From: Pseudomonadota bacterium
GTDB taxonomy: Bacteria > Pseudomonadota > Alphaproteobacteria > Acetobacterales > Acetobacteraceae
Assembly (NCBI GenBank): GCA_021805545.1
Contig: JAJZFB010000031.1
Location: 1-64,000 of the forward strand
Direction: 5' to 3'
DNA length: 64,000 nt
Shown: piece after piece, positions 1 to 64,000 of the stretch
Position numbering within the stretch: the stretch's first letter is position 1
Layout of the letters: the number at the start of each line of letters is the position of its first letter
Notes under the pieces: model-generated
The model's input: only the letters and a program-made list of their open reading frames with translations
Database searches by the model: none
What the model was told of the DNA's origin: nothing
Translations under genes and position numbers: made by a program

Positions 1-212
1 CCGTGCTTGCCGTCTCATTGGCGGTTAATTTCACGGTTGGCCTTGCAACAGTCTTCGCACCCAGCCTTAATCTCCTCAGCATCGGCTTTCCGCTACTCAT
101 CCTCACCGGCTTGTGGGTCATGCTGGCCAGCCTGCCGGCCATTGGCCCGGCCAGCGCGCATCTTATTGCCGTTTGTACACAGGCGCTCACCCTGCTCATG
201 CCCCATGGCTGA
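1..212 (+). CDS. fliR: Flagellar export protein FliR, C-terminal part
   Basis: Only the last 70 or so codons are inside the window; the frame is open to the left edge. FliR is a polytopic inner-membrane component of the flagellar type III export gate. The visible part has the conserved run AVNFTVGLA, then a strongly hydrophobic segment (LLSIGFPLLILTGLWVML) like the family's last membrane helices. The stop overlaps the flhB start by 8 bp, the classical fliR-flhB arrangement. The real start lies outside the window; the GTG at 3 is just an in-frame codon. Confidence 0.8.
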   Translation, partial: VLAVSLAVNFTVGLATVFAPSLNLLSIGFPLLILTGLWVMLASLPAIGPASAHLIAVCTQALTLLMPHG

Positions 213-1314
213 AAGTTCTGGCGATAAGCAACACGCCCCAACAGAGCGCCGCCTGCGCGAGGCCGCCGAGCGCGGCGATGTCGGCCGTTCCAGCGAGCTT
301 CCCAAAGCCGCCGCCATTGTAGCGCTCACCTTGGTCACACTCACCGCCACCGCTGGTATTGGCGGGCATATGCTCAACCTGTTCGCGGCCATGCTGGCCA
401 ATGCCGCCGCCGTAACGCCCCAAGCCGCCATGGGCTGGGCCCAACAACTCATCGCATTGCTTCTACCGCTGCTCTGTCTTGCCGCCTTCATCTCTCTCGC
501 CGCCAGCCTGGCCACGGGCGGGTTTATTTTCTCCCTGGGACTGCTCAAGCCAGATTTCTCCAAAATCATGCCGCAATCCGGGCTGGGGCAAGTCTTCTCG
601 CGCAGCGGCTTTGCGGAAACGGGCAAATCCCTGCTCAAATTCGCCGCCATTGGCGGGGCGGGGGCATTCACCATCTGGCTCCACCACAGCAGTTTCGCTG
701 CCCTGGCGGCCTTGCCCATCCCCACGCTTCAGCCTGTCATTGCCCTTACATTGCAAACCGTCACCGCCATCTGCCTGGTGCTGGCCGTGCTGGCCGGGGC
801 CGATGCCGGGCTGCAATTCTGGCTGCACCGGCACAAGCTCCGCATGTCAGACGCTGAAATGCGCGAAGAGATGAAAGACGTTGCCGGCAACCCGCACGTC
901 AAATCGCGCCAGCGTATGCTGGCCCGCAAAATGGCCCGCGCCCGGCAGATGAGCAAAATCCCCGAGGCTTCCGTCATCGTCACCAACCCCACCCATTATG
1001 CCTGTGCCATACGCTACCGCCGCGGGGCAGATAAAGCGCCGGTGCTGTTGGCCAAGGGTGTTGGGCTGATGGCCGAAGAGATCATCGCCAAAGGCCGGGG
1101 GCTGGGCATTCCCGTGGTGCAATCCCCTCCCTTGGCCCGCGCCATATACCGCCATGTAGAGCCGGGCGACCATGTTCCAGCTGCCCTCTACCGCGCCTGC
1201 GCCGAGGTTCTGGCCTATGTCTGGCGCATGCAACGCTGGCGCAGCCAAGGCGGCGAGCGGCCCAACCCGCCACCAGTACGCGAGGATGAAATCGAAATTT
1301 CACGCTGGACGTAA
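205..1314 (+). CDS. flhB: Flagellar export switch protein FlhB
   Basis: This 369-residue protein is the substrate-specificity switch of the flagellar type III secretion apparatus. It has the typical charged N-terminus (ERRLREAAERGDVGRS), four hydrophobic segments, and the cytoplasmic autocleavage motif NPTHYA within SVIVTNPTHYACAIRY near residue 260. The start at 205 was chosen because the family begins at this charged segment and because it overlaps the fliR stop; the longer open frame from position 7 is just fliR read in another frame. Length is normal for FlhB. It is the last flagellar gene here and is followed by a strong hairpin. Confidence 0.92.
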   Translation: MAESSGDKQHAPTERRLREAAERGDVGRSSELPKAAAIVALTLVTLTATAGIGGHMLNLFAAMLANAAAVTPQAAMGWAQQLIALLLPLLCLAAFISLAASLATGGFIFSLGLLKPDFSKIMPQSGLGQVFSRSGFAETGKSLLKFAAIGGAGAFTIWLHHSSFAALAALPIPTLQPVIALTLQTVTAICLVLAVLAGADAGLQFWLHRHKLRMSDAEMREEMKDVAGNPHVKSRQRMLARKMARARQMSKIPEASVIVTNPTHYACAIRYRRGADKAPVLLAKGVGLMAEEIIAKGRGLGIPVVQSPPLARAIYRHVEPGDHVPAALYRACAEVLAYVWRMQRWRSQGGERPNPPPVREDEIEISRWT

Positions 1315-1323
1315 AACAGAAGG

Positions 1324-1372
1324 CCAGTGTTCCGGTTCTGAAATCCGTTGGATTTCAGGACCGGAACACTGG
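1324..1372 (+). terminator. Long hairpin just after flhB
   Basis: Two 23-bp arms starting CCAGTGTTCCGG and ending CCGGAACACTGG flank a 3-base loop GTT, with one G-T wobble. It starts 10 bp after the flhB stop. The bases that follow are A-rich rather than a T run, so it may act as a transcript-stabilising hairpin or a member of the genome's palindromic repeat family rather than a standard intrinsic terminator. Confidence 0.5.
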
Positions 1373-1389
1373 AAAAATCAATAAGAAGT

Positions 1390-1440
1390 CGTAACAACTT
1401 GAGATGCGCACTACTTCATTGATTCAGAACCGGATTCAGA
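1390..1440 (+). repeat. Partial copy of dispersed intergenic repeat R1
   Basis: This stretch contains ACTTGAGATGCGC followed by TTCATTGATTCAGA. The first string recurs at about 27888 and, inverted, at about 35860; the TCATTGATT tail recurs at about 63885. The middle of the element found in the other copies is missing here. It is read as a degenerate member of the same repeat family. Confidence 0.45.
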
Positions 1441-1485
1441 TTTGTGAGCGGATCACAACGTGATCCGGTCTAAAATCATCCGGCT

Positions 1486-1840
1486 CTAAGCCCCCGCTTT
1501 CAAATCCGCCAGCCGGGTGCGCGCGGCAGCTATCATCGTGGCCATGTCGGCATGCACCTGAATCATCTGGGCAGCGGTATGAGTAACAAATTCCCAGGGG
1601 CCAGCCCCATGCGCGCACCATTCCTGAAAATTCCCTCCCGTCAGCACGGCGGAGCGCAAATTTCCCTGGTCCGTCGGCGTGCTGCCATAGGTATGCGGCG
1701 TGCCTAGCGCGCTGGAGTTAAAGCCCCCCGTAATGGCCTTGGCGCACGCAGCCGTCAGCACGCTCACCCGTACGGCGCGGGCGGCAGCCAGCTCCTGCGC
1801 CGCCGTCAACGCTGGCGCGGCGGCGGTTCCCATTCGCATC
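1486..1840 (-). pseudogene. Phage tail-fibre-like (DUF4376-type) C-terminal remnant
   Basis: About 115 codons on the minus strand encode a recognisable C-terminal domain of phage tail-associated DUF4376-like proteins: a helical AAR-rich lead-in, then [20 protein letters not shown], a tryptophan segment (EWCAHG) and an HTAAQMIQVHADM helix before the stop. The frame continues upstream only by running antisense through an ilvD fragment, so the N-terminal part of the original gene is gone. No other phage genes adjoin it. The domain call is from pattern recognition only. Confidence 0.5.
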
Positions 1841-1844
1841 CAAG

Positions 1845-2022
1845 CCGGTATTGGCCGAATTAATACGATCCCCACCGTGTTTGTCTCCGGCGGGCCGATG
1901 GAGGCCGGCAAGGTGGCGGTGAAAGGTGCCGTGCGGGCGCTGGACCTGGTGGATGCCATGGTGGTGGCCGCCGATGACAGCTATTCGGACGAAGAAGTAA
2001 AAGCCATCGAGCGTTCCGCGCG
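1845..2022 (+). pseudogene. ilvD: Internal fragment of dihydroxy-acid dehydratase gene ilvD
   Basis: The plus strand encodes [15 protein letters not shown], then [17 protein letters not shown] and a trailing IERSA. This matches the N-terminal third of IlvD, just before the conserved CPTCGSCSG iron-sulfur segment, which is absent. The fragment is about 60 codons long with no start or end of its own and is joined directly to unrelated sequence on both sides. It cannot be a functional branched-chain amino acid enzyme; a full ilvD is presumably elsewhere. Confidence 0.7.
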
Positions 2023-2101
2023 CAGTCTCCGCTTTCGCGCCAGACCAGTTCTCGCGCGAGGCACTCGACGCAGTAAACGCAAGCCTCGCACAAATCACAG
2101 G
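2023..2101 (+). pseudogene. Tail of an unidentified coding sequence
   Basis: In a different frame from the ilvD fragment, the plus strand reads [19 protein letters not shown] and stops at a TAA about 10 bp before the next gene's ATG. It looks like the true 3' end of a gene once upstream of the dehydrogenase, truncated by whatever event brought in the ilvD fragment. I do not recognise the family. Confidence 0.3.
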
Positions 2102-2110
2102 ATAAGCGCC

Positions 2111-2940
2111 ATGAAGCTCAATACATGCTCAGCCATTATCAGCGGCGGCGCGGGCGGCCTTGGCGGCGCGACTGCGCGCCGCCTGGTGGAGCTTGGTGCC
2201 GGCGTGGTTGTGTTCGAGCCGGAATTAGCGCGCGCGGCCGCGCTTGCTGCCGAGCTTGGCCCCCGTGCCGTAGCGGTCGCCGGTGACCACAATAACGAGG
2301 CGGATGTCAGGAGCGCGATCGCTGCGGCACAGAAGCTTGGCGTGTTCTCAATCAATGTTAATGCCGCAGGCGTGGCCATTGCCGCGCCCGCCACGGCAAC
2401 GGTAACGGTAACGGTAACGGTAACGGTAACGGTAACGGTAACGGTACGCCGCATGACATGGCAGTTTTCAACGCCATGATCGAGCTGCATCTGTTCGGCC
2501 CCTTCAACATGTCCCGCCTCTGTGCCGCCGCTTTCGCCGCCAACACACCGGATGAGGATGGGCAGCGCGGTGTCATCATCAACACCGCCTCCACCGCCGC
2601 CTGGGACGGGCAAGCCAAGCAAGCCGCCTACTCTGCTGCCAAGGCCGGCATCGCCGGTCTGACAACGGCGATGGCCCGAGACTTGGCTGAAATTGGCGTC
2701 CGGGCCTGCGCGATCGCCCCGGGTCCATTTTCCACGCCACGGCTGGAGCAAGCGCCGCAGGCGCTGAAGGATCATCTCACCAAAAACGTAGCGTTCCCCA
2801 AACGGCTCGGCCGCGCTTGGGAATATGCGTCCCTTGTCGAGGCGATTGTGAGAATCCCGTTCCTCAACGGCCAAACCATCCGGCTCGATGGCGCGCTTTC
2901 CACACCTCTTACCGATATGAGCGCGGCACCAGGAAGATAA
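2111..2940 (+). pseudogene. Type-10 hydroxyacyl-CoA dehydrogenase (SDR), frameshifted
   Basis: The two halves match short-chain dehydrogenases of the 17-beta-HSD type 10 group, which oxidise 3-hydroxyacyl-CoA with NAD. The N-terminal half (from ATG 2111) has the cofactor motif [10 protein letters not shown] and the NVNAAGVA segment. The C-terminal half (open in another frame through 2458) has IINTAS, the YSAAKAG catalytic Tyr-Lys pair, IAPGPFSTP and the ending IRLDG. The frames differ by one base around the GGTAAC tandem repeat at 2401-2442. The first frame dies at 2479. As it stands no full enzyme can be made unless the frameshift is a sequencing error. Confidence 0.75.
2401..2442 (+). repeat. 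(GGTAAC)7 hexanucleotide tandem repeat
   Basis: Seven perfect GGTAAC units, with degenerate partial units either side, sit inside the broken dehydrogenase gene at a surface loop between NAAGVA and the AVFN helix. Read in the downstream frame they encode Gly-Asn repeats; in the upstream frame they encode Thr-Val repeats. Confidence 0.95.
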
Positions 2941-3005
2941 GGGCAGGAAGAAGGCCGTTACCGGTCGCTTCTTCTGGTAAACGAAAGTAATCGACCGGGC
3001 CATTG

Positions 3006-3046
3006 CATGCCCGCGGCATTATAGTTTTGCCGCGGGCATGTTTTTT
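3006..3046 (+). terminator. Intrinsic terminator
   Basis: Perfect 13-bp arms CATGCCCGCGGCA and TGCCGCGGGCATG with a 9-base loop are followed directly by six T residues. It lies 65 bp after the broken dehydrogenase gene and terminates plus-strand transcription. Confidence 0.9.
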
Positions 3047-3101
3047 CTCCGGCTGCTACGCCTCATTTTCCCACGCGCCTAATGGCGCTGGAACAGATGA
3101 T

Positions 3102-3389
3102 TCAGGGGCCGCCAACATAAGATAAATTTCCATGAAACCAGTTCCAAGCAGCGCCGCTATGGCTACTGGCATTGGTTATGACTGCCTCTTTCTGTAATCC
3201 TTGAATTTCTGATTGCAACACCGTAATTTCATTCTGCATCTCAACGAGCGTAGCGGATTGGCCGGCGGGAACTTGTGAGCTGACGACGGCGGCGCTGGGC
3301 TGCTGGGCCGTATTCGGCGCGGCATGTGCCTGTGAAGCAAAGGCAACGAACGAAGCCGCAGCAGCGGCCAAAAAAGCATAATTCTTCAC
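3102..3389 (-). CDS. Small exported protein with a short coiled coil
   Basis: This 95-residue protein starts at GTG 3389, preceded by GAAAGGA at suitable spacing. Its N-terminus is a clear signal peptide (KNYAFLAAAAASFVAFASQA, cleavage likely after AHA). The mature part is Gln/Ala/Ser rich, followed by a heptad-like stretch with EMQNEITVLQSEI that could form a coiled coil. I recognise no family. It is monocistronic, faces away from the LysR gene, and is probably periplasmic or envelope-attached. Confidence 0.6.
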   Translation of the reverse strand: MKNYAFLAAAAASFVAFASQAHAAPNTAQQPSAAVVSSQVPAGQSATLVEMQNEITVLQSEIQGLQKEAVITNASSHSGAAWNWFHGNLSYVGGP

Positions 3390-3532
3390 GGTTAAGCATC
3401 CTTTCGGCCTCTTCCCCAGAGGCCAGAATATTACAATTTCAAGACACATATGGATCTAAAACTCGCGCAAACAGAAGTAAAATTCATTATATGTGGAGTT
3501 GAACAAAAAATATTTGTGGTATAAGCCGCTAT

Positions 3533-4429
3533 ATGGCGCCACCCATACGAAAATTCCGCAGCAGCAAAGGGAAGCAAGATTTGGACATAAACGCGGCCCG
3601 GACATTCTTGGAAATTGTCAGAACAGGCAGCTTTGTAAACGCCGCGGCGAATTTGCATTTAACTCAAACCGCAGTGAGCGCGCGCATCCGCGTGCTGGAG
3701 CAGGAGCTCAACCGCCCGCTCTTCATCCGCAGCAAAACAGGTGCGCAATTAACGCGCGAGGGATGGCAATTCCTCCGCTTCGCGACAACGCTGGTACAGG
3801 TATGGGACAGGGCCTGCCTGTCAGTCTCGCTTCCGCCGGGGCGCGAACTTGCCGTGACTGTAGGCGCGGAATTTAGCGTCTGGAACCCGTTGATGCGGGA
3901 CTGGCTGCTTTGGATGCGCGAATATTGCCCGGCAATCGCCCCAAATGTCCGCATCGACTCCGCGCCACGCCTCTTGGAGCAGGTGCAAAACGGCTCTCTG
4001 GACATTGCCGTTGTGTATGCCGCACAACAAAAGCAAGGCTTGGTCAACGATCTCCTCATCGACGAGAAGCTCGTTTTCGTCCGAAAGGCCGGGGAACAAG
4101 GCGGCATTGTCCCGGAAGCGCATGTGCGCGTGGATTGGGGCGAAGCCTTCGCGTCTAGCTATGAAGCCGCTTTTCCCGAGCTGGCCCATGCCGGCATCGC
4201 AATCAGCCATGGCCCCCTGGCCCTCGATTATATCGTATCCGCAGGCGGCAGCGGCTATTTTCGCATGAGCGTGGCACGGCCGCTAATCGCGCGGGGGCTT
4301 CTGGAATTAGTGCCGCACAGCCCGGTTTTTTCATACTCTGTCTATATGGTGCATTCATCTAAAGCCGATGAAGACGCCCTGGCGCAAATCCGCATGGGGT
4401 TGCGCCAGGCTGCCAGCTTGTCCGCCTAA
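3533..4429 (+). CDS. LysR-family transcriptional regulator
   Basis: The winged helix-turn-helix is at the N-terminus (FLEIVRTGSFVNAAANLHLT, then SARIRVLEQEL), followed by a periplasmic-binding-protein-like effector domain. Length (up to 298 residues) is normal. A TTG at 3581 with AGGGAAG in front would give 282 residues and starts right before the usual LysR N-terminus; it may be the true start. The gene is convergent with the efflux operon, ending 2 bp from it, so control of that operon is possible but not shown by position. Ligand unknown. Confidence 0.85.
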   Translation: MAPPIRKFRSSKGKQDLDINAARTFLEIVRTGSFVNAAANLHLTQTAVSARIRVLEQELNRPLFIRSKTGAQLTREGWQFLRFATTLVQVWDRACLSVSLPPGRELAVTVGAEFSVWNPLMRDWLLWMREYCPAIAPNVRIDSAPRLLEQVQNGSLDIAVVYAAQQKQGLVNDLLIDEKLVFVRKAGEQGGIVPEAHVRVDWGEAFASSYEAAFPELAHAGIAISHGPLALDYIVSAGGSGYFRMSVARPLIARGLLELVPHSPVFSYSVYMVHSSKADEDALAQIRMGLRQAASLSA

Positions 4430-4431
4430 CG

Positions 4432-5856
4432 TTAAGGCATCGCGGTGTTCCACCCGCCCCCCAGCGCCAGAAACACGTTTATCTGGCTTTCGGTAACATC
4501 CGTATCCGCCTTGGTCACGGCTAGCTGGGCGGCGGCCTGTTTTTGCTGCGCGGCCAGGGCTGTAAGCGCATCTATGCGCCCGCCAGCGTGCATCGCCGTT
4601 AAATCTGCCGCCACTTTCCCGGTTGCATCGCGCGTTGCCTTCAGGTCATTCAATTTATCCAACTGCGCGCCATAGGCGTTAAGGTCGCTTTGAGTTTCCA
4701 GCAGGGCTTTGAGCACTGTGCCGTCAAAAGCGGCCAGGCGCGCCTTGGTTTCAGCCTTCGCGGCGTCAATCCGCGCGCGCGTGGCACCCTGGTTGAGATT
4801 CCAGCTAATCATTGGCCCCACCGCAAACCGGTTTGTGGCCGCGGAGAAGGCGCTGGCCGTTGCGCCTGTCGAGCCAATCGAGGCACCAAGCCGGATGTCG
4901 GGATAAAGGGCGGCGGTCTGCACGCCGATGTCAGCGGTGGAAGCAGCCAATTCGCGCTCAGCCTCACGCACATCTGGGCGGCGGCGCAACAGGCTTGCAC
5001 CGTTACCTACGGGAATTGGCTGCACCAGGCGCAAGGGGCGGTGGCACGCAAGCCAGGCGGGATTGTAGGCTGCCGGCGGCTGGCCAAGAAGCGTGCTGAG
5101 GCGATAAGCCGCATTTAGTCGCGCCGCCTGAAGCGGTGCAAGTTGCGATTGCAGGATGCTTAACCGCTCTTGCTGTTCATCGGTATCGAACGCCACGGCG
5201 CGGCCATGGGCGCTGAGCAAATCCACATACGCCACCCGCCTCTGCTGCAAAGCTATAAGCTCTTGCAGCGCATCAATCTCGTTGCCATCATCGCAGATTT
5301 CAGCATAGGCGCGCGTGGTTTCGGCGGCCACATTCACGCGCACCAGGTCGCGCGCAGCAGCAGCGGCCTCGCTATTATCAGTGGCGGCTTCCACGGCGCG
5401 TCTTATACCGCCAAACAAGTCAAGATCGTAGCTTACAGAAATCCCGCTATTATATTCACCCTGCTGCGGCGCTGGCGTATCTTGCAAAACAGCCTGGGCG
5501 GAATCTTGCGCATACACAACGCCGCCATCAATCCCCGCATCAAGGCTCTGGCCATCGCGCGTTGCCCGAATCAGCGCATAAGTGCGTTCAAGATCGGCCT
5601 GTGCCACACGGATATTGGTGTTTCGTTGCAGCGCCAAGGGCACCAGCTTGTCCAGAGTCTGGGAGTCATAAAGATGCCACCAATTTCCAGGCGGGTTAGC
5701 GCTTTTGGCAATTTGCCCGCCGGCCGCAAAAGCGCCTTGTGCATCTGGGGCATTTATAATGGCCGATTTTGGCAGCTTATAGTCGGGCCCAACCGTGCAG
5801 CCGCAAAGCAGCAAGGCCAGCCCCACACCCGCGCCGCGCAAGTGGCTGCTTACCAC
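4432..5856 (-). CDS. Outer-membrane efflux lipoprotein (NodT/OprM type)
   Basis: This protein of about 474 residues is the outer-membrane channel of a tripartite exporter. The signal sequence ends in the lipobox LLCGC, followed by the hallmark TVGPDYK. Two repeated helical TolC-like halves follow, with the typical RRPDVREAERELAA motif near the middle. The GTG at 5856 lies 6 bases after AGGAG and is preferred to the TTG at 5862. It is the last gene of the four-gene efflux operon and overlaps the adaptor gene by a few bases. Confidence 0.88.
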   Translation of the reverse strand: MVSSHLRGAGVGLALLLCGCTVGPDYKLPKSAIINAPDAQGAFAAGGQIAKSANPPGNWWHLYDSQTLDKLVPLALQRNTNIRVAQADLERTYALIRATRDGQSLDAGIDGGVVYAQDSAQAVLQDTPAPQQGEYNSGISVSYDLDLFGGIRRAVEAATDNSEAAAAARDLVRVNVAAETTRAYAEICDDGNEIDALQELIALQQRRVAYVDLLSAHGRAVAFDTDEQQERLSILQSQLAPLQAARLNAAYRLSTLLGQPPAAYNPAWLACHRPLRLVQPIPVGNGASLLRRRPDVREAERELAASTADIGVQTAALYPDIRLGASIGSTGATASAFSAATNRFAVGPMISWNLNQGATRARIDAAKAETKARLAAFDGTVLKALLETQSDLNAYGAQLDKLNDLKATRDATGKVAADLTAMHAGGRIDALTALAAQQKQAAAQLAVTKADTDVTESQINVFLALGGGWNTAMP

Positions 5857-6749
5857 GGCCAACTCCTGCGCACCTTTGCGTCGCCGGGGCGCGGCTCAAT
5901 ATCAACCGTGGCGGTTGTCCCCGCAATGAGATTCAGATGCTCCGGTACGTGGTCGATGGCGATGCGCACCGGAATACGTTGCGCAAGGCGCACCCAGGTG
6001 AAAGCCGGGTTGATATTGGCAAGCGTGTCCCGCTTGTCGTCACGTTCACGGTCCACCACGCCCGCGGCTATACTCTCAACATGGCCTTGCAACGGCTCTG
6101 CCACGCCCATCAGCCATATCTGCGCCTTGTCTCCCACATGCACTGCGGTAATCTGGGTTTCTTCAAAATACCCTTCCACGCGCAATGTGCTGGTATCAAC
6201 CATGGCCATAACGCCATGGCCCGCATTAACGTAATCCCCAGGCTGAAGCGTCATGTTAGAGACAACGCCGCTAACCGGCGCGCGCAGCACCGTGCGGGTA
6301 AGATTGAGTTTTGCAATATCAAGCGCCGTTTGCGCCCGTGCCACGGCAAGTTTCAGCAATGCAACTTTCTCGGTGCCACGCTCGATGGTTTCCGTATCAA
6401 CCTCGGCCGAAAGGGCATGATTCCGTCTGTCCTCACGAATCGCCTGTGCCAGCGAGGTTTCCTCGCTTTGCAAATTTTCCTCGGCCTGGTCGCGGGCCAG
6501 CAAATAGCGCGCCTGGTCTATTTGCAGAAGCGGCTGGCCCTTCTTCACCGCCTCGTTATCCCGCACCTGCACGGCGGTTATCCAGCCGCTCACATCCGGC
6601 GCCACTTGCACAATATCGGCCTGCACTTTGCCATCGCGGGTTGTTGGTTCCACCTCATAACGAACCCACAGCCCGTACAGCGCCAGAAGCGCCAGGCCCA
6701 GCAGCAGCAGGCTTAAAAATATTTGGCGCAAATTCTCGAATAATGTCAT
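5850..6749 (-). CDS. HlyD/EmrA-type membrane fusion protein of efflux pump
   Basis: This 299-residue periplasmic adaptor has one N-terminal membrane anchor (LSLLLLGLALLALYGLWV), a biotinyl-lipoyl half motif (VQVAPDVSGWITAV), a helical hairpin, and the second half APVSGVV followed by LQPGDYV. Start ATG 6749 overlaps the stop of the DUF1656 gene by 4 bp (ATGA); longer upstream open frame is shadow. It resembles AaeA/EmrA adaptors that pair with FUSC or MFS exporters and should link the FUSC inner-membrane protein to the NodT-like channel. Confidence 0.88.
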   Translation of the reverse strand: MTLFENLRQIFLSLLLLGLALLALYGLWVRYEVEPTTRDGKVQADIVQVAPDVSGWITAVQVRDNEAVKKGQPLLQIDQARYLLARDQAEENLQSEETSLAQAIREDRRNHALSAEVDTETIERGTEKVALLKLAVARAQTALDIAKLNLTRTVLRAPVSGVVSNMTLQPGDYVNAGHGVMAMVDTSTLRVEGYFEETQITAVHVGDKAQIWLMGVAEPLQGHVESIAAGVVDRERDDKRDTLANINPAFTWVRLAQRIPVRIAIDHVPEHLNLIAGTTATVDIEPRPGDAKVRRSWPW

Positions 6750-6973
6750 CGGAATATCATCACAAGTGGCATGACCAAGGCGGCAAGCGTTGAAACGCTC
6801 CACCAGAGGAGAAAAAACAAGGCAACATCCAGCAGACCGGCCTGCCAGAGATAACGGTCCAGCGGCAGGCGTTGCAGCGCGGTCCGGGTAATATAGGCGA
6901 GTATCCCACCCAAAATCGCCCACACAAGCGCGGCCGGCATATACACGCCAAAGATATTAAGCTCGTCGATCAC
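6746..6973 (-). CDS. DUF1656 small membrane protein (AaeX-like)
   Basis: This 75-residue protein has two hydrophobic helices, starts MIDELNIFGVYMP and carries the typical TRTALQRLPLDRYLW stretch between them. Proteins of this family are encoded between FUSC exporters and HlyD-type adaptors, exactly as here, with ATGA overlaps on both sides (6746-6749 and 6970-6973). Function is unknown; a small accessory subunit of the pump is the usual inference. Confidence 0.85.
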   Translation of the reverse strand: MIDELNIFGVYMPAALVWAILGGILAYITRTALQRLPLDRYLWQAGLLDVALFFLLWWSVSTLAALVMPLVMIFR

Positions 6974-9033
6974 GATGAGCGGGCCGGTTGATAATCCGGC
7001 GCAGCCGGGAATAAATTGCAGCGCATGCCGGCCAAGGCGAGCACAGCCTGATGGTGCAAGCGGCCATGGGCGATACTGCCTGCATGGTCGAGCGCGGCAT
7101 CGATGGCATGCAGCAGCGATAGCGGAGGCGGATGCGCCGCGTGCTTCCTGGTTCTACTCCTGAAAAATATAGAGGTTTCTTCTAAAACTTTTTCAAATGC
7201 CGCTTTTGTGCCACCCGTTGCGGTGCCAGCGGCGCGGCGAAGATACAAAAGATTGCGGCCAACCCGCAGCTCCGCCAGCCCCGTGAAATCGCGCGCGAGA
7301 TCGCCCGGGCCGGATTGGCTCATACGCGCCGCGATTTGCCCCAGCCGGTCAACCGCGCGTGATGTCCAGGCACCTGCCTCCAAAGGTGCCTGGCTCGTGG
7401 CGAGGCTCTCCAAATCGCGCCAACTGGCGCGAATCATGCGCCGCGCCACCCAGCTTGCGCCGACAGAGCGGAACAGCCTCGCCACCATCACCGTCAGCAC
7501 AATGCCGGTAATCTGCGCGCAGGATGTATTCATGAAAACGCTGAAATCCGCCTGGTAGCGGCTATGCAGGCCCAGCCCCACAATGAAGCTTGCAAACATT
7601 GGCGGCGCATAGGCCGTGCGCGCCGGGTCCGCTTGCAAATAACCAAGCACCAGAAAGACAGGCGCAAGCACGGCCACCAGCAGCAAATAGCCATCTGTGC
7701 AAGGCAGGATAACAAAATTATACAGCGCAACAACCGGGTACATTGCCAGCGTGGCGGCAAGATAACGCATCAGGTGCGGCGCCGGATCATCCTGCGCCGC
7801 AAACGAGCATGTTATCATCGACGCAAACGCCGTTGTTATGAATCCTGAAGTCCAATTCAGCATAATCCATAAAATACAGTACAAAACCAGCGCGGCGGTC
7901 ACCGCCAGGCCAGAAAGAACCGCCAGAGTGCCGCCGCGCTCAATATGCAGCCGCCGCGGCGCGCTCGTTACAAGCTCGTGCTCATGGCGCCCGGTTCCAT
8001 CAAAAGCGGAGACAAGGCGCCGCGCTTCATGCAGCGCCTCTATACACTCGGCCATGCGCTCGCATAAGCTCGCCGTAAGCAGCGCATGCCAGCCCGCCAT
8101 ATGGTCGTAAGCGTGCGAGAGCGCGCGGCATTTGCCGGCGAGTGTTGTGGCGGTGGAGGCAGGCGCATCAAGCGGCGCCTTGAACCATTGCGTGGCTCCC
8201 GCGATCAGCTCCGCGACATCATCGCCAACGGCATTGGCCCGGCGCAGCAGCGCCAAGCGGCTGGCCACGGCAGATGCCAATGAAAGCAGGCGCGCCAGCC
8301 GCTCGCGCAGCGCCCAGACAAGCCTGCGGTTAATCGCGGTTCCACTGCTATCATACGGCAAGTGCAGCGCGATAATGCCAAGCTCCGTAATGTCCGAGGC
8401 AAGGCGCTGGAGATGCTCCTCCTCTAACCGTCCGTGATTTTCACTGGCAACATCAGCGGTCCATGCACTGGCATCGCGCAAAAATGTCCGGGCGCGGGCT
8501 TGCACCATGCGGGCCACCGGCCATGGCTTGAACACCGCATGCACCAGCGTAACGGCAACAATCGCCACCGTCATTTCCTCCATCCGCGCGATCGTGCTGA
8601 AAAAAATATCACCCGGCGCGTCGAGGTACGGAAAAGCGAGCACCGCGGAGCTGAAGCCGGTCATCTGGAATAAAAAAGCGCGCGGCGTACGGTCCCGCAT
8701 CGCGAAATACAGGCACAAGCCAACCCAGCATGAGAGCACGCCCACCAGCAGCACAGGCGCGTTTTGCAAATTAGATACTGTAAGGATGGCAACGGCGCCG
8801 CCCGCCGCAATGCCGGCAAGGCGGTAGAGCACCTTTGGCCGCATGGCGCCAGACATAGGCTGCGCGGTGATATAAAGTGTGAGAAGCGCCCACCACGGCC
8901 AACCCAGGCTGAAGCCCAGAATGATCCCCAATGTAATCATCGCGGCCAGATAGCTGCTCGCGCTGAAAAGAAGTTTCTGGCCATCAAACGGCAATAGCGT
9001 CATGGCCGTGCGGCGCTTGGCGGTTGTATTCAT
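6970..9033 (-). CDS. FUSC-family inner-membrane exporter (AaeB-like)
   Basis: This 687-residue protein has two clusters of membrane helices separated by large cytoplasmic domains, the FUSC/AaeB layout. The first cluster opens with YLAAMITLGIILGF and WALLTLYITAQP; the second starts near residue 370 (LAVLSGLAVTAALVLY). The family exports aromatic carboxylic acids or other small toxic acids, which fits an acid-stressed or aromatic-degrading lifestyle; the substrate here is not known. It is the first gene of the operon. ATG 9033 is used; ATG 9003 is an alternative and neither has a strong ribosome site. Confidence 0.85.
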   Translation of the reverse strand: MNTTAKRRTAMTLLPFDGQKLLFSASSYLAAMITLGIILGFSLGWPWWALLTLYITAQPMSGAMRPKVLYRLAGIAAGGAVAILTVSNLQNAPVLLVGVLSCWVGLCLYFAMRDRTPRAFLFQMTGFSSAVLAFPYLDAPGDIFFSTIARMEEMTVAIVAVTLVHAVFKPWPVARMVQARARTFLRDASAWTADVASENHGRLEEEHLQRLASDITELGIIALHLPYDSSGTAINRRLVWALRERLARLLSLASAVASRLALLRRANAVGDDVAELIAGATQWFKAPLDAPASTATTLAGKCRALSHAYDHMAGWHALLTASLCERMAECIEALHEARRLVSAFDGTGRHEHELVTSAPRRLHIERGGTLAVLSGLAVTAALVLYCILWIMLNWTSGFITTAFASMITCSFAAQDDPAPHLMRYLAATLAMYPVVALYNFVILPCTDGYLLLVAVLAPVFLVLGYLQADPARTAYAPPMFASFIVGLGLHSRYQADFSVFMNTSCAQITGIVLTVMVARLFRSVGASWVARRMIRASWRDLESLATSQAPLEAGAWTSRAVDRLGQIAARMSQSGPGDLARDFTGLAELRVGRNLLYLRRAAGTATGGTKAAFEKVLEETSIFFRSRTRKHAAHPPPLSLLHAIDAALDHAGSIAHGRLHHQAVLALAGMRCNLFPAAPDYQPARSS

Positions 9034-9279
9034 GGTGTGCCGGATGAAAAAGGCGTGTTACAAGCGGCAGAGTTGCCCGCGCGAGGCGGCGCCATGCCCC
9101 TGTGCAAAAATCCTTGCGCGTAAAATCACCATCCCGCTCCGCCATATCATCTCACGGCCGGAAGGCCCGCGCCTTCCCAACCGGGGTTGGTGTCTCGCAT
9201 CCTCCGCAAATAAAGACAAATTCATATTTTTGACAGATAACCGCAAAATTTTTGTTGCCGCGAACAACTCTGCTTGCTG

Positions 9280-9723
9280 CTATAGCGGCGTTGCAAGCGT
9301 TCCCCGAGCCAAAATCTGCCGCAACTGCTCCGGCCGGCCATTAGTCATAATATCGGCCAGGCTGTATGTCTCCAACGTGGCAAAAAATGCCTCAACCGCG
9401 TTCTTGAACGCGCATACCATGCCGCAAGCCGGGGCCAAGGCGCAGCTCCCGCAGCCAACAAGGTCCACCTGCCCCTCGGTATGGCGCACCATCTCGCCAA
9501 TACTAATCTCGCTGGCCGAACGCGCCAGGCGCAACCCTCCGCCTCGCCCACGCAGGCTCTGCACATAGCCTGAACCGGCCAGATCGCTCGCCACCTTCAT
9601 CAAATGGTTCTGCGAAATACCATAAGATTCCGCAATTTCGCCAATAGAGCAGAGCCTGCCCTCATGCGCCGCCAGGTACAACATGATACGGATGGCAAAG
9701 TCAGTGTAGCGCGTCAGACGCAT
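9280..9723 (-). CDS. Rrf2-family iron-sulfur repressor, NsrR-like
   Basis: This 147-residue protein has an N-terminal winged helix (MRLTRYTDFAIRIMLYLA, SIGEIAESYGISQNHLMKV, GGLRLAR) and a cluster-binding segment with cysteines spaced CGSCALAPAC, plus another Cys four residues on. This fits NO-sensing NsrR proteins. Start ATG 9723 follows GGAGG at correct spacing. The gene is divergent from a truncated haemoglobin, and the shared 88-bp region contains NsrR-like sites, so repression relieved by nitric oxide is the likely circuit. An IscR-like role is less likely given the context. Confidence 0.82.
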   Translation of the reverse strand: MRLTRYTDFAIRIMLYLAAHEGRLCSIGEIAESYGISQNHLMKVASDLAGSGYVQSLRGRGGGLRLARSASEISIGEMVRHTEGQVDLVGCGSCALAPACGMVCAFKNAVEAFFATLETYSLADIMTNGRPEQLRQILARGTLATPL

Positions 9724-9734
9724 CACCGCCTCCA

Positions 9735-9757
9735 TAGATGCATTTAACTTGCATGTT
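9735..9757. promoter_or_regulatory. NsrR-like operator 1
   Basis: The sequence reads AGATGCATTT, one base, then ACTTGCATGTT. Against the known NsrR palindrome (two inverted AAGATGYATTT half-sites separated by one base) the left half matches at 10 of 11 positions and the right at 8 of 11. It sits between the Rrf2 gene and the haemoglobin gene. Confidence 0.6.
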
Positions 9758-9784
9758 TTACCCCGCCGGGTTAAAGAGGTATCC

Positions 9785-9798
9785 AAGATACATGTTTT
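9785..9798. promoter_or_regulatory. Possible NsrR half-site 2
   Basis: AAGATACATGTTTT, 14 bp before the haemoglobin ATG, resembles a single NsrR half-site. It overlaps the region expected for ribosome binding or early transcript of the haemoglobin gene. Confidence 0.35.
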
Positions 9799-9811
9799 AG
9801 AGGCGAATGTC

Positions 9812-10210
9812 ATGCACATTGCTGACGGTCTCGACGAACCGGGCCTCGCCCGGCTTGTCACCCATTTCTACACCCAGGTGCGCGCCGACCCGCTGCTCGG
9901 CCCGGTGTTCAACCGGGCAATTACCGACTGGCCGGAGCATTTGCGCAAGCTGGCGGATTTCTGGTCGTCGGTGATGCTCACCACGGGCCGTTACAAGGGC
10001 CAGCCCATGCCGGCCCATGTACGCCACCGGGCGGAGATAACGCCGGATATGTTCAAGCGCTGGCTGGCCTTGTGGGAAGCCAGCGCCGCGCAATGCCTGC
10101 CGTCAGAAGCAGCGGCAGCCGTTATCGCCAAGGCGCACCGCATAGCCACCAGCCTGCAGATAATGCTGTTTGAATATCTGCCGCCGCTGCCCGTGGACGC
10201 CAGAAACTAA
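9812..10210 (+). CDS. Group III truncated haemoglobin
   Basis: This 132-residue globin has the group III signatures FYTQVRADPLLGPVFN, a WPEHLRKLADFW helix and RHRAEITPDMFKRWLALW, where the conserved His and Phe-Lys-Arg-Trp of the F-G region lie. Family members bind O2, NO or related ligands and are often induced by nitrosative stress. The start at ATG 9812 matches the family N-terminus; the longer frame from 9749 would run through the operator. The divergent NsrR-like gene and the operator-like sites point to NO detoxification. Confidence 0.85.
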   Translation: MHIADGLDEPGLARLVTHFYTQVRADPLLGPVFNRAITDWPEHLRKLADFWSSVMLTTGRYKGQPMPAHVRHRAEITPDMFKRWLALWEASAAQCLPSEAAAAVIAKAHRIATSLQIMLFEYLPPLPVDARN

Positions 10211-10272
10211 TCCCCTTTTCCCCCCTGCCCTCATGGCGGCCGCATATCGCGGCCGCCAGATGGCGCCGCCCT

Positions 10273-10790
10273 GCTTAGGGCTACAGTTTATTGTGAGTTC
10301 TGAATCAATAGGCAACGGTAATCCCCCCTTCTTTAACGGGGTTTATTCGTAGGAAACACGCGGCCAGTTTCAGTTTCTGAGCGGGTGTTATTCCGCCGAT
10401 GGCGAATGCGCCTATTTTACCACCTGGTGCCCGCACGGCACGTCAATCAGCACGCTGGTTCGCGTGGAGGGAACCCGTTGGCGGATCGAAGAAGGTTTCG
10501 AGACCGCCAAGAACGAACTCGGCCTCGACCATAACGAAACCCGCTCCTGGCACGGCTGGCATCGTCATGTCTCCCTCGTCATGCTCGCCTACGCCATGAT
10601 GGCCGCAATCCGCTACCGCGCCAACACCATCACGCCGAAAAAAACGAAGCGCAGGACAGGAAAGAACTCATCCGATGGTCCGTCCAGGAAATCCGCCGCC
10701 TCGCCCTGAAGCTCGCGCAACGGCAACTCCCCGTCGAGCCAGCGCCAGACGTGCCCAGCTTAAATCAAAAACGCAACTGTAGTGCTAAGC
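10273..10790 (+). mobile_element. Internally deleted IS701-family element
   Basis: Imperfect terminal inverted repeats GCTTAGGGCTACAGTT (10273-10288) and AACTGTAGTGCTAAGC (10775-10790) match at 14 of 16 positions. Between them is only the last third of a transposase. The right end lies 8 bp from the sucB stop codon. The left part (10289-10400) does not match the transposase frame and may be a deletion junction or second element. It cannot transpose by itself. Confidence 0.65.
10404..10762 (+). pseudogene. IS701-family transposase, C-terminal remnant with frameshift
   Basis: The plus strand encodes AYFTTWCPHGTSISTLV, VEGTRWRIEEGFETAKNELG and RSWHGWHRHVSLVMLAYAMM, typical of the C-terminal catalytic end of IS701-type DDE transposases. 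Near 10640 a poly-A tract shifts the frame; the continuation KELIRWSVQEIRRLALKLAQ is in the next frame. The N-terminal two thirds are missing. Non-functional. Confidence 0.75.
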
Positions 10791-10798
10791 CCCCGCCG

Positions 10799-12004
10799 TC
10801 AAATCTCCAGCAGCAAACGGCGCGGGTCTTCCAGCGATTCCTTAACCCGGACCAGGAATGAAACCGCCTCGCGGCCATCGATGATCCGGTGGTCGTAGGA
10901 AACGGCGAGATACATCATCGGGCGGATAACAACCTGCCCGTTCATGGCCACGGGGCGTTCCTGGATTTTGTGCATGCCCAAAATAGCCGATTGCGGCGGG
11001 TTGAGAATTGGCGTGCTCATCAACGAGCCATACACACCGCCATTGGTAATAGAGAACGTGCCACCGGAAAGCTGCTCCAGCTTCAGCGTACCATCCTTGG
11101 CCGCCTTGGCGAAACCTGCAATCTCCGCCTCAATCTGGGCAATGCTCTTCTGGTCCGCATCGCGGATAACGGGCACAACCAGCCCATTGGCGCCGCCAAC
11201 CGCAATGCCCATGTGCACAAAATGCTTGTAAACAATATCGTCACCGTCAATCTCGGCATTCACAGCCGGAAATTCCTGCAGCGCCGCGCACACCGCCTTC
11301 ACGAAAAACCCGTTATACCCCAAACGTATACCCTGGTGCCTCTTCTCGAAAGCATCCTTGTATTCAGCGCGCATGGCCATAACCGCGCTCATATCCACCT
11401 CGTTAAAAGTGGTCAGCATGGCGGCGGTGTTCTGCGCATCCTTAAGCCGGGCGGCAATGGTCTTGCGCAGGCGCGTCATCTTCACGCGTTCTTCACGCAC
11501 ATCCGGGGTGCGGGCGGGCTTCACCAGCGGCGGCTGTTGCTGCACGGCGGGCTTGTTGATGAAAGCCAGCACATCGCCCTTGGAAATGCGGCCATCCTTG
11601 GCGGTACCGGAAATAGTCTCGCCCGCAACGCCTTTTTCTTCCATCAACTTGGCGGCAGCGGGCAGGGCCGGGGCACCAGGGCGCGCCACGGGGCCAGGTG
11701 CTGCCTTGGGCGCCTGCACGCCGGTGGCGGCCGTGGGGGGCGGCTCAGCCGCGGTGGTGGCCGTGGCATTGGCGTCAACACGGCCCAGCGTCCCGCCAAC
11801 CTCAACTTCAGTCCCTTCCGGGGCGATAATTTCGGTCAACACGCCTGTTTCCGGCGCGTTCACCTCCATCGTCACCTTATCGGTCTCAAGCTCAACCAGG
11901 GGCTCATCGGCGTGCACAGCCTCGCCAACCTTCTTGATCCAACGGGCAATGGTGGCGGTGGTCACGCTTTCGCCCAAAGTGGGAACCTTGATGTCGGTGG
12001 CCAT
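10799..12004 (-). CDS. sucB: 2-oxoglutarate dehydrogenase E2 (dihydrolipoyl succinyltransferase)
   Basis: This 401-residue core enzyme of the 2-oxoglutarate dehydrogenase complex has one lipoyl domain (residues 1-75, lipoylated Lys in [10 protein letters not shown]), an Ala/Pro linker, a peripheral subunit-binding domain ([11 protein letters not shown]) and the catalytic domain ending in [13 protein letters not shown] with the active-site His and Asp. It follows sucA by 78 bp. No lpd (E3) gene follows; the IS remnant abuts the stop, so the original downstream neighbour may have been displaced. Confidence 0.95.
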
Positions 12005-12082
12005 ATTGTCTCCTGAGCTTTTCGTTGCTTTTGGCAGTTACTTCAATAATACCGGCGCGCAGCGCAGCCCGCGCCGGTAGGT

Positions 12083-14944
12083 TTATACACTAAGGGCCTT
12101 GTCAACCAAGGCGGCCTGCTCGGCCGCATGCACCTTGGCCAGGCCCGTGGCGGGCGAAGCCGCGGCGGCACGGCCAACATAAACCGGCCGTTTGGCAACA
12201 TTGCCAATCAGCCCAAGCACATGCTCCAGCCTGCGGTCCAGAAAGTGCCATGCGCCCATATTTTCTGGCTCTTCCTGGCACCATATCACTTCAGCGCCCA
12301 CGTAAGGCTCCAAAACCGCCTTAAGCGCGCGCACCGGGAACGGATAGAATTGCTCCAGGCGGATAATGGCAACATCGTTGATGCCCCGCTCGCGGCGCTC
12401 GGCCAGCAAATCGTAATAAACCTTGCCCGAGCACAGCACGACGCGGCGCACATGGCCGGGCGGCACCAGCTCATCCATCTCGGGGTACACAAATTTATAG
12501 CTCGAGCCTTCGGCCATCTCGCCCAGCTCTGAAACACAGAGCTTGTGGCGCAGCAGCGATTTTGGCGTCATCAGAATCAGCGGCTTGCGGAAATTGCGCT
12601 TCAACTGGCGGCGCAGGGCGTGGAAATAATTCGCCGGCGTCGAAATATTGCACACATTCATGTTGTGCTCGGCGCAAAGCTGCAAATAACGCTCCAGCCG
12701 CGCAGAGCTATGCTCCGGCCCCTGGCCTTCATGACCATGCGGCAGCAGCATCACCAGGCCGCACATACGCAGCCATTTGGTTTCGCCCGAGGCAATGAAC
12801 TGGTCGATGATAACCTGCGCGCCATTGGCGAAATCGCCGAACTGGCCTTCCCACAGCACCAGTACGCTGGGGTCCGCCAGGGTGTAGCCATATTCAAAGC
12901 CCAGCACACCGGCTTCTGAAAGCAGGGAGTTGAAAATCTCGATCGGCGCCTGCCCGGAACGGATATTATTGAGCGGCGTGTACTCGTGCTGGTTGGTCTG
13001 GTCGACAAGCACGGCATGGCGCTGCGAGAATGTGCCGCGCTGGCAATCCTCGCCCGAAAGGCGCACGCGGCTGCCATCGAGCAGCAGCGTGCCAAAGGCC
13101 AGCGCCTCGGCGGTGGCCCAGTCAATCCCCGCGCCAGTCTCCATCATCTGCTTCTTGGCTTCAAGCTGGCGGGCAATCTTGGGGTTTAGGTCGAAATTCT
13201 GCGGCGGGGTGGAAATAGCCACCCCCACCTCGCGCAACTGCGCCAGCGGGGCAAAGGTTTCCTCATCGCGAAAATCCGCCTCGCTGCCGCCCTGGCTCAA
13301 GCCCGCCCAATGGCCTTCCAGCCAATCGGCCTTGTTCACCTTGTAGTCCTGCGCGCCTTCGTAAGCGGCTTCCAGCGTCTGGTTATATTCATCCAGCATC
13401 GCCTTGGCCTCGGCCGCCGGAACAGAACCTTCCTTCTCCAGCCGTTCCGCGTACAAATTGCGGGTGGTCTTCAGGCCACGAATGGCCTTGTACATAATCG
13501 GCTGTGTAAACGCCGGCTCGTCATTCTCGTTATGGCCATGGCGGCGGTAGCACACCAGGTCAATCACCACATCGGTGGCAAACTCGTTACGGAACTCAGC
13601 GGCCAGACGGGCGGCGAACACCACGGCTTCAGGATTATCGCCATTCACATGCAAAATCGGCGCCTGCACGGCCTTCGCCACATCGGTGCAATACATGCCA
13701 GAAAATGCATGGGCCGGAACGGTGGTGAACCCGATCTGGTTATTCACGACCAGATGAATGGAGCCGCCCGTGCGGTAGCCAATAAGCTGGCTCATCGCCA
13801 GGGTTTCATACACCAGCCCCTGGCCGGCAAAGGCGGCATCGCCATGCATCATAATGGCCATGGCCGAGCGGCGGGTCTTGTCGCCCGTCATATCCAGCCG
13901 GGCACGTATCTTGCCCACCACCACAGGGTCCACCGCCTCAAGATGCGAGGGGTTGGGCTGCAGCGAGAGATGCACCTTGTTGCCGTTGATGATGAGGTCG
14001 GTGGATGTGCCCAGATGGTACTTCACGTCGCCAGAGCCTTGCACATCCTCGGGCTTGGCCGAGGCCCCGCCAAATTCCGAGAACAAGGCCACAAGCGGCT
14101 TCTTGACGATATTCACCAGCGTGTTCAGGCGCCCGCGATGCGGCATGCCGATGGCAATCTCCCGCACCCCGCCATTGGCCGCGGCCTCGATGATGGCGTG
14201 CAGCGCCGGAATGGTGCTCTCGCCGCCCTCAAGCCCGAAGCGTTTGGTGCCAACAAAGCGCTTCTGGCAGAAATTCTCGAAACTGTCCGCCTCGGTCAAC
14301 TGGCGCAGAATCTTCGCCTTGCTCTTATTATCGAATTCGTTAAGCCAGGGCGCACCTTCGATCCGTTTCTGGATCCAGGCCTTCTGGTGCGGGTCCTGGA
14401 TATGCATGAATTCCACGCCGATGGCGCCGCAATAGCTCTTGCGCAGTTCCGCCATAATCTGGCGCATCGTCGTGGTCTCAAACCCCAGCACACGGTCCAG
14501 GAAGATGGGGCGGTCAAAATCGGCCGCCTCCACAAAACCGTAAGTGGCGGGGTCCAGCTCCTCATGGTGGCTGGGGCGCTTCAGGCCCAGCGGGTCGAGC
14601 TGCGCCTCCAAATGCCCCCGTACCCGGTAGGCGCGAATAATCATGAGCGCGCGGATGGAATCCAGCGTCGCGGCCCGCATTTCGGCGGTGGACATGCTGG
14701 GCTTGGCGGCCTGGCGCGGCGCCGCCTCGGCGGTGACGGTGTCAAACACCGAGGGGCGGGGCGCCCAGGACGCGCCGCTGGCATCGGTGAGAACCGCGCG
14801 CTCCTCGTCATCCAGGGCCGCGAACAGGGCCGCGAAATCGGGGTCAACCGTGTCCGGCGCCTCGACCCATTTGGCATAAAGCTGCGCAATGAACTGGGCG
14901 TTGGCGCCGTTCATGGCGGTTGCAAGAATATCTACACCAGCCAT
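12083..14944 (-). CDS. sucA: 2-oxoglutarate dehydrogenase E1
   Basis: A thiamine-diphosphate enzyme of 953 residues that decarboxylates 2-oxoglutarate. Motifs include PHRGRLNTLVNI, HGDAAFAGQG, the ThDP site GDNPEAVVFAARL followed by YRRHGHNENDEP, and the C-terminal LPHGHEGQGPEHSS. ATG 14944 is preferred: GAAGGA precedes it and the family N-terminus starts there; an in-frame ATG at 14986 would add 14 residues. Order sucC-sucD-sucA-sucB is typical of alphaproteobacteria. A 245-bp gap separates it from sucD. Confidence 0.95.
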   Translation of the reverse strand: MAGVDILATAMNGANAQFIAQLYAKWVEAPDTVDPDFAALFAALDDEERAVLTDASGASWAPRPSVFDTVTAEAAPRQAAKPSMSTAEMRAATLDSIRALMIIRAYRVRGHLEAQLDPLGLKRPSHHEELDPATYGFVEAADFDRPIFLDRVLGFETTTMRQIMAELRKSYCGAIGVEFMHIQDPHQKAWIQKRIEGAPWLNEFDNKSKAKILRQLTEADSFENFCQKRFVGTKRFGLEGGESTIPALHAIIEAAANGGVREIAIGMPHRGRLNTLVNIVKKPLVALFSEFGGASAKPEDVQGSGDVKYHLGTSTDLIINGNKVHLSLQPNPSHLEAVDPVVVGKIRARLDMTGDKTRRSAMAIMMHGDAAFAGQGLVYETLAMSQLIGYRTGGSIHLVVNNQIGFTTVPAHAFSGMYCTDVAKAVQAPILHVNGDNPEAVVFAARLAAEFRNEFATDVVIDLVCYRRHGHNENDEPAFTQPIMYKAIRGLKTTRNLYAERLEKEGSVPAAEAKAMLDEYNQTLEAAYEGAQDYKVNKADWLEGHWAGLSQGGSEADFRDEETFAPLAQLREVGVAISTPPQNFDLNPKIARQLEAKKQMMETGAGIDWATAEALAFGTLLLDGSRVRLSGEDCQRGTFSQRHAVLVDQTNQHEYTPLNNIRSGQAPIEIFNSLLSEAGVLGFEYGYTLADPSVLVLWEGQFGDFANGAQVIIDQFIASGETKWLRMCGLVMLLPHGHEGQGPEHSSARLERYLQLCAEHNMNVCNISTPANYFHALRRQLKRNFRKPLILMTPKSLLRHKLCVSELGEMAEGSSYKFVYPEMDELVPPGHVRRVVLCSGKVYYDLLAERRERGINDVAIIRLEQFYPFPVRALKAVLEPYVGAEVIWCQEEPENMGAWHFLDRRLEHVLGLIGNVAKRPVYVGRAAAASPATGLAKVHAAEQAALVDKALSV

Positions 14945-15075
14945 ACCGATACCTGTTCCTTCAAGCTTTCCTTCAAGCCGCATCACAATCCGCCCATCAC
15001 AGGCGGCGGACAGGAGGACACGTCACATACGCAGCGCGCAAACGCAACCCGCACGCGCAACGGAACTCCGCCCCG

Positions 15076-15098
15076 CGCGTGGCCATATAAGCCACGCG
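15076..15098. other. Hairpin in the sucD-sucA spacer
   Basis: Perfect 8-bp arms CGCGTGGC and GCCACGCG flank a 7-base loop in the 245-bp gap between sucD and sucA. No T run follows on the minus strand. It may stabilise or space the polycistronic transcript. Confidence 0.35.
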
Positions 15099-15189
15099 GC
15101 GGCGATAGCCGTTACCCAACTTGCCAGGGCAGGGTTGTTCAACATGCATGTATAGCCGTTCAACATCCCCGCCCCTTTCATTTGTTTAA

Positions 15190-16065
15190 TTAGCCTTGCA
15201 GCGCCTTAACCATGGTGCTGCCAAGCGCCGCGGGGCTGTCGGAAACATAAATACCCGCCTCTTTCATGGCCGCGATCTTGGCCTCAGCCGTATCCTTGCC
15301 GCCGGAAATAACCGCGCCGGCATGGCCCATGCGGCGGCCCGGCGGTGCGGTAACACCGGCAATAAAGCCCACAACCGGCTTCTTGATCTTGTGCCTGGCC
15401 AGGAATCCGGCGGCATCGATCTCTGACGGCCCGCCAATTTCGCCAATCATGATAATGGCCCGGGTCTCGTCATCGTGCAGGAACATATCCAGCACCTCGA
15501 TGAAATCCGTGCCCTTCACCGGGTCGCCGCCAATGCCCACGCAAGAGGACTGGCCAAGCCCGGCCGCCGTGGTCTGGGCCACCGCCTCGTAGGTTAGCGT
15601 GCCAGAGCGCGACACAATGCCAATAGAGCCGCGCTTGTGGATATGGCCCGGCATGATGCCAATTTTGCATTCATCCGGGGTGATAACGCCGGGGCAGTTC
15701 GGCCCGATAAGGCGCGATTTGGTGCCCGAAAGGGCGCGCTTCACCTTCACCATGTCCAGCACCGGAATCCCCTCGGTGATGCACACAATCAGTTCCAGCC
15801 CGGCATCGATCGCCTCCAGAATGGAATCCGCCGCGAACGGGGGCGGCACGTAAATGGCCGAGGCATTGGCGCCGGTTTTGGCCACAGCCTCGCCCACCGT
15901 GTTGAACACGGGCAGGTCGAGATGCTTGGTGCCGCCCTTGCCAGGGGTTACGCCGCCCATAACCTGGGTGCCATAGGCCAGCGCCTGCTCGGAATGGAAC
16001 GTGCCCTGCGCGCCGGTAAAGCCCTGGGTGATGACCTTGGTGTTCTTGTTGACGAGAATGGCCAT
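15190..16065 (-). CDS. sucD: Succinyl-CoA ligase alpha subunit
   Basis: This 291-residue subunit carries the CoA-binding Rossmann fold ([13 protein letters not shown]), [15 protein letters not shown], and the phosphohistidine loop with active His in [10 protein letters not shown]. With SucC it converts succinyl-CoA to succinate with nucleotide triphosphate formation. Its ATG overlaps the sucC stop by one base (TAATG), so the two subunits are translationally coupled. Confidence 0.96.
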
Positions 16066-17261
16066 TACGCAGCTTCCTTCACGGCTTTAACAATTTTCTC
16101 GGCCGCGTCGGCCAGGTTGTCGGCGGGAATGATGGGCAGGCCGGACTTGGCCATGATGTCCTTGCCAAGCTGCACATTTGTGCCCTCAAGGCGCACCACC
16201 AGCGGCACGGAGAGCGAAACCTCACGCGCCGCGGCAATCACGCCCTCGGCAATCACGTCGCACCGCATAATGCCGCCGAAAATATTGACCAGAATACCTT
16301 CCACATTCTTGTCCGAGAGAATGATCTTGAAGGCCGCCGTCACACGCTCCTTGGTCGCGCCGCCGCCCACATCCAGGAAGTTGGCCGGCTCGGCGCCGTA
16401 GAGCTTGATAATGTCCATGGTCGCCATGGCCAGGCCCGCGCCATTCACCATGCAGCCAATATTGCCGTCCAGCGCCACGTAAGAGAGCGAGTGCTTGTTG
16501 GCCTCAAGCTCCTTCGGGTCTTCCTCGCCCTCGTCGCGCAGGGGTTCAATCTCCGGGTGGCGGTAAAGCGCATTGTCGTCAAAGCTCACCTTGGCGTCGA
16601 GCGCGACAACCTCGCCCGCCCCGGTCACGACCAGCGGATTGATCTCGATCACCGCGATGTCGAGCGCGATAAACGCATTATACATGGCGGTGACGAATTT
16701 GGTGAAGGTGGCAACCTGCTTGCCCTCCAGCCCCAGCCCGAAGGCCAGCTTGCGGGCATGGAAGCCGGAAATGCCCGAAGCCGGGTCAATCGGCGCGCGG
16801 AGGATCTTCTCCGGGTGCGTCTCGGCAACTTCCTCAATCTCCATGCCGCCCTCGGTAGAGGCAACAATCACAATCTCAGACACGGAACGGTCGATGAGCA
16901 GAGAGAGATACAGCTCGCGCTTAATATCGCAGCCCGCCTCCACATATACGCGCCGCACCATACGCCCGGCCGGGCCGGTCTGCTTGGTAATCAGCGTGTG
17001 GCCAATCATGGCCGCCGCGGCCTCGCGCACTTCGTCCAGGCTCTTGGCCAGGCGCACACCGCCCTTGCCGTTGGGGTCGTCCTTGAACTTGCCAGCACCA
17101 CGGCCACCCGCATGAATCTGCGACTTCACGACATAGATGGGACCAGGAAGTTTCTTGGCCGCATCCACCGCCTCTTCCGGGGTCCAGGCCACATAGCCAT
17201 CCAGAACCGTCACGCCATAAGCCTTGAGCAGTTCCTTACCCTGATATTCATGTATGTTCAT
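16065..17261 (-). CDS. sucC: Succinyl-CoA ligase beta subunit
   Basis: This 398-residue ATP-grasp subunit begins [17 protein letters not shown] and carries [25 protein letters not shown] and [16 protein letters not shown] 17261 matches the family start. It heads the sucCDAB gene set. Many alphaproteobacteria carry mdh between zapE and sucC; here zapE is directly upstream with only a 143-bp gap and mdh is not in the window. Confidence 0.96.
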
Positions 17262-17404
17262 TAACGTCAGCCTACCTGTTTCTTGGGTTAAAGGGGGCGT
17301 CGCCGGGCGTGCTACTCCCATTCGCCGGGCCGGGCAACCGCCTTGTTGCATTGCAATACGCAATGCCGGTAACTGTAAAATCGCAGGTTTTCCGCAGGTT
17401 CATT

Positions 17405-18556
17405 TCAGGTCAGATGCGGCAAGGCAAGGTAGGTCTCGCTCTGCATCTCCTCAAGCCGCGAGGCCGTGCGCTCGAAAATCCTGGCCCCTTCGCCCGCGCG
17501 GTACAAATCATCCGGGTATGCGGCAGACGAGGCGTAGAGCTTCACCCTGTGCTCATAAAGCGCATCTATCAGCGTGATGAAACGCCGCGCCTCGTCGAAA
17601 TTATCGGGGGAAAGGCGCGGGATCCCGTCAATCAGCAGCGTATGGTAATGGGTGGCGAGCGCCAGATAATCCCCCGCCCCCAGCGGCACGCCACACAGCG
17701 CATGAAAATCGAACCGCGCCGTACCGGCGGCGGCGAGCGGCACGGCGAGTTTGCGGCCCTGGATAAGCAGCACATCCTGCCTGGGCACCTCGCCCTCGGT
17801 AAGCTGGGCAAACACATGGTCCATGGCATCATCCGCCACGCCATCGGCTGGCACATACCAGGCATTCAGCCCATGCACGCGGTTGCGCCGGTAATCCTGC
17901 GCCGACTCCAGCACCAGCACGTCCAGATGCTGCTGGATGAGCGAAATAAAAGGCAGAAACGCATCACGCCCCGGCTTGCCCTTGTATAAATCGCCGGGGA
18001 GCGTGTTGGATGTGGCCACCACCACCACCAGCCGCTCGAACAAAGCCTCGAACAAACGGCCCAGGATCATCGCATCGACAATGTCATGCACCTGGAATTC
18101 ATCGAAACATAATAAAGCCGCCTCTTCGGCGATCATATCCGCCAGCGGCGGTATGGGGTCGGCAATGTCCGGGTTGTCCCGCTTTATGGCGTGGAAGCGT
18201 CTATGCGCGCTCTGCATAAATTCGTGAAAATGCAAGCGCTTCTTGCGCGGCACATCCGCCGCTTCAAAAAACAGGTCCATCAGCATGGACTTGCCGCGCC
18301 CGACCTCCCCCACAATGTAAAGCCCGCTCGGGTGTGCAGCCACCTCGTCCACGGGCTTACGGCGCAACAGCTTACCCAGCCAGCCATTGGGCGGCGCCTT
18401 GGGCATGGGGTTATAACCACGCAGCTTGGCCCAGAGATCCTGCAGATGCTCTGCGGCGCGAGCCTGGGCCGGGTCATATGTAATCAGCCCCGCCGCAATG
18501 CGTGCGCGATAGGCCGGCATGACCCCCGTGGCGGAAAGCGGGGAGGTGGAAGACAT
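17405..18556 (-). CDS. zapE: AFG1/ZapE-family ATPase
   Basis: A P-loop ATPase of about 383 residues with Walker A GEVGRGKSM, Walker B LLCFDEFQVHD, and the downstream sensor segment VVVATSNTLPGDLY. Family members associate with the divisome (ZapE in E. coli) or with mitochondrial membrane-protein quality control (AFG1). ATG 18556 is the more likely start, with ATG 18520 possible. Location upstream of sucC is a recurring alphaproteobacterial arrangement. Confidence 0.88.
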   Translation of the reverse strand: MSSTSPLSATGVMPAYRARIAAGLITYDPAQARAAEHLQDLWAKLRGYNPMPKAPPNGWLGKLLRRKPVDEVAAHPSGLYIVGEVGRGKSMLMDLFFEAADVPRKKRLHFHEFMQSAHRRFHAIKRDNPDIADPIPPLADMIAEEAALLCFDEFQVHDIVDAMILGRLFEALFERLVVVVATSNTLPGDLYKGKPGRDAFLPFISLIQQHLDVLVLESAQDYRRNRVHGLNAWYVPADGVADDAMDHVFAQLTEGEVPRQDVLLIQGRKLAVPLAAAGTARFDFHALCGVPLGAGDYLALATHYHTLLIDGIPRLSPDNFDEARRFITLIDALYEHRVKLYASSAAYPDDLYRAGEGARIFERTASRLEEMQSETYLALPHLT

Positions 18557-18686
18557 GACAAGCCGATAATGCAACCCCTTGTGCGGCGCAACAAGGCCGG
18601 GTTTTCGCATGGCAAGCCGCTAAATACCCCCTTGCCCTTAATGCCGGTTTAAGCTGATCTCGCGGGAAACCCCTGGAACACAACCT

Positions 18687-19334
18687 ATGGCTGTCTTACC
18701 CTCCCCTGCCGATCTCGAAGCGCTGCGCGCGGCCCCCGTGGCGGTGGACCCGTTTGCGCATATCCTGCTGCCGCATTTCGTAAAAAAAGAGGCACTGCCA
18801 TCGGTTTTTTCCGCCTTGCCCGCCATCAAGGGCCGCGGCTCGTTTCCCATCGGGGCGCTGCGTCTCGGCCCGGCCGCCACATCCATCATCGCCACGCTCA
18901 CAGGAGATGAATTCCGCAACATCGTGGCCGCGAAATTCGCCCTCGACCTGAGAAACGCCCCCAGCATGGTCACGCTGCGCGGCAATTCCGGCCCGCAGGA
19001 TGGCCAGATCCACACCGACTCCTCCGCCAAGCGCGTCACCATCCTGCTCTACCTCAACCCGTCCGGCGCACAGAGCTGGGAGCGCCAGCAAGGCTGCCTG
19101 CGGCTGCTGCGCGGGCCAAATGACTTAGAGGATTACGCCGCCGAGGTGCCACCCGTGGATGGCACGCTGCTCATCTTCCCCAACACGCCAGCAAGCTGGC
19201 ACGGGCACAAAACATTTGAGGGCCAGCGCTACGTGGTGCAGATGAATTACATGACGACCAGCGCCAAGGCTAAAACCGAGATGCGCCGGCACCATCTCTC
19301 CGCTTTCATCAAACGCCTCACCCGGGCCGCCTGA
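18687..19334 (+). CDS. 2-oxoglutarate/Fe(II)-type oxygenase
   Basis: This 215-residue protein has the jelly-roll dioxygenase pattern: iron ligands H-x-D in GQIHTDSSAKR, a beta-strand VTILLYLNPS, then the distal His in NTPASWHGHK and a basic 2-oxoglutarate-binding Arg in EGQRYVVQ. The substrate is unknown. Its TGA overlaps the ATG of a family 2 glycosyltransferase, suggesting a shared envelope-glycan or lipid role; this is inference from coupling only. Confidence 0.75.
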   Translation: MAVLPSPADLEALRAAPVAVDPFAHILLPHFVKKEALPSVFSALPAIKGRGSFPIGALRLGPAATSIIATLTGDEFRNIVAAKFALDLRNAPSMVTLRGNSGPQDGQIHTDSSAKRVTILLYLNPSGAQSWERQQGCLRLLRGPNDLEDYAAEVPPVDGTLLIFPNTPASWHGHKTFEGQRYVVQMNYMTTSAKAKTEMRRHHLSAFIKRLTRAA

Positions 19335-20080
19335 TGCTGAACGGGCAACGCATCTGCGTCATCCTTCCCGCCTATAACGCCGCCCGCACGCTGGAGCGCA
19401 CGGTTGCGGAAATCCCGCGCGATACGGTGGACGACATCATCCTCACCGACGATGCCAGCCGCGACAATACGGCCGAATTATCGCGCCGGCTCGGTCTCCA
19501 TACGCTGGTGCACGACAAAAACCGCGGCTATGGCGGCAACCAGAAAACCTGCTACGCCGAGGCCCTGGCCCGTAGCGCGGACATTGTGGTGATGCTGCAC
19601 CCGGACTACCAGTATTCACCCAAGCTGGTCACGGCCATGGCGGCCATGATCGCCTCCGGCCATTACGATGCTGTGCTCGGCTCCCGCATTCTCGGCACGG
19701 GCGCGCTCAAGGGCGGCATGCCGCTTTACAAATACATCTCCAACCGCGCCCTTACTTTCGCGGAAAATCTGCTGCTCGGGCTTAAATTGTCCGAATATCA
19801 CACAGGCTACCGCGCCTGGTCGGCGGCGGCCCTGCGCAAGCTCGACCTCTCGCCCTGCTCGGATGATTTCGTGTTCGACAACCAGATGCTGGCCCTGGCG
19901 GCCTGGGCTGGCCTGAATATCGGCGAAATTTCCTGCCCCACCCGCTATTTCGCCGAGGCCTCGTCCATCAATTTCTCCCGCTCGGTAACCTATGGCCTGG
20001 GCGTGCTGGAAACCGGGGTGAAATTCCGGCTGGCGCGCTGGGGGCTGCACAAAAACGGCCTGTTTGCCCATGCGGCCTAA
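19334..20080 (+). CDS. Family 2 glycosyltransferase, dolichol-phosphate-mannose-synthase-like
   Basis: This 248-residue GT-A enzyme has the nucleotide-binding start VILPAYNAARTLERTV, the DDASRDNT loop, an HPDYQYSP region in place of the usual DxD, and SEYHTGYRAWS typical of bacterial DPM1-like enzymes that glycosylate polyprenyl phosphate. No C-terminal membrane helices are present. It is coupled to the upstream oxygenase (TGATG) and overlaps the downstream membrane-protein gene by 11 bp, so the three are likely one transcript. Confidence 0.85.
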   Translation: MLNGQRICVILPAYNAARTLERTVAEIPRDTVDDIILTDDASRDNTAELSRRLGLHTLVHDKNRGYGGNQKTCYAEALARSADIVVMLHPDYQYSPKLVTAMAAMIASGHYDAVLGSRILGTGALKGGMPLYKYISNRALTFAENLLLGLKLSEYHTGYRAWSAAALRKLDLSPCSDDFVFDNQMLALAAWAGLNIGEISCPTRYFAEASSINFSRSVTYGLGVLETGVKFRLARWGLHKNGLFAHAA

Positions 20081-20747
20081 ATACCTGCTCCTTCTGGCCG
20101 GGCTTGCCATTGCCTCGGTGGTCATCAGCCTGCTGGCCGGGCCGCGCCTTGCGGCCTGGGTCATGGCCGGAGAAAGCGCATTGCGCGGCGCCGGTTTCGC
20201 GGGGCTCGCCATCATCGCGCTTCTATTCTTCCTCGCCGCCCTGGCGGGCATCATACCCGGCGGATTGCTGGGCCTCGCGGCAGGCGCCATTTTCGGGCTG
20301 GAGGCAGGTTTCACGGCCAGCGCCATTGGCAGCATGGCCGGGGCGGCGGCAGCGTTCGGGCTAAGCCGCTCCTGGCTACGCCCTTCCATCGCCGCCATGC
20401 TGGCCCGCAACAACAAGCTGGCGCGGCTGGATTCCACATTCGGCCAGCAAGATTGGCGGCTGGTGGCGCTGCTGCGCGTCTCGCCGGTCATGCCATTCTC
20501 CCTCACCTCTTACGCGCTCGGCCTCTCTGGCATCGGCTTTCCCGCCTACATCACCGGCACGTTAGCCTCGCTGCCCACCTTGTCCGGCTATGTGGCACTC
20601 GGCGCCTTGGGCGCCTATGGCGCCACGCTGCCGGCAGGTGCTGGCCGGACCATCCACCTCGCCCTCATCGCCCTGGGCGCCACGGCCACGCTGGGCCTTA
20701 CCTTATACCTTGGCCGGCTGCTCGGGCGGGCGCTGCGCCCGGCCTGA
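20070..20747 (+). CDS. VTT-domain (TVP38/TMEM64, DedA-like) membrane protein
   Basis: This 225-residue polytopic protein has a VTT core: GIIPGGLLGLAAGAIFG re-entrant helix, GSMAGAAAAFGLSR, and the second half beginning LLRVSPVMPFSLTSYALGLS. DedA/VTT proteins are thought to act as lipid scramblases or polyprenyl-phosphate transporters. ATG 20070 is chosen over TTG 20064. Placement after a polyprenyl-phosphate-type glycosyltransferase and before pgsA supports a role in lipid or lipid-linked sugar traffic. Confidence 0.85.
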   Translation: MRPKYLLLLAGLAIASVVISLLAGPRLAAWVMAGESALRGAGFAGLAIIALLFFLAALAGIIPGGLLGLAAGAIFGLEAGFTASAIGSMAGAAAAFGLSRSWLRPSIAAMLARNNKLARLDSTFGQQDWRLVALLRVSPVMPFSLTSYALGLSGIGFPAYITGTLASLPTLSGYVALGALGAYGATLPAGAGRTIHLALIALGATATLGLTLYLGRLLGRALRPA

Positions 20748-20804
20748 AATATTGGCCGAAAGAGCCGGTTTCGCCGCGGCGCAAAACCAGTTACTGTGGC
20801 TGCA

Positions 20805-21395
20805 ATGCTGACCGACCTGCCCAACATCCTCACTCTGTCGCGCATCGCCGCCATACCGGTACTGGTGCTGCTGGTCTCGGTTGGCGCGCCCTGGTCGGCC
20901 TTTGGCGCGGCGCTATTGTTCACCCTCGCCGGCATTACCGATTATTTCGACGGCTACCTGGCCCGCGAGCGCCAGCTCCTGTCCGATTTCGGCCGGATGC
21001 TGGACCCGATTGCCGATAAGCTCCTGGTGGGCGCCACGCTCATGGCCCTGGTGGGGTTCGGCCATCTGCCGGGCCTGGGCATTTATCCCGCCATCGTCAT
21101 CATGCTGCGCGAGATCCTGGTCTCCGGCCTGCGCGAATATCTGGCCGGCATCCGCGTCGGCCTGCCCGTAACCAAGCTCGCCAAATGGAAAACCGGCGTG
21201 CAGATGGTGGCACTGGGGCTGTTGCTGCTGGGGCATGAGGGCGCGCGCTTCATGGGCCTTGGCTTCCTGCCCATGAACACGCTGGGCGCTATTTTGCTCT
21301 GGGCCGCCGCCCTGCTCACCCTCATTACGGGCTGGGATTATCTCACCGCCGGGCTGCGCCATGCCGTGCCGCCCCCTGCCGCCGGCTCAAACTGA
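20805..21395 (+). CDS. pgsA: CDP-diacylglycerol-glycerol-3-phosphate phosphatidyltransferase
   Basis: This 196-residue membrane enzyme makes phosphatidylglycerol phosphate. The CDP-alcohol phosphotransferase motif is intact: DGYLAR, eight residues, G, three residues, DPIAD. Four or more hydrophobic helices follow. ATG 20805 (MLTDLPNILTLSRI) matches the family start better than GTG 20796. It closes the putative envelope-lipid gene run that starts at 18687. Confidence 0.93.
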   Translation: MLTDLPNILTLSRIAAIPVLVLLVSVGAPWSAFGAALLFTLAGITDYFDGYLARERQLLSDFGRMLDPIADKLLVGATLMALVGFGHLPGLGIYPAIVIMLREILVSGLREYLAGIRVGLPVTKLAKWKTGVQMVALGLLLLGHEGARFMGLGFLPMNTLGAILLWAAALLTLITGWDYLTAGLRHAVPPPAAGSN

Positions 21396-21453
21396 TTTGC
21401 AGCACCTGGCAACTCAGGTAAACCAGGGGCAACGCCCCTGAGGAGTGAAGATT

Positions 21454-21864
21454 TTGCGCAAGACCCTCGTTCTCGGCACCGCGCTTCTGCTATCCGGCTG
21501 CGTGAGTGAGCAGCATGCCGGGCGCGACCTGCTCTGGCCGTTTGGCAACCCCAACGCACCCGCGGCCACCAGCGAAACCGCCCAGCGCGCCCTTGGCAAC
21601 GCCCCGCAAATTGCCGTCATCCAGCCGCAGCCGGGCGATGTGTGGCCCGGCCCGGTGCAACCCATGCCAACGCTGAGCCAGGTGCAAAAAAACGCCAATT
21701 TGCCGCTCGGCCAGGGTTACGTACCGTCTCTGCCCTCACCCTACCCGCCGGGCAAGGCGCCGCCGCCGGACAAAACCCTTAATGGCGATTTCGGCTCCTC
21801 GCTTTACGCCACGCAGAACGGCGCGCCAGACGTGCCCCCCCCTGTGCCGGGCGACCAAAGGTAG
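21454..21864 (+). CDS. Small proline-rich lipoprotein
   Basis: A predicted lipoprotein of about 136 residues. The signal peptide (KTLVLGTALLLSGC) ends in a lipobox with the acylated Cys; the mature part is rich in Pro, Gln and Asn with no recognised domain. TTG 21454 lies 8 bases after AGGAG; the GTG at 21445 begins within that site, so it is unlikely to be used. A small hairpin (GGGGC/GCCCC near 21426-21438) lies just before the ribosome site. It is followed 3 bp later by moaD. Confidence 0.65.
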   Translation: MRKTLVLGTALLLSGCVSEQHAGRDLLWPFGNPNAPAATSETAQRALGNAPQIAVIQPQPGDVWPGPVQPMPTLSQVQKNANLPLGQGYVPSLPSPYPPGKAPPPDKTLNGDFGSSLYATQNGAPDVPPPVPGDQR

Positions 21865-21867
21865 GCG

Positions 21868-22119
21868 ATGCGCATCCTCTATTTTGCCTGGCTGCGCGAA
21901 AAAATCGGGCACGGCGAAGAGATCTTCACCCCCCCCGCCAGCGTTACCACACCGCGCCAGCTCATTGCCTGCCTGCGCCAGCGCGGCGGCTTCTATGCCG
22001 CGGCCTTCACCAACGAGGCGCTGATACGCTGCGCCATCGGCCAGGAATTTCAGCCCCTGGACACACCGCTGGGCACCGCTGAGGAAATCGCTTTCTTTCC
22101 ACCCGTCACGGGGGGGTGA
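21868..22119 (+). CDS. moaD: Molybdopterin synthase small subunit
   Basis: This 83-residue ubiquitin-like protein begins MRILYFAWLREKIG and ends in the Gly-Gly required for thiocarboxylation (PPVTGG). It donates sulfur to precursor Z in molybdenum-cofactor synthesis. The stop overlaps the moaE start codon, so the two subunits are translationally coupled. No other moa genes are in the window. Confidence 0.92.
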   Translation: MRILYFAWLREKIGHGEEIFTPPASVTTPRQLIACLRQRGGFYAAAFTNEALIRCAIGQEFQPLDTPLGTAEEIAFFPPVTGG

Positions 22120-22568
22120 TGATACGCAAGATCGCCGTCCAGCCTGAGGATTTCGACACCGGCGCCGAGCTTGCCGCGCTCTCCGCCAATGCGGGCGGGG
22201 TGGCCAGCTTCATCGGGGTGGTGCGCGGCGATGCCGGAGATCGGGCGCTAGCGGCCCTGCGGCTGGAGCATTATCCGGGCATGACGGAAAAAGCGCTGCG
22301 CCAGATGGCCGCAACGGCGGAAACACGCTGGAAGCTCTCGGGCTGCACCATCATCCACCGCATCGGCCGCCTCACCCCGGGCCAAAACATCGTGCTGGTG
22401 GCCACGGCAAGCCGCCATCGCGCCGATGCGCTGGCGGCCACTGCCTATCTCATCGACCAGCTCAAAACCAAGGCGCCGTTCTGGAAGGCCGAGGAATGCG
22501 CGGATGGCACCGTGCATTGGGTGGATGCGCGGGAAAGCGACGAGGCCGCCGCAAAAGCCTGGCTCTGA
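22119..22568 (+). CDS. moaE: Molybdopterin synthase catalytic subunit
   Basis: This 149-residue subunit has the family signatures [44 protein letters not shown] and the ending [15 protein letters not shown] with the catalytic lysines. ATG 22119 overlaps the moaD TGA. With MoaD it inserts the dithiolene sulfurs of molybdopterin. Confidence 0.94.
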
Positions 22569-22608
22569 GGTTTGCCCCCGATACCGGCTCAGCTATAGAA
22601 AGAGAATC

Positions 22609-23124
22609 ATGGACCTTAAAGATCATATCCGTGGTGTGCCCGATTTCCCCAAGCCGGGAATCCTCTTTTATGACATCTCGACCCTCCTGAGCCATGCCGA
22701 TGCCTGGCAGGTGGCAATGGGCCGTCTGGCCAACAGGGTACGTGCCTATCACCCCACCGTGCTCGCCGGGGTGGAAAGCCGTGGATTTCTGCTGGCCGCG
22801 CCGCTGGCGCTCAAGCTGGGCTGCGGCTTTATCATGCTGCGCAAGCGCGGCAAGCTGCCCGGCGGCACAATCGGGCTGGATTACGCCCTGGAATACGGCA
22901 CGGACCGTATCGAGATTCAGTCAGACGCCATCACCCCCGGCGCGAAAGTAGTGGTGGTGGACGATTTGCTGGCCACGGGCGGCACCATGGCGGCCGGTAT
23001 CAAGCTGCTGCAAAATGTGGGCGCAGATGTAGTGGCGGCGGCCACGCTCATCGAGCTGACCTTCCTGGGCGGGCGCGATAAATTGCACGTTCCGTTTGAA
23101 GCGCTCATTCAGTATGATAGCTGA
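22609..23124 (+). CDS. apt: Adenine phosphoribosyltransferase
   Basis: This 171-residue purine-salvage enzyme begins [17 protein letters not shown] and has the [16 protein letters not shown] segment, the flexible Arg-Lys loop (LRKRGKLPG) and the PRPP-binding motif [17 protein letters not shown] 22609 is preceded by AAAGAGA. It lies 40 bp after moaE. It converts adenine and PRPP to AMP. Confidence 0.94.
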
Positions 23125-23171
23125 ATGGCCTCTGGAATGGACATGAAACCGGCCAAAGCGAGGGGTTACAG

Positions 23172-24203
23172 ATGAGGCGCAGGCTTCTGCTGGGCAGCGC
23201 CGCCACCCTGCTTTGCCCCGCCATGGCCATGGCGGCCCCAGCCGCGCCGCCCCTTGAGTTGCTGATTGCCGGCCCAAGCGGACGGGAAACCAGCCGCTGG
23301 GGCGAGGCCTGCGCCCTGGCTTTCTCGCCCTGCCTGCCTGGCACGCCCTCAATCAACACACAAAACATAGGCGGGCTGGACGGTGTGAGCGGCGCCAACC
23401 AGTTCGACGCGCTGGTGCCGCCCGATGGCAAAACCGCCGCCATCCTGCCCGGCGCGGCGCTCATCGCTTACCTCACGGGCGGCCCGCGCGTGCATTTCGA
23501 CCCCACGCGCTGGGTGCCGGTGCTCGCCGGGGTAAATTCCGGCGTGCTGATGCTGCGCCGCGCGCTGCTGGCCGCCGGAACCAGCGCGCTGCGCGCCGCC
23601 CCGCCCCTGCGCCTGGCTGCGGACCAGCCGCAAAGCCGGGACTTGGCCGGCATGCTCGGCCTGGCCCGGCTCGGCATTGCCGCTACCCCTGTTTTTGGCA
23701 TGCGCGACACGGATACAAAGATCCGTGCCTTTACCGCCAGCGAGGTGGATGCGGTGTTCTTGTGTGGCGAAGGCGTGCCAGAAGATGTCTCTTCACTCAC
23801 CGCCGCCGGCGCCGCACCGCTTTTCGACATTGGCCAACTGCAACCCAATGGCGGCATAGGGCCAGATCCGCTTTTTCCCGGCCTGCCCGATGCCTCCAGC
23901 CTCGGCCCCGCCATTTCCCCCGCCATCAATACCGCCTATCTCGCCGCTGCCACGGCGGCGCAGCTCGATTTTGTGGTCGTGCTGCCGCGCCTTACCGCTC
24001 CAGCCGCCGCCAATGGCTGGATTCAAGCCGCCGCCAAAGCCATCACCAGCCCGGCCCTATCCGCCGCGGCCACGGCCAGCGCCGTTACATTGCAGCCCGC
24101 CCCAGCCTTGGGCGGCGCCCTTAAAACGCTTGCCCTCCAGCAAGCGGCGCAAACCACCATGCTGGCCTACCTGGCCAAAACCTGCGGCTGGCAGCCAGGC
24201 TGA
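23172..24203 (+). CDS. Exported protein, possibly TctC/Bug-like solute receptor
   Basis: This 343-residue protein starts with MRRRLLLGSAATLL, a signal peptide ending near AMAAPA. The mature part loosely follows the TctC/Bug pattern: an early GGLDGVSGANQF region where these receptors bind carboxylates, and alternating alpha/beta segments. Similarity is weak, Ala/Pro content is high, and no TctA/TctB genes adjoin it. Periplasmic location is well supported; the receptor assignment is tentative. Confidence 0.5.
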   Translation: MRRRLLLGSAATLLCPAMAMAAPAAPPLELLIAGPSGRETSRWGEACALAFSPCLPGTPSINTQNIGGLDGVSGANQFDALVPPDGKTAAILPGAALIAYLTGGPRVHFDPTRWVPVLAGVNSGVLMLRRALLAAGTSALRAAPPLRLAADQPQSRDLAGMLGLARLGIAATPVFGMRDTDTKIRAFTASEVDAVFLCGEGVPEDVSSLTAAGAAPLFDIGQLQPNGGIGPDPLFPGLPDASSLGPAISPAINTAYLAAATAAQLDFVVVLPRLTAPAAANGWIQAAAKAITSPALSAAATASAVTLQPAPALGGALKTLALQQAAQTTMLAYLAKTCGWQPG

Positions 24204-24204
24204 T

Positions 24205-25620
24205 TTGGCGCGGACGGTAAAAACCTTCGCCTGCGCGGCCTGCGGCAGCGTTTTTCCCAAATGGGCCGGGCGCTGCGAAGCCTGCGGCGCCTGGAACACG
24301 CTGGAAGAACAGACCGCCACGCGCAGCCTGCCCGGCGGGATGAAGGACTCAACGCGCCGGGCCGCGGCAAAGCTGGAATTTGTAGGGCTGGAGGGCAAAA
24401 CCCCGCCACCGCCGCGCGTGCCCAGCACCATCGCCGAGTTCGACCGCGTGCTGGGTGGCGGGCTGGTCCCGGCATCCGTGGTGCTGCTGGGCGGCGACCC
24501 CGGCATCGGCAAATCGACCCTGCTGCTCCAGGCCAGCGCCGCCTTGGGCCGGGCCGGGCAGCGCGTGCTGTATATCTCGGGCGAGGAATCAATCGACCAG
24601 ATCCGCCTGCGCGCGGCGCGGCTGGGCCTGAGCAAGGCCCCTGTGGAGCTGGCCGCGGCCACGCAAATCGGCGATATTATCGCCAGCATCGGGCAATGCC
24701 CCGATACCGCGCTGGTCGTCATCGACTCCATCCAGACCATGTGGACCGAAGGCGTGGACTCCGCGCCCGGCTCCGTCACCCAGGTGCGCGCCGCCGCGTT
24801 CGAGCTGATCCGCGCCGCCAAAACGCAAGGTTTCGCGCTGCTGCTGGTGGGGCATGTCACCAAGGAAGGCGCGCTGGCCGGGCCGCGCGTGCTGGAGCAC
24901 ATGGTGGATGTGGTGCTGCATTTCGAAGGCGACCGCGGCCACCAGTTCCGTATTCTGCGCGGCATCAAAAACCGCTTCGGCGCCACCGATGAAATCGGCG
25001 TGTTCGAGATGACGGGGGCGGGGCTTTCCGAAGTTGCCAACCCATCCGCCCTGTTTCTGGCCGAGCGGCGCGGCAATGTTTCGGGTTCCGCCGTGTTCGC
25101 CGGGCTGGAAGGCTCGCGCCCCGTGCTGGTGGAGCTGCAATGCCTGCTCTCGGCCAACCCCGGCGGCTCGCCCCGGCGCTCGGTCATTGGCTGGGATTCG
25201 GGGCGGCTTTCCATGCTGCTGGCGGTGCTGGAGACACGCTGCGGGCTGAAGCTGGCCATGAACGATGTGTACCTGAACGTGGCGGGCGGCTTGCGCGTGA
25301 ACGAACCCGCCGCCGACCTTGCCGTGGCCGCGGCACTGATTTCCGCCGCAATGGATGTGCCAACCGACCCGGAAATGATCTTCTTCGGCGAAATCGGCCT
25401 TTCCGGCGAGTTGCGCCAGGTGGCGCAGGCCGAATTACGGCTGAAGGAAGGGGCGAAGCTCGGCTTTGTTCACGCCGCCGCGCCCAAGCGCGTGGCGGGC
25501 GGGGCGGGCAAAATCTCCGTGCCCAAATCGCTCAGCCTTGTTGAAATCGGGCATCTGGCGGACCTTGTGGGCGTGGTGACAGCCGGTAAAAGGCCAGGGC
25601 AAAAAAAGGAGTGTGAATGA
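24205..25620 (+). CDS. radA: DNA repair ATPase RadA
   Basis: This protein of about 471 residues promotes branch migration during recombination. It has a four-Cys zinc finger (CAACGSVFPKWAGRCEACG), a RecA-like core with Walker A GGDPGIGKSTLL, the diagnostic KNRFG motif, and a C-terminal Lon-like domain (VGVV..; FFGEIGLSGELRQV). There is no ATG near the family start; TTG 24205, immediately after the preceding stop, gives the right N-terminus. It overlaps the following cvpA gene by 4 bp. Confidence 0.94.
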   Translation: MARTVKTFACAACGSVFPKWAGRCEACGAWNTLEEQTATRSLPGGMKDSTRRAAAKLEFVGLEGKTPPPPRVPSTIAEFDRVLGGGLVPASVVLLGGDPGIGKSTLLLQASAALGRAGQRVLYISGEESIDQIRLRAARLGLSKAPVELAAATQIGDIIASIGQCPDTALVVIDSIQTMWTEGVDSAPGSVTQVRAAAFELIRAAKTQGFALLLVGHVTKEGALAGPRVLEHMVDVVLHFEGDRGHQFRILRGIKNRFGATDEIGVFEMTGAGLSEVANPSALFLAERRGNVSGSAVFAGLEGSRPVLVELQCLLSANPGGSPRRSVIGWDSGRLSMLLAVLETRCGLKLAMNDVYLNVAGGLRVNEPAADLAVAAALISAAMDVPTDPEMIFFGEIGLSGELRQVAQAELRLKEGAKLGFVHAAAPKRVAGGAGKISVPKSLSLVEIGHLADLVGVVTAGKRPGQKKECE

Positions 25621-26192
25621 CCTGGATCGACGGCGCGGCGCTTGCCATCATCCTGCTTTCCGCCGCCATCTCGGCGGTGCGGGGCTTTGTGCGCGAGGTG
25701 CTGGGCGTGGCCGCCTGGGTGGGCGCCGGTATTGCCGCCTTACGCTATTTTCCGCTGGCGCAGCCTTATATCGCCTCGGTTCTGCCCGGCCCGGCAAAAC
25801 ATTTTGCCGTTTATGGCGCCATGGCCGCCGTCTTCATCGTCGTGCTCATCATTCTCAGCCTCATCAGCGCGCTTATTGGCGGGCTGGTGCGCGAATCCGC
25901 GCTCTCGGGGCTGGATCATTCGCTCGGGCTGGTGTTCGGCGCTCTGCGCGGGGCCGTCATCATCTGCATCGCCTATATCGGGCTGGGTTTTGCCGAGCCA
26001 GCGGCGCAATGGCCTGCCCCGGTGGCCAATGCGCGCTTCCTGCCCATGGCCTATACCGGCGCGAAAACCCTGATTGCGCTCATACCTAAACCCTACCAGC
26101 CGAAGCTGGAAGCACCACCCAGCGCCACCGCCCCCGCCGCCACGGCACTGATGAAGCAACCCGCGGCGGGCAGCGCGCTCAGCAGCAAATAG
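25617..26192 (+). CDS. cvpA: CvpA-family membrane protein
   Basis: This 191-residue protein begins with a CvpA pattern: WIDGAALAIILLSAAIS then VRGFVREVLGVAAWVGAG, followed by two more helices and a Pro/Ala-rich cytoplasmic tail. CvpA proteins act in colicin V export and envelope homeostasis; their exact role is unclear. Its ATGA overlap with radA and its position before purF follow the conserved cvpA-purF arrangement. Confidence 0.9.
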   Translation: MTWIDGAALAIILLSAAISAVRGFVREVLGVAAWVGAGIAALRYFPLAQPYIASVLPGPAKHFAVYGAMAAVFIVVLIILSLISALIGGLVRESALSGLDHSLGLVFGALRGAVIICIAYIGLGFAEPAAQWPAPVANARFLPMAYTGAKTLIALIPKPYQPKLEAPPSATAPAATALMKQPAAGSALSSK

Positions 26193-26273
26193 GCCGGGTG
26201 CGCCTCACCTATGCGCGCGCGCACCTCGACATTGCAGTGTCACATAGTTAGTTGAGCATCGCCGAGGTTGGAG

Positions 26274-27731
26274 ATGGCTTGCATGATCGACGACGATAAG
26301 CCGCATGAGGAATGTGGCGTCTTTGGCGCCTGGAACATAACAGACGCGGCGGCCATCACGGCACTGGGGCTGCATGCGCTGCAGCATCGCGGCCAGGAGG
26401 CAACCGGCATCGTCACCCATGACGGCGTGCGCTTCCATTCCCATAAGGGCCTCGGGCTGGTCGGCGATAATTTTGGCGACGCGAAGGTGATGGCCGGGCT
26501 GCCCGGCACACGCGCCATCGGCCATAACCGCTACGCCACCACGGGCGAGACGGTGCTGCGCAACGTGCAGCCGCTTTTCGCGGAATTCGAATTTGGCGGC
26601 TTTGCCGTCGGCCATAACGGCAATTTGACCAACGCGCACACCCTGCGCCAGGCGCTGGTGCGGCGCGGCTGCCTGTTCCAATCCACCATGGATTCGGAAG
26701 TCTTCGTCCATCTCATCGCCATCTCGCTCTACTCCACCGTGGTGGACCGGCTGATCGACGCGCTGAAACAGGTTGTCGGCGCTTATTCGCTGGTGGCGCT
26801 CACGCATGACCAGCTTATCGGCGTGCGCGACCCGCTGGGCGTGCGCCCGCTCATTCTCGGGCGCACCCATGGCGCCGAGGGCAAGGCCGGCTGGGTTCTG
26901 GCCTCGGAAAGCTGCGCGCTGGACATTGTGGGCGCGGAATTCGTGCGCGATGTGGAGCCGGGCGAGATTGTGCTGATCGACGATCGCGGCGTGCAGAGCA
27001 TCAAGCCTTTTACCCCGCAAAAGCCGCGCTTCTGCGTGTTCGAATATATCTACTTCGCCCGCCCGGATTCGATGATGGAAGGCAGCTCGGTCTATACCGC
27101 GCGCAAGCTCATCGGCGCGCAACTGGCCAAAGAGGCCGCGGTGGCGGCCGATGTGGTGGTGCCGGTGCCCGATTCGGGCGTGCCGGCGGCCATGGGCTTC
27201 GCGGAGGAATCCAGCATCGCCTTCGAGCTTGGCATCATCCGCAACCATTATGTCGGCCGCACCTTCATCGAGCCGACCGACCAGATCCGCCATCTGGGCG
27301 TGCGGCTGAAGCATTCCGCCAACCGCGCCATGATCGAGGGCAAGCGCGTAGTGCTGGTCGATGACAGCATCGTGCGCGGTACAACCAGCCAAAAAATCGT
27401 GGAAATGGTCCGCCAGGCGGGGGCCGCTGAGGTGCATATGCGCATCGCCGGGCCACCCACCACCCATTCCTGCTTCTATGGCATCGACACGCCAGAACGC
27501 GGCAAGCTGCTGGCGGCGCGCAACAGCGTGGAAGAAATGGGCCGGCTGATCGGCGTGGACAGCCTCGCCTTCATCTCCATCGACGGGCTTTATAAAGCGC
27601 TCGGCAAGCCGGGGCGCGATGCCACCGCCCCCGCCTTCTGCGATGCCTGCTTCACCGGCGATTACCCGATTGCGCTAACCGACAGCGAGCAGCGCAACAA
27701 CCAGCTCAGCCTGCTGGCCGAACTCAACTGA
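26274..27731 (+). CDS. purF: Amidophosphoribosyltransferase
   Basis: This protein of about 485 residues catalyses the first step of purine synthesis. A short propeptide precedes the catalytic Cys of ECGVFGAWN (N-terminal-nucleophile glutaminase); the PRPP loop VVLVDDSIVRGTTS is in the C-terminal half. It is of the iron-sulfur type: CVFEYIYF, THSCFYG and CDACFTG supply the cluster cysteines. ATG 26274 and ATG 26283 are both plausible; cleavage gives the same mature protein. The last base of the stop codon is also the first base of a palindromic repeat. Confidence 0.95.
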   Translation: MACMIDDDKPHEECGVFGAWNITDAAAITALGLHALQHRGQEATGIVTHDGVRFHSHKGLGLVGDNFGDAKVMAGLPGTRAIGHNRYATTGETVLRNVQPLFAEFEFGGFAVGHNGNLTNAHTLRQALVRRGCLFQSTMDSEVFVHLIAISLYSTVVDRLIDALKQVVGAYSLVALTHDQLIGVRDPLGVRPLILGRTHGAEGKAGWVLASESCALDIVGAEFVRDVEPGEIVLIDDRGVQSIKPFTPQKPRFCVFEYIYFARPDSMMEGSSVYTARKLIGAQLAKEAAVAADVVVPVPDSGVPAAMGFAEESSIAFELGIIRNHYVGRTFIEPTDQIRHLGVRLKHSANRAMIEGKRVVLVDDSIVRGTTSQKIVEMVRQAGAAEVHMRIAGPPTTHSCFYGIDTPERGKLLAARNSVEEMGRLIGVDSLAFISIDGLYKALGKPGRDATAPAFCDACFTGDYPIALTDSEQRNNQLSLLAELN

Positions 27732-27763
27732 TACCAACGGTCATTGAGCATGACCGTTGGTAT
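27731..27763. repeat. Palindromic element P1, 13-bp arms
   Basis: Perfect arms ATACCAACGGTCA and TGACCGTTGGTAT flank a 7-base loop TTGAGCA. The first base is the last base of the purF stop codon. The same element, with the loop in reverse complement (TGCTCAA), occurs at 63797-63839. It could act as a terminator or mRNA stabiliser. Confidence 0.85.
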
Positions 27764-27808
27764 AAGGCTTATGCCTGGCGCGTGGCCGCCCCGCCAGCCC
27801 CACGCGCG

Positions 27809-27855
27809 ATACCAACGGCTATAAAGGATGAGTCATCCTTTATAGCCGTTGGTAT
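27809..27855. repeat. Palindromic element P1 variant, 23-bp arms
   Basis: Perfect 23-bp arms begin ATACCAACGGCTATAAAG and surround a single G. The outer ATACCAACGG is shared with the element 46 bp upstream; the inner part differs. It would form a very stable cruciform or RNA hairpin. Confidence 0.85.
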
Positions 27856-27879
27856 GAAACGCCCGCGGCCCGCTTGTAA

Positions 27880-27947
27880 GCGCGATGACTTGAGATGCGC
27901 TCGCTTTGCGCGCGATTCGAAAGTCTGAATCGCGCTCTCCTTCATCG
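27880..27947 (+). repeat. Dispersed repeat R1, full copy
   Basis: The copy reads GCGCGATGACTTGAGATGCG, then CTCGCTTTGCGCGCGATTCG and AAAGTCTGAATCGCGCTC. A near-identical inverted copy is at 35811-35882 and a copy split by a palindrome is at 63789-63897. No coding frame is conserved between the copies. Confidence 0.85.
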
Positions 27948-28003
27948 AGTGTCCTGAACCGGAAGTTCATTTGATCAAGATCGTTGTTCAGGTTCAGGAC
28001 ACT
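27948..28003. repeat. Inverted repeat with 13-bp arms
   Basis: Perfect arms AGTGTCCTGAACC and GGTTCAGGACACT flank a 30-base loop. The AGTGTYC...CTGAA pattern resembles the hairpin after flhB at 1324-1372, suggesting relatedness. Confidence 0.75.
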
Positions 28004-28011
28004 AGAGCCAA

Positions 28012-28050
28012 ATCCGATCAGCTTGAATCGAAGATTTAAGCTGATCGGAT
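28012..28050. repeat. Inverted repeat with 13-bp arms
   Basis: Arms ATCCGATCAGCTT and AAGCTGATCGGAT flank GAATCGAAGATTT, which itself can pair partly (GAATC with GATTT). It continues the repeat island after purF. Confidence 0.75.
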
Positions 28051-28073
28051 GGAATTGCTCGCCCAAGCAAATT

Positions 28074-28106
28074 TAGAGCGTTTCCGATTGATCGGAAAAT
28101 GCTCTA
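28074..28106. repeat. Inverted repeat with interrupted arms
   Basis: TAGAGC-G-TTTCCGAT, TG, ATCGGAAA-AT-GCTCTA. The central TTCCGAT/ATCGGAA matches a type of short dispersed palindrome common in alphaproteobacterial intergenic DNA. It is the last element of the island. Confidence 0.7.
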
Positions 28107-28548
28107 GCGGGTAGCCGCACGCCTGTGCCGGCCATGCGGCGCAGGCGGTGTTTTATACGGCACTTACCGCCTCTTTATGCGCCATGTACGGCGCGCGCGG
28201 TTGCGCCGCCCTGGTGGCCGCAAACGGGCCGCGCCGGGGTGGACGCAACGGCCACGGCACCTCCGCCCTCTATCTTGCATATGTATTTTTCTTCAAATTC
28301 AGCCCCAAATCTCCTTTTGTTCATGCAAAAAGGGGGTTTTGGTTAAAGTTTTGTGTCATTTGCGCCACAGCCTTTCCGCAAAGCGAAAACCCTTTTGATT
28401 TCGGCTGGTGTGTGTTGGGCCTTGGCATGTAGATTGCCAAACCGTCAACGTAGAGCTGGCGCGGATGCAGGGATTTCAACCCCGCCCATCATCGAGTCAG
28501 GTTACGTTTTAGGCATCACGTGCAAGTACTGCACAATGAGGAGGCATA
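28107..28548. other. Intergenic region upstream of the outer-membrane barrel gene
   Basis: No convincing gene is present. The left half is GC-rich; the segment around 28270-28400 is AT-rich and suits a promoter for the strongly translated barrel gene, whose start is preceded by AGGAGG at 28539-28544. I could not identify -35/-10 boxes with confidence. A long 5' untranslated region is likely. Confidence 0.5.
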
Positions 28549-29694
28549 ATGATTAGCATTCGTCGTCAACTTATGGGGCTCGGTTTTGCCGCCGCGTCCT
28601 CCCTCGTGGCCATGCAGGCAGCCCATGCCATGAACGGCCCGCAGGCAATCACCATCGATGGCGGGCCGCTGGGTCAACTAGAGCTGAGCGGCGGCGCCGA
28701 CGGCTATGGCTATTACATCAACAACGCCTATCCCGGCGCCAAGGATCACGGTGCCTATATGGGCAGCGGCCTGGTCGAGCTGCAGAAGACCACCGGTGTG
28801 CTGCAATACACCATCGAGCTTGGCTCATCCAGCGGCTCAATCGCCCTTGGCACCCAGCCTTCGCAGGCCACGCTGAACACCTATCGCACTGGCCCGCTGG
28901 TCCAGGGCTATATCACCATCGCGCCGCCCAACACGCCGGTCACCGTCTCGGCCGGCCACCTGCCCTCGCTCGAAGGGTATGAGGCCACGGTAAACTGGTA
29001 CAACCCGTCGCAGTTCACCACCGCGCTCTGGGCTGTTGAGAACTCCTACTCCACCGGCGTTCAAGCCGCCCTTACCGAAGGGCCGGTGAGCGCCACCGTA
29101 CAGTTTGGTGACGGCAACGATACCGGCGTATGGAACTATGGCCAGGCCTTGGTTACCTACACCATCAACGCCAATAATGTGCTGAACGTGTACGGCGCCA
29201 TGAATTTCGGCCGCACCGGCGCGAGCGCCTTCTACTATGGCGGCGGCACCGTTGGCACCAACAATGTCTACGTGAACAACCAGATGATCGGCGGCTACTA
29301 TAGCTGGACCCAGGGCAACCTGAACTTGGTGCCGGAAGTCCAGTATGTGTTCGCCAAGACCGACCATCTGGCGGGCATCGACAAATCCACCTCCAACCTC
29401 GGCGCGGCCGTGTTCGGCGATTATGCCTTCGGCAAAACCCCGTACTCGCTGGGTGGCTGGGTTGAATATGATAACAGCCAGGGTGGCGGTAACTGGTTCA
29501 TCGGCCAGCAATCGGAGTTGATCGGCGCCGCCCTGTCGCCGACCTGGCAGTATAAAGATCTGTTCGCCCGCGCCAATGCGGGGCTGATCTACCTGCTGAA
29601 CAACAAGCAGTTCTCGCAAGGCGGCAGCTTCGGCAACAATGGCACCAACAAGCTGCAGTTCACCGGCACCCTGCAGGCCGGCGTGCTGTTCTAA
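28549..29694 (+). CDS. Outer-membrane beta-barrel (porin-like) protein
   Basis: This 381-residue protein has a signal peptide (LGFAAASSLVAMQAAHA), then alternating amphipathic strands rich in Gly, Tyr, Asn and Thr, ending in LQAGVLF with the C-terminal Phe required for barrel assembly. The pattern resembles the BBP2-type barrel family. AGGAGG before the start, a probable long leader, and a strong terminator right after indicate an abundant monocistronic protein. The pore substrate is unknown. Confidence 0.82.
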   Translation: MISIRRQLMGLGFAAASSLVAMQAAHAMNGPQAITIDGGPLGQLELSGGADGYGYYINNAYPGAKDHGAYMGSGLVELQKTTGVLQYTIELGSSSGSIALGTQPSQATLNTYRTGPLVQGYITIAPPNTPVTVSAGHLPSLEGYEATVNWYNPSQFTTALWAVENSYSTGVQAALTEGPVSATVQFGDGNDTGVWNYGQALVTYTINANNVLNVYGAMNFGRTGASAFYYGGGTVGTNNVYVNNQMIGGYYSWTQGNLNLVPEVQYVFAKTDHLAGIDKSTSNLGAAVFGDYAFGKTPYSLGGWVEYDNSQGGGNWFIGQQSELIGAALSPTWQYKDLFARANAGLIYLLNNKQFSQGGSFGNNGTNKLQFTGTLQAGVLF

Positions 29695-29718
29695 GCCGTT
29701 ACCCTTACGTTATAATGA

Positions 29719-29746
29719 GGCCGGACCTTCGGGTCCGGCCTTTTTT
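29719..29746 (+). terminator. Intrinsic terminator of the barrel gene
   Basis: Perfect 9-bp arms GGCCGGACC and GGTCCGGCC close on the stable tetraloop TTCG and are followed by six T residues, 25 bp after the stop codon. Confidence 0.96.
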
Positions 29747-30314
29747 GTTGCACGCTTCGCGTATAGCGGGCCGTTTCCTCCCTTGCGCGGCAAGGCTGGT
29801 AATGTCTCTGTTTGAAATTTCAGCTTTGGGAAGATTTCTGCCCGCCAGCTATAGAAAAGACTGGCGCTTAAGCGGACAAACTGCCCATTGTGTGCCGGAA
29901 CCCCAGCAAAGCCGGTGAATGTCAGGGCGTCAATGCCCTCTTTAAGTGATATGAGACCGAAGCCGTCTCCATATCCGCCGCCAGCGGAGCCGCTGCTGTG
30001 AGCCGTTAATGCATGATGCAGATCACGCCCAATTTAGCCATCCAGCACCGATCTTTAAGATCATGCCTAAAGCTGTGAAAAACCGCTCTTTTATCAATGA
30101 TTCTTGTTCGTCCACGCCGTGCAACGTGAAAATATGCTTCGACGCGCCGATCAACATGCGCTTAAACTCCTTAGGACAGCTGTTTGATGATGCTCATCGA
30201 GCAACCTCATCTTTGCACAACCGATGCCGTGGGCCGTTCCACCCAGCCATTCTCGGTGCAACTCAACAGGCTGACCATAAAGAGTTACGCCGCCGCGCTC
30301 CTGGTTGACACGGA
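29747..30314. other. Gene-poor region with insertion-sequence debris
   Basis: About 570 bp without a supportable gene. The minus strand has scattered short coding-like stretches, including the IS110-type start noted separately and a stretch reading DALTFTGFAGVPAHNGQFV near 29900 that I cannot assign. The composition is lower in GC than the flanks, consistent with decayed mobile DNA. Confidence 0.5.
30085..30157 (-). pseudogene. 5' stub of an IS110-type transposase
   Basis: ATG 30157 follows AAGGAG at good spacing. The first codons read MLIGASKHIFTLHGVDEQ, like the N-terminal RuvC-like strand of IS110 transposases (ASK...HGVD). Similarity is lost after about 20 codons and the frame closes soon after. 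Only the start of the gene remains. Confidence 0.45.
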
Positions 30315-31241
30315 TCAAGCCCCCAGCGCGGCCTTTATGCCATGGAGCGCCAGAAAGCCCATGGCGTTGCGTGTTTCCACCGTAGCAGAACCGATATGCG
30401 GCAGCAGCACCACATTCTCCAGTTCGCGATAGCCAGGGGCGATCTCTGGCTCGTTGGTGAATACATCCAGCCCGGCGGCTGCAACATGGCCGGCGCGCAG
30501 GGCAGCAATCAGCGCTTCATCGTCCACGCTGGTGCCACGGCCCGTATTCACCACGATGGCACCAGGCTTGAGCAGGGCCAGGCGTTCCGCATTGAGCCAG
30601 CGCAGCGTGGCGGAGCCGCCAGGGGCGTTCATGGAAAGGAAGTCGATGGCGCCCAGGAAACTGGCGTCATCGCCATGGTAGATGGCACCCTGCTCCAGTT
30701 CGGGCGGCAAACGGTTGCGGTTGCGGTAATGGATTTGCATGTTCAGCCCCTGCGCCATGCGGGCCAGCGCGCGGCCAATGCGGCCCATGCCGAAAATGCC
30801 AAGCGCCTTGTTGGACACATCGCGCCCGAGCAGGAAGGTAGGGGTGAGACCCTGCCATTGCCCGGCGCGCAGAATCCGCTCGCCCTCGCCCGCCCGGCGC
30901 GCGGCCATGAGCATGAGCATGAGCGCGGTTTCCGCCGTGGCGTTGGTCAGCACATCCGGCGTGTTGCAGATTTTAATGCCGCGCGCGGCAGCGGCGTCCA
31001 GGTCGATATGCTCCACGCCAACCGATGAGGTGGCGATGACTTTCACCGAATGCGGCAGGGCGTTTATGAGGGCGGCGTCAAACTTGTCGGTGGTGACACA
31101 CAGAATGGCGTTCACGCCTTCGATGTTGCCGAGCACGGCTTGCGGGTTGAACGCGCCTTGCAGGCGCAGTTCGCGGGTTTCGTGCTCTCGCCTGGCGCGC
31201 TCCAGCACGGCTTGCGGCATCTCGCGTATGATCAGCAGCAT
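30315..31241 (-). CDS. D-2-hydroxyacid dehydrogenase (glyoxylate/hydroxypyruvate reductase type)
   Basis: This 308-residue NAD(P)-dependent enzyme has the cofactor motif GIFGMGRIGRALA, the catalytic Arg in NTGRGTSVDD, Glu in FTNEPEI and His in LLPHIGSAT. ATG 31241 follows GGAGG; the frame upstream is not needed. Members reduce glyoxylate, hydroxypyruvate or other 2-ketoacids. It ends downstream of the ornithine decarboxylase gene on the same strand, with a 48-bp gap, so the two may be cotranscribed. Confidence 0.88.
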   Translation of the reverse strand: MLLIIREMPQAVLERARREHETRELRLQGAFNPQAVLGNIEGVNAILCVTTDKFDAALINALPHSVKVIATSSVGVEHIDLDAAAARGIKICNTPDVLTNATAETALMLMLMAARRAGEGERILRAGQWQGLTPTFLLGRDVSNKALGIFGMGRIGRALARMAQGLNMQIHYRNRNRLPPELEQGAIYHGDDASFLGAIDFLSMNAPGGSATLRWLNAERLALLKPGAIVVNTGRGTSVDDEALIAALRAGHVAAAGLDVFTNEPEIAPGYRELENVVLLPHIGSATVETRNAMGFLALHGIKAALGA

Positions 31242-31289
31242 GGGTTCCTCCGTCCCGGCAGGATAGCCCGCCGGAACGGCGTTGGCCAA

Positions 31290-32522
31290 TCAGGCCGCTG
31301 GTTCGCTGCCCGGCGCTTCCAGCATGGCGCGGTCGCGCACTTCCACCAAAGCCGCACGGTCGAACCCGTTAAAGGCCGTGCGCAGGCAGGTGCCATAGGC
31401 GCCGAGCTGGCCGATTTCGGCCCAGTCCCCCTCCCGCACATCATCGGGCAAGATGAAGGGGCCGTTCATTACGTCCAGCGAATCGCAGCTTGGGCCGAAG
31501 AAGCCGAAAGCGGCATCCGGCGCGCCGGCGCTGGGGCGGGCGTGCAGCAGGCGGGTAGGAAAGCGGAATTTCAGCGCCCCGGCATCGGCCAGCGCGCCGT
31601 AAACGCCATCGTTAATGTAGAGCATGTTGCCCTTGCGCAGCTGCACCTGCACCACCACCGAGCCGCCGCCAGTCACCAGCGCGCGGCCCGGCTCGGCCCA
31701 GAGTTTGAGCCAAGGCATGGCCAGGCGCTCATAGGCCGCATCGATTTCCGCCATGAAGGCGCCGAGCGGAGGTGGCTCCATGTCCGGGTAGGTGGCGGGA
31801 AAGCCGCCGCCAATGTCCAGCACATCCACGCGCACACCGGCGGCGCGCATGGCCTCGCCCGCGAGCGCAATGGCGTCGCGCCAGGCCAGCGGGTCCAGGC
31901 ATTGCGATCCGGCATGGAAGGCCACACCCAGGCGCCCGGCCAGCGGGCGGGCGGCGCGCAGCAGCGCCACCGCGGTTTCGAAATCCGCCCCGAATTTCTT
32001 GGAGAGATTGATGACGGCGCCGGTTTCCGGCAGGGCGAGGCGAATGAACAAGCCGGGGCGGGCATCGGCAGTGGTGCCGATTTCCTGCATGATCTTGTCC
32101 AGCTCGCTGGTGGAATCCAGCACGAAATCGCGCACGCCGTGCAGCCCCCAGGCCTCGCGGATGGCGGGGCGGGATTTGACCGGGTGCATAAAATGAATAT
32201 GCGCGCCAGGAAACAGGCGGCGGACCAGCGTGACCTCGGAGATGGAGGCGCAGTCGAAATGGCGGATGCCGCCATCCCATAGCGCGCGCAGCACGGCGGG
32301 TTCCGGGTTGCACTTAACGGCGTAAAGCACATCGCCATTGAAGGCAGCGGCAAAGTTTTGCGCGGCGGAGGAAATAACCGCCGGGCGGATGCAGTGCAGC
32401 GGCTCGGACGGGCGCAGGCTGGCCACCATCTCGGCCACGCTGGGAAGGGTCTGCGCCCCGGCACGGAGCGACACACGGCGCTGCAGCGGCGCAATGGCCG
32501 CGCGGTTTTCAATCAGGCTCAT
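31290..32522 (-). CDS. Ornithine decarboxylase-like PLP enzyme (fold type III)
   Basis: This 410-residue enzyme has the alanine-racemase-type barrel with the PLP lysine in LYAVKCNPEP, phosphate contacts in DIGGGFPATYP and AEPGRALVT, FHAGSQ, and the catalytic Cys in GPSCDSLDV. These are features of ornithine/lysine decarboxylases that make putrescine or cadaverine. Its start ATG 32522 follows AGGAAG. It has an unusually long upstream leader. Ornithine specificity is inferred from length and CDSLD motif; diaminopimelate decarboxylase is less likely. It could feed the putrescine pathway encoded near 57-63 kb. Confidence 0.87.
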   Translation of the reverse strand: MSLIENRAAIAPLQRRVSLRAGAQTLPSVAEMVASLRPSEPLHCIRPAVISSAAQNFAAAFNGDVLYAVKCNPEPAVLRALWDGGIRHFDCASISEVTLVRRLFPGAHIHFMHPVKSRPAIREAWGLHGVRDFVLDSTSELDKIMQEIGTTADARPGLFIRLALPETGAVINLSKKFGADFETAVALLRAARPLAGRLGVAFHAGSQCLDPLAWRDAIALAGEAMRAAGVRVDVLDIGGGFPATYPDMEPPPLGAFMAEIDAAYERLAMPWLKLWAEPGRALVTGGGSVVVQVQLRKGNMLYINDGVYGALADAGALKFRFPTRLLHARPSAGAPDAAFGFFGPSCDSLDVMNGPFILPDDVREGDWAEIGQLGAYGTCLRTAFNGFDRAALVEVRDRAMLEAPGSEPAA

Positions 32523-32936
32523 GGAGAATGCTTCCTCACAACGCGCCAGTTGGTAAATCTAACCCGTAACTGGCACAAAAACAACCAAAACCACGGCGCG
32601 TCAGGAGATCAGGCGCGCACCATGTTCAAATGATGTTCAAATGATGATGTGAGGACTTCGCATCGTTATAAACCGTATATGCAACATCAAGCGTCTCCCA
32701 ATTGATCCCGGCCCGGGGGCCGCACGTGACCTAACCAGGATGCGTCTCGTCGTTGCTGTACCCTGAATATCGGGTTCCCGGCACGTGCGATGCATCTAGC
32801 GTCTCCCGCCAAGGAGAACTGGCGTTGCACATACAAGAATTCTCTGTGGTTTCGCTATGCTATTTTAGCATAACCCTTATTAGCCCCGGCGTTTATTTAT
32901 GCAGGCGTTTTTACGCTGCGGCACCGCCGCGCTTTT
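32523..32936 (-). promoter_or_regulatory. Long leader of the decarboxylase gene, candidate speF-type RNA
   Basis: About 400 bp with no gene. On the minus strand the leader carries GGGAGACGCTAGATG (32807-32793) and GGGAGACGCTTGATG (32699-32685), each next to a GC-rich block with CACGTG (32782-32787 and 32723-32728). Alphaproteobacterial ornithine decarboxylase genes are known to carry a conserved structured speF leader RNA, so this may be a member; I cannot verify the consensus structure. Near 32860 the motif TGCTATTTTAGCA forms an AT-rich inverted repeat that may belong to a promoter. Confidence 0.4.
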
Positions 32937-33677
32937 TCAGGCAATGGCGCGGGCGTGAATCTCGTGCGCGTTACGGTGGCCGGATTCGGCCTGGGTCGTG
33001 TCGTGGCGGTGGTCGATGACCATGTAGCCTCGGCCCCAATTAGTCTCGATAAAATCATCCACGCCCAGCACCTGCAATTTTTTGCGGATTTTGCAGATGA
33101 ACACGTCAATGATCTTCGGGTTCGGCTCGTCCAGCCCGCCATACAGGTGGTCGAGAATGGCCTCCTTGCTCAGCACCACGCCTTTGCGCAGCGCGAGGAT
33201 TTCGGCGATCTGGTACTCCTTCTTGGTGAGCATTACAGGCTTGCCTTTGGCATAGATCTTCTTGGCGTTCATGTTGATCTCGACCGCGCCGATGCGCAGC
33301 GCGTTTTCCTGAAAACCGCGCGAGCGGCGGATGAGGTTCTGGACTTTCATGAAAATCTCTTCGTGCGACAGCGCATCGACGATGAGATCGTCCGCCCCGG
33401 CCTGAAGCACGCGAAGGCGGGCGGCCTCGTTCATCGCGCGGGCGACGGCGACGATGGGAGCGCGAACACGGGCCATGCGCAGCTTGCGGACAATATCGAG
33501 ATCGCCCAGCCGCTCCTCCGACAGACGCAGGAGGATCACATCGTAATCGTAGAATTTGACCAGATCGAGCGCTTCTTCCGGGTCATTGGTTTCATCGACA
33601 ATGGCCAGGCGCGAGCGGAGAAAGGCCGTCAAAAGGTCTTTTTTATTTGATATTGTCTCAAAAGATAATATTTTCAT
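32937..33677 (-). CDS. CtrA-like response regulator with inactivated receiver
   Basis: This 246-residue protein matches CtrA in length and layout. The winged-helix DNA-binding half is well kept: LTKKEYQIAEILALRKG, LDHLYGGLDEPNPKIIDVFI, IRKKL and TNWGRGYMV. The receiver is not: position 51, the phospho-acceptor Asp of CtrA (LLDLN), is Arg (LLRLS); the acidic pair after strand 1 is Thr-Ile (FETIS); the switch Thr/Ser is Ala and the conserved Lys (TKPF) is replaced in IVDALS. It therefore cannot be phosphorylated in the normal way. ATG 33677 follows GGAGG. It may be a phosphorylation-independent CtrA paralogue. Confidence 0.85.
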   Translation of the reverse strand: MKILSFETISNKKDLLTAFLRSRLAIVDETNDPEEALDLVKFYDYDVILLRLSEERLGDLDIVRKLRMARVRAPIVAVARAMNEAARLRVLQAGADDLIVDALSHEEIFMKVQNLIRRSRGFQENALRIGAVEINMNAKKIYAKGKPVMLTKKEYQIAEILALRKGVVLSKEAILDHLYGGLDEPNPKIIDVFICKIRKKLQVLGVDDFIETNWGRGYMVIDHRHDTTQAESGHRNAHEIHARAIA

Positions 33678-34034
33678 CGTGGCCTCCAGAAGATTGAATT
33701 AAAACTACAACCATAGGAAGAATACGTCAATAATTTAGTTTAATATTCTCGTTAAGGGTGTATAAATTTAGATAAAATTAACAATATTTGATGCAAGCAA
33801 GCCGCTCCGGCACAAGTCGCGCTAAAAAATTCATGAAAATCAGTATGTTGCTGAAAGCTGCGGCGCTTTGCCTGGGGCGGGGTTCAAGTCCGCTGGCGGC
33901 TGAATTTGGCGAGCGCTTTACCCAAACGTCACCATCACGGCCATTTTTAGTACGGTTTAACAACCGTTTTTAACCAAAAAATTTCCCAGGCGGCCGCCTG
34001 CCGCCTGGGAAATTGGGGCGTAGACTGACTTACG
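33678..34034. other. AT-rich region upstream of the CtrA-like gene
   Basis: No supportable gene. The first 100 bp are strongly AT-rich. TTAA, eight bases, TTAA at 33740-33755 is one base away from the CtrA box (TTAA-N7-TTAA) and could bind a divergent family member. A 46-codon frame from ATG 33833 has a weak signal-peptide look but no ribosome site and is not called. The right end holds the mscL terminator. Confidence 0.45.
33975..34014 (-). terminator. Intrinsic terminator of mscL
   Basis: Perfect 14-bp arms AATTTCCCAGGCGG and CCGCCTGGGAAATT with a 7-base loop. On the minus strand the stem is followed by a run of T residues (the A run at 33976-33981 on the plus strand). It lies 20 bp after the mscL stop. 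Confidence 0.92.
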
Positions 34035-34487
34035 CTATCTGGTCTTCAGAATGTCACGAATTTCCGCCAGTAATGACTCGGTTGGTGTAGCGGCCGGGGC
34101 CGACGGGGCTGGAGCCTGGTGGATTTTTTCGATAAGCCGCACCATCCAAAAAATGGCCGCCGCAACAATAATGAAGTTGAGAACGGCATTCATGAACAGG
34201 CCGTAATTGATTGTCACATCGCCGGCCTTTTGCGCTGCCGCCAGGGTGGCGGCGGGAGCCCCCTTAAGCACGATGAAGTGATTGGTGAAATTAACCCCGC
34301 CGGTGAACAATCCAATAACCGGCGTGATAACGTCCTTAACCAGGCTGGTAACAATGCCGGTAAAAGCCGCGCCGATGATGACGCCGACAGCAAGATCGAC
34401 GACATTTCCGCGCATGATGAAAATTTTGAAATCATCCACCCATCCAGGGGTCTTGATTGGCAGCTTGGGTTTCGGCAAGTCTGACAT
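34035..34487 (-). CDS. mscL: Large-conductance mechanosensitive channel MscL
   Basis: This 150-residue channel has the N-terminal helix and first membrane segment (FKIFIMRGNVVDLAVGVIIG AAF), the periplasmic loop, the second membrane segment (NAVLNFIIVAAAIFWMV) and a cytoplasmic helix (SLLAEIRDIL). It opens under membrane tension to release osmolytes. ATG 34487 follows a near-perfect AAGGAGG. Monocistronic, with its own terminator. Confidence 0.96.
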   Translation of the reverse strand: MSDLPKPKLPIKTPGWVDDFKIFIMRGNVVDLAVGVIIGAAFTGIVTSLVKDVITPVIGLFTGGVNFTNHFIVLKGAPAATLAAAQKAGDVTINYGLFMNAVLNFIIVAAAIFWMVRLIEKIHQAPAPSAPAATPTESLLAEIRDILKTR

Positions 34488-34856
34488 GCGTGCCTCCTTG
34501 TTGTTTGCCGCTGGAATGTAAAGGGTATGCACGGTTTCGCCAAGCTACCCATTAACAGACGGCAACAATCCAGCGCTTGCCCGCGCACCCAGGTTTGCAA
34601 CAAGGGGCAATGCGTGAAAAATGCCTGACGATATACCGGTTGCTGCCGCTGGCGCAGGCCTTGTTGCTGGCGGGGTACGGTGCGGCACCGGGCGCGCGGC
34701 GGCGTGTGGCGCGCCCATTGGGGCAGGCGTGGGGGCGCTGAGCGGCGCCAACACCATACCGCAACAGGTTAACCTTGGTAACGCCCCGTGGGACCACGGT
34801 GGCCGGTGCGCCAGCCGGGTTTCCTCCCGCATTATATGTGCTAAAGGCCCAGCCCT
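34488..34856. other. mscL-accA intergenic region
   Basis: About 370 bp between divergent mscL and accA. It should hold both promoters, which I could not pinpoint. The only coding-like content is the decayed lipoprotein reading frame at 34610-34800. Confidence 0.4.
34610..34800 (+). pseudogene. Possible decayed glycine-zipper lipoprotein gene
   Basis: ATG 34610, preceded by AAGGGG, opens a signal-like stretch LLPLAQALLLAGYGAAPG in which Tyr stands where a lipobox Cys is expected. After about 30 codons a shift into another frame gives GAPIGAGVGALSGANT and IPQQVNLGNAPW, a glycine-zipper pattern of small outer-membrane lipoproteins. One frameshift plus the lost Cys suggest a pseudogene. The call is tentative. 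Confidence 0.35.
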
Positions 34857-35810
34857 ATGCGCCAGTACCTTGAATTCGAAAAGCCCATTGCCGAGCTGGA
34901 AGCCAAGATTGAAGATCTCCGGCAGATGACCGCGCCCGGCGAAATCAACATCGCCGATGAAGTGGCGCGGCTTTCAGCCAAGGCCGATGCGCAGCTTAAA
35001 GCGATTTATGCCAAGCTGACGCCCTGGCAGAAAACCCTGGTGGCGCGCCATGCGGAACGGCCCAAGGCAGCCAGTGTCATCGGCGCGCTGATCGAGGATT
35101 TCACCCCGCTGGCGGGCGACCGCGCCTTTGCCAACGATGCGGCGGTGATCGGCGGCATGGGCAAATTCCGCGGCACGGCGGTTATGGTCATCGGCACCGA
35201 GAAGGGCACCGATACCGAGACGCGCATCAAGCATAATTTCGGCATGGCCAAGCCCGAGGGCTACCGCAAGGCCAAGCGGCTGATGGAGCTGGCCGGGCGG
35301 TTCAACATGCCCATCCTCACCTTTGTGGATACATCCGGCGCCTTCCCCGGCATCGAGGCCGAGGCGCGCGGCCAGGCGGAGGCAATTGCGCGCGGTATCG
35401 AGGCGTGCCTTTCAGCTCCGGTCCCGCTTGTGGCCACCATTATCGGCGAAGGCGGCTCGGGCGGGGCAATTGCGCTGGCCGCGGGCAATGTGGTGCTGAT
35501 GTATGAGCACGCGATCTATTCCGTGATTTCGCCCGAGGGCTGCGCCTCGATTCTGTGGCGCGACGCGGCACAGGCCCCCGTGGCAGCGGAGGCAATGCGG
35601 ATTACCGCCCAGGATTTGAAGCGGCTGGGGCTGATTGACGAGATTGTGCCCGAACCCCTGGGCGGGGCGCACCGCGCGCCAGATATAGCGCTGGAAGCGC
35701 TTGGCAATGCGGTGGAGAAGCAGCTTGCCCCGCTCAAAGGGCAAGCCCCCGAAGCGTTGAAGGCGCGCCGGCGCGAGAAATTTCTGGCAATGGGGAAGAT
35801 CGGGCTCTAA
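34857..35810 (+). CDS. accA: Acetyl-CoA carboxylase carboxyltransferase alpha subunit
   Basis: This 317-residue subunit starts MRQYLEFEKPIAELEAKI and has the crotonase-like core: FPGIEAEARGQAEAIA, IGEGGSGGAIALA and the YSVISPEGCASILW segment. With AccD it transfers the carboxyl group to acetyl-CoA to give malonyl-CoA for fatty acid synthesis. The stop codon directly abuts a dispersed R1 repeat. Confidence 0.97.
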   Translation: MRQYLEFEKPIAELEAKIEDLRQMTAPGEINIADEVARLSAKADAQLKAIYAKLTPWQKTLVARHAERPKAASVIGALIEDFTPLAGDRAFANDAAVIGGMGKFRGTAVMVIGTEKGTDTETRIKHNFGMAKPEGYRKAKRLMELAGRFNMPILTFVDTSGAFPGIEAEARGQAEAIARGIEACLSAPVPLVATIIGEGGSGGAIALAAGNVVLMYEHAIYSVISPEGCASILWRDAAQAPVAAEAMRITAQDLKRLGLIDEIVPEPLGGAHRAPDIALEALGNAVEKQLAPLKGQAPEALKARRREKFLAMGKIGL

Positions 35811-35882
35811 ATCAATGAGGTAGAGCGCGATTCAGGCCTTCGAATCGCGCGCAAAGCGAGCGCATCTCAAGTCATCGCGCTC
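35811..35882 (-). repeat. Dispersed repeat R1, inverted full copy
   Basis: Read on the minus strand it is GCGCGATGACTTGAGATGCG, CTCGCTTTGCGCGCGATTCG, AAGGCCTGAATCGCGCTC, then TACCTCATTGATT. It differs from the 27880 copy at only a few positions and begins at the first base after the accA stop. Confidence 0.85.
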
Positions 35883-35999
35883 TGGGGCCTGACCGGCTTG
35901 GGCCAAACAGGCGCCAGGATGGCTGGGCGCAAACTTCCCGTTGATCGCCACCCAGGAATGTGCCGCCCGTTGCCGCAACAAAATCTCCCTATTAAAACA

Positions 36000-36024
36000 A
36001 GACCGTTGGTATTAGGTCTTGCCC
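36000..36024. repeat. Half of palindromic element P1
   Basis: AAGACCGTTGGTATTAGGTC contains the right arm ACCGTTGGTAT of the element seen at 27731 and 63797. The left arm is missing; flanking AAGACC and GGTCTT form a small 6-bp inverted repeat instead. Confidence 0.5.
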
Positions 36025-36046
36025 GCCGGAAACCGCAATCCCCATC

Positions 36047-36493
36047 TTACCCCGCCTTCACCCACCCGGCCTCTTCTTGCTTCCAATAAGTCAGCACATG
36101 CCCCTCCACCTTGGCCGCGCGCCAGCGTTCGCGGGCCTCCAACACTTGCGCCTCGTCATTGCCGTCAAACAGATCAAACACACGCTTGAACCCGCCTGGC
36201 GCCACCCCGGCGCCACCCAGACGGAACAAAAAGGCCGCGTCCGCAGGGTTTTGCGCGGCGTCCAGGGTGAGAAAAATCGGCTGCCATTCCGGGTGCGGGG
36301 TGGCCGCGGCGCCGTGGGGCAGCCAATCCGGGTTGTGGCTCTGCCACAAAGCGGCATCCAGTTTTTGCAGTTGCGCGGCATCGGCGCAAACCACCAGCGC
36401 CTTTTCGCCCACGCCCAGCGTGCGCCCCAGCAGGGCGGGCAAGGCGGTATAAAAATCGGTGCGGGTAAGGTGGTAAAAGCCGATTTCCGCCAT
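36047..36493 (-). CDS. holC: DNA polymerase III chi subunit
   Basis: This 148-residue protein begins MAEIGFYHLTRTDFYTALPA and has the chi pattern: KALVVCADAAQLQKLDAALW, LPHG, and FDLFDGNDEAQVLEARERW. Chi links the clamp loader to SSB. The ATG overlaps the mrp stop (TGATG), so it is translationally coupled to mrp; its more usual partner pepA is not present here. Confidence 0.9.
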   Translation of the reverse strand: MAEIGFYHLTRTDFYTALPALLGRTLGVGEKALVVCADAAQLQKLDAALWQSHNPDWLPHGAAATPHPEWQPIFLTLDAAQNPADAAFLFRLGGAGVAPGGFKRVFDLFDGNDEAQVLEARERWRAAKVEGHVLTYWKQEEAGWVKAG

Positions 36494-37491
36494 CACCCCT
36501 CCATAGCCGCCCGTACCTTGTCCGCCACACCGCAAAAGGCGGCGGCGCTCTCCCCCTCTGGCGCCATGGCGGTTACCGGCGCGCCGGTATCGCCGCTCTC
36601 GCGTATGGCCAGTTGCAGCGGAATGGCGCCCAAAAACGGCACACCCAGCCGCGCTGCCTCGGCCTGTGCCCCGCCATGGCCGAAAACATCCGCGCGGTGG
36701 CCGCAATTGGGGCAACAAAAAAACGACATATTCTCGACAATGCCCAGCACGGGCACGCCCACCTGGTTGAACATGGCAATGCCCCGCCGCGCGTCGATGA
36801 GCGAAATATCCTGCGGGGTGGAGACAATAACCACGCCATGCGGCTTGGCCTTTTGCGCCAGGGTCAGCTGCGCGTCGCCCGTGCCGGGGGGCATGTCCAC
36901 CACCAGCACGTCAAGCTGGCCCCATTCCACCTGGCCCAGCATCTGGTTTATCGCGCCCATCACCATCGGCCCGCGCCAGACCAGGGCTTTATCCTCCGGC
37001 ACCAGAAACCCCATGGACATCAGCTTCAGCCCAAATGCCTCAAGCGGCATGATGCGCCCGCCCCGCACCACGGGCTGGGCCGAAACACCCAGCATGCGCG
37101 GCACCGAGGGGCCGTATATGTCGGCATCCAGCAGCCCCACGCCCAGCCCGGACTGCGCCAGCGCCACAGCCAGGTTCACCGCCACGGTAGACTTACCCAC
37201 CCCGCCCTTGCCCGAGGCCACGGCGATGACGCGCTTTACCCCCGGCAGCAGGTTTTCCGGCGCCGGGGCGGCGGGCTTGTTATGCGCCGTAAGCACCACG
37301 GCGGCGGATTTAACGCCCGGCAGGCCGCGCAAGGCGGCCTCCATATCGCGGCGCAGCTTTTCCAGTTGCGCCGCTTCCTCACGGGTGGCCAGCAGGCTTA
37401 CCTGCACCAGCCCGTCCTGCATATGCACCCCGTCTATGCGGTTTCCGGCATTAAAGGGAGCAAGCGCGGCGCGGATATCCGATTCATTCAT
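36493..37491 (-). CDS. mrp: Mrp/ApbC-type iron-sulfur carrier ATPase
   Basis: This 332-residue P-loop protein has an N-terminal MIP18-like domain (residues 1-85), the deviant Walker A ASGKGGVGKSTVAVNLA, the MPPGTGDAQLTL segment and a CPNCG motif that binds a transferable iron-sulfur cluster. It delivers clusters to apoproteins. It is divergent from the protease gene at 37549, with a 57-bp shared promoter region, and coupled to holC downstream. Confidence 0.95.
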   Translation of the reverse strand: MNESDIRAALAPFNAGNRIDGVHMQDGLVQVSLLATREEAAQLEKLRRDMEAALRGLPGVKSAAVVLTAHNKPAAPAPENLLPGVKRVIAVASGKGGVGKSTVAVNLAVALAQSGLGVGLLDADIYGPSVPRMLGVSAQPVVRGGRIMPLEAFGLKLMSMGFLVPEDKALVWRGPMVMGAINQMLGQVEWGQLDVLVVDMPPGTGDAQLTLAQKAKPHGVVIVSTPQDISLIDARRGIAMFNQVGVPVLGIVENMSFFCCPNCGHRADVFGHGGAQAEAARLGVPFLGAIPLQLAIRESGDTGAPVTAMAPEGESAAAFCGVADKVRAAMEG

Positions 37492-37548
37492 GGCTCAGAC
37501 ATAAACCAGCCTCTTGCGAAGATCATCCCCGCGCCGCAAAGTTTTGCC

Positions 37549-38931
37549 ATGCGTTCCTTCGTCCACGCCTTTGCCCTGCTCTTCCTCCTCATCGCCGGTG
37601 CCGCGCGCGCGGCGGAGCTGCCGCCAGGCATGGCCGCGCTGGCCGCCAGGGTTTCGCCCGCCGTGGTGAGCATTGCCGCCATGGCCCCTGCCCCGGCACC
37701 AAAAGATGATGATGACAGCGATAATGGCGGTAACGCCGCCCAGCGCGCCACCGAGGATACATCCGGCGGCGTAGTGCCGCCGCCTAAATCCGTCGAGTCG
37801 CTCGGCTCGGGTTTCGTCTTTAACCCGGCAGGCTATATCCTCACCAATAACCATGTGGTCGATGGGGCCAACGCCGTCACCGTCACCTTCCCCGATGGCT
37901 CGGTTTATAACGCCACCATTGCCGGGCGTGATAAGAATACCGACCTGGCGGTGCTGAAAGTAAATGCCGGGCATCCCTTGCCCTATCTGCGCTTCGGCAA
38001 CTCCTCCCAAATGCGGGTGGGCGATTGGGTTCTGGCCATCGGCAACCCGTTTGGCCTGCCCGGCAGCGCCTCAGCCGGCATTGTCAGCGCGCTGCACCGG
38101 CAGATTGACGACACGAAATATGACGATTTCATCCAGACCGACGCCGCCATCAACCGGGGCAATTCCGGCGGGCCGCTTTTCAACATGGCTGGGCAGGTTA
38201 TCGGGGTAAATTCCGCCATCGAGGCGCCAGATGGCAATTCCGACGGTGTGGGGTTCTCCATTCCCTCATCCATGGCCAAGCCCGTGGCCGAAGCCCTGGC
38301 GCATACCGGCACCATGCAGCGCGGCTGGCTGGGCGTGGCCACGGCGGGGCTGACGCCGGGCATCCAGGCCGTGCTGCATTTGCCCAATACAAATGGCGCG
38401 CTGGTAGGTAATGTCTCGCCAGATGGGCCAAGCAACGGTGTGCTCAAAAATGGCGATGTAATCGTGGGTCTGGCGGGCGCGCCCATTTCCGGCCCGCGCG
38501 CCTTGTATATCCGCACTGCGGAAATTCCGGCTGGGCGTAGCGTGGTGGTGCGTTTTTACCGCAACGGCGGCATCGGCGCGGCCGATGTCACAATCACGCC
38601 CCCCCCGCCGCCGCTGGATGAAAGCATCCGGCCCGCCAGCGGCACAGCCGCACCGGCGCCCGTGCTGCTTAAAACGCTGGGGCTGGGGCTGGCGGGCAAA
38701 CCGGCGCAGCGCGGCGTGTCCGTTATCTCCGCCACCGGCCCAGCGGCCAAGGCCGGAATCATCGCCGGAGACGTGATTGAGCAGGTAAACGGCCAGAATG
38801 TGAGCGATGCCGCCGGCTTGGCCGCAAAGGTGAAGGCATTAGGCAATATGCCGCCGGTTTTCCTCGTCAGCGGCAACATTGCTGGCGGTGCAAACCCCGG
38901 CCCGCGCTGGGTTGCCGTGCCCGCGAGCTGA
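37549..38931 (+). CDS. HtrA/DegP-family periplasmic serine protease
   Basis: This 460-residue protein has a signal peptide (AFALLFLLIAGAARA), an acidic linker (DDDDSDNGG), and a trypsin-like domain with catalytic His in LTNNHVVDG, Asp in KNTDLAVLK and Ser in RGNSGGPL. Two PDZ domains follow (about residues 255-350 and 380-450), the second ending with the usual AGIIAGDVIEQVNG. It degrades or refolds damaged envelope proteins. ATG 37549 starts the signal peptide; the long upstream open frame is antisense to mrp. Confidence 0.93.
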   Translation: MRSFVHAFALLFLLIAGAARAAELPPGMAALAARVSPAVVSIAAMAPAPAPKDDDDSDNGGNAAQRATEDTSGGVVPPPKSVESLGSGFVFNPAGYILTNNHVVDGANAVTVTFPDGSVYNATIAGRDKNTDLAVLKVNAGHPLPYLRFGNSSQMRVGDWVLAIGNPFGLPGSASAGIVSALHRQIDDTKYDDFIQTDAAINRGNSGGPLFNMAGQVIGVNSAIEAPDGNSDGVGFSIPSSMAKPVAEALAHTGTMQRGWLGVATAGLTPGIQAVLHLPNTNGALVGNVSPDGPSNGVLKNGDVIVGLAGAPISGPRALYIRTAEIPAGRSVVVRFYRNGGIGAADVTITPPPPPLDESIRPASGTAAPAPVLLKTLGLGLAGKPAQRGVSVISATGPAAKAGIIAGDVIEQVNGQNVSDAAGLAAKVKALGNMPPVFLVSGNIAGGANPGPRWVAVPAS

Positions 38932-39222
38932 TTACTGCGGCAGCCAGACGAAATCTGAAATCGCCTTAGCCAGGGCAAGGTCTTTTTCCGTAAGCCCGCC
39001 CGCATCGTGGCTGGTGAGGGTGATGTTCACCTTGTTCCAGGAATTCGACCAGTCCGGGTGATGGTCCGCCTTCTCGGCCAGCAGCGCCACCCGCGCCATG
39101 AAGGAGAAAGCCTCGGTAAAATCTTTGAAGATGAAGCTCTGATGGATGGATTTCTGGTCCGGGGCGAGCGCCCATTTGCCGGGCAGATGGGTGAGCGCTG
39201 TCTTTTCGAGCAATTTTGCCAT
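38932..39222 (-). CDS. Pterin-4-alpha-carbinolamine dehydratase
   Basis: This 96-residue enzyme has the family signature [14 protein letters not shown] with the paired catalytic histidines and [13 protein letters not shown]. It dehydrates 4a-hydroxytetrahydrobiopterin, a by-product of aromatic amino acid hydroxylases, and may have other pterin-related roles in bacteria without such a hydroxylase. It is divergent from the SDR gene at 39341 and ends 1 bp after the protease stop on the opposite strand. Confidence 0.92.
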
Positions 39223-39295
39223 GGCAGATCCTCCTGGCGCGGAAGGTGATGCTCCTGGGCGGAGATTACAAGGGCGGGCTTTTCCTGCGCGCCAT

Positions 39296-39321
39296 AATTT
39301 GCGACAATATTGTTGTAAATT
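39296..39321. promoter_or_regulatory. 26-bp operator-like palindrome
   Basis: Eleven of thirteen base pairs match around the centre ACAATATTGT, with AATTT and AAATT ends. It lies 19 bp before the SDR start codon and 73 bp from the divergent dehydratase start. Size and symmetry suit a TetR- or MarR-type repressor, not identified in the window. Confidence 0.55.
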
Positions 39322-39340
39322 ATCATTCAGGGAGAAAACC

Positions 39341-40165
39341 ATGCAACTGCAGGGCAAAACCGTATTCATCACAGGCGGCGGCGGCGGCATTGGCGAGGGG
39401 CTGGCACTGGCCTTCGCCGGGAAGGGCGCCAAAATCGTCCTGGCCGATGTTAACCTGCACGAGGCTGAAAACGTAGCCGCCCGCCTGCCCGCTGGGGCCG
39501 AAACGATGGTTGTGGCGCTGGATGTAACCAGCCTGGAGAGCTGGGCACAGGCAAAAGCCCAGGCCGAGGCGCGCTTTGGCGCGGTGGAGGTGCTGTGCAA
39601 CAATGCCGGCATCTCCTCAGGCTTCAAGCCGCTGGTGGATATGGCCCCGGCGGAATTCGAGCGGCTGATGGCGATTAACGTGACCGGGGTTTACAACGGC
39701 ATACTCAGCTTCGCGCGTGAGATGGGCGCGCGCGGGCATGGGCATATCGTCAATACATCCTCGATGAACGGGCTCAGCCCGTTCGGCAGCTTCGCCGCGT
39801 ATTCGGCCAGCAAATTCGCCGTGCTCGGGCTTTCAGATTCGCTGCGGCAAGAGCTGGCGCCGCTGGGCGTGGGCGTGTCCACCCTGTTCCCCGGCCTGAC
39901 GCGCAGCCGCATGGCGGAGGGAGATTTGGGGAAAGTGGAAGCCGCCGACCCAGCCCGCGCCGCCGCCATACGCGCGAACATGATGGAACCCGTCTGGCTG
40001 GGCCGCGCCGTGGTGCGGGCGGTGGAGGCGAACGCGCCGTATATCATCACCCACCCGGATTATAAGGGCAGCGTGGAGGCCCGGTTTGAGGAAATATTGG
40101 CGGCGTTCGGCGAGCCAGCGCAGCCCGGGTACAAGACGGGCGCCAAGGCGACGGCGCAGGGCTGA
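39341..40165 (+). CDS. Short-chain dehydrogenase/reductase
   Basis: This 274-residue NAD(P)-dependent oxidoreductase has the cofactor motif [16 protein letters not shown], the catalytic Ser in NTSSMNG and YSASK. Its C-terminal tail beyond the core is 25 or so residues with no known motif. Substrate cannot be told from sequence. ATG 39341 follows AGGGAG. The palindrome at 39296 suggests inducible expression. Confidence 0.88.
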
Positions 40166-40186
40166 TGCGCCGAGAACATGCTTGCG

Positions 40187-40222
40187 CTCCATCTGACCAG
40201 TCATATAACTAGTCAGATGGAG
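40187..40222. promoter_or_regulatory. 36-bp palindromic operator of the toxin-antitoxin operon
   Basis: Arms of 18 bp match at 16 positions, starting CTCCATCTGAC and ending GTCAGATGGAG, centred on ATATAA. It includes a direct repeat of YAGTCAKAT. It ends 6 bp before the antitoxin start and covers the probable promoter, as expected for Phd-type autoregulation. Confidence 0.7.
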
Positions 40223-40228
40223 CGCGTG

Positions 40229-40489
40229 ATGCAAACTTGGAAAGTGCAGGACGCGAAAGCGCGATTTTCGGAATTTCTGGACACTTGCATGGCGCAAGGG
40301 CCGCAAGCCGTTTCCAAACGCGGAGACGTGAAGGCCGTGCTTGTGCCGATTGCCGAGTGGGAAAGACTGCGCGCGGGAAAACCCAAATACACACTGAAGG
40401 AATTACTCACATCGGATGCATTTCCGCGGGCAGATTTGGATGCTCTGCCGCGTGAAAAAATGACGCTGCGCGAGCCGCCTGAGCTTTGA
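40229..40489 (+). CDS. Phd/YefM-type antitoxin
   Basis: This 86-residue protein has the Phd/YefM N-terminal DNA-binding fold (WKVQDAKARFSEFLDTCM, QAVSKRGDVKAVLVPI) and a C-terminal extension (KYTLKELLTS, then acidic/Pro-rich) that would wrap the toxin. ATG 40229 has GGAGCG upstream; ATG 40217 lies inside the palindrome. The stop overlaps the PIN toxin start (TGATG). Confidence 0.9.
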   Translation: MQTWKVQDAKARFSEFLDTCMAQGPQAVSKRGDVKAVLVPIAEWERLRAGKPKYTLKELLTSDAFPRADLDALPREKMTLREPPEL

Positions 40490-40908
40490 TGTATCTGCTC
40501 GATACGAATGTGGTTTCCGAGTTGCGGAAGCCCAAGCCGCATGGCGGGGTATCGGCCTGGATCAAGACTGTGCCCGATGAGCATCTCTTCGTCTCCGCCG
40601 TAACGCTGGGGGAAATTCAGCGCGGCATCGAGCGCGTGCGGGGAAATGACCGGGACAAGGCAGCGCTGCTGGATGAATGGGCAGACGGTGTTGCCGCCAG
40701 TTCAAACATTCTGCCGATGAGCGGAGAGGCATTCCGGCTTTGGGGCAGGCTGATGCCCGGGCGCGCGGCAATCCATGCAATGGATATGATGCTTGCAGCC
40801 ACTGCCGCAATCCACGGCCTTACCTTGGCAACGCGAAATGTGCGGGATTTCACCGGAATCCATATCTCTGTTATGAACCCGTTCGAGTATTCTTCATCCA
40901 GAAGCTGA
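40489..40908 (+). CDS. PIN-domain ribonuclease toxin (VapC/FitB type)
   Basis: This 139-residue toxin has the acidic PIN residues in place: Asp in LLDTNVVSE, Glu in VTLGEIQRGIE, Asp in AMDMMLAATA and Asp in TRNVRDF. It should cleave RNA and be neutralised by the upstream Phd-like protein. FitB-like proteins share the LDTNVVSELRKP opening. Intact pair. Confidence 0.93.
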   Translation: MYLLDTNVVSELRKPKPHGGVSAWIKTVPDEHLFVSAVTLGEIQRGIERVRGNDRDKAALLDEWADGVAASSNILPMSGEAFRLWGRLMPGRAAIHAMDMMLAATAAIHGLTLATRNVRDFTGIHISVMNPFEYSSSRS

Positions 40909-41059
40909 AATAGCCAAGGCGCCGCGAAAGACTTTATTATAACCGAGATTCGAAGGCTCGCGCAGGAAACGGGGAAAGCTCCGGGCCAACGGAGAGTTTT
41001 TCAAACTCTCTTCAGTCGATGTTTCAGCGTTCAAGAAACGAAGGTTTCAGTAATTTCCC

Positions 41060-41995
41060 TCACCCCAGCGCCCACGCCAGAATCGCCTTCTGCGCGTGCA
41101 GGCGGTTTTCCGCCTCGTCGAACACCACGGAAGCCGGGCCGTCGATGACTTCGGCGGCCACTTCCTCGCCGCGATGGGCGGGCAGGCAGTGCTGGAAGAT
41201 GGCGTTGGGCGCGGCCTGGGCCATCAGTTCCGCCGTTACCTGGTAGGGGGCAAAGGCGGCGGCGCGGGCGGCGGCCTGGTCCTCGGAATCGGACATGCTC
41301 AGCCAGGTATCGGTCACCACACAGGCCGCACCTTCCACGGCCTCTTCCGGGTCTATGCTTACCTTTACGTCAGCCTTCTCGCCGCGCGCCCATTCCAGAA
41401 CCCCGGCGCGCGGCCAGTAACCGGCGGGGCAGGCCAGATGCAGGGTGAAATTAAAGCGCGCGGCAGCCTCGATGAACGAGGCGGCGACATTATTGCCGTC
41501 CCCCACCCAGGCAATCTTCTGCCCCGCCACCGGGCCGCGATGTTCCTCGAAGGTGAGGATATCGGCCATGATCTGGCAAGGGTGGGAGAGGTCGGTCAGC
41601 CCGTTTATAACCGGCACGCTGGCATGGCGCGCCAGCTCGTGCAGCTTGGCGGCGGTATCGGTGCGGAGCATGATGCCATCCGCGAAGCGCGAAAGCACCT
41701 GCGCCGTATCCGCAATGGTCTCGCCGCGCCCCAGCTGCATCTCGCGCGAGGACAGCACCACCGCATCGCCGCCCAGCTCCTTCACCGCCACCTCGAAGGA
41801 AACGCGCGTGCGGGTGGAGGGTTTCTCGAAGATCATGGCCAGGGTTTTGCCCGCCAGCGGCTTTTTACCGGCGCGGCGGGCGCGTTTAAGGGCGGCGGCG
41901 GAGTCCAGCAAGCCGCGCAGCTCGGCGGTGCTGAAATCCTTCAGGTCGAGAAAATGCCGGGGCGCGCCGGCACGTAATTCCACAACGGCGCTCAT
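41060..41995 (-). CDS. argF: Ornithine carbamoyltransferase
   Basis: This 311-residue enzyme makes citrulline from ornithine and carbamoyl phosphate. It has the carbamoyl-phosphate motif [14 protein letters not shown], the HPCQIMAD segment and the ornithine-binding [16 protein letters not shown] 41995 lies one base after the argD stop, so argD and argF are coupled. Confidence 0.96.
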
Positions 41996-41996
41996 G

Positions 41997-43193
41997 TTAC
42001 TTCGCCACAGTTTCAGCCTGCGCCAGCGCGCGTTTGCTGGCCGTGTTGCCAAGCAATTCCAGGGCCGCGTCACATTCCGCGCGGCCGATAATCAAGGGCG
42101 GGGCCAGGCGCAGCACATTATCGCCAGCGGCCACGGTCAGCAGCCCTTCCGCCAGCGCGGCGGCCTGGGCATCGCCATTCGGCACCGTGCATTTAAGGCC
42201 CAGTAACAGGCCAAGGCCGCGCACCTCGGTAAAAATGCCGGAATGTTCCGCCACCAGCCGCTCCAGCCCGGCGCGCAGATAGGCGGCGGTATCGTTCACC
42301 TGGTCCATGAAGCCATCGGCCAGAATCACATCCAGCACCGCATTGCCTGCGGCGCAGGCCAGCGGGCCGCCGCCATAGGTGGTGCCGTGGCTGCCGGGCA
42401 CCAGCGCCTTGGCCACCTGCTCCTTGGCCAGCACCGCCGCCATGGGGAAGCCGCCGCCTATACCCTTGGCGGAGGAAAGCACATCCGGCTCCACCCCGGC
42501 CCATTCATGGGCGAAAAGCCTGCCGCTCCGGCCCATGCCGGTCTGCACTTCATCAAAGCCCAGGAACAAGCCAAACTCATCGCAGGCGGCGCGCAGGCCG
42601 CGCAGAAAATCGGGGTCAGCCGGGCGCACGCCGCCCTCGCCCTGCACCGGCTCCACCAGAATGCCCGCCGTTTCCGCCGTTATGGCGGCGCGCACGGCGT
42701 TGAGATTGTTGAAGGGCACATGGTCGAACCCTTCCACCGGCTTGCCGAACCCGGCCAGGTATTTTGCGTTGCCGGTGGCCGAGATCATGGCCAGGGTGCG
42801 GCCATGAAAGGCGCCCTCGAAACAGATGATCCGGGTGCGCTCCGGGTGCCCGGCATCGGATTGCGCCTTGCGGATGGCTTTCACCAGTCCTTCATTGGCC
42901 TCGGCGCCGGAATTGCAGAAAAACACGCTATCCGCGAAGCTGGCCGCCACGTAGCGCGCGGCCAGGCGCTCGGCCTGCGGCACGCGGTACAAATTGGACA
43001 CATGAATGACCTTGGCCGCCTGTTCGGCAATGGCGGTGGCCAGGTGCTTATGGCCATGACCTAATGAGGAGGTGGCGATGCCCGCGCCGAAATCGAGGTA
43101 TTGGCGGCCATCATCGCCGAACAGCCAGGCCCCCTGGCCATGGGTGAAGGCAATATTGGCCCGGTTGTAATTCGGCATTAGCGCGGAGATCAT
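41997..43193 (-). CDS. argD: Acetylornithine aminotransferase
   Basis: This 398-residue class III aminotransferase has [16 protein letters not shown], the [15 protein letters not shown] segment and the PLP lysine in [12 protein letters not shown]. It transaminates N-acetylglutamate semialdehyde. Order argD-argF on the same strand is typical of alphaproteobacterial arginine synthesis. The gene may also act on succinyldiaminopimelate. Confidence 0.95.
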
Positions 43194-43243
43194 GAATATG
43201 CTTTCAAAGCGCGGAACGAAAGAAAGGCGGGACTAAAGCGCAC

Positions 43244-44461
43244 ATGGCTGAAAAAAGTCAATTCCATACCCGCCTGAAACTGGCCCTGATCCTGGCCATT
43301 TGCGCTATTCCCTCCGGTTGCGAGGCCGCCGCCATCATCTGGGGCCAGTACCATGGCATGACCGGCAAGGCGCTGCGCGACGGGCTGGATTTATGGGCAG
43401 GCGGATTCCTGCTGCTGCACGGCCAGGCGTCCATTCTGTTCGACCATACGGCGTATCAGAGCTTTCTGCAGGGGCTATATGGGCACCTGCCTTACCATTT
43501 ATGGAGCTACCCCCCTACTTATGGGCTAATTGCCGCCGCCTTTGACTGGCTGCCGCCCTGGCCGGCGGTGCTGGCGTTTGATGCGGCAACGCTGGTGCTG
43601 CTGGCCTTTGTGCTGCGGCTGGCAGGCAAGAGCGGGTGGTTTGTGGCAGCCATGCTGGTGGCACCCGCCTGCCTGGAAAATGTGCTGGAACACCAGAACG
43701 CGGCGCTGATGACGGCGCTGATTGGCGGCGGCGTGTTGCTGCTGGAGGCCAAGCCACGCCTGGCGGGGGCGCTGATTGGGCTGGCCACCATTAAACCGCA
43801 GCTTGGCCTGGTGCTGCCGCTTAACCTGCTGCGGCGCTCGCGTTTGGCCTTTGCCTGGGCGGCACTTGCCGCCGTGCTGCTGGCCGGGGCATCGCTGGCG
43901 GCATTCGGGCCGAAAGTGTGGATCGGGTTCATTACCTTCACCAGCCCGGCCATGAGCAATGTGCTGCTTACCGGCCAGCCGCCAGATTTCGCGGGCGGGC
44001 TTATTAGCGTGTTTGCCCTGGCCAAGCCGTTTATGGGCACGCATGGCGCGCTGCTGGCCCAGGCTGTGGTGAGCCTTGCCTGCATTGCGGCGGGGTTGTT
44101 CACGCGCCGCCCGGCGGCGCTGCTGGTGCTCTCGGCCTTGGCCAGCCCGTATCTGCACGCCTACGATCTGCTGGGGGCATCGCTGGCCGTGGCGCTGCTG
44201 GTGCAGGACAGGCTACGGCACGGGTTTTTCCCCGGTGAGCCGGTGCTGTTCTTTCTTGTCTGGTTCGGGCCGGGGCTGCTGCCCTGGATGCCGCGCTTCG
44301 CACATCTGGCGCCTGTGCTGCTGCTGCTGCTCTTGGCAAGCGCGTGGCGCCGTGGTGGTGTGGCGCCATGCGACTCCTTACCGGCTCCGCCCGGCTCGCC
44401 GGGGTCATCGGCTGGCCGGTCGCGCACTCCCGTTCCCCCCGAATCCACGGCACATGGCTGA
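43244..44461 (+). CDS. GT87-like (DUF2029) polytopic membrane protein
   Basis: This protein of up to 405 residues has 9-10 hydrophobic segments and the family's early motifs: a luminal acidic site region (GLDLWAGGFLL), HLWSYPPTYGLIAAAFDWLP and IGLATIKPQLGL. GT87 proteins are polyprenyl-phosphate-mannose-type glycosyltransferases of the inner membrane. The last 40 residues (Pro/Ser-rich) lie in the 94-bp overlap with aroE and look non-functional. Substrate unknown. Confidence 0.75.
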   Translation: MAEKSQFHTRLKLALILAICAIPSGCEAAAIIWGQYHGMTGKALRDGLDLWAGGFLLLHGQASILFDHTAYQSFLQGLYGHLPYHLWSYPPTYGLIAAAFDWLPPWPAVLAFDAATLVLLAFVLRLAGKSGWFVAAMLVAPACLENVLEHQNAALMTALIGGGVLLLEAKPRLAGALIGLATIKPQLGLVLPLNLLRRSRLAFAWAALAAVLLAGASLAAFGPKVWIGFITFTSPAMSNVLLTGQPPDFAGGLISVFALAKPFMGTHGALLAQAVVSLACIAAGLFTRRPAALLVLSALASPYLHAYDLLGASLAVALLVQDRLRHGFFPGEPVLFFLVWFGPGLLPWMPRFAHLAPVLLLLLLASAWRRGGVAPCDSLPAPPGSPGSSAGRSRTPVPPESTAHG

Positions 44462-45192
44462 ACCGCCATGAGATAGACGGCGCCTATGTGCCGCTGCCCG
44501 TGGCGCCAGCTAACTTTGCCGCAGCCGTAAACGGCCTGGCCAAAGCCGGGTTTGCCGGGGCCAATGTCACCATTCCGCACAAGGAGGCGGCTTTTGCCGT
44601 GTGCGATGTGGTGGAGGATTTCGCGCGCCGCGCCGGGGCGGTGAACACGCTGCTGTTCACCCCGCGCGGCATAGAGGGGCGCAATACGGATGGCTACGGG
44701 TTTGTGGCGAATCTGCGCGCCCATGGGGTGAACCCGGCCGCGGGGCCGGTGCTGATTCTGGGCGCAGGCGGGGCCGCGCGGGCCATTACTGCGGCTTTGC
44801 AGGATGAAGGTGCTGCGGTGACGATATGCAACCGCTCGCCAGAGCGTGCCGAGGCTTTGGCCGCGGCCCTGCCCCCTGCCCGCGTGCTGCCCTGGGCACG
44901 GCGCGAGGCGGCTTTGGGCGATTACGCGCTGCTGGTGAACACGACATCGCTCGGCATGGTGCATAACCCTGCCTTGGAGATGAGCCTGGAACGCGCCGCG
45001 CCGGGCCTGGCCGTGGCGGATATTGTGTACGCGCCGCTGGAAACCGCCCTGCTGGCGGAGGCCGCCGCGCACGGGCTGCAGCCGGTGGAAGGCTTGGGCA
45101 TGTTGCTGCACCAGGCCGTGCCCGGTTTTGCCGCCTGGTTTGGCGTGACGCCGCTGGTGGATGCGGCACTCTACCGGATTGTTGCCGCATGA
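44368..45192 (+). CDS. aroE: Shikimate dehydrogenase
   Basis: This 274-residue enzyme has the substrate-binding GWPVAHSRSPRIHG, the catalytic Lys in NVTIPHKEAAF, NTDGYGF, and the nucleotide motif ILGAGGAARAI followed by NRSPERAEAL. ATG 44368 matches the family N-terminus although it lies 94 bp inside the preceding gene. It overlaps coaE by 4 bp (ATGA), forming an aroE-coaE-dnaQ run. Confidence 0.94.
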   Translation: MRLLTGSARLAGVIGWPVAHSRSPRIHGTWLNRHEIDGAYVPLPVAPANFAAAVNGLAKAGFAGANVTIPHKEAAFAVCDVVEDFARRAGAVNTLLFTPRGIEGRNTDGYGFVANLRAHGVNPAAGPVLILGAGGAARAITAALQDEGAAVTICNRSPERAEALAAALPPARVLPWARREAALGDYALLVNTTSLGMVHNPALEMSLERAAPGLAVADIVYAPLETALLAEAAAHGLQPVEGLGMLLHQAVPGFAAWFGVTPLVDAALYRIVAA

Positions 45193-45773
45193 TGATTATC
45201 GGCCTGACCGGCGGCATCGGCATGGGCAAATCCACCGTGGCGGGCATGTTCGCCACACGCGGTGTGCCGGGGTTTAATGCAGATGTGGCGGTGCATGAGC
45301 TGCAAGCGAAGAATGGCGAGGCGATACCGGCCATAGATGCGGCGTTTCCCGGCGTGGCGCATGATGGCGTGCTGGACCGTGCCGCGCTGCGCGCCTTGGT
45401 GCTGGCGGACCGCGAGAAGATGAAGCTGCTGGAAGGGATTATGCACCCGCTGGTGCGGAACATGCAGGCCGCTTTCATGGAGCGCGCGCGGGCGGCAGAG
45501 CAGCGCGCGGTATTGCTGGATATTCCTTTATTATTTGAATCGGGCGCGGCGGGGCGGATGGACAAGACCATCACCGTATCCTGCCCGCGCGAAATGCAGG
45601 TGCGGCGCGTGCTGGCACGCGGGGTGCCGCTTAAGGATATAGAGGCGATTATCGCCAAGCAGATGCCGGATGCGGAAAAACGCAAACTGGCGGATTACGT
45701 GATTGAAACCAGCGGCACGCTGGAGGAAACACAGGTACAGGTGGAGCGCGTTTTGCAGGAGCTGGGGCTATGA
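45189..45773 (+). CDS. coaE: Dephospho-CoA kinase
   Basis: This 194-residue kinase has the P-loop GLTGGIGMGKSTVAGMF, a FNADVAVHEL region with the conserved Asp, the LDIPLLFESG motif and the lid Arg residues. It makes CoA in the final step of the pathway. Two ATGs (45189, 45192) are possible. The stop overlaps dnaQ (ATGA). Confidence 0.94.
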   Translation: MMIIGLTGGIGMGKSTVAGMFATRGVPGFNADVAVHELQAKNGEAIPAIDAAFPGVAHDGVLDRAALRALVLADREKMKLLEGIMHPLVRNMQAAFMERARAAEQRAVLLDIPLLFESGAAGRMDKTITVSCPREMQVRRVLARGVPLKDIEAIIAKQMPDAEKRKLADYVIETSGTLEETQVQVERVLQELGL

Positions 45774-46444
45774 GCCGTTCGGTTTTGTTCGACACGGAAA
45801 CAACCGGGCTGGACCCGCTGACCGGCGACAGGGTGATTGAAATTGCCGCGATTGAATTGCTGAACGACCTGCCCACGGCCAATGAGTTTTACGCGCTGCT
45901 GGACCCGGAGCGCGATATTCCCGCCGAGAGCACGCGCGTACACGGCATTACCAGCGCGCATGTGGAGGGCAAGCCGAAATTTGCCGATATTGCAGACGAG
46001 ATGCTGAAATTTTTTGGCGACGCGCCGCTGGTGGCGCATAATGCGCCGTTCGATTTCGGGTTTATCGACGCCGAACTGGCGCGGCTGGGCAAGCCGGGGC
46101 TGGGGCGGGCGCGGATGATCGACACTTTGGTGCTGGCCAAGGCGCGCTTTCCCGGCATGCCGAACAGCCTGGACGCGCTGTGCCGCCGTTTCGAGATCGA
46201 TCTTTCAGCGCGCACCACCCATAATGCGCTGCTGGACTGCAAGCTGCTGGCCGGTGTGTATGTGGAACTGACCGGCGGGCGCCAGCGCGGGCTGGTGCTG
46301 GAGACCGGTGACGTGCTGAGCTTTGCCCAATACGCCCCCCCCGCGCAACGCACGGCGCGCCATATTGTACCCGAAAAGGAACAGATTGCCGCGCATGAGG
46401 CGTTTATAGGCAAGCTGAAAGAGCCGGTCTGGCGCAAGGAATAG
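45770..46444 (+). CDS. dnaQ: DNA polymerase III epsilon subunit (proofreading exonuclease)
   Basis: This 224-residue DEDDh exonuclease has ExoI FDTETTGLDP, ExoII HNAPFDFGFIDAEL and ExoIII with His in TTHNALLDCKLLA. The C-terminal tail (after residue 175) would bind the polymerase alpha subunit. Adjacent aroE-coaE-dnaQ is a common alphaproteobacterial arrangement. Confidence 0.95.
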   Translation: MSRSVLFDTETTGLDPLTGDRVIEIAAIELLNDLPTANEFYALLDPERDIPAESTRVHGITSAHVEGKPKFADIADEMLKFFGDAPLVAHNAPFDFGFIDAELARLGKPGLGRARMIDTLVLAKARFPGMPNSLDALCRRFEIDLSARTTHNALLDCKLLAGVYVELTGGRQRGLVLETGDVLSFAQYAPPAQRTARHIVPEKEQIAAHEAFIGKLKEPVWRKE

Positions 46445-46556
46445 GGGAAACACAAAAATCGCTTCAGCAATCATCCGCAGCGGCAAAAAACACGGCCATC
46501 GCGCGCCATTCATGCCTGCCGGCCAGCTTACTGGCGTAGCCTTTATAAATGCGCCA

Positions 46557-46973
46557 CTATTTTAACCGCGCCCCCATGCGCAGAAGCAGCATCGTCACCG
46601 CCAGCAACGCAGCCCCGTTCAACCATACCGCTATTTGATGCCCGCGCGCGAACCGCGCCGCCTCGTGCAGCATGCGCGCCGCATCCAGCACGGGCAGCAG
46701 GTAAAACCACAGCCAGCCCGTTACCAAAATCACCGCCACCGGCACCAGGCTCGCCCGCCAATCGCGCCGCAGCCACAGCCCCAGCGCCGCCAAGGCCGCG
46801 CTGAGGGTGCAATAGCCGTAATACCACGGAAATGCGCCACGGATGAACGGCCCCGCCACGGGCAGCGGCAAATGCGTGAACACCAGCGGGGCCATAACCG
46901 CGCCAAAAAACAGCATGCCGCCGCTTAGAGCGCCGAGCCCTAGCAACGCCAGCATGCCGCCCGCAGCGCGCAT
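46557..46973 (-). CDS. Small four-helix membrane protein (DUF4149-like)
   Basis: This 138-residue protein has four hydrophobic segments, starting ALLGLGALSGGMLFFGAVMAP with the APLVF motif of DUF4149/TMEM205-like proteins. Role unknown. The ATG overlaps the ahcY stop (TGATG), so it is translationally coupled to S-adenosylhomocysteine hydrolase; the reason for this is not evident. Confidence 0.7.
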   Translation of the reverse strand: MRAAGGMLALLGLGALSGGMLFFGAVMAPLVFTHLPLPVAGPFIRGAFPWYYGYCTLSAALAALGLWLRRDWRASLVPVAVILVTGWLWFYLLPVLDAARMLHEAARFARGHQIAVWLNGAALLAVTMLLLRMGARLK

Positions 46974-48280
46974 CAGTAACGATACGAATCGTGCTTGAAT
47001 GGGCCGTCGGTCTTAAGGCCCAGATACGCCGCCTGCTTCTGGCTGAGCTGGGTCAGCTTCGCCCCCACCTTGGCCAGGTGCAGCGCCGCCACTTTTTCAT
47101 CCAGATGGCGCGGCAGCACATAAACCTTGTTTTCGTACTGGCCGGGCTTGGCGTTCCACAGCTCGATTTGCGCCAGCACCTGGTTGGTGAAGCTGGCGCT
47201 CATCACGAAGCTAGGGTGGCCCGTGGCATTGCCAAGGTTCACCAGCCGGCCTTCGGAAAGCACGATCAGCCGCTTGCCGTCGGGGAACACCACCTCGTCC
47301 ACCTGCGGCTTCACGTTTTCCCACTTGTAGTTCCGCAGCGCCTCGATCTGAATTTCAGAATCGAAATGGCCGATATTGCACACAATGGCGCGGTGCTTCA
47401 TGGCACGCATATGGCCGATGGTGATGACATCGACATTGCCCGTGGCGGTGACGAAAATATCGCCCACCGGGGCGGCATCGTCCATCGTTGTCACCTCATA
47501 GCCTTCCATCGCCGCCTGCAGCGCGCAAATCGGGTCGATTTCGCAAACCTTCACGCGGCACCCGGCATTGCGTAAGGACGCAGCGGAGCCTTTGCCCACA
47601 TCGCCAAACCCGCTCACCACCGCCACCTTGCCGGACATCATCACATCCGTGCCACGGCGTATGCCATCCACCAGGCTCTCGCGGCAGCCATACAGATTGT
47701 CGAATTTCGACTTGGTGACGGAATCATTCACGTTGATGGCGGGCACTTTCAGCTCGCCGCTCTTCGCCATCTCCCACAAACGATGCACGCCCGTGGTGGT
47801 CTCTTCCGAGATACCCTTAACATTGGCCAGCAGGTCGGGGTATTTGTCGTGCAGCAGCTTGGTGGCATCGCCGCCATCGTCCAGAATCATGTTCGGTTCC
47901 CAGCCATCGGGGCCGCGCACAGTTTGCTCGATGCACCACCAGAATTCTTCTTCCGACATGCCCTTCCACGCGAATACCGGCACGCCCGTGGCGGCAATGG
48001 CGGCGGCGGCCTGGTCCTGCGTGGAGAAGATGTTGCAGGACGACCAGCGCACCGAGGCGCCGAGCGCCGTCAGCGTCTCGATCAGCACGGCGGTCTGGAT
48101 GGTCATGTGCAGGCAGCCGATGATGCGCGCGCCCTTCAGCGGCTTATCCTTGCCGAATTCGGCACGCAGCGCCATCAGCCCGGGCATCTCGTCCTCGGCC
48201 ATGGCAATCTCTTTGCGGCCCCATTCAGCCAGCGAGATGTCCTTGACCTTGTAATCCTGCGCCATGATTGCGTCCGCCAT
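46973..48280 (-). CDS. ahcY: S-adenosylhomocysteine hydrolase
   Basis: This 435-residue NAD-dependent enzyme splits S-adenosylhomocysteine to adenosine and homocysteine. It has [30 protein letters not shown], the NAD motif [12 protein letters not shown], and the C-terminal [14 protein letters not shown] 48280 follows AGAGGA; ATG 48265 is an alternative. A SahR-like palindrome lies 34 bp upstream. Confidence 0.96.
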
Positions 48281-48313
48281 GCCCGTCGATCCTCTGCACA
48301 TAAGTCTATGCTT

Positions 48314-48335
48314 GATATAAAGATATGTTTATATC
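48314..48335. promoter_or_regulatory. SahR-like operator of ahcY
   Basis: A 22-bp palindrome in which 20 bases match: GATATAAA, then a central ATAT flanked by G/C mismatches, then TTTATATC. Proteobacterial SahR (ArsR family) controls ahcY and methionine-cycle genes through AT-rich palindromes of this general kind. No sahR gene is in the window. Confidence 0.55.
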
Positions 48336-48390
48336 TGTGTCAAATACGCGGCGCCCCGTATGGCTGCAAGCGCGGCTTTGCAATCAGCCT

Positions 48391-48714
48391 CTACGGCTTT
48401 GGCAGCCCGGCGAAATAATCCGCCACGGCCTGGGCCTCGGCCGGGCTTAAATGCCGGGCGATGGAGCGCATAATCGCATCACTACCCTGCCCTTGGGCGA
48501 TGCGGGCCAGCGCCGCCGTAATCTGGCTGGCTGGCATGCCGGCCAAAGCGGGCGCACCGGTGGAAGGTTTGCCCTGTCCGTTCACCCCATGGCAGGCGGC
48601 GCAGGGCAGGGCACCGTTATCATTGCCGTGCATCACAATCTGCTGCCCGCTGGGTGCCGCCTGTGCCGCCGTGCCCAGCAGGGCGGGTAAAGCCAGCAGC
48701 GCCAGCCGCCTCAT
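48391..48714 (-). CDS. Class I cytochrome c, small periplasmic
   Basis: This 107-residue protein has a signal peptide ending near AAQAA and one haem site CAACHGVNG; the distal Met is probably in ALAGMPAS or in the IMRS segment. The C-terminus carries the cytochrome helix SPAEAQAVADYFAGL. It is coupled to the upstream copper-chaperone gene by an ATGA overlap, suggesting electron transfer near a copper oxidase. Confidence 0.88.
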   Translation of the reverse strand: MRRLALLALPALLGTAAQAAPSGQQIVMHGNDNGALPCAACHGVNGQGKPSTGAPALAGMPASQITAALARIAQGQGSDAIMRSIARHLSPAEAQAVADYFAGLPKP

Positions 48715-49142
48715 GGCGCGTGTGTGGCGCCGTAAACCGGCACGCTCAAAATCAGGCTGCTGCCATCCTTAAAGGTGAGTGTAATAACGGCGGGCTGGCC
48801 CAGTTTCATCTTCGGGTTCATGCACATCAGGTGGTACCCGCCCTCCACCAGCCCGGCCTGGCCATGCGCGGGCACTGGCACACTGTCCACCGGCACCATC
48901 ATCGCGGTGCCGCCCATATTCATGCTTTTATGCAGCATCAGCGAAGAGCAATCCGGCGAGCTGGCTTTGGTCAGGGCCGTGGGCGTATCGCTTTTATTCA
49001 CCAGCACCATGTAGCCGCCCGCTGGCACGCTGGGCAGCAAGTAGCGGAACCAGGGTTGCTGCACCTTTATGGTTTCCGCCGCCCCCGCAAAAGCCTGCGC
49101 CGGGGCCAGAACCAGGCAAACCGCCAGCCAGATACCACGCAT
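48711..49142 (-). CDS. PCu(A)C-type periplasmic copper chaperone
   Basis: This 143-residue protein has a signal peptide (MRGIWLAVCLVLAPAQAFA) and the copper motif: His in MLHKSMNMGG, then GGYHLMCMNPK, giving the H...M...H-x-M ligand set. It delivers copper to the CuA centre of cytochrome oxidase. ATG 49142 starts the signal peptide. The cytochrome c gene overlaps its end. Confidence 0.9.
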   Translation of the reverse strand: MRGIWLAVCLVLAPAQAFAGAAETIKVQQPWFRYLLPSVPAGGYMVLVNKSDTPTALTKASSPDCSSLMLHKSMNMGGTAMMVPVDSVPVPAHGQAGLVEGGYHLMCMNPKMKLGQPAVITLTFKDGSSLILSVPVYGATHAP

Positions 49143-49255
49143 TTCATCCCCCAAAAACTGTTTTGCCCTGGATACGCGAAACCCTCTCGCGCGGGAAGCT
49201 GTTCTGCGCCGCAACGCGATTGCGTTACGCCCCAACCAGGCGCAATAGGCGGAGC

Positions 49256-49666
49256 ATGGACCACAAGGCCTATGCCGACATTGCGCAGGCAACCCGGCGC
49301 ATGTTTATCCGCGACATCGTGCTCGCCGCCTCCATCGGCGTGCATGCCCATGAGCGCGGCACACGCCAGCGCGTACGCATAAACGTAGAGCTGTCGGTGC
49401 AGGATGACGGGGCACAAAACATTTCCCGCCCCGCCGTGGGCGCCGATGACCTGGCGCGGGTGGTGGATTACGAGGCCATTTTCAACCGTATCTGCGCCAT
49501 TACCCAGGCCGGCCATGTGCAGCTTGTGGAAACCCTGGCCGAACGCCTGGCCGAGACCTGCCTCATCGACCCCCGCGTGCGCCGCGTGCTGGTGCGTGTG
49601 GAAAAGCTCGATGTATTCGCCGACGCGGCCGCCGTGGGTGTGGAAATCGAACGCCGCAACGGCTAG
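49256..49666 (+). CDS. folB: Dihydroneopterin aldolase
   Basis: This 136-residue enzyme of folate synthesis has the FolB pattern: FIRDIVLAASIGVHAHER, then RINVELSV, VVDYEAIFNRI, and LVETLAERLAE with the conserved Glu. ATG 49256 follows GGCGGAG. It stands alone; neither folP nor folK is next to it. Confidence 0.9.
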   Translation: MDHKAYADIAQATRRMFIRDIVLAASIGVHAHERGTRQRVRINVELSVQDDGAQNISRPAVGADDLARVVDYEAIFNRICAITQAGHVQLVETLAERLAETCLIDPRVRRVLVRVEKLDVFADAAAVGVEIERRNG

Positions 49667-49689
49667 TTTTCCACGGCCCAAATTCGAGT

Positions 49690-49891
49690 AGAGTCAATGG
49701 GTTTTACGCGATGGTTAGCATAATTTTATGACTAAAACGAAATAGTTTTCTACAATAAAATCAATGTGTTAAACACATATTGCTGGATTTTCTGACAAAT
49801 GCCGCTCCACCCCTTGCCCTGTTGCGCTGCACTGCAACTTATCCACTCTTCCCCAAACTTATCCACAGGCCTGGGGGAAGAACGTGGATAA
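49690..49891. other. DnaA-box cluster with adjacent AT-rich region; candidate origin or DnaA-titration site
   Basis: Three DnaA 9-mers lie within 53 bp: TTATCCACT (49839-49847), TTATCCACA (49859-49867, exact consensus) and, inverted, TTATCCACG (49883-49891). The first two are 20 bp apart. To the left, 49700-49790 is AT-rich and contains the perfect palindrome ATGTGTT-A-AACACAT (49765-49779). The third box overlaps the uvrC start codon. This resembles a small origin or a regulatory DnaA site; proof is lacking. Confidence 0.5.
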
Positions 49892-51752
49892 ACTGGACGT
49901 CACTGGCGTCCACATCATCGAGGCCGCGCTGACAACCATGCCGGGCAGCCCCGGCGTGTACCGCATGCTCGACCCCAAGGGCGGCGCGCTTTACGTGGGC
50001 AAGGCGCGCAATTTGAAGAAACGCGTGACCAGCTACACTCAGCTTGCCCGCCTGCCGGAGCGTCTGCGCCGCATGGTGGCGGGCACGGCGTCGATGGAGA
50101 TCGTCACCACCCATACCGAGGCCGAGGCCCTGCTGCTGGAGGCCAACCTCATCAAGCGGCTGAAGCCGCGCTACAACATCCTGCTGCGGGACGATAAATC
50201 CTTCCCCTGGCTTATGCTCACGGGCGACCACCCTTACCCGCAGCTTGCCAAGCACCGGGGGGCGCAGACGCGCAAGGGCGATTACTGGGGGCCATTCGCC
50301 TCGGCCTGGGCGGTGAACCAGAGCGTGCAGACGCTGCAGCGCGTGTTTTTGCTGCGCACCTGTGCCGATACGGTGTTCGCCAACCGCACCCGCCCTTGTT
50401 TGCTGTACCAGATAAAGCGTTGCAGCGCCCCTTGCGTGGGCCGCATCGCGGAAGCTGATTACGCCAGGCTGGTGGCCCAGGCGCGGGAGTTTCTCTCTGG
50501 CAAATCCGGCGTGCTGCAAAAGGAGCTGGCCGCCGCCATGCAGGAGGCGTCCGATCGGCTGGAATTCGAGCAGGCGGCGGCGATACGCGACCGTATCAAG
50601 GGGCTGACGCTGATGCAGGGCAGCGGTGTCATCAACCCCGCCAGCCTGGGCGAGGCCGATATTATCGCCGTGCACCAGGCGGCGGAGCAGGCCTGCGTGC
50701 AGGTTTTCTTCATCCGCGGCGGGCATAATAACGGCAATCGCAGCTTCTACCCCGCCAACACGGCCAGCGATGGGCCAGGCGCGGTGCTGGCCGCCTTCAT
50801 CGCCCAGTTTTACGACGACAAGCCGCCCCCGCCGCTGCTGCTGCTCAACCACATGCCGGATGATACGCCGCTGCTGGCCGAGGCGCTCTCACTCAAGGCC
50901 GGACGCCGTGTACATATCACCGTGCCGCAGCGTGGCGAGAAGCTGGACATTGTGCTGCACGCCGCCACCAATGCGCGCGAGGCGCTGGAGCGCAAACTTG
51001 CCGAGGCCGCCGGGCAGGGCAAGCTGCTGGCCGCCGTGGCGGAATTATTCGGCCTGCCGGAAACACCACGGCGCATCGAGACCTACGACAATTCCCACAT
51101 CATGGGCACGAATGCGTATGGCGTGATGGTCGTGGCGGGGCCGGAAGGGTTCATGAAAAGTGCCTACCGCAAATTCAGTATCAAGAGCGCCATTACGCCG
51201 GGCGATGATTTCGGCATGATGCGCGAGGTGATGGAACGCCGTTTCGGCCGCAGCCTGGCGGAAGATCCGGGCCGGGACTCTGAACAATGGCCGGACCTGG
51301 TGCTGATAGATGGCGGTGCCGGCCAGCTTTCCGCCGCGCGGGCCATTATGGAAGAGCTGGGGCTGGAGGATATTCCCCTGGTGGGCATCGCCAAGGGGCC
51401 AGACCGCGATGCCGGTCGCGAATGGTTCCACATGCAGGGCCACGCGCCGTTCCAGCTTCCGCCGCGTGACCCGGTGCTGTATTTTCTGCAACGTTTACGC
51501 GACGAGGCGCACCGTTTCGCCATCACCACCCACCGTGCCGGGCGCAGTAAAAAGCTGGTCACGTCGGAGCTGGACGAGATACCGGGCATAGGGGCGGCGC
51601 GCAAAAAAGCCCTGCTGCAGCATTTTGGCGCGGCGCGCGAGGTAAAGGGCGCGGGGCTGAAGGATTTGGAAGCCGTTACGGGCATAAACCGTGCCACGGC
51701 CCGCGCCGTTTATGCGTTTTTTCACCCCGGCGCACGGCTGCCTGACGATTAA
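49884..51752 (+). CDS. uvrC: UvrABC excinuclease subunit C
   Basis: This 622-residue nuclease makes both incisions in nucleotide excision repair. It has the GIY-YIG domain ([22 protein letters not shown]), a UVR domain ([15 protein letters not shown]), the RNase-H-like 5' nuclease ([23 protein letters not shown]) and a C-terminal helix-hairpin-helix ([14 protein letters not shown]). GTG 49884 follows GGGGGAAG and lies in a DnaA box, so DnaA could affect its expression. Confidence 0.95.
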
Positions 51753-51848
51753 GTTGTTAAAAATTCAAAATTTGCGCCCTTTTTGCCGCATTGCCGCCAC
51801 GGTCGCCGGGCTTATAACCAAACCATGCTGTACGAAGAGGCCGGGACG

Positions 51849-53408
51849 ATGGGGCAAGATTTTTGGGCGGAACTGAAGGCGAACGCGGCCGCCGCCCCCA
51901 CGCCAAAAATATTATATGCCAATGGCCAGGAACGGTTTCGCGGTTTTTCGGTGCGGTTTGGCGATATGCTGCTCGATTTCTCCCGCACCAGCCTCACCCA
52001 GCCCAGCCTGAACCTGCTGCTGGGCCTGGCCGCGCAGGCCAATGTGGAAGCCAAGCGCGATGCCATGTTCCGTGGCGAGAAGGTGAACAACACCGAGAAC
52101 CGCGCCGTGCTGCACACGGCACTGCGCGCCCCGCGCGGCGCGTCCATTCTGGTGGATGGCCAGAATGTGGTGCCCGCCGTGCATGAGACCCTGGACCGGC
52201 TTTTCGCCTTCGCCGAGGGCATCCGTTCCGGCGCCATCTCCGGCGCCAACGGCCAGGCTTTTACCGATGTGGTGAATATCGGCATTGGCGGCTCCGACCT
52301 TGGCCCGGTCATGGCCACCGGCGCGCTGGCCCCGTACCATGACGGCCCGCGCCTGCATTTCTGCGCCAATGTCGATGCCGCGCAGATTACCGATATTCTC
52401 AAGCCGCTGGACCCGGCGCGCACGCTGTTCATCATCGCCTCCAAAACCTTCACCACGGTGGAGACGATGACCAACGCCCAGACCGCCCGGCGCTGGATTG
52501 TGGAAAAACTGGGCGAGGCCGCGGTGAACGCGCATTTCTGCGCCGTTTCCACCGCGCTGGACAAGGTTGCCGCCTTCGGCATTTCGCCCGCGCGCGCCTT
52601 CGGCTTCTGGGACTGGGTGGGCGGGCGTTATTCCGTGTGGTCGGCCATCGGCCTGCCGGTGATGATCGCCATCGGCGCTGCGCATTTCCGCGCGTTCCTG
52701 GAAGGCGGCCACGCCATGGACGAGCATTTTTGTACCGCCCCGCTGGCGCAAAACCTGCCCGTGCTGCTCGCCCTTATTGGCATTTGGCACCGCAATGCGT
52801 GCGGCTACCCGGCCCGCGCCGTGCTGCCTTACGACCAGCGCCTGGCGCGCCTGCCCGCTTATTTGCAGCAGTTGGACATGGAGTCCAACGGCAAGGGCGT
52901 GGCGCGCGACGGTTCGCCCCGGCCCTACCCCGCCACTGGCCCGCTTGTGTTCGGCGAGCCGGGCACAAACGGGCAGCACGCCTTCTACCAGCTTCTGCAC
53001 CAGGGCACGGATGTCATTCCGTGCGAGTTCCTCATCGCCGCCGAGGGGCACGAGCCGCATCTGCGCCATCATCACCAGCTGCTCATCGCCAATTGCCTGG
53101 CGCAGGCCCAGGCCCTGATGGTGGGGCGCACGCTGGAAGAGGCCAAGGGCAACCCGCACCGCGTATTCCCCGGTAACCGCCCCAGCATCACCCTGGCCTA
53201 CCGCAAGCTCACCCCGCATACGCTGGGCCAGCTTATCGCGCTGTACGAGCACCGTATTTTCACCGAAGCCGCCATCTGGGACATTAACGCCTTCGACCAA
53301 TGGGGCGTGGAGCTGGGCAAGGCGCTGGCCACCCAGTTGCTGCCCGCCGTGCAAGGCAAGGAAGCGGCCGAACCCGCCTATGCCGGGATGCTGGAATTCC
53401 TAAGCTGA
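51849..53408 (+). CDS. pgi: Glucose-6-phosphate isomerase
   Basis: This 519-residue enzyme interconverts glucose-6-phosphate and fructose-6-phosphate. It has [26 protein letters not shown], the signature [17 protein letters not shown] and the catalytic region [18 protein letters not shown] 51849 follows AAGAGG; an ATG at 51825 would add 8 residues. Its end overlaps the convergent response regulator by 9 bp. Confidence 0.95.
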
Positions 53409-53777
53409 CTCCGCGCGGCGGCGATCATGCAGCGCCTCTACCCGGCCGACCAGATCGGCCATGGTGAATGGCTTCTCGATATAATCATCCACGCCGCTTT
53501 CCAGCCCCTGCATCCAGGCGTTCAGCCCGCCCATGCCAGAGAGGATGAGCGCCGGGGTTTCCACCTTCGCCCCGCGCAAATCGCGCAGCAGATTGGCGCC
53601 ATCCACCCCGCCCGGTAGCTGACGGTCGAAAATCATCACATCGAACCGCCCGCGCAGCGCCGCCTCCATGCCCGCCGCGCCGTCTGCGGCATGGGTTACA
53701 TCGTGGCTGGCGTCCGCCAGGCCTTCGCGCACCAGCTTGGCGACCGCCTCATCATCCTCGATCAGCAGAATCCGCAT
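53400..53777 (-). CDS. Single-domain response regulator
   Basis: This 125-residue protein is a receiver only: acidic pair in LLIEDDEAV, phospho-acceptor Asp in [15 protein letters not shown] and the Lys in IEKPF are all present. There is no DNA-binding or enzyme domain. It is divergent from a histidine kinase with a 134-bp gap, so the two probably form a phosphotransfer pair acting by protein contact. Confidence 0.88.
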
Positions 53778-53911
53778 ATTGCCAAACTCCTGTTTCAGGC
53801 AAAAACTGGGCTTATGTACTTGCAAAGCCATGATACCGGGCAACTAAGCCTAGCACGGCCGGCCCTGTGGCTGAACAACCGCAAAATTATATTTGTGGTA
53901 ATGGAACACTC

Positions 53912-54568
53912 ATGACCCCGCCGGACGAAGCGCCAAGCCCGGCGCAAGATGCTGCATTGGCGCAATTTGCCGCCAGGGTGGCGCATGATTTCAATAATCT
54001 GCTTACCGGCATCCTTGGTAATTTGGAATTGCTGCAATTACGCGCGGCGCGGCAGAATTGCGCCGGGCTGGATGGCTACCTGGCAGGCGCCAGCAGCGCT
54101 GGCGGCCGCGCCGTGGCCCTGGCCGGGCGGCTTATGGCGTTTTCTGGCTGCAATGCCGGCCCGGCCGTGCCCGTGCTGGCCGATGCGGTGCTCAGCCGCT
54201 TTGTGGACCAGGCCGATTGCCGCCCCGGCGCGCCCGGCGCCATATTGCTGTGCGACCCGGACCAGCTTGAGCTGGCCATTGCCGAGCTGGTGGAAAATGG
54301 CCGCGTGACGGGCGGGCAGGTCACGCTCAGCTCTTCGGCTGTGGCGGACAGCGTCATCATCACCGTGCGGGATACCGGCCATGGCATGGCGCCAGAAATT
54401 CTGCGCCGCGCCCGCGAACCGTTTTTTACCACCAGCGGCAATGCCACCGGGCATGGCCTGGGGCTGGCCATCGTGGAACGCATGATGGACGGCCTTGGCG
54501 GCACCATGGCCATCGCTTCAGCCCCGGGCCAGGGCTGCACGGTCACGCTGCGCCTGCCGCGCTCATAA
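53912..54568 (+). CDS. Minimal soluble histidine kinase
   Basis: A protein of about 218 residues with an H-box VAHDFNNLLTGILGNLELL, a degenerate N-box ELVENGRVTGG, G1 DTGHGMAPEIL and G2 GHGLGLAIVERMM. No membrane segment or input domain precedes the H-box, so the sensor is missing or supplied by a partner. ATG 53912 is chosen; GTG 53867 would add 15 residues. It may work as a phosphatase-type kinase with the divergent receiver. Confidence 0.8.
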   Translation: MTPPDEAPSPAQDAALAQFAARVAHDFNNLLTGILGNLELLQLRAARQNCAGLDGYLAGASSAGGRAVALAGRLMAFSGCNAGPAVPVLADAVLSRFVDQADCRPGAPGAILLCDPDQLELAIAELVENGRVTGGQVTLSSSAVADSVIITVRDTGHGMAPEILRRAREPFFTTSGNATGHGLGLAIVERMMDGLGGTMAIASAPGQGCTVTLRLPRS

Positions 54569-55252
54569 CCCGGCCAGCGCGCCATCGCGCGCCCCGGTGA
54601 GAAACAGCCGCGTGCGGTAGATAATATGCCGGTCGAAATCGGCGTGCGAAACGCTCTCCCACGCCGTGGATTGCACCGAGCCGAGCACCACCATGAGCAG
54701 AAACGCCCCCGCCGCATCCTCGGCATCCGGCACATCCTGGCCCGGGCGCAGGCGGCGGCGGAATAAATCGGCCAGATAGCCCGAGGTGGGTTCCGCCATG
54801 CGGTCCCATAAATAGGCGGCAATCTCGGGCATACGGAAAATCTCGGTATTGGCGATGCGCAGCAGGCGCATGCCCGAGGGCGTGCGGAGCTTGTTCACCC
54901 ATAGCCGGGCGATGCTCAGCAGCGTCTCCTGCAAATCCTCGCGCTCGGCCGCGTGCAACTGCGCCACGGGCACAATCCATTCATCTATGGCCTGCTGCAG
55001 CGCCGCCTTGAAGAGGGTCGTCTTGTCGCCATAGCGGGCATAAATGGTGCGGCGGGACATGCCGATGGCGCCTGAAATGGCGTCGATGGTCGTTGCCTCG
55101 AACCCGTTCTGCAGGAACAAATCCAGCGCCTTATCCATCAGCTCCTGGTTACGCGCCGCAATCTGCTCGCGCGTTGGCCGCCCAGGGCTGCGCCCAGGCG
55201 CGCGCGGCGCCTTTTCCGCCTTGCCGGTGAACAGCGCCACGCCAGGCTTCAT
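54563..55252 (-). CDS. TetR-family regulator
   Basis: This 229-residue protein has a basic Arg/Pro-rich N-tail (PRAPGRSPGRPTREQ), the TetR helix-turn-helix (TTIDAISGAIGMSRRTIYARYGDKTTLF) and an AcrR-like C-terminal domain. ATG 55252 is used; the frame continues upstream without a good start. It is divergent from the Rieske oxygenase gene at 55431 and is its probable regulator. It overlaps the kinase gene end by 6 bp. Confidence 0.88.
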   Translation of the reverse strand: MKPGVALFTGKAEKAPRAPGRSPGRPTREQIAARNQELMDKALDLFLQNGFEATTIDAISGAIGMSRRTIYARYGDKTTLFKAALQQAIDEWIVPVAQLHAAEREDLQETLLSIARLWVNKLRTPSGMRLLRIANTEIFRMPEIAAYLWDRMAEPTSGYLADLFRRRLRPGQDVPDAEDAAGAFLLMVVLGSVQSTAWESVSHADFDRHIIYRTRLFLTGARDGALAGL

Positions 55253-55430
55253 ACGGCCCAGGCCGGCAGGGGAGAGCGTTTGCACATATTGCACCAATAA
55301 CCATGCCAAGCCGCTTTGCAAAGCTGCACATAAAAGAGAATGTACCCTATCATTATTATTGATTCGCGATCTCCGCCACGCTAACTTGCAATCCGCGCGG
55401 CCCGCCGCGGGCCAGAAAAAGGAAACAGCC

Positions 55431-56786
55431 ATGGACAGCGTGATTAAAGGCGAATGGATCAAGACGACCAAACACATGTCGGAGCTGGATTTCGGCCAGC
55501 TCAACATGAGCATCAGCACGGACCGCTACACCTCGCCCGAATTTCAGGCGCGCGAGCGTGAGCTGGTATGGATGAAAACCTGGCAGATCGTGGGCCGGGC
55601 CGATGAGCTGGCCAATGCGGGCGACTGGAAAACCTGCCAGATTTTCGGCCAATCCTACATCATTGCCCGCGGCAAGGACGGCAAGCTGCGCGGCTTCGTC
55701 AATTCCTGCCGCCATCGCGGCAACGCGCTGTGCCAGGGCAAGGGCAACTCACCCCGCCTGCTCTGCCAGTACCATCTTTGGTCCTACGGGCTGGACGGCA
55801 AGCTCATCGGCGTGGGCCGGCCGGACATGGTGGGGCCGATCGACAAGGCCGCGCATGGGCTGATCGAGGTGCCGGTGGATACCGCGCTTGGCTTCATCTT
55901 CCTCAACCCGGACCAGAACGCGAAACCACTCGCGGAATATCTTGGCAAGGAGGTGCTGGAAGGCCTGGCCCCATACAAGCTGGACGAGATGACCCCGGTG
56001 GGCATGGATGTGCGCGAAGCGCTGAACTGCAACTGGAAAGTGGTGATAGACGCCTTTTCCGAGGGTTACCACATTATCGGCGTGCACCCCGAGCTGCTCT
56101 CGGTCATCGACCCCGAGGCGGGCAAGGTCTGGCACGGTTTTTATGGCGACCACGGCATGGCCTATTCGCCATTCGAGGTGAAGAACGCGCAAGGCGCGGG
56201 GCTGGAAGAGCAGGTTGCGGGCATACACGCTCTGCCCGGCACCTTCCCCACCGTAACGGAAGTGCTGCCGCGTTTCGATGCGCTGGTGGCGGCGTATCGC
56301 GGCGCCGATGGCAAGCTCGCCTTCCCCGAGGGCGTGACCGTGCGCACATTGCTGCAACAGGCCACGCGCGAGACGCTTTCCGTCAAGGGGCTGGATGTAA
56401 GCGGCCTGACCGATGAGCAGATGAGCGACAGCCAGGGCTGGTTCCTGTTCCCTAATTTCTTCATGACCATCCGCGCGGGCGAGGCCACGGTCATCATGTC
56501 CGTTCCGCACCCCGATGGCGACCCCAACCGCTGCATCTGGCACGTAACCGCCTATATGTGGCTGCCGCCGGAGCTGCGCGCGCCCTACCGGGCCGAGCTG
56601 GTGGAGGTGAAGGAACCAGGCAGCTACCCGTATTTCCTGGCCTTGCAGCAGGATTACGACCAGATGGAGCGCCAGCAGAAAGGCCTGCGCAACGCCGCCT
56701 TCACCAGCATGACTCTGGCGCGTGAGGAGGTGAGCATCGCCCGCTTCCATATGGTGCTGGACCGCTACCTGGCCGCCCGCACCTGA
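55431..56786 (+). CDS. Rieske ring-hydroxylating oxygenase large subunit
   Basis: This 451-residue protein has a Rieske cluster site, C-x-H in NSCRHRGNALC and C-x2-H in LCQYHLWSYG, and a mononuclear iron site with the bridging Asp and His residues in DAFSEGYHIIGVHPE. Family members hydroxylate aromatic or other ring compounds and need a reductase, not found here. ATG 55431 follows AAAGGA. It is followed by a small partner-like gene and preceded by a divergent TetR gene. Substrate unknown. Confidence 0.9.
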   Translation: MDSVIKGEWIKTTKHMSELDFGQLNMSISTDRYTSPEFQARERELVWMKTWQIVGRADELANAGDWKTCQIFGQSYIIARGKDGKLRGFVNSCRHRGNALCQGKGNSPRLLCQYHLWSYGLDGKLIGVGRPDMVGPIDKAAHGLIEVPVDTALGFIFLNPDQNAKPLAEYLGKEVLEGLAPYKLDEMTPVGMDVREALNCNWKVVIDAFSEGYHIIGVHPELLSVIDPEAGKVWHGFYGDHGMAYSPFEVKNAQGAGLEEQVAGIHALPGTFPTVTEVLPRFDALVAAYRGADGKLAFPEGVTVRTLLQQATRETLSVKGLDVSGLTDEQMSDSQGWFLFPNFFMTIRAGEATVIMSVPHPDGDPNRCIWHVTAYMWLPPELRAPYRAELVEVKEPGSYPYFLALQQDYDQMERQQKGLRNAAFTSMTLAREEVSIARFHMVLDRYLAART

Positions 56787-56814
56787 CCCCGTCATTCCAA
56801 CGAAAGAGATCATA

Positions 56815-57285
56815 ATGGTTCTGCAAGAAATCGCCGATGTTGCCGGCAATTACACCGGCCTGTCGCGCAAGGTGCTCGATTATAGCCTGCTGATGAAGCA
56901 GCTCGTGGACGCCGCCAAGAAGCCCGGCTTTACCGAAGCCGCTTGGGCGCCGCTCGCCGCGCTGGTGGATACGGAAACATTCGAGCGCACCGGCAACTTC
57001 AAAGAAGTGATGCGCTGGCCTGACTACATCGGCTTCCTCACCGGCTGGGCGAAAACATCCGGCTGGGAAGGCTCCTTCAAACGCATCACCGAGGCCCCCA
57101 ATTTGGTGCTGCTGGAACTGGAGGAACGCAGCGAAGTGGCCGGCCACCACAGCGTGGTGAATTCCGTCTCGGTTTACGAGTTCAACGATGCAGGCAAGAT
57201 CACGCATCTCGGCATCTATTTGCAGATGGAACTGCCTGATCCCGCGATGCTGCAGAGCTATGAGGGAGTGAATATTTCGGGGTGA
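56815..57285 (+). CDS. Small protein downstream of the Rieske oxygenase, NTF2-like
   Basis: This 156-residue protein starts 28 bp after the oxygenase, preceded by AAAGAG. It has an N-terminal helical part and a beta-rich half (NLVLLELEERSEVAG, VNSVSVYEFNDAGKITHLGIYLQM) like SnoaL/NTF2-type cone folds. The beta subunits of many Rieske oxygenases share that fold, but the length and motifs do not match typical ones. It may be a specialised partner or an isomerase. Uncertain family. Confidence 0.6.
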   Translation: MVLQEIADVAGNYTGLSRKVLDYSLLMKQLVDAAKKPGFTEAAWAPLAALVDTETFERTGNFKEVMRWPDYIGFLTGWAKTSGWEGSFKRITEAPNLVLLELEERSEVAGHHSVVNSVSVYEFNDAGKITHLGIYLQMELPDPAMLQSYEGVNISG

Positions 57286-57594
57286 GATGCTGCGCGTTGG
57301 AATGGAGGGTAAGCCCGCTTCTACCGTGGCGTTCAGAAATCAGAAACTAGCGATCCTGATTTTCCGGCGTATACCGGATATCTCCAGGCCCTAAATCTCC
57401 AGGCCCTTTGCGTTGAAAACATCTTCAGACCCTGCCTGGCACGCTTGAATTATTCTCCAGTACGTTCGCAGGATTGCCGTTTTGCAAAGCTGCGCCGTTT
57501 GGTTGGGCGGACCAAATGCTGGCACGGCGGCCAGCCATTCGGTATCCGCCAGAATGGGTAATAATGTTAAGCAAACGCAGGCCTGGGCAGGGTT
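57286..57594. other. Convergent intergenic region
   Basis: About 310 bp between the convergent oxygenase partner and puuA genes. No gene is visible. A short tandem duplication (ATCTCCAGGCCCT twice near 57378-57408) is the only repeat. I see no clear terminator for either side. Confidence 0.5.
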
Positions 57595-58944
57595 TCACAC
57601 GTTCAGCAGCAAATGCTCACGCTCCCAGGATGAAATGACGCGCAGATAGGTCTCGTATTCCAGCCGCTTCACGGCCACCAGCACATCCACCAGCTTGTCA
57701 CCCAGAATTTCGCGCATGGGTGTGCTGCCGTTCATCAAGTCCAGCGCGTGAGAAAGCTCGCGCGGCAGGGTGTATTCGCCGGTATAGGCGCTGCCCGTGG
57801 TTTCAGGTGTGGGCTCCAGCTTTTCCACCATGCCCAAATAACCGCAGGCCAGCGTGGCGGCAAAGGCAAGATACGGGTTGGCATCCGCACCCGGCACGCG
57901 GTTTTCCACGCGCATGGCCTCCGCGCCGCCAAACGGCACGCGCAGCCCGCATGTCCGGTTATCGTAACCCCATTGCAGGTTGATGGGCGCGTTGGAAAAG
58001 CGCGTGAGGCGGCGGTAGGAATTCACGTTGGGCGCGAAGATGGGCATGACCGCCGGAATATATTTTTGCAGCCCCGCAATGTAGTTGCGGAACAGCTTGC
58101 TGGCCTTGCCATCCTTGCCGGCGAAGAGGTTCTTGCCTGTCTCTGGATGCACGATGCTCTGGTGCACATGCATGGCCGAACCAGGCTCCCCGCCCATGGG
58201 CTTGGACATGAAGGTGGCATAAATATCGTGCCGCAGCGCCACCTCGCGCACCGTGCGCTTGAACAGGAACACCTGGTCGGCCAGATGCAGCGGGTTGCCG
58301 TGCAGGAAGTTGATTTCCACCTGCGCAGCACCTTCCTCATGGATCAGCGTATCCAAATCCATTTCCTGCAAATCGCAGAAATCGTACATTTCCTCGAACA
58401 GCGGATCGAACTCGTTCACCGCGTCGATGGAATAGCTCTGGCGCCCGGTTTCCTGGCGGCCGGAGCGGCCAACGGGCGGGACCAGCGGGTAATCCGGGTC
58501 GGTATTGCGGCCAACGAGGTAGAATTCCAGCTCCGGCGCCAGAACCGGCTGCCAGCCTTTTTCCTCATACATGTTCAGCACACGCTGCAGCACTTGCCGA
58601 GGCGCCATCGGCACCGGCGTGCCGTTCGCGTATTGGCAATCATGGATGATCTGCGCGGTGGGTTCGTGCGCCCAGGGCACGAGGCGGACAGTGGAGGCAT
58701 CGGGGATCAGCTTGATGTCGATGATCGCCGGGTTTGTCAGCGTATCCTCGGGGTCGTCCGGGTATTCGCCGGTAACGGACTGGATGAAGATGGCTTCCGG
58801 CAAACGCGGCGCGCCGCCCTTCAGGAATTTCTGCGCCGGCATGATCTTGCCGCGCGGTATGCCGGTAATATCCGGCACCATGCATTCAACCTCGGTAATG
58901 CGGTGTTCGTCGAACCATTCTTTTAAGTCGATTTCTGTACTCAT
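57595..58944 (-). CDS. puuA: Glutamine-synthetase-family enzyme, gamma-glutamylputrescine synthetase-like
   Basis: This 449-residue protein has the GS fold: VPDITGIPRGKIMPA near the N-terminus, the catalytic beta-barrel with ELEFYLVGR, VEINFLHGNPL, MSKPMGGEPGSAMHVHQS and NRVPGADANPYLAFAA. It ligates glutamate to putrescine in the Puu pathway if the context is a guide. ATG 58944 follows GAGG. It is the last gene of the putrescine transport operon. Other amine ligases of this family cannot be excluded. Confidence 0.85.
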   Translation of the reverse strand: MSTEIDLKEWFDEHRITEVECMVPDITGIPRGKIMPAQKFLKGGAPRLPEAIFIQSVTGEYPDDPEDTLTNPAIIDIKLIPDASTVRLVPWAHEPTAQIIHDCQYANGTPVPMAPRQVLQRVLNMYEEKGWQPVLAPELEFYLVGRNTDPDYPLVPPVGRSGRQETGRQSYSIDAVNEFDPLFEEMYDFCDLQEMDLDTLIHEEGAAQVEINFLHGNPLHLADQVFLFKRTVREVALRHDIYATFMSKPMGGEPGSAMHVHQSIVHPETGKNLFAGKDGKASKLFRNYIAGLQKYIPAVMPIFAPNVNSYRRLTRFSNAPINLQWGYDNRTCGLRVPFGGAEAMRVENRVPGADANPYLAFAATLACGYLGMVEKLEPTPETTGSAYTGEYTLPRELSHALDLMNGSTPMREILGDKLVDVLVAVKRLEYETYLRVISSWEREHLLLNV

Positions 58945-58960
58945 AATATCCTCGGTAAAA

Positions 58961-58988
58961 GGCCCTCCCTGGTGTGCCAGAGAGGGCC
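58961..58988 (-). terminator. Intercistronic hairpin between receptor and puuA genes
   Basis: Twelve-bp arms GGCCCTCCCTGG and CCAGAGAGGGCC with one mismatch and a 4-base loop. On the minus strand the stem is followed by TTTTA. It probably stops or pauses part of transcription after the abundant binding-protein gene and lowers puuA expression. Confidence 0.6.
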
Positions 58989-58995
58989 GGACGAA

Positions 58996-60069
58996 TTATT
59001 GTTTCGCAGCCGTCCATATGGCGTTGAACAGCTTGAGCTTGGCGCCCGCCAGCGGCGGCAGGAAGTGCAGCAGCTTGAAGTCGGCAGGTGTCGGCGACAC
59101 CAGCTCGGTCTTCAGGCTGGGGTCCAGCATTGGCTGCGCGGCGGCGTTGGGGCTGCTATACGCGTTGTAGTTGGACAGCGCGGCCCCTTCCTTGGCGTTC
59201 AGGATGAAGTTGATGAATTCCAGGCCCAGCTTGGGGTTGGGCGCATGGGCGGGAATTGCCATGGTATCCACCCAGATTTCCGTGCCTTCCTTGGGCAGGT
59301 AGAAGCCAATATCCTTGCCGGAGCCATCGGCGTAGCTGGCGGCGACATCGCCATTGAACACCATGCCGGCGGAATTGACCTTGGCCTTCAACTGGTCGCG
59401 CTCAGGCAGGCCATCGACGAAACCAGCGAAGTTCTTGCGCTTGCGGGTTTCCTGGATCAGCTTGGCCGCGGCCAGCCAGTCGGCCTTGGTGTCGCAGGCA
59501 AACCCGTAGCCCAGATAGGCGCAGGCGGCGCCAATCGTATCCTGCCCGCTGCCGCTCATCAGTGTGAACGGATAGGTGGGGTTAATTTTGGGGTTGAACA
59601 GCAGGCCCCAGCTATGCACGGGATCCTTGATCTGGTCCTTCAGATAGCCAATGCCCGTGGTGCCCCATTGGTAGGGGATGGAGTATTTATCGCCCGGATC
59701 ATAGGTGGGGTTCTGGAACTTCACAGCCAGATTCTTGAAATTCGGAATCGCGCTACGGTCGAGCGGCTGGATCAGCCCTTCCGCCACCAGGCGGGCCACA
59801 TAGTAGCTGGACGGCACAACCACATCATATTGCGAATCAGCACCAGCTTTCAGCTTGGCTTCCATTTCGGAGTTCGAATCATAATCGGTTTCGACCACCT
59901 TGCAGCCGCACTGTTTTTCAAACGTCTTCACCATGGCGGGGTCGATGTAGTCGGACCAGGTGAACAGGTTGAGCGTTGGCTCGGCGGCGCGGGCGGGCGG
60001 CGGCAGCGCAAAGGCCCCAAGGATGGCGGCGCAACCCGCGCCGAGCAAAAATGATTTTAGCTTGGTCAT
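58996..60069 (-). CDS. potF: Periplasmic putrescine/spermidine-binding protein
   Basis: This 357-residue receptor has a signal peptide (SFLLGAGCAAILGAFALPP) and PotD/PotF-family motifs: LNLFTWSDYIDPAMV, ETDYDSNSEMEAKL, YDVVVPSSYYVARL, SIPYQWGTTGIGY. It hands polyamine to the ABC permease. ATG 60069 follows AGAGGAG. Putrescine preference is inferred from puuA and PuuR nearby. Confidence 0.9.
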   Translation of the reverse strand: MTKLKSFLLGAGCAAILGAFALPPPARAAEPTLNLFTWSDYIDPAMVKTFEKQCGCKVVETDYDSNSEMEAKLKAGADSQYDVVVPSSYYVARLVAEGLIQPLDRSAIPNFKNLAVKFQNPTYDPGDKYSIPYQWGTTGIGYLKDQIKDPVHSWGLLFNPKINPTYPFTLMSGSGQDTIGAACAYLGYGFACDTKADWLAAAKLIQETRKRKNFAGFVDGLPERDQLKAKVNSAGMVFNGDVAASYADGSGKDIGFYLPKEGTEIWVDTMAIPAHAPNPKLGLEFINFILNAKEGAALSNYNAYSSPNAAAQPMLDPSLKTELVSPTPADFKLLHFLPPLAGAKLKLFNAIWTAAKQ

Positions 60070-60086
60070 GAATTTCTCCTCTGGTG

Positions 60087-60929
60087 TTAAGCAACAGCCG
60101 GAATCTGGCGGCTGCGTTGTTGTTGGTGGCGGGTAACAAAGTAGTAGAGCAAGGCAACGCCAATAACAGTGGCGATCATAAGGCTGCCAAGGGCGTTGAT
60201 CTCAGGCGAAGACCCTTTGCGCGCGATGGCGCTGTAGATGTAGATGGGCAGGGTAACACTGCCCGGGCCGGCGGTGAAGAAGCTGATGGTGAAGTCGTCG
60301 ATGGACAAGGTGATGGCAAGCAGGAAACCGCCGATCAGTGCCGGGCGGACGACCGGAATGGTAAGATAGAGAAAGGATTTGAGCGGGTTGGCGTAAAGGT
60401 CCTGCGACGCCTCGAACAAATTAGGGTCCAACCCGGTAAGGCGCGCATAGACCACCAGCGCCACGTAAGGCGACTGGAAGGTGACATGGGCAATACCCAT
60501 GGTGAGCAGCCCGGCGGAGAGCAGGCCGGTATATTCATGTACAAGGTTGAAGAAAATCAGCTCGGAAATGCCAAAAACCAGGCTGGGCATGATGATGGGC
60601 ATATAGATGATGAGGCTGGGCAGCGTGCCTGCCCAGAAACCGCCGCCCGTGGCGGGGCGGAACCGGTTGAGGCCAAACCCCATGAGCGTGCCAAGCGCCG
60701 TGCCCAGAATCGCTGAGCCGAACGCCAGGGTGATGGAACGCCGCAATGCCGCCAGCACCAGGGGGTCGTTGAACAACGCCCCATACGCCGCGGCATTGAT
60801 GCCCGGATGGTGCAGCGACGGGGCAAACGAGAAAATGGCGATGACGGAAAGCGGCAGGTAAAGCAACGCATATACGGGCAGGCTGAGACCAAACAGGCCG
60901 CGCCTGATGCCGCGGGGGATGTTGCTCAC
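60087..60929 (-). CDS. potI: Polyamine ABC transporter permease, second subunit
   Basis: This 280-residue protein has six hydrophobic segments and the permease coupling motif near residue 185 (FEASQDLYANPLKSF). It pairs with the permease encoded upstream. Its GTG start overlaps the stop of that gene (GTGA). Confidence 0.88.
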   Translation of the reverse strand: MSNIPRGIRRGLFGLSLPVYALLYLPLSVIAIFSFAPSLHHPGINAAAYGALFNDPLVLAALRRSITLAFGSAILGTALGTLMGFGLNRFRPATGGGFWAGTLPSLIIYMPIIMPSLVFGISELIFFNLVHEYTGLLSAGLLTMGIAHVTFQSPYVALVVYARLTGLDPNLFEASQDLYANPLKSFLYLTIPVVRPALIGGFLLAITLSIDDFTISFFTAGPGSVTLPIYIYSAIARKGSSPEINALGSLMIATVIGVALLYYFVTRHQQQRSRQIPAVA

Positions 60930-61831
60930 AGCATCGCCCCTTCACCCCCGCCCAGCCTTTGCGTCAGGCGGCGGAAAACAATAAGGCCAACGCAGGTAAA
61001 AACCAGCATGATGATGGTCAGCGCCGCGCCATAGGGCCAATCGGGCGAGAAGGTGAACTGGCTGGCAATGAGCGAGCCGAGCATCATCGCCTTGTCGCCC
61101 CCCAGAAGCTGCGGCACCACGTAGTCGCCAAACGCGGGAATGCCGACCAGGATGATGCCGGAAAGCAGCCCCGGCACGGTTTGCGGAAACACGGCGTTGA
61201 AAAACAGTTTCGGGCCGGATGCGTATAAATCGCGCCCGGCTTCCACCAGGGTCCAGTCCAGCTTTTCCACGGCGGCATAAAGCGGCACCACCATATAGGG
61301 CAGGTAGTTATAGGTAAGCCCTATAAACACCGCGAAATTCCCCGGCATGAGGCCAAGATGCGGCGGAATGAACCCCAGCCACTGGGCCAGATGCGAGACC
61401 GGCGCGAAAGGGTTGAGCAACTGCATCCAGGCATAGGTGCGCACCACCTGGTTGGTCCAGGAAGGCACAATGGCAAACAGGAGCAGCACGGGCCGCATAT
61501 TGGCCGGGCGCGAAACAATAAAGAATACCAGCGGATAGGCCAGCAAAATGGTCATGGTGGTGGCAATGCCCGCCTGTAGCAGCGAGCGCGCCAGCACCGT
61601 GAAATTGGCGCCGGACCACCCTAAAATGCCAAAACCCGCCACTTGCGAAAAAGAGGAAAGGGACAGGGGCAATACCGGCGAGCCGAAATCGCTGTTCGTG
61701 AAAAACGCGATACCGAGCATGATCCCGCTGGGAAACAGCAGAAACAATATAATCCAGAACAGCCCCGGCCCGGAGGTGAGCCAAAGCCGCCAGGCGCGGC
61801 TGCGCCCCTCACGCTGCGTCATGGTGCTCAT
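60926..61831 (-). CDS. potH: Polyamine ABC transporter permease, first subunit
   Basis: This 301-residue permease has six hydrophobic segments, the family's early WLTSGPGLFWIILFLLFPSG, and the coupling loop VEAGRDLYASGPKLFF. ATG 61831 overlaps the potA stop (TGATG); a GTG at 61834 is also in frame. Confidence 0.88.
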   Translation of the reverse strand: MSTMTQREGRSRAWRLWLTSGPGLFWIILFLLFPSGIMLGIAFFTNSDFGSPVLPLSLSSFSQVAGFGILGWSGANFTVLARSLLQAGIATTMTILLAYPLVFFIVSRPANMRPVLLLFAIVPSWTNQVVRTYAWMQLLNPFAPVSHLAQWLGFIPPHLGLMPGNFAVFIGLTYNYLPYMVVPLYAAVEKLDWTLVEAGRDLYASGPKLFFNAVFPQTVPGLLSGIILVGIPAFGDYVVPQLLGGDKAMMLGSLIASQFTFSPDWPYGAALTIIMLVFTCVGLIVFRRLTQRLGGGEGAML

Positions 61832-62916
61832 CACGCCTCCACCAGCATGATGTTTTCGGGCTTCAACTCCACCGCCACGGCCTCGCCCGGGCGCCAGCTA
61901 CGTTCGGCGGCCTGGTTGTTGGTATCGTAGGCGGTAACAAATTCGCCGCAATGCAGCTCAATCCGGTATTGGGTCGAGGCACCCATGTAGATTGCCTCGC
62001 AGATTTTACCCAAGAACATATTGGGCCGGCCGGCCGCGAAGGCGCTGTCGCTGTAAAGCCAGATTTTCTCGGGCCGTATCATCGCCATGCCGGGGCCGGC
62101 CAGGGTTTCGCCAATATTCAGCACGCCAATCGCGGTGCGCGCCTCGTGCGCGGAAACCGGCTCAAACGCCCAGATATTCGACAGGCCGAGAAACTCCGCG
62201 ACGAACACGTTTTTCGGCTTCTCATATACATCCAGTACCGGGCCAACCTGCTGGATGCGCCCTTTGCTCATCACCGCGATGCGGTCGGACATCACCAGCG
62301 CCTCGTGCTGGTCGTGCGTAACAAACACAAAAGTCATGCCCAGGCGCTTCTGCATTCGCAAAAGCTCAATCTGCAATTCCGCGCGCAATTTGGCGTCCAG
62401 CGCCGAGAGCGGCTCGTCCAGCAGCACCACTTCCGGCTCGTTCACCAAGGCGCGGGCCAGGGCCACGCGCTGGCGCTGCCCGCCAGAAAGCTGGGCGGCG
62501 GCGCGTGTGGCGAATGGCCCGATCTGCATCAGCTCCATAATGGCATCGACGCGCTTTTTGCGCGCCGCCGCCTTCACGCCCTGCATTTTCAACCCGAAGC
62601 CGATATTCTGCTCCACATTAAGGTGCGGAAACAGCGCGTAGGATTGAAAAACCGTGTTGACCGCGCGCTTATGCGCGGGAACCCCCTGCATTTCGCGCCC
62701 CGAGATGACAATTTGCCCCGCATCCGGCGTTTCAAACCCCGCGATCATGCGCAAAAGCGTGGTTTTACCACAGCCGGAAGGGCCAAGCAGGGTAAAAAAT
62801 TCTCCGGGATGTATTTCAAGACCAATATGATCGACCGCGGGTATGGTGCCCGCGAAAATACGGGTTATACCCGTAAGTGAGATGGCGCCGCGCTTGGCGG
62901 CCATGGCGGCGCTCAT
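61831..62916 (-). CDS. potA: Polyamine ABC transporter ATP-binding protein
   Basis: This 361-residue ATPase has Walker A GPSGCGKTT, Q-loop, signature LSGGQRQRVALARAL, Walker B VVLLDEPLSALD, switch His in FVTHDQHEA and a C-terminal TOBE domain. ATG 62916 follows GGAGG and lies inside a 35-bp tandem repeat that duplicates this ribosome site and start. First full gene of the putrescine operon, divergent from puuR. Confidence 0.93.
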   Translation of the reverse strand: MSAAMAAKRGAISLTGITRIFAGTIPAVDHIGLEIHPGEFFTLLGPSGCGKTTLLRMIAGFETPDAGQIVISGREMQGVPAHKRAVNTVFQSYALFPHLNVEQNIGFGLKMQGVKAAARKKRVDAIMELMQIGPFATRAAAQLSGGQRQRVALARALVNEPEVVLLDEPLSALDAKLRAELQIELLRMQKRLGMTFVFVTHDQHEALVMSDRIAVMSKGRIQQVGPVLDVYEKPKNVFVAEFLGLSNIWAFEPVSAHEARTAIGVLNIGETLAGPGMAMIRPEKIWLYSDSAFAAGRPNMFLGKICEAIYMGASTQYRIELHCGEFVTAYDTNNQAAERSWRPGEAVAVELKPENIMLVEA

Positions 62917-62951
62917 GCGGCGCCTCCGTCAACGATTACAGAGGCGCTCAT
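62913..62951 (-). CDS. Upstream mini-ORF 2 of potA, 12 codons
   Basis: ATG 62951, preceded by GGAGG at ideal spacing, encodes MSASVIVDGGAA and stops at a TGA that overlaps the potA ATG (ATGA). Ribosomes finishing it would restart on potA. It arises from a 35-bp tandem duplication. Whether the peptide is made or matters is unknown. Confidence 0.45.
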   Translation of the reverse strand: MSASVIVDGGAA

Positions 62952-62986
62952 GCGGCGCCTCCGTCAAGGATTACAGAGGCGCTCAC
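62948..62986 (-). CDS. Upstream mini-ORF 1 of potA, 12 codons
   Basis: GTG 62986, also after GGAGG, encodes MSASVILDGGAA and ends with a TGA overlapping the ATG of mini-ORF 2. It differs from mini-ORF 2 at one residue (Leu for Val). The two mini-ORFs and potA thus form a chain of ATGA junctions. Confidence 0.42.
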   Translation of the reverse strand: MSASVILDGGAA

Positions 62987-63209
62987 GGGGCGCCTCCATG
63001 AAGGAAGGAGAGGTTAGGCTTAGGCGGCTTTGCTATCCACAGCACGCAAATCCCCGTTATGGTTTGGGTAGGGTTATTTGTTGCCCAACCAACCATGGCC
63101 GTCAAGAATAATTAGTTTGATTTTGCCGTGAGCATGTATTTCTTTACAAGACTCGCATCAAAGCCCATGATTTCGTCAATAATCCTAAACGTTTGGAAGC
63201 AAGGAGAAG

Positions 63210-63788
63210 ATGTCGGCAGCCCTGGAAACTGAAGCTGGCGCGGAGGATATTGGCACCAGGCTCAAGCTGGTCCGGCAGATTTTTGGCCTGACACAGCGCG
63301 AGCTGGCGCGCCGCGCGGGGGTGACGAACGGGGCGATCTCGCTCATCGAGCAGAACCGCGTCTCGCCCTCCATCTCTAGCCTGAAGAAGATTCTGGACGG
63401 CATTCCGCTCTCGCTGGCCGATTTCTTCACGCTCGATTTTTCGCCCTCGGATAACGTGTTTTTCGTGGAAAACGAGCTGACCGAAATTTCCTACGACCAT
63501 ACCATCTCCATGCGCATGGTGGGACGGCGGTTGCAGGACCGGGCGTTGCAGATGCTGCGCGAAACCTACCAGCCCGGGGCCGACACGGGCGATGCCATGC
63601 TGCGCCATGCCGGAGAGGAATGCGGCATCGTCGTTTCGGGCAGCATTACCATTACCGTGGGGGTACAGGAGCGCCAGCTCAACCCCGGCGATGCCTATTA
63701 TTTCCGTTCAGACATCCCGCACCGTTTCCGCAACCAGAGCAGCGAACCCTGCGTGCTCATCAGCGCCGTCTCCCCACCCTCGTTTTAA
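63210..63788 (+). CDS. puuR: PuuR-type XRE/cupin repressor
   Basis: This 192-residue regulator has an XRE helix-turn-helix (GLTQRELARRAGVTNGAISLIEQNRVSPSISSLKKIL) and a C-terminal cupin (GEECGIVVSGSITITVG, NPGDAYYFRSDIPHRFRN) that would sense putrescine. ATG 63210 follows AAGGAG. It is divergent from the potA operon, which it should repress. The stop is directly followed by a composite R1/P1 repeat. Confidence 0.92.
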   Translation: MSAALETEAGAEDIGTRLKLVRQIFGLTQRELARRAGVTNGAISLIEQNRVSPSISSLKKILDGIPLSLADFFTLDFSPSDNVFFVENELTEISYDHTISMRMVGRRLQDRALQMLRETYQPGADTGDAMLRHAGEECGIVVSGSITITVGVQERQLNPGDAYYFRSDIPHRFRNQSSEPCVLISAVSPPSF

Positions 63789-63897
63789 GCGCGATGATCT
63801 TATACCAACGGTCATGCTCAATGACCGTTGGTATAAGATGCGCTCGCTTTGCGAGCGCTTCGAAAGTCTGAACCGCGCTCTGCCTCATTGATTTAGA
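63789..63897 (+). repeat. R1 repeat interrupted by palindrome P1
   Basis: GCGCGATG, then the palindrome at 63797-63839, then ATGCGCTCGCTTTGCGAGCG, TTCGAAAGTCTGAACCGCGC and TCTGCCTCATTGATTTAGAG. Compared with the intact R1 at 27880, the palindrome replaces the ACTTGAG segment. It begins one base after the puuR stop. Confidence 0.8.
63797..63839. repeat. Palindromic element P1, 18-bp arms
   Basis: Arms ATCTTATACCAACGGTCA and TGACCGTTGGTATAAGAT are perfect and enclose TGCTCAA, the reverse complement of the loop of the 27731 copy. So the same element sits here in the opposite orientation. Confidence 0.85.
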
Positions 63898-64000
63898 GAC
63901 GGCTGTTTGCAAACGCTGCTCTGACGGCCGCCTGACGGTGCTTTTCTGCGCTCCGGTGCTCAAAAATCAGCGCCTCGGCTCTCCAGAGCGCGTTTTCAGA
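63893..64000 (-). CDS. C-terminal end of an unidentified gene, cut by the window edge
   Basis: The minus strand is open from the right edge for 35 codons, with charged and Ala-rich sequence (ALWRAEALIFEHR, QAAVRAAFANSRL) and a TAA stop at 63893-63895. The stop lies within the TGATTTAGAG end of the R1 repeat. I do not recognise the family; too little is visible. Confidence 0.35.
   Translation of the reverse strand, partial: SENALWRAEALIFEHRSAEKHRQAAVRAAFANSRL

Follow-up and report, generated by a model that had tools for sequence, protein, structure and literature searches.

What do the short reading frames in front of potA do? We consider it rather probable that potA in the 64,000-nt stretch of DNA analysed here (the window), which comes from an Acidocella-like bacterium, sits behind a leader that acts by reinitiation or RNA unfolding, largely independently of the peptide it encodes, and that this leader was stacked threefold by a lineage-specific duplication of the leader-potA junction. 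As judged from sequence, a single leader before potA is a feature of the whole clade, and we regard this as the more meaningful finding than the stack.

On the minus strand, three start codons succeed each other at a 35-nt period (GTG at 62986, ATG at 62951 and the potA ATG at 62916), and the array reads GTGAGCGCCTCTGTAATCCTTGACGGAGGCGCCGC / ATGAGCGCCTCTGTAATCGTTGACGGAGGCGCCGC / ATGAGCGCC and so on. Mini-ORF 1 (62948..62986, minus strand; GTG start, 12 codons, MSASVILDGGAA and stop), whose GTG is the counterpart of the potA start in a sister species, and mini-ORF 2 (62913..62951, minus strand; ATG start, 12 codons, MSASVIVDGGAA and stop) each terminate in a TGA that shares 4 nt with the next start. 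TRF delineated the tandem array at 62908..63005 (period 35, 2.8 copies, 92% matches, score 161). The sequence GGAGGCGCCGCATGAGCGCC, allowing up to 3 mismatches, has four sites in the window against an expected 0.06, three of them in the array, and the best ungapped self-match of the array scores 50.5 over 63 nt, far beyond chance. The original prediction had described a 35-bp tandem repeat, two 12-codon mini-ORFs chained by ATGA overlaps to potA, and their peptides (with GTG taken as Met); the repeat is borne out by all three measures, the chain lies on the minus strand as described, and the peptides are correct. The third copy is imperfect as a potA head: ATGAGCGCC is followed by GCCATGGCC, where the other copies and the sister read TCTGTAA. 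The array is known from a metagenome-type assembly, with one genome per species.

Where did the array come from? Relatives that bear names belong to Acidocella and, more distantly, to Acidiphilium. The closest ortholog, referred to as the sister, is L002 (record JAKBCX010000002.1, which also appears as L031); it has 94% PotA protein identity and is shorter by exactly 70 bp at the array, with gap-free alignment adjoining on both sides. The missing segment corresponds to 62901..62970 (minus strand; 2 x 35 bp, its placement inside the repeat being arbitrary), and the sister's potA begins where mini-ORF 1 does (GTGAGCGCCTCTGTAA, translated VSASVSAKRG). MSAS-type N-termini occur in the PotA proteins of relatives (MSASVP in L012, MSASQT in L004 and L015, VSASVS in the sister), which identifies the first half of the mini-ORFs as a potA head. 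Their second half is a leader-type tail ending in GGAA and stop; leader tails read NGGAA in the sister, SGGAA in L005 and HGGAP in the window. By sequence, the 35-bp unit is the tail of an older leader joined to the head of potA, so that each mini-ORF is a frame-coherent chimera; and since 35 equals 2 mod 3, each repeat forms a whole mini-cistron of its own, with its stop at the start codon that follows. Under identical scoring, a comparable repeat was found in none of the 35 other distinct orthologs (best 14.5 versus 50.5 in the window; the set comprises 36 distinct orthologs including the window, from two collections that share records). The original prediction had named relatives lacking such a repeat as the observation that would count against it, and as a feature common to relatives the mini-ORF pair has to be given up. 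The two extra copies are probably a recent, lineage-specific tandem duplication of the leader-potA junction. The alignment best places the insertion in the window's lineage; gain in the common ancestor followed by loss in the sister is possible and less simple. A dispersed-repeat origin was rejected, as a whole-genome search returned the array locus as the only strong match (the runner-up has an E of 0.02). The duplication, the chimeric anatomy of its unit and, in most orthologs, the conserved frame and stop position of the leader can all be read directly from the alignments.

The chain starts further upstream. A predicted older leader ORF, uORF0 (62983..63045, minus strand; GTG start, MLWIAKPPKPNLSFLHGGAP and stop), ends in a TGA that overlaps the ancestral potA start, GTG 62986. 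The original prediction was right that two mini-ORFs are stacked and overlooked GTG 63045, with which the chain truly begins one cistron earlier. This start lies in a conserved block, AACGGGGATTTGCGTGCTGTGG (63037..63058, minus strand), comprising an SD-like GGGG, the uORF0 start and uORF0 codons 2-3. The start motif AACGGGGATTTGC-GTG-CTG-TGG, which marks the start region of a leader that stops on the potA start, is present in 24 distinct Acidocella-type sequences including the window; L034, from the cultured A. facilis ATCC 35904, has a variant and a single leader. uORF0 and both mini-ORFs thus have the makeup of coupled leaders: they are short, preceded by an SD-like site, and stop on or next to the downstream start. 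Our initial reading of the block as an operator was replaced when a search for mini-ORFs in orthologs revealed it as the leader start region. A regulon for the block was rejected likewise, the genome containing one site at up to 3 mismatches.

Is the leader real? Starting from the motif GTG, frame 0 stops within -4 to +11 nt of the potA start in all 24 motif-bearing sequences (the window being measured to the ancestral start at 62986) and the other two frames in 0 of 48 cases, a test that is partly built in because the motif regex was written after the data were seen and the candidate potA start nearest the leader stop was used, that involves related orthologs and a potA frame unable to stop just past its own start, and in which the shuffle probability of such a stop at the observed length is substantial (mean 0.38). 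Leader-to-potA distances are 53, 59, 62, 65 or 68 nt, all 2 mod 3, in 20 of the 24; the remaining four measure 61, 64, 91 and 91 nt, with stops still close to the potA start. We also applied a uniform rule, demanding an SD-like site, 8-40 codons and a stop at +1 or -2 of an in-frame ATG or GTG. With loci grouped manually by identity, kinship and organism names, and 32 of 113 left out (30 duplicates, 2 lacking the N-terminus), such a leader is present in 19 of the 27 Acidocella-type orthologs (the window qualifies via mini-ORF 2, and leaving it out gives 18 of 26), in 7 of 11 Acidiphilium-type orthologs and in none of the 43 distant homologs; 13 of these homologs instead overlap a long frame lying upstream. 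Across 464 kb of this genome, the same rule picks out 11 ORFs, potA included, from the 372 that reach 100 aa, or 8 from the 291 that reach 200 aa; a narrower rule picks out 2 of 405.

Leader frame and stop position are thus kept across relatives under a strict rule, with exceptions. Among Acidocella-type orthologs, the leader stop is shifted in L018 (+11), L022 (-4), L023 (+5) and L025 (-4), and L006 and L013 possess a leader whose frame is open further upstream, so that the rule scores it as long. L016 and L039 have no leader; the neighbourhood differs, yet the type of overlap recurs, with potA meeting a long upstream frame at TGATG or ATGA. By eye, this frame looks like the tail of a putative cupin-like gene. 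Acidiphilium-type leaders have an ATG start and a GGGAG-type SD; here, the stop lies at +5 in L059 and at -2 in L143, where the frame is open further upstream, L062 shows no leader under the rule, L063 has none, and L061 is doubtful though counted among the seven. L063 carries a leader-like start, GGGGAGATTGG-ATGCGTTCATCG, which resembles the leader start of L060 and is in frame with potA, as if fused. One distant homolog, L067, has a 9-codon ORF stopping at +1, with no SD under the uniform rule.

Is the encoded peptide conserved? An alignment of upstream regions had been put forward as a check for a peptide conserved with synonymous changes; run on the leader, it returned a poorly conserved peptide, with a pooled pS of 0.30, pN of 0.27 and ratio of 0.90 over 23 pairs (equal length, at most 40% difference) that are non-independent, with 15 falling inside the group L007, L008, L010, L011, L013 and L014, and in many cases near saturation. 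The leader peptides align well only at codons 1-3. In the four closest pairs, pN/pS is about 0.3-0.75, with 2-4 changes each, and this lower ratio leaves some constraint on the peptide possible. The near-equality of pN and pS argues against an arrest peptide without excluding one, and the conserved peptide expected of a sensory leader of this kind was not found at the pooled ratio. A start region, frame and stop that are kept while the peptide varies fit a leader valued for translation over peptide; from these alignments, the leader seems to be kept for being translated and not for its product. Of the stacked reinitiation leader originally proposed, the stop-start architecture stands, and a single leader ORF is conserved in relatives; the mini-ORFs themselves are a lineage-specific duplication.

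All three junctions in the window are predicted to fold as GC-rich hairpins. The inverted repeat GAGGCGC-CCCGTGA-GCGCCTC (62976..62996, minus strand; 7/7 pairs) has its loop at the mini-ORF 1 start and an arm that includes the SD, with a predicted energy of -14.4 kcal/mol when folded alone; GAGGCGC-CGCATGA-GCGCCTC (62941..62961, minus strand; 7/7 pairs, -16.4 kcal/mol in isolation) contains the mini-ORF 2 start, and an imperfect third repeat (62906..62926, minus strand; 6/7 pairs, -12.8 kcal/mol in isolation) the potA start. The predicted fold of the array region is more stable than 200 of 200 shuffles (z -4.59). Paired in register, the hairpin reaches 7/7 in the sister, 6 in L023 and 1-5 in the remaining orthologs; a perfect hairpin is therefore common only to the window and its sister, and the hairpin is not what the orthologs conserve.

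By prediction, opening the SD and start (35-nt flanks) costs on average 12.1 kcal/mol at potA and 7.2 at uORF0, and potA exceeds uORF0 in 21 of 23 orthologs (of 24, L023, which contains N, was left out of the energies). The background for this genome is 6.8 kcal/mol over 98 SD-bearing starts, which at a GC of 0.57 are not GC-matched; 32 GC-matched starts (GC at least 0.60) average 8.8 kcal/mol (sd 4.2), and after GC regression the potA excess is about 3.9 kcal/mol against a background residual sd of 3.1. Several potA starts lie at or below the ordinary opening cost (L011, L014). Opening energies also vary with the length of the stretch folded, the potA starts of window and sister costing 19.5 and 19.4 kcal/mol with 35-nt flanks and 11.6 and 20.0 with 90-nt flanks. 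The models thus place potA starts in somewhat stronger structure than other starts, also when adjusted for GC, the excess being moderate. In silico trimming of the upstream sequence left the potA start closed (10.9-16.3 kcal/mol with 0-70 nt kept); as trimming was without effect, the unfolding idea rests on the comparison with other starts.

The genes concerned point to polyamine uptake. The potA-type ABC transporter ATPase (61831..62916, minus strand; start ATG 62916), whose best models are PotA at scores below curated cut-offs, is followed by a PotB/PotH-type permease (60926..61834, minus strand) and a PotC/PotI-type permease (60087..60929, minus strand), both likewise scoring below curated cut-offs. 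Each permease gene joins its predecessor through a GTGA overlap, so that potA/potH and potH/potI also overlap by 4 nt, which the original prediction did not include. Further downstream lie a PotD/F-type protein and a member of the glutamine synthetase family with a further match to gamma-glutamylputrescine synthetase, with model scores below curated cut-offs for both. On the other side, a PuuR-like regulator (63210-63788, profile match below the curated cut-off) is encoded divergently. A candidate promoter (63076..63105, minus strand) consists of TTGACG (63105-63100) and, 18 nt on, ACAAAT (63081-63076). TTGACG is exact in 21 of 24 aligned upstream regions and is possibly the -35 box of the operon promoter, and ACAAAT aligns with GAGACT- or CACACT-like hexamers in many relatives; a consensus promoter scan listed no promoter at 63076..63105. 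Upstream of the leader, the window (63100-63113, minus strand) shares a conserved AATTATTCTTGACG-like sequence with L002-L025. No terminator-like site was seen in 62850-63210, and an Rfam search over 60000-64000 gave three matches, all below gathering score; the signs of a known riboswitch or attenuator, a family match at gathering score or a terminator, were thus not found here.

How else could these observations be explained? That the extra cistrons are a neutral duplication, tolerated because each copy brings its own SD and start and having no effect worth naming, is a serious possibility, to which we give a little less than an even chance. The array is restricted to one lineage, its copies are near-identical, nothing comparable occurs in the 35 other orthologs, and a suitable period would arise about once in three times by chance, making selection unnecessary. 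Set against this, two added stop-start steps and repeated hairpins with a fold that none of the 200 shuffles matched might well alter translation. Neutrality would concern the extra copies and is compatible with uORF0 coupling potA. It is unlikely, in our view, that the conserved block acts as an operator or promoter element alone and the open leader frame is coincidental. DNA conservation is indeed strongest around the start codon while the peptide varies, and an open frame of such length is not rare by chance, given the mean shuffle probability of 0.38; yet in 24/24 cases the frame-0 stop lies close to the potA start, versus 0/48 for the other frames (with the caveats given), most length changes keep the frame, and Acidiphilium-type orthologs retain a leader with another start codon, ATG, and a GGGAG-type SD.

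Might the repeat be read as DNA? An array of operators, the duplication having turned a single regulator site, GAGGCGC-N7-GCGCCTC, into three, agrees with the pairing seen (7/7 in the sister and in copies one and two, 6/7 in copy three), but the other 22 motif-bearing orthologs have 1-5 pairs (6 in L023) while the leader frame persists, and the genome lacks a second strong match; we hold it to be very unlikely. Least probable, and to our minds hardly credible, is the sensing of putrescine by a nascent leader or mini-ORF peptide that stalls ribosomes. The operon context is polyamine transport, and leader control of polyamine genes is known elsewhere, for example at Salmonella speF. However, the peptide is poorly conserved past codons 1-3, the other 35 orthologs showed no mini-ORF peptide ahead of potA, and neither an RNA family at gathering score nor a terminator-like site is at hand. 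We found nothing in support of the putrescine-sensing leader suggested originally; control by putrescine would more simply be expected from the adjoining PuuR-like regulator.

How, then, might the leader work by translation? In the reading we prefer, ribosomes would load at the uORF0 start and translate through the structure that surrounds the SD and start codon of potA; having terminated at the NTGA or TGATG junction, they would then reinitiate on potA or open the site for others. The repeat unit carries all that a further step should need, namely the SD-containing leader tail, the NTGA at which stop and start overlap, and the opening codons of potA, and in the window's species two relay steps, each with its own GGAGG, would have been added ahead of potA. 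Judging from this arrangement, a relay of three tiny ORFs probably hands ribosomes to potA; translation of the ORFs, their coupling, the site of transcript start and the effect of the extra copies on PotA output are what we infer. Going further, PotA synthesis could be tied to the efficiency of reinitiation and so respond to polyamines with no specific peptide, making the 35-bp array an evolvable copy-number dial for polyamine uptake, a speculation that we think improbable. If true, changes in the number of junction copies would change the gain of reinitiation-based control.

The stop-start architecture as such is already known; what is new is the stacking in series of units derived from the locus itself. 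Korolev et al. (2016; PMC4833913) describe leader ORFs as a ribosome 'antenna', proposed to enhance initiation at the following gene through reinitiation. The potA leader is similar in being a short ORF directly before a structural gene and in that it would need no special regulatory codons. In contrast, their set excluded overlapping leaders and had a peak spacing of 10-11 bp, whereas the potA leader stop overlaps (NTGA) or touches (TGATG) the start, and three leaders occur in series in one species, that of the window. Overlaps of the same ATGA and TGATG types were studied by Huber et al. (2019; PMC6728339), where 13 of the 14 overlapping gene pairs measured proved strictly coupled; the upstream partner there is a gene, and at potA it is a short ORF with no conserved product. 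Similar in form are the mycobacterial interspersed repetitive units (MIRUs), short repeats with an ORF that are inserted at start codons and coupled at a -4 nt spacing, according to a review (PMC12548453, citing Supply et al. 1997). In both cases, an ORF in the repeat overlaps the next gene by 4 nt, from which coupling would be inferred for the array. MIRUs, however, are dispersed and appear mobile, whereas the potA array sits at one locus and derives from the local leader-potA junction; because no dispersed copies were found in the genome, the array is not a MIRU. Engineered bicistronic designs (PMC5995908, PMC12548453) use a short leader cistron to deliver ribosomes and remove concern over repressive RNA structure, and the potA leader differs in being natural and serially repeated. 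Likewise, mgtQ (PMC8092293) is a small ORF that promotes mgtB translation in Salmonella; it too precedes a transporter gene with a structured translation start, but it is reported to depend on particular acidic codons, unlike the potA leader, which has no conserved peptide feature past codons 1-3.

In the part of the literature covered, itself weak evidence of absence, neither the stacked-junction route nor the potA leader of Acidocella and Acidiphilium was found described, and a word search of the main text of a Sinorhizobium Ribo-seq study (PMC10117765) returned no potA, putrescine or spermidine. Duplicating an NTGA junction at a period of 2 mod 3 would be a simple route to stacked leader cistrons, and the potA leader in Acidocella and Acidiphilium would be a clean system for telling reinitiation from RNA unfolding. 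Two minor observations concern other loci. One of the 11 ORFs that the uniform rule picks out in this genome is a long ORF in the window at 12086-14989 (minus strand), with an SD-bearing short ORF, VRVAFARCVCDVSSCPPPVMGGL and stop, ending on its candidate start. In addition, a 28-bp tandem repeat (3 copies, 91% matches) is found at L127:8941-9024, outside long ORFs and not at an ORF start.
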